The translations under genes and the position numbers were made by a program. The notes beneath the pieces are model-generated. The model saw only the letters and a list, made by a program, of their open reading frames with translations. It was not told where the DNA came from and searched no databases. A stretch of DNA of 22,985 nucleotides. Origin: a virus. The DNA lies in the IMG/VR virus record IMGVR_UViG_3300038629_000315, positions 1 through 22,985 of that record; one strand, 5' to 3'. Positions 1-22,985 of this stretch are shown here, in pieces (the first letter of the stretch is position 1; every line of letters begins with the position of its first letter).

Positions 1-2
1 GC

Positions 3-602
3 CTGCTCCACGAGGACGAGAGCGAGGACTTCCTCGAGCTATTCGCCCCGGTGATTGACGAGGAAACCGGCGAGGAGACCCTCATCAACGATCTGCGTGG
101 CGGGCGGTTCGGCATCAACGTCAAGGTCGGGCCCAGCTTCGCCAGCCAGCGCCAGGCCGCCGTTGCCGGCGTGCTCGCCTACCTCGAGCGCGACCCCGAG
201 GCCGCGCCCCTGGTGCGCGATCTCGTTGCCGGGAACCTCGACTTCCCAGGCGCCAAGATGATGGCCGACCGCCTGCGCCGTACCATCCCCGAGGAGCTCC
301 TCGAGGGTGAGCGTGGCGATGAGGGTGAGGAGCGGCCACCGAGCGCCGAGCAAAAGACCAACGCGGTGCTCGCGGAAGCCGAGCTCGCCGAGGCCGAGGC
401 CAAGGTCGTCACGGCGGAAGCGAAGGAGGCCCAGGAGAAGATCAAGCTCATGCAGCTGATGAAGGAGGCCGGCCTCGACCGCGAGGCCCTGGTGGAGCTC
501 ATCAACGTGACGGTCGCCGAAATGATTGCCACGCAGACGGCCGAAGGCCAGCAAGAAGGAGGCGTTCCGCTCGACCAGGTGCCGACCGGCGCGGGCGCGT
601 GA
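3..602 (+). CDS. Portal protein, P22-like, C-terminal part (5' end outside window)
   Basis: The reading frame is open to the left edge, so this is the last ~199 codons of a longer gene; the GTG at 51 is not a convincing start because coding continues upstream of it. The portal is the dodecameric ring at the capsid vertex through which DNA is packaged and ejected. The visible part matches the end of P22-type portals: a GRFGINVKVGPSFASQR-like stretch (around codons 36-52), then a helical segment with NLDFPGA and a run into an acidic Ala/Glu-rich coiled tail. P22 portal proteins are about 700 residues, so most of the protein is outside. The scaffold and coat genes directly downstream support the call. 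The C-terminal 30 residues are Gly/Gln-rich and probably disordered. Confidence 0.85.
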   Translation: MLHEDESEDFLELFAPVIDEETGEETLINDLRGGRFGINVKVGPSFASQRQAAVAGVLAYLERDPEAAPLVRDLVAGNLDFPGAKMMADRLRRTIPEELLEGERGDEGEERPPSAEQKTNAVLAEAELAEAEAKVVTAEAKEAQEKIKLMQLMKEAGLDREALVELINVTVAEMIATQTAEGQQEGGVPLDQVPTGAGA

Positions 603-661
603 TCGCGTAAGCCGTGGACAATCGTCGCGGCTCGACTAAAATCCGACCGAGGGAGTAAAAC

Positions 662-1702
662 GTGACAACTGACCCAACCCCAGCGCCCGGTACTGATCCG
701 AAGCCACCGGAGCCACGAACTCGTGACGCGATCTCGGCAAGTGAGGCCGAGGACGACGAGCTCGTGGCGCGAGCGGCCGAGACCCGTGGACACGATACGC
801 GCAGCCATGTAGTGACGGAGGAACCGTCCCTGGTGGCTGCCGAAGCGACACCACAGGAATCCAAGCGCGCACCCGACGAGAGCAACGGTGACGACGACGA
901 CGGGGAAGGGGATGCCGACGACGATGAATCGACACCACCATCGGCCGATGATGGGAGCTCGAGCGAGGCGGCGGCTGGTGCTGCGGATGAAGGCGGTGAA
1001 GCCGGCGACGGGGACAAGCGTCCCAAGAGCCGGCGCGCGAGAAAAACGGCACGGCTACAGAAGGATCTCGCCGAAGCCCGTGATCGCATCACTGAACTGG
1101 AACGCAACGCCCAGGCGGCACCCCCAGCGGAGCCGGCCAAGGAACCAATCTCGGACGATTTTGCGTCGTGGGATGAGTATGCCGAGGCCAAGGCCGTGTT
1201 TCTGGCGGAGAAGAAGGTCGCCGAGCAGTCGCCCGCCCAGGGCGGCGCCGGCACCGACCCGCCGATCCCGGCCAGCTGGGGAGAGGTGAGCGATAAATAC
1301 TCAGACTTCGACGCTATCGCTTACGACAAGGCCCTCGCGGTCAACCAGACGATGGTCGACCAGTTGATTGACATGGACGAGGAGGGCGCCGAGGCCCTGT
1401 ATTATCTCGGCAAACACCCGGACGAAGCGAAGCGCATCGCAACCGTGAAGGGAGAGACTGCCGTAGCTCGTGAGCTCGCCAAGATTGCCGTCAAGGCCAT
1501 CGCAGCGAGCAAGGCGACAGGGAATGGCAGCCAACCCCCCGCGAGTGAGGCGGCGAACGTGGCACCGACAGTCTCGAACGCCCCTCCACCCATTGGCGGA
1601 ACCGAAGGCGGCGGAGCTCAAGGGAGGCAAGTCGATCTCGACAGCGCCAACCCCGAGGAGTACCGGGCCATTCGGCGCAAGCAGATGGCGGCGAGAGGGT
1701 AG
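662..1702 (+). CDS. Probable scaffolding protein (P22 gp8-position)
   Basis: A 346-residue protein starting at GTG 662 with a good ribosome-binding site (GGGAG, 651-655, six bases ahead). The N-terminal third is low-complexity and very acidic (residues ~75-118, runs of Asp/Glu/Ser/Ala), followed by a basic patch (~119-130, KSRRARK) and a short coiled coil (~128-150). The middle is helical, and the last 20 residues contain an NPEEYRAIRRKQ motif typical of the coat-binding C-terminus of phage scaffolding proteins. Scaffold assembles inside the procapsid to direct coat polymerisation and then leaves. The assignment rests on composition, the C-terminal motif and the position between portal and coat (P22 order 1-8-5), not on recognisable overall identity. 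It could instead be another internal head protein. Confidence 0.72.
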   Translation: MTTDPTPAPGTDPKPPEPRTRDAISASEAEDDELVARAAETRGHDTRSHVVTEEPSLVAAEATPQESKRAPDESNGDDDDGEGDADDDESTPPSADDGSSSEAAAGAADEGGEAGDGDKRPKSRRARKTARLQKDLAEARDRITELERNAQAAPPAEPAKEPISDDFASWDEYAEAKAVFLAEKKVAEQSPAQGGAGTDPPIPASWGEVSDKYSDFDAIAYDKALAVNQTMVDQLIDMDEEGAEALYYLGKHPDEAKRIATVKGETAVARELAKIAVKAIAASKATGNGSQPPASEAANVAPTVSNAPPPIGGTEGGGAQGRQVDLDSANPEEYRAIRRKQMAARG

Positions 1703-1728
1703 TTCCATGAACCACGGAGCACTTTCTC

Positions 1729-2985
1729 ATGGCAAATGCGCTAATCACTCCGACGATCATCGCCCAGGAGGCGTTGTTTCAGTTGGAGAACAACCTCCAG
1801 ATGGCGAACCAAGTCCATCGTGAATACCGCGAGGAGTTCGTCAAAGTAGGGCAATCGGTCAACATCCGAAAGCCCGTCAAGTTCGTCACGTCCGACGGGG
1901 CCACCCTGGTCAAGCAGGACGTTGAAGAAGCCAACACGTCGATCACCGTGTCCAGCCAGAAGCACGTCGGCTGGGAGTTCTCGAGCATCGACCTGACCAT
2001 GACCATCGAGGAGTACAGCGAACGCTACATTACTCCGGCGATGATCACGCTCGCGCAGACGGTCGACAAGGAGGGTCTCGCCCTCTACGACCAGGTGTGG
2101 AGCTCGGTCAGCAACGGCTCGTTCGTCAAGCCCGACACCTTTGCGGAGTTCGCTCTGCTGGGTATCAGGATGGACGAGATGGCGATCCCGCCATCGGGCA
2201 GCAACAACCGGGACCGGCGTCGGTTCATCGGCAAGTCCAACACCACGCACTCGATGGCCGGCGGCCAGGCGGCTCTGTTGCAGGAGCGGCTCGTGGCCGA
2301 GGCATGGACGCGCGGTAGGGTCAACATTGTCGACGACATCGACATTTACATGGATCAGAACGTGGCGACCCACACTGTCGGTGTGGCAACGGGTAGCCCG
2401 ACTGTTGACGGTGCCGCGCAGGATGTTACCTATGCGGCGAGCAAAACGACCAACAGCCAGTCGCTCGTCACTCAGGCGTGGACGAACAGCATCACCGACA
2501 TTCTCAAGGCCGGCGATGTCATCACTCTGGTCGGTGTGAACGCCGTCAACCCGATTCCGGGTGAAGGCGTGAAGCAGGATCTCGGTTATCTCCAGCAGTT
2601 CACGGTACTGGCCGACGCCGACTCCGGCGCCACGACCGGCCCCGCGACACTGACCATCAGCCCGGCCATCATTGTGTCCGGGCCCTACCAAACGGTAACG
2701 GCGGCTCCCGCCGACGACGCAGCCATCGTAGTGCTGGGCGCCACGATAACGAGCTACGCCCAGCACTTGGGGTTCCATCGCAATGCGTTCGCCCTGGTGA
2801 CGGTGCCGCTCATCATGCCGCTCGGTGCGGTGTTCAAGGCTCGAGCCACTCACAAGGGTCTCAGCATCCGCGTGATCCGGGCCTACGACATCACCACGGA
2901 CACGGAAGCGATACGGCTCGACATCCTCTACGGGTGGAAGGCCATCTACCCCGACCTCGCGGTGCGTTACTGGACGACGGTCTAA
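1729..2985 (+). CDS. Major capsid protein, P22 coat-like (gp5 family)
   Basis: A 418-residue protein with ATG at 1729 and CGGAG at 1715-1719 (nine-base spacer). It forms the icosahedral shell with the HK97 fold. The N-terminus (MANALITPTIIAQEAL, then EYREEFVKVGQSVNIRKP around residues 36-53) is the recognisable start of the P22 coat protein family, with the N-arm followed by the E-loop region. Residues ~205-330 are a Thr/Ala/Val-rich beta-type region that may correspond to the inserted domain of P22-like coats. The C-terminus returns to the conserved core (FHRNAFALVTVPL, then IRVIRAYDITTDTEAIRLD). Length fits the family (P22 coat is 430). A strong terminator lies just downstream, as is usual after a highly expressed coat gene. 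Confidence 0.92.
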   Translation: MANALITPTIIAQEALFQLENNLQMANQVHREYREEFVKVGQSVNIRKPVKFVTSDGATLVKQDVEEANTSITVSSQKHVGWEFSSIDLTMTIEEYSERYITPAMITLAQTVDKEGLALYDQVWSSVSNGSFVKPDTFAEFALLGIRMDEMAIPPSGSNNRDRRRFIGKSNTTHSMAGGQAALLQERLVAEAWTRGRVNIVDDIDIYMDQNVATHTVGVATGSPTVDGAAQDVTYAASKTTNSQSLVTQAWTNSITDILKAGDVITLVGVNAVNPIPGEGVKQDLGYLQQFTVLADADSGATTGPATLTISPAIIVSGPYQTVTAAPADDAAIVVLGATITSYAQHLGFHRNAFALVTVPLIMPLGAVFKARATHKGLSIRVIRAYDITTDTEAIRLDILYGWKAIYPDLAVRYWTTV

Positions 2986-3006
2986 CTCCTCTCGCTGACC
3001 GACTTA

Positions 3007-3034
3007 CCCCGGCCTTCGGGCCGGGGGTTCTTTC
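3007..3034 (+). terminator. Rho-independent terminator after the coat gene
   Basis: A perfect 8-bp GC stem (CCCCGGCC at 3007-3014 and GGCCGGGG at 3019-3026) closes an extra-stable TTCG tetraloop and is followed by GTTCTTTC. It lies 22 bases after the coat stop codon. The U-tract is interrupted, so termination may be partial. That would make it an attenuator that keeps coat transcript high relative to the tail genes downstream, for which no separate promoter is evident. Confidence 0.85.
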
Positions 3035-3062
3035 AACCGACGACGACCACGAGGACGACGAC

Positions 3063-3221
3063 ATGGGAAACACACCACCAAGCAAGCCGCCCGGCAAGCC
3101 GCCCAAGCCACCAGGTAAGCCGCCCAAGCCGCAACCTGACGACTGCCAGGCGAAAACCGGCACGGCCGAACAGCAAGACCCAAACCGGGACGGCTCACCG
3201 CCCGACTCCGAGCCCACCTAA
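3063..3221 (+). CDS. Small Pro/Lys-rich protein of unknown function
   Basis: Starts at ATG 3063 with GAGG at 3051-3054 (eight-base spacer) and encodes 52 residues. A longer version starting at 2934 would run back into the coat gene and through the terminator, so it is rejected. Residues 5-24 consist of near-tandem PPGKPPK units (three Gly-Lys-Pro-Pro repeats), followed by an acidic, Gln/Asp/Ser-rich tail with one cysteine. It has no predicted fold and is probably disordered and basic at the N-terminus, which could bind DNA or a capsid surface. The stop is only three bases before the ATG of the gp4-like gene, which lacks a good ribosome-binding site, consistent with translational coupling. I do not recognise a family. 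Confidence 0.55.
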   Translation: MGNTPPSKPPGKPPKPPGKPPKPQPDDCQAKTGTAEQQDPNRDGSPPDSEPT

Positions 3222-3224
3222 GCC

Positions 3225-3635
3225 ATGCCCATCAATGCGCGAGACCTGATCACGCGCTCCATGCGCCGGATCAACGTCCTCGCTCGAGGTGAGGTGGCGA
3301 CGGCCGAGGAGGCAGAGGACGGACTCGTCACGCTCAACGAGCTCCTCCACTCCTGGGAGACCGACGGCATCCACATCGGGCACACCGACCTGGCACTCGA
3401 CTCCGAGATTGAGCTCCCGGATTCGCACATCCGGGGGTTGCGCCTTTTGCTGGCGATGGAGCTCGCGTCAGAGTTTGAGAAGGTGATCGACAACGTGACC
3501 ATCGCCCAGGCCGACCGGGCGAAACGCCAGCTGATCGCCGAGTACATGGTGGTGCCCGACGCCAAGTTCGACCGGAGTCTGCTCGACTTCCAGGCCAACC
3601 GGCGACGGCGCCGCTACAACATCAACGAGGGCTAG
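3225..3635 (+). CDS. Tail accessory factor, P22 gp4-like head-completion protein
   Basis: A 136-residue helical protein with the pattern of P22 gp4 and similar head-tail connector proteins: N-terminal RDLITRSMRRINVLARGE, then EAEDGLVTLNELLHSWETDG (residues ~29-48), a central loop leading to helices rich in Leu/Ala, and a basic C-terminus with RRRRR (~128-132). Gp4 binds under the portal as a dodecamer and begins closure of the DNA-filled head. The ATG at 3225 lies three bases after the preceding stop and has no clear Shine-Dalgarno, so coupled translation is likely. The next gene, gp10-like, encodes its expected structural partner and starts three bases after this stop. P22 gp4 is 166 residues, so this is a slightly short version. 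Confidence 0.85.
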   Translation: MPINARDLITRSMRRINVLARGEVATAEEAEDGLVTLNELLHSWETDGIHIGHTDLALDSEIELPDSHIRGLRLLLAMELASEFEKVIDNVTIAQADRAKRQLIAEYMVVPDAKFDRSLLDFQANRRRRRYNINEG

Positions 3636-3638
3636 TCG

Positions 3639-5195
3639 ATGCTCTTGCCGTTCTCCGCCGGCTACAAGCAGGGCAAATCGTTCGCGGTCGACACCGAGAC
3701 CCTGGTGAACTGCTACATCGAAACGGCGGGCAAGCCCAACGCCAAGAACGTGAAAGCCATCTACGGCCGCCCAGGGCTCAAGGCGTTCGGCAACTGGGGC
3801 GAGCTCCCGGCCCGCGGCGTCCACCAGTTCGGCGACCGCGCCTATGCCGTGTTTCAGGACAGGCTTGAGGTTATCCGCCCGGACGGCGAGAGCTTCGTGG
3901 CCGGCTTCCTGCTGACGAGCTCGGGCTTCGTGTCGATGGACGACAACGGCACCCAGCTCATGATCGTCGATGGGCGCAACGGCTACATATTCCCCGCCAC
4001 CGAGCTCATCGCCACCATCGAGACTCCGCTCCTGTTGCTGCCGCTCCACCTGGCCGCGCCCTCGGTGGGCACCGAGACTGCCGTCACCGCGCCGCTGCTC
4101 ATCCTCACCCTCACCTTTGGCCTGCCGACGGTGGTGGCGATCATCGAGGAGGGCGACCTGGTACGCATCACGGACCCGGATTTCCCCGACAACCCGAGCC
4201 ACGTCACCTATCTGGACGGCTTCTTCATCGTCAACGACGAGGGCACCGATTTGTGGTTTGTGAGCGATCTCAAGAATGGCTCCGCCTGGGACGGTCTCGA
4301 CTTCGCCAGCGCCGAGTCTGACCCCGACAACTTGCGCACCGTGGTGGCCGACCACGGTGAGCTCTGGCTGTTCGGCGACCGCTCCACCGAGGTATGGCAG
4401 AACACCGGACAGGCCGACTTCTCGTTCGAGCGCCTCGAGGGCGCCAAGATCCAGTGGGGCGTCCACGCGCCGTGGAGTGTCTCGCGCTACGCCGACACGC
4501 TCGTCTGCCTGGCGGTGGACGACCACGGCACCATCCAGGTGATCAGCTTCGTCAACTACCAGCCCAACCGGATCAGCAACGCCGCCATCGAGGAGGCCAT
4601 CGCCGGCTACACGCTATCCACCGACGCCATCGCCTGGGTGATGGTCGACCGGGGCCGCGAGTTCTATGTGCTGGCGTTCCCAACCGGCGGCCAGGCGTTC
4701 GCCTACGACGTGCGTGAGGACGAGTGGCACGAGCTCAAGACTGCCGTCGGCGACCGCGCCCGCTTCGTGCCCCAGCACCATATTTATTTCCTCGGCAAGC
4801 ACCTGGTCAGCGACTACACCTCGGGCAACCTGTGGGAGCAGGCCGCGGGACTGTTCGACGATGCCGGCGAGGAGATCCACCTCAAGGCGCGAGGCTTTCA
4901 CATCCACAGCTCCGAGCGGCTCGTCGGGCACTCGTCCCTCCAGGTGGTGTTTGAACCTGGTGTCGGGCTCGCCACCGGCCAGGGCGCCGACCCCCAGGCG
5001 ATGCTGCGCTGGTCGAACGACGGCGGTGCCACCTGGAGCAATGAGAACTGGCGGAGCATCGGCAAGGGCGGCGAATACCGGGCCCGCGCCATCTGGCGAT
5101 CCCTCGGGCGAGCTCGGGATCGCGTCTACGAGCTCACCGTCACCGACCCCGTGAAAAGGGTGATCGTGGGGATGGAGCTCAAGGCGAGTCTATGA
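3639..5195 (+). CDS. Packaged-DNA stabilisation protein, P22 gp10-like tail hub
   Basis: A 518-residue protein of the gp10 family, which forms the hexameric hub between gp4 and the tail needle and stops packaged DNA from leaking. Family landmarks seen in order: NCYIE near residue 27, YGRPGLK (~43), SMDDNGTQLMIVDGRNGYIF (~99-118), PDFPDNPSHVTYLDGFFIV (~180-198), DLWFVSDLKNG, then ESDPDNLRTVVADHGELWLFGDRSTEVW (split across ~226-253) and the DAIAW...FYVLAFPTGGQAFAYDVREDEWHE region around residues 328-366. P22 gp10 is 472 residues. Much of the difference is a hydrophobic Leu/Thr/Ala-rich insertion at about residues 125-168, not expected in the family. The start is supported by GAGGG about ten bases upstream. 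Its stop overlaps the next start (ATGA). Confidence 0.88.
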   Translation: MLLPFSAGYKQGKSFAVDTETLVNCYIETAGKPNAKNVKAIYGRPGLKAFGNWGELPARGVHQFGDRAYAVFQDRLEVIRPDGESFVAGFLLTSSGFVSMDDNGTQLMIVDGRNGYIFPATELIATIETPLLLLPLHLAAPSVGTETAVTAPLLILTLTFGLPTVVAIIEEGDLVRITDPDFPDNPSHVTYLDGFFIVNDEGTDLWFVSDLKNGSAWDGLDFASAESDPDNLRTVVADHGELWLFGDRSTEVWQNTGQADFSFERLEGAKIQWGVHAPWSVSRYADTLVCLAVDDHGTIQVISFVNYQPNRISNAAIEEAIAGYTLSTDAIAWVMVDRGREFYVLAFPTGGQAFAYDVREDEWHELKTAVGDRARFVPQHHIYFLGKHLVSDYTSGNLWEQAAGLFDDAGEEIHLKARGFHIHSSERLVGHSSLQVVFEPGVGLATGQGADPQAMLRWSNDGGATWSNENWRSIGKGGEYRARAIWRSLGRARDRVYELTVTDPVKRVIVGMELKASL

Positions 5196-5581
5196 GCCAT
5201 GTCTCGAGTCCACGCAAAGGCACTGAGCTCACGCCGCGCGTTTTCGGCGTATGGCAGGAGCAGGTCAACCGCGCGCTCCGCGCCATCCAGCCGGCGGGGA
5301 TTATCTTGCACCGTGAGAACGCCATCATCTGGGCCGGGCAGAGCGAGTTTGGCTGGTTCATTAGCCCGAACTCGGAGCTCCGCGCCCTGGCCGCCGTCAC
5401 CGGGGCCCGCGTGGGTGGTGCCGTCAATGTCACGCCGGTCCTCGCGCCGCCGACCTTCAATATTGCTTTCGACGGGTGGGTGGACGCCGACGACGTGGTG
5501 GGGCTTCGGATGCGCAACCCGAACCCCGGCGCGAACGCTGGCGCCAACCTCGACCTGGTGATCGTGGTGTTCAACCCGTGA
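5192..5581 (+). CDS. Unknown small virion-region protein
   Basis: A 129-residue protein starting in an ATGA overlap with the gp10-like stop. I do not recognise a family with certainty. The sequence is mostly short beta-strand material in the second half (ATFNIAF-type strands, a VDADDVVGLRM segment and a final hydrophobic LDLVIVVFNP strand), preceded by a helical N-terminal 40 residues. In the P22 order the genes after gp10 are gp26 (tail needle) and gp14, so a role as a head/tail completion or tail-tip protein is possible. There is no long heptad coiled coil of the kind seen in gp26, so it is not called a needle. Its stop overlaps the GTG start of the acetyltransferase gene (GTGA). Confidence 0.7.
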   Translation: MSHVSSPRKGTELTPRVFGVWQEQVNRALRAIQPAGIILHRENAIIWAGQSEFGWFISPNSELRALAAVTGARVGGAVNVTPVLAPPTFNIAFDGWVDADDVVGLRMRNPNPGANAGANLDLVIVVFNP

Positions 5582-6042
5582 TCGAAGTCAGCAGAACAAG
5601 CGACCCCCAACTGGTCGCCGCGATCCTCACCGACCCGGACGTGTGGGCCGAGGGCAGCGACGATGGGACCGGCTCGCCCGAGGACTTCGTGCCGGCGTTC
5701 CACGATTCGGTCTACTACCTGGTGCCGTGGCTGGGTGATGAACCGATGGGGATCTTCATCGTCACGCCCAGCAACTCGATCACCTTCGAGTGGCACACCG
5801 GCATCCTGAAAGAGTACCGGGGCAAGCACGCCATAGCCGGCTGTCGAATGGCCTGTGACTGGATGGCGGAGAACACCACGGCGCGCAAGCTCATCACCTG
5901 GGTCGAAGTGGAGGCCCGGCACGTCTACCTTTATGCGAAGGCGTGCGGTTTCGGTGTCGAGGGGTTATCCCACGGCTCGCTGCTCAAGGGTGGGCAGCTT
6001 CGAGACCAGTACCTCATGGGGAGAATCTTATGCCAGTCGTAG
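5578..6042 (+). CDS. GNAT-family N-acetyltransferase-like protein
   Basis: Start chosen at GTG 5578, in a four-base GTGA overlap with the previous stop; a longer frame from 5476 would lie inside the previous gene. The product is 154 residues. GNAT features: strand with FEWHTGIL (~70-77), the acetyl-CoA loop region YRGKHAIAG (80-88) leading into a helix, and the motif-B-like VYLYAKACGFGVEG (116-129) where GNATs have a helix followed by a G-F strand. Small phage GNATs of this type are common next to tail genes of P22-like phages; substrates are unknown. The catalytic residues are not certain. The C-terminus overlaps the start of the DNA-transfer gene by 13 bases. Confidence 0.75.
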   Translation: MIEVSRTSDPQLVAAILTDPDVWAEGSDDGTGSPEDFVPAFHDSVYYLVPWLGDEPMGIFIVTPSNSITFEWHTGILKEYRGKHAIAGCRMACDWMAENTTARKLITWVEVEARHVYLYAKACGFGVEGLSHGSLLKGGQLRDQYLMGRILCQS

Positions 6043-6755
6043 CAGTAGCAGCCATTGTCGTCGGTGCGGCCCTGGTGGCCGGCGCCAAGGGGGCGAGCGC
6101 GGGCTCGAGCATCAACGAACAGCGCGCCCAGGCGATCCAGATAGCGGCGGAAAAGAAGGCGCTCGAGGAATCCGAGGCCGGCTTCGAGTTCATCGAGGAG
6201 GAGCTCCGGCCGTTCATCGACGTGGGGCAGGAGTCCATCGGTACGCTCGGCGAGGAGATCGACGAGCTCACGGCTCCGTTCACAGCCGACGACTTCGAGG
6301 CCGATCCGGGCTTCCAGTTCCGCATCGAGCAGGGCGAGCGTGGCGTCAATCGTTTCCTCGCCTCCCGCGGCCTCACCACGTCGGGACGTGCCGGCAAGGA
6401 GCTCGTGCGGTTCAACCAGGGCGAAGCCACCCAGGAGTTCGACCGGGCGTTCAACCGTTTCCAGACGACCCAGGGCAATCGCTTCAATCGGCTGCTCGCG
6501 CTGTCGAACGTCGGGCAGAGTGCCACCAACCTCCTGGTGGCGGAACGCTCGACGGCCACCGGGCGCAACATCGCCACCATCCGAGGCACCGGGCAGAACG
6601 TCGCCCAGCAGCAATCCGAGATCGGACGCATCGAGAACGAGGCCCGTCGCCGTCGTGGGGACGCGCTTGCCGGCTTCTTCAAGACATCGAGCGAGGCGAT
6701 TGCTTCTGGTGCTAGTGGTGGCGGCGGAGCGACATTTGGAGGAGGAGCAACCTGA
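6030..6755 (+). CDS. DNA-transfer (ejection) protein, P22 gp7-like
   Basis: Start chosen at ATG 6030 because GGGGAG (6018-6023) sits six bases ahead; a longer frame from 5943 has no such site and lies inside the GNAT gene. The product is 241 residues. Residues 2-20 are a hydrophobic Ala/Val/Gly segment that could insert in a membrane, followed by an amphipathic helical region and then a hallmark block: ADPGFQFRIEQGERGVNR (91-108), ASRGLTTSGRAGKEL (111-125) and EFDRAFNRFQTTQGNRFN. This PGxQFRxxxG...ASRGxxxSG pattern is the signature of ejection proteins in P22-like and related podoviruses, which are packaged in the head and released through the envelope ahead of DNA. The C-terminus is Gly/Ala-rich. 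It overlaps the next gene by one base. Confidence 0.8.
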   Translation: MPVVAVAAIVVGAALVAGAKGASAGSSINEQRAQAIQIAAEKKALEESEAGFEFIEEELRPFIDVGQESIGTLGEEIDELTAPFTADDFEADPGFQFRIEQGERGVNRFLASRGLTTSGRAGKELVRFNQGEATQEFDRAFNRFQTTQGNRFNRLLALSNVGQSATNLLVAERSTATGRNIATIRGTGQNVAQQQSEIGRIENEARRRRGDALAGFFKTSSEAIASGASGGGGATFGGGAT

Positions 6756-7792
6756 TGGCTACCAGTGTCTCGAGCTCCGACTTCCCCGATGTCTCGGCAG
6801 TCATCCGCAATCGCAACGCGCTCGCCGCCAACCGCCGGGCCGAGGAGCTCCAGCCGGGGCGCCTCGAGCAGCAGCAACAGCGCACCGACATCAACGCCTT
6901 CACGTTGCGGAGCGAGGGCGCCCGCGAGTCGTCGGAGGCCGAGACCCGTCGGATCCTGGGGGACATTGCGGCCGACCGGCCGGGCGCCTTCCGCGAGCTC
7001 GCCATCCAGAACCCGGACAGGCTCACCAAGGTGCTCGAGGCCCAGGCGAAGAAGCGCGACATGGACTTGACCGCGTTCAACACGCGCCTCATGGCCGTGG
7101 GACGTTTTGCGACAGCCTTTGCCGAGAACTCGAGCACCAAGGCGGTCAGCCCCGAGCAGAGCCAGGAGCAATACACCCAGGGGCGCGCGGCCTTGGTGCG
7201 CCGCTTCCCTGAGCTCACCGAGGAGGACGTGCCGACAAAGCCCAACACCCTGTTCCTGAAACGTGCGATCTCCGCGCTCTCCGGCGTGGCCGAGCTCCAG
7301 AAGCAGGCCGGTTTCGGCCAGGGCAACCAGTTCGTGCAGACCGGCGTTGAGGGACAGCCAGGCGCCACGCAGACCAGGCGCGTGCCCAAGGCCGGCCCCG
7401 AGGCCGACATCGGACCCCCGAAGCTGCCGGCGCCGACTGCCGGGCGAGGAGGCGCGGGGAGCTCTGGCAGCGTGGCCGCGTCGAATACCATCCTGCGCGC
7501 CGTCAACGGACTGTTCGGAGATATTTTCGATCTCGAGAGCGGCCGGATCCAGGTGCTCGACCCCGAGGAGCGGCGCAAGATGATGGCGGTGGCTTCCCGC
7601 GCCGAGCAGCTGAACGTCCAGGAAGGATTGCCGCCGTTGCAAGCGGTTCGCCAGGCCGCCGAGGAGCTCGGCATCGAGTTCCCCGTCCTCCAGCCAGGCG
7701 GTGGGAACGTCAACCGTGCCCGCCCAGGTGTCGAGAGTGAGACCCGGACGAAGCAGCTTAAAGCGTTCAAAGACTTCGTGAATAAACAGTGA
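6755..7792 (+). CDS. Probable internal virion/ejection protein, unknown family
   Basis: A 345-residue protein with ATG at 6755 and an excellent ribosome-binding site (GGAGGAGGAG, 6738-6747, seven-base spacer). The N-terminal ~170 residues are predicted helical and rich in Gln, Glu, Arg and Ala (coiled-coil-like LEQQQQRTD near residue 45). Residues ~205-245 are a Pro/Gly/Ala linker, and the C-terminal third is again helical (DPEERRKMMAVASRAEQ near 270). Some phage ejection proteins share this two-helical-domain layout, and the position between the gp7-like protein and the giant protein corresponds to P22 gp20. That placement is the main argument; I do not recognise the sequence itself. No enzyme motif was found. 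The giant gene starts two bases after this stop codon. Confidence 0.7.
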   Translation: MATSVSSSDFPDVSAVIRNRNALAANRRAEELQPGRLEQQQQRTDINAFTLRSEGARESSEAETRRILGDIAADRPGAFRELAIQNPDRLTKVLEAQAKKRDMDLTAFNTRLMAVGRFATAFAENSSTKAVSPEQSQEQYTQGRAALVRRFPELTEEDVPTKPNTLFLKRAISALSGVAELQKQAGFGQGNQFVQTGVEGQPGATQTRRVPKAGPEADIGPPKLPAPTAGRGGAGSSGSVAASNTILRAVNGLFGDIFDLESGRIQVLDPEERRKMMAVASRAEQLNVQEGLPPLQAVRQAAEELGIEFPVLQPGGGNVNRARPGVESETRTKQLKAFKDFVNKQ

Positions 7793-7793
7793 C

Positions 7794-10700
7794 GTGGCGA
7801 CCGCTCTACAGAAGTTCAGACGCCGGCACCCCGAGTTCTCGGAGCTCAGTGACTTCGAGATCGCCGACGGGCTACGCCAGCGGTTCGCCAAGGAGGCCGA
7901 CGAGCCGGTACTGATTCGCCCGTTCTTCGAGGCCATCGGAGGGCCCGAGCTCCAGACCGAGCTCGAGCCATCAGGAGAGCCGCCGCCGGCACCGCCCCCA
8001 CAACCCCAGGTGCCTGGTGAAGATGCGCGCCCGGCATTAGCGCCAGCCCCAGCACCACCCTCGGCACTTGACGGCGAGCTCGGTCGACTGGATCGCCCGG
8101 ACGGCCAGCAGTCCACCGAGATCAGCATCACCGTCACCGACCCGGAGCTCAACCAGGGAGCACCGACCAACATCCCCAGCCTGGTGCGCGGCCAGGTCGA
8201 TGTTGACGCCCTGCTCCGTGGCGAGCAGGTTTCCCCGAAGCAGCAGCGCATCGCCATCGAGCGGGCCAAGGCACGACAGGCCGAGGGTGCCGAGCTCCCC
8301 GCCTTCGAGAGCATCCCAGCTGCCGAGCTTGCCGCTCGAGCTCGCTCTGACGCCAAGCAGCCGACCCCCCCAGATGCCGCATCAAGGGGGGTGCAACCAC
8401 CGTCCACCGAGGGACTGACCGGCCTCGAGCTCCCCGGCGCACCGGGCACGCCCCAGGCGCAACTGACCGGCGCGAACCTCGAGCCCGCCATCCAGGGCGG
8501 CCAGGCGCTCGAAGCCATTGCCCGCTTTGCCCGTGGTGGCGACCAGCCCGATGAGCGTGTCGCCAGGCGAGCGTTCCGCCAGAAGGAGGCCATCGCCGAG
8601 CGCACGCGCGAGATCCTGGGTGACGCGCAGAAGGAGACCGACAAGGAGGCGAAGGACCGGCGCGAGGCGTTCCGAGAATCCGCCCTCGGTCCCGACACGA
8701 CACTCGGCCAGGTGGTCAGTCAGACGATGAATCTGATCCCGATGACGCTCGGACTGTTCGCCGCCACCCACACCAACGACCCGGAGATCCTCAAGACCGT
8801 GGTCGAGGCGTTCGGCCCGTTCGACCAGGATCCCCGCGTAGCTGCCGAGCGCCGGGTGCGCTCCATCGCCTCGGGTGGCGTGGCCGCTGCCGGCGGCATC
8901 ATCGGCTTCCTGGGAACCAAGTCGAACATCGACGCGCTGCAATCGGGCGCGTTGACGGCGCAAGGGATCGCCGAGGGGCTCATGCCCCGCGACCCAGCAT
9001 TCATCGAGGAGCTCGGTGCCGGCTTCGGCTCGAGCGCCGTCTTTTGGGTGCCGGGTGTCGGCATCGCCAGGGGCGCCCAGGCCATCGCCAAGACTTCCCA
9101 CGTTGCTGCGTTGTGGGCCGGTGCCGGCGCATCGGGTGTCATGGAGGCGATGGCCGAGGCCGGCAATGCCTTCCAGTCGCTCGTCGACCAGGGCATCAAG
9201 CCCGAGGAGGCCGAGCGCCGAGCGGATGAAGTGTTCCTCCAGAACGCGGCCGTGGTGTCGCTGTTCAATCGCTTCGGACTGTTCGGTGAGCAGGGCACGC
9301 AGTTCGCCCGCATCACACTGACCGCTGCCGCCGAGGGCGTTCAAGAGTTCTTCCAGGCGATCATCGGTAATCTGGCCGAGACCGATCCACTCCTCCAGGG
9401 CGCCGGCAAGGGTGCCCTAATCGGCACCATCGTGGGAGGCGCTGCCGCCACCGCGACCCCGCGTGGCGTGCTGCCAGGCGAGCGAGCTCCGCCGCCGGCA
9501 GCTCCCCCACCGCCGACGCCCGACGAGCAGGCCGCCATCGACGCCGACCAGCCGACGGCCCCACCGCCGACGGCCCCACCGCCGGCCGCGCCTGGTGACG
9601 CCAAGCGGCGCACCGCCTTCACGCCCAGGAACGAGCCCATCGAGACCGATTTCGCCGTGGTCGATGCAGCCGATCTCATTACCAGCAACGACGACGCCGG
9701 CAACATCAACCCGGCTTTCCCCAAGGAGCTCCAGCCGCGTGACCGCTCGAGGAAGGCCAGCGGCGTGCAGATTGCGAAGATAGCCGGCAACCTGAACCCC
9801 GAGCTCCTGGCCGAGAGTCAGACCGTCACCGAGGGCGCCCCCATCGTGGGCGACGACCTGGTGGTGGAGAGTGGGAACGCGAGAGTGATTGCTCTCCGCC
9901 AGGCGCTCGCCGATGAGCGAGGCGCTGACTACCGTCGGTTCTTGGCAGACAACGCCGAGCGGTTCGGGCTCTCTCCCCAGGAGCTCGAGGGTATTGTCGA
10001 CCCGGTGCTCGTGCGTATCCGGCGTACCGAGGTCGCCGACCGTGCCGAGTTCACCCGCCAGGCGAACCAGCCCGCCGTCGCCGCGTTCGCGCCGGCCGAG
10101 CAGGCACGCAGCGATGCCGCCCGGCTCACCGAGGACGATCTCTCGCTGTTCAATCCCGACCAGGCCGGCAACCCCCTGGCCGCGAGCAACGAGCAGTTCA
10201 TTCGCCTGTTTATCCAGCGCATCGGTGCCGAGGAGGCCGCGGGCTTCACCGATGAGCAGGGCCGGCCCACCAAGCAGCTGGCCGACCGCATCAACTCCGC
10301 CATCTTCGCCCGCGTCTATGGTGACGACCGACTGATCGCGCTCCAGGCCGAGGCCGCCGACCCGCAGATCAAGAACATCCTCGCAGCCCTGCAAGCCGCC
10401 GCGCCCGCCTTCGCCAAGGCCAAGTCCATCGACGAGAACCTGGCCGGTCTCAACATCCCGGAGAAAATCACCGACGCCGTGGAGATGATCCGCGAGCAGC
10501 AGCGCCGGGGCGGAACCATCGAGCAGCTCCTCGAGCAATCGGAGCTATTCGGTGAGCGCGACCCGGAGGCCATCGGCTTCGCCCGTTTCATTGCGGCCAA
10601 CATCCGCAGCTCTGAGCGCATGGGCCGCGCCTTCTCCACCATCGCCGAGTTTCTCCAGGCCGAAGTCGCCCGCCAGCAGACCGAGGACATATTCGGTGAC

Positions 10701-13700
10701 GAGCCGGCGAGCCTTGCCGATTTGCTGGCCGCCGCCAACCGTGCAATCGAGACAGCCAATGCCCAAGAAGATCGCGCCGCCGGGGGTACAATCCCGGACC
10801 TTTTCGGGGCCAACCCCCCTAGAATCACGCCGACTGGCACTCCTCAACCGACTCCTCCTCCTGGGGCTCCACCAGGGCAACCTCCTGGAGAGCCAGGAGC
10901 CCCAACTCCGGGTGCCGCCCCGGCCCCGACCGCTCCCACAGGGCCGGCGCCGCAAGCCCGCGGCACGCGCACCCAGGAAGGCGAGCAAGTCATCGCCCTC
11001 AACGCCCTAGAGCTCCGGGTACTCGACAAAGCATTCGACGAGCTCGAGCTCCACGAGACTGTCATCGACTCGGTATCCATCGAGGTCGAGACCGAGACCG
11101 AGGACCAGGCCGACGCGCTGGCCGTGGCCGGCGAGGTGATCGCGGCACCCGATGAGTTCACCCGCGCCGAGCTCCGCGAAGGATTGACCGACATCGCCGA
11201 CGCCATCCGCGCCGGCACGCTCGCCCCGGACTTCGCCGCCACCGACGTGGCCGCTGCCAAAGCGATGGAGGACTTGGCCGAGAGCATCACCGAGGGCACC
11301 GCCGAGGAGCCGGTCGAGGAGCAGCCCGAGCTCACCGACGACGAGCTCGACGACATCATCGAGGCGCTGGCCGGCATCCAGGAGGGACGCATCGACCAGG
11401 TGAAGCGCGAGATCGCCCGCAACGCCAAGGCCACCGAGCTCGCCGCCATCATCACCGAGGGCTCGCCCGGGTTGAACGTCAACCGCCGCGAGACCGAGGG
11501 CGCCGTGAGCGTGTTCGCCCAGGGCAAGGACGTGGTGATCCGATTCGGCCCCGAGCAGTCCACCCGCCTGACGCCAGGCAAAATCGGCAAGCGCCTGGCG
11601 GCCATCTTCGGCGCAGCCCCCGCGCCCGAGGCCCCGGCGCCCGAGGCCGAGGCGCCCGACGGCGAGGCGCCCGGCGTTTCCGCCCCCGCCGGCGCCACGA
11701 TGGATCTCTCATCGATCAAGAAGTCGCGCATCAAGCCCGCCAGCAAGGCCCGCCCTGGCCTGGTGTGGGTGCGCTTCGGTGACGGCATCTTTGCCCGGCG
11801 CGTCCTGGCCGAGCCCGACCCGGACACCAATGTGCATCGGTCGACCGGGTTTGTGATTGAACACGCCGGCCATCCGACGGCCGTGACGCCGTTCACCCTC
11901 CTCACGGCCAGCGGCGAGCGCGTCGTATCCGAGTCGGGCCGAGGCTGGGCCACTCTGCCCCCGGTCGAGCGCAAGGCGCTGGCGCTGTTCGAGCAGGCCA
12001 AGGGGCGCGAGGAGGAGGAGGCCGTGCCGGCGATTCCAGACGCGCAGGATCCCGACTTCCGGGCGCAAGCCATCCTCGAGCAGCTGGTATTCGACCAGTT
12101 CAACACCCGGAAATCCGAGCTCGCCGCGCTCATCAAAGCCGCCGCGAGCTCCGACACCGACGTTGAGCTCGGCGAGCTGGTGCAGCAACTGACTGGCGAC
12201 GGCGACACGGCGGGCTTCCAGTTCACCGGATCCCCCGGGGCGCTGGGGCAATCCTTCCGCCGCGCCTTCGCGCACCGCATCGAAACGGCACGCCCGGGCC
12301 TCGGTGCTGGCGTGTTGGGCGAGACCCGCGAGGAGCTGGAGGCCGACCTGGCCGCCAGCACGCGCATCTTCGAGACCCTCGGCCATGTGCGCGCCACCAA
12401 CCTCTCCCGCGATGAGAGCAGCGTATTCGTCACCCAGCGCGAGGCGCTTACCCGCCGCATCAAGGACATCAATCGGAAGCTGAAAAAGCTCGCAGCCGGC
12501 GCCCCCGAGCAGCCCAAGAAGGCGCCCACCGGCCCGCGTGAGAAGAACGACGTAATAGGCGACTTCCGCGAGGCGCAGTCGAAGATCGGCGCGTTCCTCC
12601 GCGACTCGAAGCTGCCCCAGGCCGAGCGTGAGGAGAAGGCCGCCGCCGTGACCGTCGAGCTCCGGGCCCTCCAGGTGGAGCTCGCGCAGATTGCGCTGGA
12701 TGAAGCCGGCCGCGTGACGCCCGGCGTTGCCGCCGACAGGAAGCGCGCCGCCAAGGTCTCGACGGCGTTGCGAAAGACCGCCGACGGGTTGCAGAAGCAG
12801 ATCGACGCCAAGCTCGACCCCGCGACCGCCGGCCAGAACCTCACGCCCAGGCGGGCCCGAATCATCGACTCGATGATGGCCGACGGCCGGCGCCTCCAGT
12901 CTATTCAGACCGATTTGAACAACATGGCCGACGCCACGGATCTCGGCTCGTTGCCCATCATCCTGGCGAACGTGAAGTCGAAGGCCATCGTCGAGGACTT
13001 GATGCGCCCGACGCTGCCCTCGGGCAAGTTCAGCGAGAAGGAGGCGAAGCGGGCCGCGAACGCGGGCTTGCGCAACCAGGAGAAGTGGGAGGAGGCGCGT
13101 GCCGCCCTCAAGAGCCTCGCCGTGGCCGGCCCCACCACCGATCCCACCGTCGAGGCCCGGCGCCGCTTCGACAAGCTCAAGCGCGATCTCGTGGGGCAGA
13201 AGGGAGTCGGCGTCGACTTCTTCCCGACCCCGCCGGAGCTCGCCGCCGATCTCGTGGACCGTGCCGACGCGCAGATCGGTGACTCGGTGCTCGAGCCCTC
13301 CGCCGGCTCGGGCAACATCATCGAGCAGATGGCGGATATATACGAGACATTCGACATTCCGGTGACGGCTCTCGAACAGAGCTCCGGGCTGGTGGAGGTG
13401 CTTCGGGCCCAGGCCGAGGCGCTCGCCGACACCCATCCCGTGACCGTCGAGCAGGGTGACTTCCTGAAGTACACCACCAAGCACGACATCATCGTGATGA
13501 ATCCGCCGTTTTCAAAGAACCAGGACATCGCCCACGTTCGCCATGCCTGGTCACTCTTGAAGCCCGGCGGGCGCCTGGTGGCCGTGATGAGCGAGCACGC
13601 CTTCATTGCCAGCGGCACCGTCGAGACCGAGTTCCGCGACTTCCTCGACGCCGAGAACGGCACACACGACGAGCTCGAGCCCGGCCAGCTTGCCGACCGT

Positions 13701-16700
13701 GCCGTGACCCAGCGCAGCCAAGTGAAGGGCCGCATCATCGAGCTCAACAAGGCGAAGGAGCGACTCGATGATGGCGTTATCGAGGAGCGCGGCACCAGCT
13801 ACTCCATCCGCGAGGATGAGACCGAGAGCGCCAAACAGGTGGAGGCCGGCCAGCTGGATCTGTTCGCGCCCCCTGGCAAGCCGACGCCGCGTGCCCCGAC
13901 GGTCATCAAGAAAGCCGCCAAGCCCGCTGCCCCGCCGCGGGTCAAACAGGTGCGCACCGGCACCGTTCACGCCGGATTCGATGTCGTCAACAACGTCGAG
14001 GAGGCGGCCCACGTCGTCGCCCCGTTCCGCAAGGACGCCCAGGAGTCGTTCGTCGCCCTGGTGCTCGGCAAGGGCAACAAGGTGATCCGGGTGATCCGCC
14101 ACTCCATCGGTGGCACGGCCGGCGCCACCGCCGACGTGGGAATCATCGCCGGCTCGGTGGCCGAGACCCCCGGCGCCCAGCGCGTCTACTTCTCCCACAA
14201 CCACCCCTCGGGTGTCCCGCAGCAGTCGGCCGCGGATCGCGCCATCACCGAGCGCCTGAGCGTGGTGCTCGTCGACACCGGCATCAAGGTCATGGGTGCC
14301 ATTGTGGTCGCACCGGGTTCCGCCGTCGCCACGGTGCTGAACATGGCGCCCGATGGCGTGGTCGAAGGCCAGGCGAATGTGCGCATCAAGGCCGCGCCCC
14401 GGCGCATCCCCATCCCCGTGACCGAGCGGCGGATCCGGCGTGTTTCGCGCGGGTTCCCAGGGTTGCTCGCCGCCGGCTCCCCCGAGGTCGCCAAGGGGCT
14501 CATGGTGGCCGAGAAAGGCGAGGGCGTGCTGTTGCTCAACAACCGCCATCAGCCGCTCAAGTTCGTGACCATGACGGTGGCCGAAATGAAGAAGCTGCGC
14601 ACGGGCGTGGCCGGCACCGGAGCGAACCGACTCCAGCGAGAGATCGTCGGGCAGAATGCGAGCGCGGCGCTGGTCAAGGTGAATGTCTCCAACGAGGGCT
14701 CCCTGGTCGCGCTGCGCAACGTCGGCACGTTCCTCGAACAGCACTCCATTCGGATGCTCGATGGATTCTTGATGGAAGCCGACGGCACCGCCACCTCGCT
14801 CCAGGAGCGCAACATGCCGCTGGCGCGGGTGTCGGGCACCTTCGACATGCGCGACGTGCCACCGGGCACCGACCCCGAGCTCGATGTGGAGGAGGATTCG
14901 CTCAACGCCATCCGTAAGCGGATCCAGGATGCCGGCGGCACCGTGCTCATCCAGACCGATGTCGATGGCGATCTCAGCCTCGACATCGTGGAGCTCCCCA
15001 AGGGCAAGCGCGGGATGGGGGTCGGCACCGCGTTCATGGAGGCGCTGACTGCCCATGCCGACCGCTTCGGCCGCGACATACAGCTGACGCCGCATCCCCT
15101 CGACATCGAACGCAAGCGCGGCGACCGTGCCGACGACGTGGCGCGACTCGTCAACTTCTATTCCCGGTTCGGCTTTCAGCTCTCGCTGGACGAGGCGACC
15201 ATGTTCCGCACCACGGCCACGGTGCCGGCGCCATCGCCCGAGGGTGGTCCGAGCGGCACCGAGTTCGCGGGTGGCCCCGGTGCCACGTTCCGGGGATTCA
15301 TCGGCGACCGTGACCTGCCCGAGCCGGGCCCAGGCGCTCCGAAGAAACCAGTCTCGGGGTTCGGCGTGCTCAAGACCCCCATCGCCCCGGACAAGCCGCT
15401 GCGCCGCGACAACATCCTGCGCCGCTTCGAGAAGGCTCTTGGCCTGAAAATCTACCAAGGCCGGGTGAAGGGCTCGAAGTCGCGCCTCGGGTTCTATCGC
15501 AAGCATCTCGAGGAGCTCCGCATCCGTCACAACAACGATCTCGAGGTCGTCGCCCACGAGGTCGGCCACTTCCTCGATGATCTCGACCCGCGATTCTCGT
15601 TCGCCTACAAGTCGAACCAGTTCAAGGATGAAGTGCTGGGGCTGAGTTACGACATCGACAAGCTGAACGAGGGCTTCGCCGAGTTCGTGCGCCTGTTTCT
15701 CACCCAGGAGGAGGAGGCCGCCGCGCGAGCTCCAGGTTTCTACGAGGTGTTCGTCGAGCTCATCGAGGGCTCTCGGTGGGAGGCGCCGATGATCCGCGCC
15801 CAGGCCGATATGCACGCCTGGTTCCGCCAGGGCGCCATCAACCGGGCGCTCTCGAAGATCGGCAGGGACACTACTCTCAGCGGGCGCGTCCAAGACTTGT
15901 GGCGGGCGCTCGAGGACACCGCCGACAAGTGGGACGACCTGGCGCTCAAGAACATGTTCGACGAGCTCCAGGGGCTCAAGGTGGCCGAGCGCACGATCGA
16001 GGGCACTATCGGTGACGCCGATCTCTCCGCCTACAAAGCCACCCGACTGATCCGTGGCGTGCGTGGCGTGGTGCGGGCCGTATTCAAGCACGGCACCATT
16101 CGGATGGAGGCGAACGGCGACGTGGTGTTCGTTGGCAAGGGTCTCCGCCAGGTATTCGAGCCGGTGGCCGATGTGATGGACAAGACGATGGCTTACTTTG
16201 CCGGCCGTCGCGCCGCCGAGCTCGCCAGCCAACGCCGGGAGAACCTGCTCAAGCCAACCGAGATCGACGCGCTCATCGCCCAGGGCGCCGACAACCCGAA
16301 GATCGTCCAGGCGTTTAAGGACTACCAGACGTTCCTCGACGAGATGATGGACTTCTACCAGCAGGCCGGCATCATTTCGGCCGAGAGTCGCGCGCTCATC
16401 CAGGAGCTCAACCGCGACTATGTGCCGTTTCACCGGCTGCTCGAGCTCGCCACCGGGCAGAAGCGCACCGTGAGCCGCTCGGCGTTTAAGCGGCTGTTCG
16501 GTGGGACCGCCAACGTCAACGACATATTCGACAACATCATGCAGTCGACCGCCGCCCTGGTGGACATGGCCGTGCAGAACCGGGCGAAGCAGAAGGTCTA
16601 CACGATGATCATGCGCGGCCGGGGTTCGGCCGAGTTCGCGGTGCGCATCCCGAAGGACACCAGGGCGGTGAAGATCCACTCCGATCAGGTCGCCAACCAG

Positions 16701-18539
16701 GTGCGCGGGATCCTCGAGGACATGGGCATCGATCTCGCCGAGGTGCTCCCCGAGGGTGGCATGACGTTCAACGAGGACTTCGCCGACGCTGCCGGCGACT
16801 TCCTCAAGTTCTTCACCTTTGGCAACGCGCCCATCGGCGACAACATCGACCAGGTGATGTTCCGGGGCAAGCGCGTGTTCTTCGAGGTCGCCGATCCGTC
16901 GTTCCTCAAGGCCATGCTCTCGATGGGGTGGCGGCCGACGAATCTATTCATCCGCATCGCCCAGGGCTTCAAGCGCACCCTGACGTTCGGCGTCACCGCA
17001 TTGCCCGACTTCATGGTGCCCAACATGATCCGCGACTCGGTGAGCGGCTGGCTGCTCCGGCGCTCGAACATGATGCCGTTCGTGGGCTCCATAAGCGGCT
17101 TCTTCGACCGCATCGTGAAGGACGACAACTACTGGCTATACCTCGCCAACGGTGGCGGCTTTGCGAGCAGCGTTCGCACCGAGACCGCCACCACCAGGCG
17201 CGGCCTGGAGAAGCTGTACGTCGGCGCCGGCTTCAAGATGAAGAACGTGCTCGACACGCCGGCCAGGCTCATCGACTGGTGGCTCGAGGTCGGCAGCGCC
17301 TTCGAGTACGGCACCCGGCTTGCCGAGTTCAAGGCGTCCCGCGAGCAGGGGAAATCGTTGCAGGAGTCGGCGTTCCGGGGCCGCGACGTGTCGACGGACT
17401 TCGCCATGCGCGGGTCGAGCGACTTCATCCGCAACTTTATCTCCATCGTGCCGTTCCTCAACGCGAGAATGCAGGGGCTCTACAAGCTCGAGCGCGAGCT
17501 CTTTGAAACCAAGGGCAAGCAGCGCCTCAAGGGTGAGCACGCCGGCCAGCTGTTCCTGCGTGGCGGGCTCGCCATCACGTTGCCGTCGCTCGCGCTCTGG
17601 TGGCTGAATCACGACGACGACCGCTATAACGGCCTCCCGGATTGGGTCAAGGATCTCCATTGGGTGATTCTGATCCCCGAGGGCATCGCCAAGCAGATGG
17701 GCATTGACGAGGTGTGGCTCATCCCGAAACCGTTCGAGATGGGCGCGATCTTCGCATCCATCCCCGAGCGTTCCTTGCAGTTCATCAAGGACCGCGACGG
17801 CGTGGCCTTCATGGACGCCCTGGGCTTCATCTTCGGCGAGCAGCTGAACATGGCGGCGGTGCCGCAGATCGGCAGCCCCATCCTCGACCACCTGATGAAT
17901 CGCAACTTCAGCGGCGGGCGCGTGATCCCCGACGACCTGGCGAACGTCGACCCCACTGAGCAGTTCCGGCCGTGGACGAGCGAGACCGCGATCCTCCTCG
18001 GGCAGACGGTGGGCATGAGCCCGCTTCTGTACGATCACTACGTTCGCGGCTACCTGGGCACGCTGGGCATGTACCTGACGATGGGAACCGACTCGCTCGT
18101 CCAGGCAGGGCTTCCCGAGTCTCCCACCAAGGAGTTCGCCGACTATCCCGTGGTGCGCCGCTTCACCCGTGCGTTGCCGCTGCGCCGCACCAGCTACGAG
18201 GACGAGTTCTACGAGCTCCGCCAGGAGATCCGGCTCGTCACGTCCACGTTCAACAAGATCCGGGCCGAGGGGCGCAACCCGGCCGAGTACCTTACCGCCG
18301 AGGGGCGGTCGGTGCTGTTCGGGATCCGCCTGACCACCGAGAGCATCGCGCGCGACATCACCAAGTTGAATCGGGCCATGCGCTTGACCAGACTCTCGGG
18401 AGTGATGACGCCCGATGCAAAGCTGATAGAGATCCGCGAGCTCCGCCGGCAGCGTAACCAGCTGTTCAAGGACGCGACCGATGTCTTGAGCCCGGCCACC
18501 GTGCGCAAGCTGCGCGACAGATTGGAGGCAGAAAAATGA
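7794..18539 (+). CDS. Giant polyvalent protein (3581 aa): ParB-like, methyltransferase, JAB, GNAT, zincin and LPD38-like domains
   Basis: One uninterrupted 10.7-kb frame, starting at GTG 7794 (an in-frame stop at 7779-7781 excludes anything much earlier; no clear Shine-Dalgarno, so coupling to the gene upstream is likely). Order by residue: 1-31 a RHPEFSELSDFEIADGL motif common at N-termini of phage internal proteins; Pro linker; ~303-559 hydrophobic helices with Gly-rich stretches; Pro linker; ~605-980 DdrB-like ParB domain; Pro-rich linker (~1003-1059); acidic helical region; ~1800-1966 methyltransferase; ~2053-2183 JAB; ~2360-2474 GNAT; ~2536-2659 zincin; long helical region; ~3220-3433 LPD38-like. 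It occupies the P22 gp16 position among ejection genes, so it is probably packaged and injected, acting early on host defences, DNA or proteins. That role is inferred from the polyvalent-protein family. Its stop overlaps the fibre gene (ATGA). Confidence 0.9.
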   Translation: MATALQKFRRRHPEFSELSDFEIADGLRQRFAKEADEPVLIRPFFEAIGGPELQTELEPSGEPPPAPPPQPQVPGEDARPALAPAPAPPSALDGELGRLDRPDGQQSTEISITVTDPELNQGAPTNIPSLVRGQVDVDALLRGEQVSPKQQRIAIERAKARQAEGAELPAFESIPAAELAARARSDAKQPTPPDAASRGVQPPSTEGLTGLELPGAPGTPQAQLTGANLEPAIQGGQALEAIARFARGGDQPDERVARRAFRQKEAIAERTREILGDAQKETDKEAKDRREAFRESALGPDTTLGQVVSQTMNLIPMTLGLFAATHTNDPEILKTVVEAFGPFDQDPRVAAERRVRSIASGGVAAAGGIIGFLGTKSNIDALQSGALTAQGIAEGLMPRDPAFIEELGAGFGSSAVFWVPGVGIARGAQAIAKTSHVAALWAGAGASGVMEAMAEAGNAFQSLVDQGIKPEEAERRADEVFLQNAAVVSLFNRFGLFGEQGTQFARITLTAAAEGVQEFFQAIIGNLAETDPLLQGAGKGALIGTIVGGAAATATPRGVLPGERAPPPAAPPPPTPDEQAAIDADQPTAPPPTAPPPAAPGDAKRRTAFTPRNEPIETDFAVVDAADLITSNDDAGNINPAFPKELQPRDRSRKASGVQIAKIAGNLNPELLAESQTVTEGAPIVGDDLVVESGNARVIALRQALADERGADYRRFLADNAERFGLSPQELEGIVDPVLVRIRRTEVADRAEFTRQANQPAVAAFAPAEQARSDAARLTEDDLSLFNPDQAGNPLAASNEQFIRLFIQRIGAEEAAGFTDEQGRPTKQLADRINSAIFARVYGDDRLIALQAEAADPQIKNILAALQAAAPAFAKAKSIDENLAGLNIPEKITDAVEMIREQQRRGGTIEQLLEQSELFGERDPEAIGFARFIAANIRSSERMGRAFSTIAEFLQAEVARQQTEDIFGDEPASLADLLAAANRAIETANAQEDRAAGGTIPDLFGANPPRITPTGTPQPTPPPGAPPGQPPGEPGAPTPGAAPAPTAPTGPAPQARGTRTQEGEQVIALNALELRVLDKAFDELELHETVIDSVSIEVETETEDQADALAVAGEVIAAPDEFTRAELREGLTDIADAIRAGTLAPDFAATDVAAAKAMEDLAESITEGTAEEPVEEQPELTDDELDDIIEALAGIQEGRIDQVKREIARNAKATELAAIITEGSPGLNVNRRETEGAVSVFAQGKDVVIRFGPEQSTRLTPGKIGKRLAAIFGAAPAPEAPAPEAEAPDGEAPGVSAPAGATMDLSSIKKSRIKPASKARPGLVWVRFGDGIFARRVLAEPDPDTNVHRSTGFVIEHAGHPTAVTPFTLLTASGERVVSESGRGWATLPPVERKALALFEQAKGREEEEAVPAIPDAQDPDFRAQAILEQLVFDQFNTRKSELAALIKAAASSDTDVELGELVQQLTGDGDTAGFQFTGSPGALGQSFRRAFAHRIETARPGLGAGVLGETREELEADLAASTRIFETLGHVRATNLSRDESSVFVTQREALTRRIKDINRKLKKLAAGAPEQPKKAPTGPREKNDVIGDFREAQSKIGAFLRDSKLPQAEREEKAAAVTVELRALQVELAQIALDEAGRVTPGVAADRKRAAKVSTALRKTADGLQKQIDAKLDPATAGQNLTPRRARIIDSMMADGRRLQSIQTDLNNMADATDLGSLPIILANVKSKAIVEDLMRPTLPSGKFSEKEAKRAANAGLRNQEKWEEARAALKSLAVAGPTTDPTVEARRRFDKLKRDLVGQKGVGVDFFPTPPELAADLVDRADAQIGDSVLEPSAGSGNIIEQMADIYETFDIPVTALEQSSGLVEVLRAQAEALADTHPVTVEQGDFLKYTTKHDIIVMNPPFSKNQDIAHVRHAWSLLKPGGRLVAVMSEHAFIASGTVETEFRDFLDAENGTHDELEPGQLADRAVTQRSQVKGRIIELNKAKERLDDGVIEERGTSYSIREDETESAKQVEAGQLDLFAPPGKPTPRAPTVIKKAAKPAAPPRVKQVRTGTVHAGFDVVNNVEEAAHVVAPFRKDAQESFVALVLGKGNKVIRVIRHSIGGTAGATADVGIIAGSVAETPGAQRVYFSHNHPSGVPQQSAADRAITERLSVVLVDTGIKVMGAIVVAPGSAVATVLNMAPDGVVEGQANVRIKAAPRRIPIPVTERRIRRVSRGFPGLLAAGSPEVAKGLMVAEKGEGVLLLNNRHQPLKFVTMTVAEMKKLRTGVAGTGANRLQREIVGQNASAALVKVNVSNEGSLVALRNVGTFLEQHSIRMLDGFLMEADGTATSLQERNMPLARVSGTFDMRDVPPGTDPELDVEEDSLNAIRKRIQDAGGTVLIQTDVDGDLSLDIVELPKGKRGMGVGTAFMEALTAHADRFGRDIQLTPHPLDIERKRGDRADDVARLVNFYSRFGFQLSLDEATMFRTTATVPAPSPEGGPSGTEFAGGPGATFRGFIGDRDLPEPGPGAPKKPVSGFGVLKTPIAPDKPLRRDNILRRFEKALGLKIYQGRVKGSKSRLGFYRKHLEELRIRHNNDLEVVAHEVGHFLDDLDPRFSFAYKSNQFKDEVLGLSYDIDKLNEGFAEFVRLFLTQEEEAAARAPGFYEVFVELIEGSRWEAPMIRAQADMHAWFRQGAINRALSKIGRDTTLSGRVQDLWRALEDTADKWDDLALKNMFDELQGLKVAERTIEGTIGDADLSAYKATRLIRGVRGVVRAVFKHGTIRMEANGDVVFVGKGLRQVFEPVADVMDKTMAYFAGRRAAELASQRRENLLKPTEIDALIAQGADNPKIVQAFKDYQTFLDEMMDFYQQAGIISAESRALIQELNRDYVPFHRLLELATGQKRTVSRSAFKRLFGGTANVNDIFDNIMQSTAALVDMAVQNRAKQKVYTMIMRGRGSAEFAVRIPKDTRAVKIHSDQVANQVRGILEDMGIDLAEVLPEGGMTFNEDFADAAGDFLKFFTFGNAPIGDNIDQVMFRGKRVFFEVADPSFLKAMLSMGWRPTNLFIRIAQGFKRTLTFGVTALPDFMVPNMIRDSVSGWLLRRSNMMPFVGSISGFFDRIVKDDNYWLYLANGGGFASSVRTETATTRRGLEKLYVGAGFKMKNVLDTPARLIDWWLEVGSAFEYGTRLAEFKASREQGKSLQESAFRGRDVSTDFAMRGSSDFIRNFISIVPFLNARMQGLYKLERELFETKGKQRLKGEHAGQLFLRGGLAITLPSLALWWLNHDDDRYNGLPDWVKDLHWVILIPEGIAKQMGIDEVWLIPKPFEMGAIFASIPERSLQFIKDRDGVAFMDALGFIFGEQLNMAAVPQIGSPILDHLMNRNFSGGRVIPDDLANVDPTEQFRPWTSETAILLGQTVGMSPLLYDHYVRGYLGTLGMYLTMGTDSLVQAGLPESPTKEFADYPVVRRFTRALPLRRTSYEDEFYELRQEIRLVTSTFNKIRAEGRNPAEYLTAEGRSVLFGIRLTTESIARDITKLNRAMRLTRLSGVMTPDAKLIEIRELRRQRNQLFKDATDVLSPATVRKLRDRLEAEK
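9606..10733 (+). other. Domain: DdrB-like ParB superfamily domain in the giant protein
   Basis: Residues ~605-980. Landmarks are NPAFPKELQPRDRSR (PRDRSR at 648-653), IAGNLNPELL, APIVGDDLVVESGNAR (ESGNAR at 692-697), then DPVLVRIR and FTRQANQP, followed by an all-helical extension. The QPRDRSR and VExGNxR motifs define the ParB/sulfiredoxin-fold domain named after DdrB, a P1 antirestriction-system protein, and widely fused into polyvalent proteins. Whether it has nuclease or nucleotidase activity here is not shown. Confidence 0.82.
13191..13691 (+). other. Domain: class I SAM-dependent DNA methyltransferase (NPPF) in the giant protein
   Basis: Residues ~1800-1966. It has FFPTPPELA upstream, motif I as LEPSAGSG (1833-1840), an acidic residue ending the next strand (LEQSSG), and motif IV as NPPF (1903-1906). 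NPPF/Y is the hallmark of amino-methyltransferases acting on adenine or cytosine N4 (or on Gln/guanine N). In this context DNA adenine methylation for protection against restriction is most likely, but no target-recognition domain is identifiable. Confidence 0.85.
13950..14342 (+). other. Domain: RadC-like JAB (MPN+) domain in the giant protein
   Basis: Residues ~2053-2183. The metal-binding signature is HNHPSG (2135-2140) followed by D2148, matching H-x-H-P-S-G-x7-D of RadC/JAB domains; the preceding strands (ESFVALVLGKGNKVIR) match the RadC core. JAB domains are zinc isopeptidases in eukaryotes. RadC-type versions in phages and plasmids are associated with polyvalent and antirestriction proteins, and their substrate is unknown. 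Confidence 0.85.
14871..15215 (+). other. Domain: GNAT-like acetyltransferase in the giant protein
   Basis: Residues ~2360-2474. Two beta-strands (GTVLIQTDVDG, LSLDIVELP) lead to RGMGVGTAFMEAL (R2406 onward), which fits the acetyl-CoA-binding R/Q-x-x-G-x-G/A loop and helix, then a DIQLTPHP strand and a LVNFYSRFGFQL segment typical of GNAT motif B. Confidence is moderate because the first GNAT strands are weak. Its target is unknown. Confidence 0.7.
15399..15770 (+). other. Domain: zincin metallopeptidase in the giant protein
   Basis: Residues ~2536-2659. VVAHEVGHFLDD holds the HExxH zinc motif (H2588, E2589, H2592), and LNEGFAEFVRLFLT about 35 residues on supplies candidate third ligands (E2626 or E2630), the usual spacing in gluzincin-like phage domains. 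It could process phage or host proteins after ejection, or mature the giant protein itself. The substrate is unknown. Confidence 0.82.
17451..18092 (+). other. Domain: LPD38-like (large polyvalent protein-associated) region
   Basis: Residues ~3220-3433. Features are FLNARMQGLYKLER, a hydrophobic helix (~3253-3270, LAITLPSLALWWL), a YNGLPDWVK segment, and the WLIPKPFEMGAIFASIPE block. This resembles the C-terminal domain 38 defined in polyvalent proteins. Its function is unknown; the presence in injected proteins suggests packaging or membrane passage. The domain number is from memory. Confidence 0.7.
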
Positions 18540-19528
18540 CCGTTCATTACCTGGGCGATCCGAAGTTTCGAGCGTTCGACAGCAATGGCGAGCCGCTCTC
18601 GGGCGGCCTGCTCGACACTTATGAGGAGGGGAGCTCGACGCCCAAGGCATCGTTCTCCGATGGCACCGGCCTGGTGGTCAACCCCAACCCCGTGGTGCTC
18701 GACGCCGCCGGCCGCACCGAGGTGTGGCTGGATGGAAAGTACAAGCTGCGCCTGCGCGACTCTGCCGGCGCCGTTCAATGGACGATGGACAGCGTTGCCG
18801 GCGTGGGCTTCGTGGCCGCCGCCGAGATCATCGACGAGTGGACCCCGTTCACCGACTCGACGCCCTCCTTCGTTGACGCGACCAACTTCTCGGTGGCTGC
18901 TGACAAGCGTGCGACCTTCCAGGTGGGCCGGCGCGTGCGCGCCACGGTACTCGCCGGCACCATCTACGGGCGCATCACCGTGAGCGTATTCACGACACTC
19001 ACCACCGTCACCGTATTGTGGGACGCGGGCGTGCTCGACTCCGGGCTCTCGGCCATCGCCGTCGGCTTCCTGTCCGTCACCAACAAGTCCACCAACTGGC
19101 GCGCCATCGACGGCCTCGAGCTCGACTTCTCGAAGAAGGGGCTCAACGACTCGTTCGTGGCCGGCACCCGGATGCTGTTCAACCAGACCGTGGCACCTGT
19201 CGGCTGGACGAAAATAATCGAGAACGACAAGGCGCTGCGCCTGACGACTGGCTCGGTCGGGACCGGCGGCTCGATCCCGTTTCTGACCGTGTTCGGCACT
19301 GGTCTCGAGACCGGAGCGCACCAGCTGACCATTGCGGAAATGCCGGCCCACACGCACCCGTTCACCGGCAACGACGGGGTGGTGAACCTGAAAGGCTTCG
19401 ACCCGAATCCGTTGACGGTCGGTGACGCGCCCGATGTGACCGGGCCGACCGGCGGCGACGGCACCCACAGCCACACATTATCGCTGGAGCTCCAATATGT
19501 GGACGTTATCCTGGCTGAAAAAGACTAG
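18536..19528 (+). CDS. Tail fibre / collar-type protein
   Basis: A 330-residue protein starting in an ATGA overlap, with GGAGG at 18524-18528 (seven-base spacer). The N-terminal ~85 residues (FDSNGEPLSGGLLDTYEEGS, then NPNPVVLDAAGRTEVWLDGKYKL) match the beta-type head-attachment domain that begins many podovirus tail fibres and spikes. The centre is beta-rich. The C-terminus carries AEMPAHTHPF (H272, H274) and GTHSHT (H311, H313), the collar-type arrangement in which paired HxH motifs can coordinate metal at the fibre trimer axis; the end (LQYVDVILAEKD) is typical of such folds. It is in the P22 gp9 position. It probably contacts the host surface; there is no obvious depolymerase domain. The protein is short, so a second fibre component may exist elsewhere. 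Confidence 0.82.
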   Translation: MTVHYLGDPKFRAFDSNGEPLSGGLLDTYEEGSSTPKASFSDGTGLVVNPNPVVLDAAGRTEVWLDGKYKLRLRDSAGAVQWTMDSVAGVGFVAAAEIIDEWTPFTDSTPSFVDATNFSVAADKRATFQVGRRVRATVLAGTIYGRITVSVFTTLTTVTVLWDAGVLDSGLSAIAVGFLSVTNKSTNWRAIDGLELDFSKKGLNDSFVAGTRMLFNQTVAPVGWTKIIENDKALRLTTGSVGTGGSIPFLTVFGTGLETGAHQLTIAEMPAHTHPFTGNDGVVNLKGFDPNPLTVGDAPDVTGPTGGDGTHSHTLSLELQYVDVILAEKD

Positions 19529-19799
19529 AACGATAGGCCCCATCTGCCCGCTGATCGGGGGCAACTGCCTCGGGGCCGGCTGCGTCTGGTGGCAGAGTTT
19601 CAAGTGCAAGGATCCACAATCGAACCAGGTGATCGACAACTGGGGGTGTGCGGTGCTGTGGCACAACACGCTCCTGACCGAGAACAGTGGGCTACTCGAC
19701 CAGGCGGTGAAGTCCATCCAGTCGAGCCGCAACGAGAACGTGAAGGCGCTCGGCGAGCTCCGTGACGCGCTCCCAGGCGGGCGGAGAAAACGCGGATGA
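19497..19799 (+). CDS. Small Cys-cluster protein of phage late region
   Basis: A 100-residue protein, ATG at 19497 with GGAG at 19486-19489 (seven-base spacer), overlapping the fibre gene by 32 bases. It has a conserved-looking arrangement: C17 and C24 (C-x6-C), C29 (C-x4-C), C37 and C51 in a WGCA segment, then a helix starting LWHNTLLTENSGLLDQ and a C-terminal NENVKALGELRDAL. I recall similar small proteins with C-x6-C-x4-C...WxCA and a Leu-rich helix beside lysis genes in several phages, but have no function for them. Four of the cysteines could bind zinc or an iron-sulfur cluster. Its stop overlaps the next start (ATGA). Confidence 0.78.
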   Translation: MWTLSWLKKTRTIGPICPLIGGNCLGAGCVWWQSFKCKDPQSNQVIDNWGCAVLWHNTLLTENSGLLDQAVKSIQSSRNENVKALGELRDALPGGRRKRG

Positions 19800-20197
19800 T
19801 CGACGCACGCCTTACGCGCTTCGACAGCTCCGAGCAGGGCACCGTCGGCGAGCTCGTGGCCGGCAAGTTCCGCTGCTTCACGATGGAGCCGCCGTGGAAG
19901 GACAACCGCCGCAACCTCTCGAGCATCCCGCCCGGCGTGTACCCCTGCCAGATGGTACGCTCGGCGCGCTACGGTGAGGTCTACGCTGTGACCCGCGTAC
20001 CGGGGCGCTCCGCCATCCTCATCCACGCCGGCAACATCGTCCAGCACACCAAGGGGTGCATCCTGCCCGGCGCCCGGATGGGCAAGTTGCCAGGGCCCGA
20101 CGCCATGCAGCTCGCGGTGCTGCTGTCGCGTGTGACGCTCCGGCGCCTGGTGGACACCCTCGGCAAACAACCGTTTCTATTGGAGGTAGTGGCATGA
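19796..20197 (+). CDS. DUF5675-family protein (possible peptidoglycan-active lysis protein)
   Basis: A 133-residue protein starting in an ATGA overlap with the previous stop, with GGAG at 19783-19786. The pattern fits DUF5675: FTMEPPWKDNRRNLSSIPPGVYP (residues ~28-50, read in parts), VPGRSAILIHAGN (68-80) and TKGCILPG (85-92). H77 and C88 in a HAGN...KGC arrangement resemble the His/Cys pair of YkuD-type L,D-transpeptidases, but this is a visual analogy, not a demonstrated relationship. It sits just ahead of a holin-like gene, where an endolysin would normally be. It lacks a signal peptide, so it would need the holin to reach the wall. Function is unproven. Confidence 0.8.
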   Translation: MIDARLTRFDSSEQGTVGELVAGKFRCFTMEPPWKDNRRNLSSIPPGVYPCQMVRSARYGEVYAVTRVPGRSAILIHAGNIVQHTKGCILPGARMGKLPGPDAMQLAVLLSRVTLRRLVDTLGKQPFLLEVVA

Positions 20198-20685
20198 TGG
20201 ATCTGATTCTCGGCGTCGTCAGTGGCGGCATGACCGGGCTGCTGGGCTCGGTGCTCTCGGGGGGTGTGAAGTTCTTCACCGACCGGCAGAACCAGAAGCA
20301 CGAGCTCGCCAAGATGGAGGTCGAGCTCCGGCACATGGACCGCGAGGCTGAGATTGCGCGCGACATCAAGGAGCTCGACATGGAGGGCGCCGAAGCCGCC
20401 GCCGCCTGGAAGGGCCTCGAGGCCAGCTACGCCGAGAGCGGCAAGCGGTGGTCGACCGGCGACTCCGGGTGGATCATCGCGGTCGACGTGGTGCGCGGCA
20501 TGATGCGCCCCGTGCTCACCCTCTCCCTGGTGTGCGTCACCACCGGGATCTACTTCACCCTCGGGGACGGTTCCGAGACTTTGCAGGAGCGGATCATCGC
20601 TACGATCCTCTACCTCACCGCGCTGGCATTGTCCTGGTGGTTCGCTGACCGGCAGATCACCAAGAAGCTGGCGAGTCAGCTATGA
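20194..20685 (+). CDS. Holin-like protein, 3-TM type
   Basis: Start chosen at ATG 20194, overlapping the previous stop, with GGAGG at 20182-20186 (seven-base spacer); the longer frame from 20056 is inside the previous gene. The product is 163 residues. It has a Gly-rich hydrophobic segment (~3-25), a charged helical region (~30-85), then a conserved VRGMMRPVLT (100-109) leading into a membrane segment (~107-124) and a second one (~133-151). The 'RGxxRPxLT' turn and this topology resemble the 3-TM holin family of gene transfer agents and phages. Holins make the membrane lesion that times lysis. It may alternatively be a membrane scaffold for the neighbouring spanin-like genes. Confidence 0.72.
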   Translation: MMDLILGVVSGGMTGLLGSVLSGGVKFFTDRQNQKHELAKMEVELRHMDREAEIARDIKELDMEGAEAAAAWKGLEASYAESGKRWSTGDSGWIIAVDVVRGMMRPVLTLSLVCVTTGIYFTLGDGSETLQERIIATILYLTALALSWWFADRQITKKLASQL

Positions 20686-21023
20686 GCTCCACGAATCACG
20701 TCAAGGAGGTCGCCACATGGGTGACACTAGCAGCCGCGATATTGGGCGGGGCATTTTGGGCGGAGGACCGCTACGCGAACGCAGGGGAAACGGCGTCAGC
20801 GATGTTCACGCAGAAGCTAGTGCTCCGCAACGAGCAACAGAGTCAGGCGAACGACAACCGGCTGGAGAGGATGCAGCGGGAGCTCAACGCGATCCATTCA
20901 CGTCGCGCGAGTGGTCAACTTTTCACGGGGGACCGCGCGCTGATCAGGGATCTCAACGAGGAGATCCGTATCGCCCGTGAGTACCGGAGTGCCTTGCGGC
21001 AACAAGCCGCGCAAATCAAATAG
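20682..21023 (+). CDS. Membrane-anchored coiled-coil protein (spanin-like position)
   Basis: A 113-residue protein in an ATGA overlap with the holin-like stop. It has one N-terminal membrane segment (~10-26, WVTLAAAILGGAFWA) and then a long helical, Glu/Arg/Gln-rich stretch (~45-113) with heptad character. That is the architecture of inner-membrane spanins (Rz-type) and also of many unrelated phage membrane proteins. No proline-rich outer partner overlaps it in another frame in an obvious way. The next gene, with a signal peptide, is the only candidate outer partner but lacks a lipobox. Called by context only. Confidence 0.68.
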   Translation: MSSTNHVKEVATWVTLAAAILGGAFWAEDRYANAGETASAMFTQKLVLRNEQQSQANDNRLERMQRELNAIHSRRASGQLFTGDRALIRDLNEEIRIAREYRSALRQQAAQIK

Positions 21024-21033
21024 GGGTCCGACT

Positions 21034-21558
21034 ATGCGAACGATCACAACGCTGTTCTTGCTCGCCCTGGTGGGCGCCGTGTCGGCGAGCCAGGAGCGCC
21101 GCGGGCCATCACCACCGCCGCCGGCCCAGGCCGAGGCCCAGGCCGAGGGCCAGAACGCCGGGGACGCTCCGGTCAGCCTGGTCATGGAGAGCTCGGCCTT
21201 CGAGGGCGTTGCGATTGCGCCCAACCCGAGCGCGCCGCCACCCTCCGCTCAGTGCCGCTACGGCTGGAGCGTGACGGGTGCGGTGGTCGAGTTCGGCATG
21301 GGGGTCACGGGCTCGGACTGGGACGAGATTTGCGGGCTCTGGCTCGCTGCCCAGCAGACCACCGGGGAGGCCAAGTCGGAAGCTGCGAGCGCCGCGTTCT
21401 GCCTGACCATGAAGAAGGCCAAGGTGGCGAGCCCGACGTGCGCCTCATGGGACAAGGGCCAGGGGGAGCTCCGGGTCGAAATGAATCAGAACCAGGCGGC
21501 GGTCGTGTTCGGTGGTGCCGGCACCAGCGCCGTGGTGGTGCGAACCCCGGACAACTGA
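21034..21558 (+). CDS. Secreted Cys-containing protein, unknown
   Basis: Start chosen at ATG 21034 because AGGGG (21022-21026) is seven bases ahead and the protein then begins with a clear signal peptide (MRTITTLFLLALVGAVSAS, cleavage likely near residue 18); an earlier in-frame ATG at 20977 would put this peptide internally. The 174-residue product has a Pro/Ala/Gln-rich stretch (~24-45), then CRYGWSVTGAVVEFGMG (from residue ~74) with C-x~20-C spacing to ICGLW, and more cysteines around 121 and 134 suggesting two disulfides. It has no lipobox, so it is probably periplasmic. Similar signal-peptide/Cys proteins occur at the end of phage lysis cassettes; I do not know a function. It is the last gene before the convergent terminator. 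Confidence 0.72.
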   Translation: MRTITTLFLLALVGAVSASQERRGPSPPPPAQAEAQAEGQNAGDAPVSLVMESSAFEGVAIAPNPSAPPPSAQCRYGWSVTGAVVEFGMGVTGSDWDEICGLWLAAQQTTGEAKSEAASAAFCLTMKKAKVASPTCASWDKGQGELRVEMNQNQAAVVFGGAGTSAVVVRTPDN

Positions 21559-21562
21559 GGTG

Positions 21563-21597
21563 AAAAAAAGGGGCCCGCTGTGTCGGCACCGGGCCCC
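21563..21597 (-). terminator. Rho-independent terminator of the minus-strand operon
   Basis: An 8-bp GC stem (GGGGCCCG at 21570-21577 with CGGGCCCC at 21590-21597) encloses a 12-base loop and is flanked on its left by seven A residues (21563-21569). Read on the minus strand this is a hairpin followed by a T-tract, so it ends transcription arriving from the right, just past the stop of the CxxCxxCC gene. On the plus strand no T-run follows, so effect on the late operon is uncertain. Confidence 0.88.
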
Positions 21598-21604
21598 TCG
21601 AGCG

Positions 21605-22006
21605 TCAGCGTTGAACCGCCGACTGGTTAGTGATCCGTTTCTTCTTCTTGCGGGGCTTCTTGGGCTTCGACGGGTTGCATGGGTTGGCTTGCTCGATGGT
21701 CACGGGCATTCTCCTGACCGCCTGGAGGCGGATGCGTAAAGACATTCCAGGGTGCGTCACATAATCCCGGCAGTCGTAGGACCGGCAGACATTCGGCCTG
21801 GTCGCGTAGATGGAACAGCCGCCAGAACATAAGTACACGCAGTCCCCACTGGCGCGGGTGGCGAGGTAGGTCTTGCCGTCCCGCTGGTACGTCTGCCACA
21901 TGAACGACGGCTCCGTGATGAGGAGCTCCCTCGGGCCCTTGCAGCACTCCCGGCACGCCCCACAGATGAGTGGTGAGCGCGCCGGCCTGGACTGACTGTA
22001 GACCAT
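21605..22006 (-). CDS. YkgJ-type CxxCxxCC zinc/iron-binding protein
   Basis: A 133-residue protein on the minus strand, ATG at 22006. The family signature is exact: C15-x2-C18-x2-C21-C22 (CGACRECCKG), followed by C56, C60, C64 in the CVYLC...GCSIYATRPNVCRSYDC segment (C74 and C79). This is the YkgJ-like metal-binding cluster domain found across bacteria and phages, generally with unknown biochemical role; it probably binds Zn or Fe-S. The C-terminus ends in a basic KPKKPRKKKK tail that could contact nucleic acid. No strong Shine-Dalgarno; the gene begins ten bases after the preceding stop. It is the last gene of its operon, followed at once by a terminator. Confidence 0.88.
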   Translation of the reverse strand: MVYSQSRPARSPLICGACRECCKGPRELLITEPSFMWQTYQRDGKTYLATRASGDCVYLCSGGCSIYATRPNVCRSYDCRDYVTHPGMSLRIRLQAVRRMPVTIEQANPCNPSKPKKPRKKKKRITNQSAVQR

Positions 22007-22015
22007 CGAACGCCG

Positions 22016-22108
22016 TCACCAGTAGCCGTACACGATGCCCCACACCAGGATGGCGAAGCCCACGAGGACGATGGCGAGCGGCCAGTTGATAATGCTGCGC
22101 TTGCTCAT
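22016..22108 (-). CDS. 30-residue single-TM microprotein
   Basis: A small gene that shares an ATGA four-base overlap with the Acb2-like gene before it (ATG at 22106-22108 on the minus strand, stop 22016-22018). The product is 30 residues: a short basic head (MSKRSIINWP) and one hydrophobic helix (LAIVLVGFAILVWGIVYGYW). Too short for a family call. Support comes from the perfect overlap, the clean membrane-helix composition and placement in a tight operon; it is easily missed by length cutoffs. A membrane role is likely. It could be a regulator, an inhibitor or a superinfection protein, none of which can be told from sequence. Confidence 0.55.
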   Translation of the reverse strand: MSKRSIINWPLAIVLVGFAILVWGIVYGYW

Positions 22109-22395
22109 GCCTGGTGGCCCGTCTTGACGACCGTCTTGGTGTGGGTAATCACGCCCGGCGGCTCGATGGCGGTCGGTCGGGCGATGGCACGGTTCAGTGC
22201 CATGAAGCCCTGCTCGATGTGGGTCTGCCCGATGGCGAGCCACCGCGAGTCGTACCCGGTGGCATCCCGGAGCATTGCCACCGTAGCGAGCACCATCGCC
22301 TCGATCTCCTTGCAGCGGTTCATGTCGGCGAGCTCCTCGGCGTTGAGCTCGCGGTAGCCCTTCACGGGCGTGTAGGGGATTACATCTTCGCTCAT
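22105..22395 (-). CDS. acb2: Acb2-like anti-CBASS cyclic-oligonucleotide sponge
   Basis: A 96-residue protein with ATG at 22395 and a strong Shine-Dalgarno (AGGAGA, minus strand, 22408-22403, seven-base spacer). It matches the small helical Acb2 family: GYRELNAEELADMNRCKE at 13-30, then a second helix with RWLAIGQTHIEQGFMALNRA (51-70) and IARPT (71-75). The Y14-K29 spacing equals that of Tyr11 and Lys26, which I recall as ligand-contacting residues in phage PaMx33 Acb2. Acb2 proteins form hexamers that sequester cyclic di- and trinucleotides and so block CBASS immunity. Function here is inferred from the family; the substrate range is unknown. It overlaps both neighbours by four bases. Confidence 0.82.
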   Translation of the reverse strand: MSEDVIPYTPVKGYRELNAEELADMNRCKEIEAMVLATVAMLRDATGYDSRWLAIGQTHIEQGFMALNRAIARPTAIEPPGVITHTKTVVKTGHQA

Positions 22396-22637
22396 GGGTT
22401 TCTCTCCTGGTCATACAGTTGATAAGCCTCGCAGGCATCGCGCAGGCGCGCCTCGTGGGAGAAGCCACCGCCGGCAGCGAACCACACCAGGGCCTCGCGG
22501 ATGATGTGATCCCCGGCGCGGCGGTGGCTGATCCCCTGGTTACGGGCTGCGTGCCGGCAGGTGGTAGAGCAAAACTTCTGCCAGGCGCGGGCCGGCTCAA
22601 AGGGCCCACGGCAGTTAAGGTTCCCGCACGTTGCCAT
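22392..22637 (-). CDS. Small zinc-finger-like protein
   Basis: Start chosen at ATG 22637: a GGGAGGGG sequence lies just upstream on the minus strand and the Cys motif starts right after it, while a longer frame to 22718 has no such site. The product is 81 residues. C4 and C9 (C-x4-C), then C23 and C27 in WQKFCSTTCRH form a plausible zinc ribbon of the kind seen in small phage and prokaryotic FCSxxCR proteins, then a helical tail (HIIREALVWFAAGGGFSHEARLRDAC, from ~44 on). It overlaps the Acb2-like start by four bases. Role unknown; nucleic-acid or protein binding is plausible. Confidence 0.72.
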   Translation of the reverse strand: MATCGNLNCRGPFEPARAWQKFCSTTCRHAARNQGISHRRAGDHIIREALVWFAAGGGFSHEARLRDACEAYQLYDQERNP

Positions 22638-22809
22638 GTATGCCCCCTCCCGGATTAAATGCGTTGCGCGCATCTGAGGAGCCCTGGGCCCCCTCCTGAC
22701 GGCATCGTACCAGGCCATAGTGGACCGCTATCGCCTCCAGGTGCCGCCCCATCTGACAGAGCTCCTCCGCCCGCATACACCGGCAGAAGTGGTGCTCGCA
22801 GGGCGTCAC
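22615..22809 (-). CDS. Small His/Cys-rich protein of unknown function
   Basis: A 64-residue protein with GTG start at 22809, in a GTGA overlap with the partial gene before it. The N-terminus is a Cys/His cluster (CEHHFCRCMRAEEL, C4, H6, H7, C9, C11), then LCQMGRHLEAIAVHYGLVRCR (split), and a Gly/Asn-rich tail. The pattern HFCRCxRAxEL...MGRxxEAIxVHxxxVxCR resembles small phage proteins that I recall but cannot name. It overlaps the zinc-finger gene by 23 bases. Metal binding is likely. Function unknown. Confidence 0.6.
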   Translation of the reverse strand: MTPCEHHFCRCMRAEELCQMGRHLEAIAVHYGLVRCRQEGAQGSSDARNAFNPGGGIHGNVREP

Positions 22810-22985
22810 TCGGTCGCCTCCGGGCCGAGCTCCTTGAACCGTATCTTGTAGGCGCCCATGAGCGAGACCTTCTGCTTGGCGTTGCGGATCTCGTTGATGG
22901 CATCAAACACGACGATGAGCTCGTCGATGTTCTTGGCCGACTCGATGGCGACCAGCAGCTTGGCCTCGTCTACCTGGCCGACAGG
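22806..22985 (-). CDS. C-terminal end of an unknown protein (5' end outside window)
   Basis: The last 59 codons of a minus-strand gene, open to the right window edge, ending at TGA 22806-22808, which overlaps the GTG of the next gene. Too little is visible for a start. The fragment is helical and charged: AKLLVAIESAKNIDELIVVF, then DAINEIRNAKQKVSLMG and KIRFKELGPEATE (read in pieces). No family recognised. It is the first visible member of the minus-strand operon, whose promoter lies beyond the window. Confidence 0.65.
   Translation of the reverse strand, partial: PVGQVDEAKLLVAIESAKNIDELIVVFDAINEIRNAKQKVSLMGAYKIRFKELGPEATE

Follow-up and report, generated by a model that had tools for sequence, protein, structure and literature searches.

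Acb2 assembles into a hexamer. Three cyclic dinucleotides are bound between its head-to-head protomers, two cyclic trinucleotides occupy the ends of its central channel, and the bound signals are released intact when the protein is destroyed (PMC12043709, PMC10419184, PMC12657218). In the case of T4, the Y8A mutation was reported to abolish cyclic dinucleotide binding (PMC12657218). In Tad1 (Thoeris anti-defence 1), a beta-sheet domain at the N-terminus contributes to the gcADPR pocket (PMC12043709).

We analysed a phage fragment of 22,985 bases, a complete IMG/VR record that is called the window here. No near match to it was found in a search of the phage collection. The nearest relative was the viral contig IMGVR_UViG_3300043173_000426 (43,374 bp), referred to as G001. 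The plus strand of the window encoded a portal fragment, a scaffolding protein, a P22-type major head protein, a connector and ejection proteins. The late genes, from the portal fragment onward, were all on this strand and ended at 21558. The acb2 gene was on the minus strand (Table 1), and the original prediction had correctly placed it opposite the late genes. In addition, a late protein of 3,581 aa (7794-18539) carried LPD38, ddrB-ParB, RadC and methyltransferase domains, as a large polyvalent protein. A 193-aa late ORF (20977-21558) had a signal-like N-terminus. The part of G001 that was searched lacked a counterpart and had a different ORF, of 113 aa, in its place.

Table 1. Coordinates of acb2, its ligand-site codons and the neighbouring features in the window
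Feature	Position	Strand	Basis or remark
acb2 homologue, 96 aa	22105..22395	-	ATG-to-TGA ORF; PF24729 match
Y14 codon, equivalent of PaMx33 Y11 / T4 Y8, cyclic dinucleotide site by alignment	22354..22356	-	invariant in 60-sequence alignment
K29 codon, equivalent of PaMx33 K26	22309..22311	-	conserved in at least 90% of family
R51-W52 codons, equivalent of PaMx33 R67-W68	22240..22245	-	invariant in 60-sequence alignment
Upstream gene, 81 aa, Cys-rich N-terminus, ATGA overlap with acb2	22392..22637	-	likely start 22637; longer ORF to 22718
Hydrophobic peptide, 30 aa, ATGA overlap with acb2	22016..22108	-	83-87% identical to both G001 alleles
CxxCxxCC metal-binding-type protein, 133 aa, final gene of leftward operon	21605..22006	-	PF03692 1.1e-5, 26.5 bits (cut-off 23 bits)
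Probable intrinsic terminator of leftward operon, GC hairpin and U run	21560..21605	-	folding energy
Small gene farther upstream, 64 aa	22615..22809	-	homologous segment in G001
3' part of gene cut by contig end	22806..22985	-	89% nucleotide identity to G001

The ORF scan of the minus strand returned a frame of 96 codons with an ATG start and a TGA stop, and its limits were exactly 22105 and 22395. An Acb2-like protein had been claimed here, with a profile search against the Acb2/Tad1 hairpin family proposed as a check. The search was significant. Pfam PF24729 (Acb2_Tad1_hairpin) matched the 96-aa protein at 60.9 bits and 1.3e-16 against a curated cut-off of 27 bits, and the whole profile was covered. 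The hairpin-family search of the whole window itself gave the acb2 product at 61.3 bits. In phmmer, the protein matched the solved PaMx33/PaP2 Acb2 (PDB 8h2j, 8ixz) at 4.4e-10, and the PaMx33 acb2 translated from its genome was the sequence of PDB 8h2j. The profile search with 60 relatives found Acb2 at 1.5e-25 and T4 Vs.4 at 5e-10, with no other credible entry and no Tad1. A chance match was rejected by a control with a profile of 91 relatives, from which the window protein and its G001 sibling were left out. This profile scored the window protein at 103.7 bits, and the best of 20,000 shuffled versions of the product reached 9.8 bits. NCBIfam gave no credible match to the acb2 product, and the PADLOC defence library gave no match. 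The sequence profile, the fold and the conserved ligand-site residues strongly supported that this ORF encodes a member of the Acb2 family.

Structure prediction was performed with AlphaFold2 from the alignment, and the monomer model had a mean pLDDT of 88.9. It was a two-helix hairpin (H19-44 and H50-72) without strands, and the 19-residue C-terminal tail was modelled without structure and at lower confidence. The two long antiparallel helices predicted after a short N-terminal segment corresponded to the Acb2 fold. In Foldseek, Acb2/Vs.4 chains took ranks 1-8 with probability 0.99-1.00. VIA-align 2 superposed the model on 8h2j (Z 8.7, 1.5 Å, 70 residues) and on 7uq2 of T4 Vs.4 (Z 8.7, 2.4 Å, 72 residues), and the next unrelated helical protein had a Z of 7.1. 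Since this margin was small for a helical model (8.7 against 7.1), the fold backed the sequence result and was not sufficient alone. Such a Z (8.7) counts as modest when the protein is a helical hairpin, and the case for Acb2 was made by sequence and fold together. A fold search of BFVD gave weak matches only, among which several carried the name Acb2/Tad1 hairpin protein.

The ligand-site residues were compared within the family. Y14 and K29 were both present, as the original prediction had noted, and shared alignment columns with PaMx33 Y11 and K26. They were 15 residues apart, the same as PaMx33 Y11-K26 and T4 Vs.4 Y8-K23. We take PaMx33 K26 to have a role in ligand binding, and R67 is presumably part of the cyclic trinucleotide site. 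This Tyr-to-Lys spacing taken alone was weak evidence for Acb2, although only one of the window's 87 ORFs with lengths of 60-150 aa had it. Among 93 distinct family sequences, the Y14 column was 97% Tyr and the K29 column was 96% Lys. Because these columns were near-universal, keeping Y14 and K29 marked the protein as a typical member. Y14, R51, W52, M65, R69 and P74 were invariant among the 60 relatives, and G13, N26, K29, D49, T58 and G63 were nearly invariant. All near-invariant family positions were kept in the window protein. In the case of Ile77, the residue stood where PaMx33 Acb2 has its C-terminal Phe93, a column with 57% Phe, 21% Val and 17% Ile in relatives (Ile/Val about 38%). This meant that affinity or specificity might differ from PaMx33. 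The 19-residue tail extended past I77 and was divergent among the nearest relatives. The acb2 core is under purifying selection, with dN/dS of 0.26-0.44 in all three pairs of the window gene and the two G001 alleles. For the whole gene, tail included, the values were 0.43-0.60; all of these are rough because they came from just three sequences of 96 codons each.

The protein was compared with the described systems. PaMx33/PaP2 Acb2 (PDB 8h2j, 8h2x, 8ixz) had the hairpin fold in common with it, together with the N-terminal motif G-Y-R...N-x-x-K and the C-terminal motif R-W...T...G-x-M...R...P, at about 34% identity. However, the segment between the helices was about 20 residues longer in PaMx33 Acb2, and the final residue was Phe, whereas the window protein had Ile and an extra C-terminal tail of 19 residues. 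The founding phage PaMx33 has acb2 as the last gene of a leftward operon. A late structural gene faces it, with annotated terminators in between, and the placement in the window was similar. T4 Vs.4 (the Acb2 of T4, PDB 7uq2) showed the same fold and the same Y-x14-K spacing at about 20% identity. Its F82 aligned with A72 of the window protein, where PaMx33 has Ala too. The C-terminal hairpin domain of PF24729 was common to Tad1 and the window protein. However, the N-terminal beta-sheet domain of Tad1 was absent from the latter, which had 96 aa and a hairpin match from residue 13. This absence indicated that the window protein is a stand-alone Acb2.

Acb2 hairpin genes were also observed on 41 plasmid records, of which 35 were from Klebsiella and 37 were typed as non-mobilizable. 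Many of the plasmids were about 108-117 kb, and they are possibly phage-plasmids.

The acb2 gene was located toward the late-gene end of the leftward operon. The terminator hairpin following this operon had a folding energy of -25 kcal/mol (z = -4.15), and none of 200 shuffles was as good. A sigma-70 promoter scan of 21000-22985 found none. The gene cut by the contig end was full length in G001, with 260 aa (L002:4192-4974), and this version had no Pfam match. The N-terminal 39 aa of the upstream Cys-rich gene were 59% identical to L002:5442-5699, and its longer ORF had no Pfam match. The 30-aa peptide is probably a single-pass membrane peptide, judging from its sequence.

The acb2 gene was present at both ends of the G001 contig (L010:1-1260 and L011:16836-17375). 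The first 93 bases of the copies were identical and then diverged, giving 85% over the whole gene, with divergence in the middle and the C-terminus. In one copy, about 440 bp were inserted between acb2 and the gene for the membrane peptide. The inserted ORF (L010:299-740) showed a signal-peptide-like start and a low-complexity body rich in Gly, Ser and Asp. The membrane peptide and the CxxCxxCC gene matched at about 96% between the two ends, and the final 75 or so bases of the end segments were identical. Identical stretches around a diverged segment at contig ends are what an assembler would leave with two alleles in a circular genome. The two G001 ends therefore probably represent alleles that coexist at a single locus of such a genome, and a tandem duplication of the acb2 segment is the alternative. 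The two diverged acb2-segment alleles in G001 are new in this analysis. Since the alleles diverged and one of them carried the insertion of about 440 bp, we considered that alleles of the segment might turn over fast in the phage lineage, with two of them in one sampled population. This reading is tentative and rather doubtful. Such a pattern of alleles would be expected if phages exchanged one sponge for another, either to keep up with CBASS signals or to evade systems that sense sponges, for example Panoptes.

The genes flanking acb2 had been put forward as guilt-by-association candidates for further counter-defence functions. The four-base overlaps on which this was based were exact, at 22392-22395 upstream and 22105-22108 downstream. 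An island of acb2, the membrane peptide and the CxxCxxCC gene, in which the small genes would also block host defences, would fit these overlaps. It would also fit the gene order in the sibling G001, where the Cys-rich gene, acb2, the 30-aa membrane peptide and the CxxCxxCC protein follow each other as in the window, and the extra ORFs that G001 has on both sides of acb2. However, the four-base overlaps were lost in G001. The overlap of acb2 with the membrane-peptide gene was one base there, against four in the window, and the Cys-rich gene and acb2 were far enough apart to accommodate an extra ORF. For the flanking genes, relatives were found only in G001 among the viral_contigs and none in the phages collection, and the PADLOC defence library had no match to the neighbours. 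When the neighbours at about 100 other acb2 loci were clustered, no recurring family was linked to acb2 itself. Recurrence tracked phage lineage, and the genes beside acb2 in other phages were unrelated ones that varied with the lineage, among them head, packaging, replication and unknown genes. Since the overlaps were lost in G001 and nothing recurred beside other acb2 genes, guilt by association was not supported. The small neighbour genes gave no sign of a defence role, and a counter-defence island is unlikely. A link to TIR signalling was also rejected. In Rhizobium phage RHph_X2_26 (L016:1923-2728), the TIR-annotated gene directly upstream of the Acb2 hairpin gene was DUF1937/DUF4406 by Pfam. 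In Aeromonas phage MQM1 (L017:1882-2713), a weak, sub-threshold PolyA_pol match was observed directly upstream of the Acb2 hairpin gene.

Two other readings of the protein itself were weighed. A hairpin protein that had drifted to another ligand, such as one of the Thoeris gcADPR type or cyclic trinucleotides only, would not be strictly anti-CBASS. PF24729 unites Acb2 with the Tad1 hairpin, and the I77 substitution and the divergent tail would be consistent with such a drift. However, the near-invariant site positions were all kept, and the model had two helices with no place for the N-terminal beta domain of Tad1, so that this reading is quite improbable. A structural or non-defence hairpin that resembles Acb2 by fold only was suggested by the many middling fold matches that helical hairpins yield. 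However, the Acb2 entries were clearly separate at the top of the Foldseek result, and a profile made without the protein scored it far above any shuffle (103.7 against at most 9.8 bits). This reading was already largely refuted and is very improbable. We put a probability of about 0.9 on the ORF encoding a stand-alone Acb2 sponge that would work by the known Acb2 mechanism, with its ligand, hexamer and anti-CBASS activity presumed.

The window protein keeps the sequence features that are needed, which makes the Acb2 mechanism the best inference. The acb2 gene would share a leftward transcript with further small, non-structural genes. Its product is predicted to fold as a two-helix hairpin and, by analogy with Acb2, would assemble as a hexamer of head-to-head dimers. 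Cyclic dinucleotides would be bound in the Y14/K29 pockets, and cyclic trinucleotides would probably be bound at the three-fold axis. The signal would be sequestered and not destroyed, and CBASS or related effectors would stay off during infection. These results suggested that the protein most likely soaks up host CBASS cyclic nucleotide signals. It is also reasonable to infer that the host of this phage carries CBASS, as the original prediction had supposed.

It is well supported that the protein belongs to the already known Acb2 family and comes from a little-sampled phage lineage. The understanding of how Acb2 works is unchanged by this member. With this finding, an uncultured phage lineage of the P22-coat type with few database relatives gains a confident Acb2. 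In addition, the G001 alleles form a natural pair for testing whether sponge specificity varies within one phage population.
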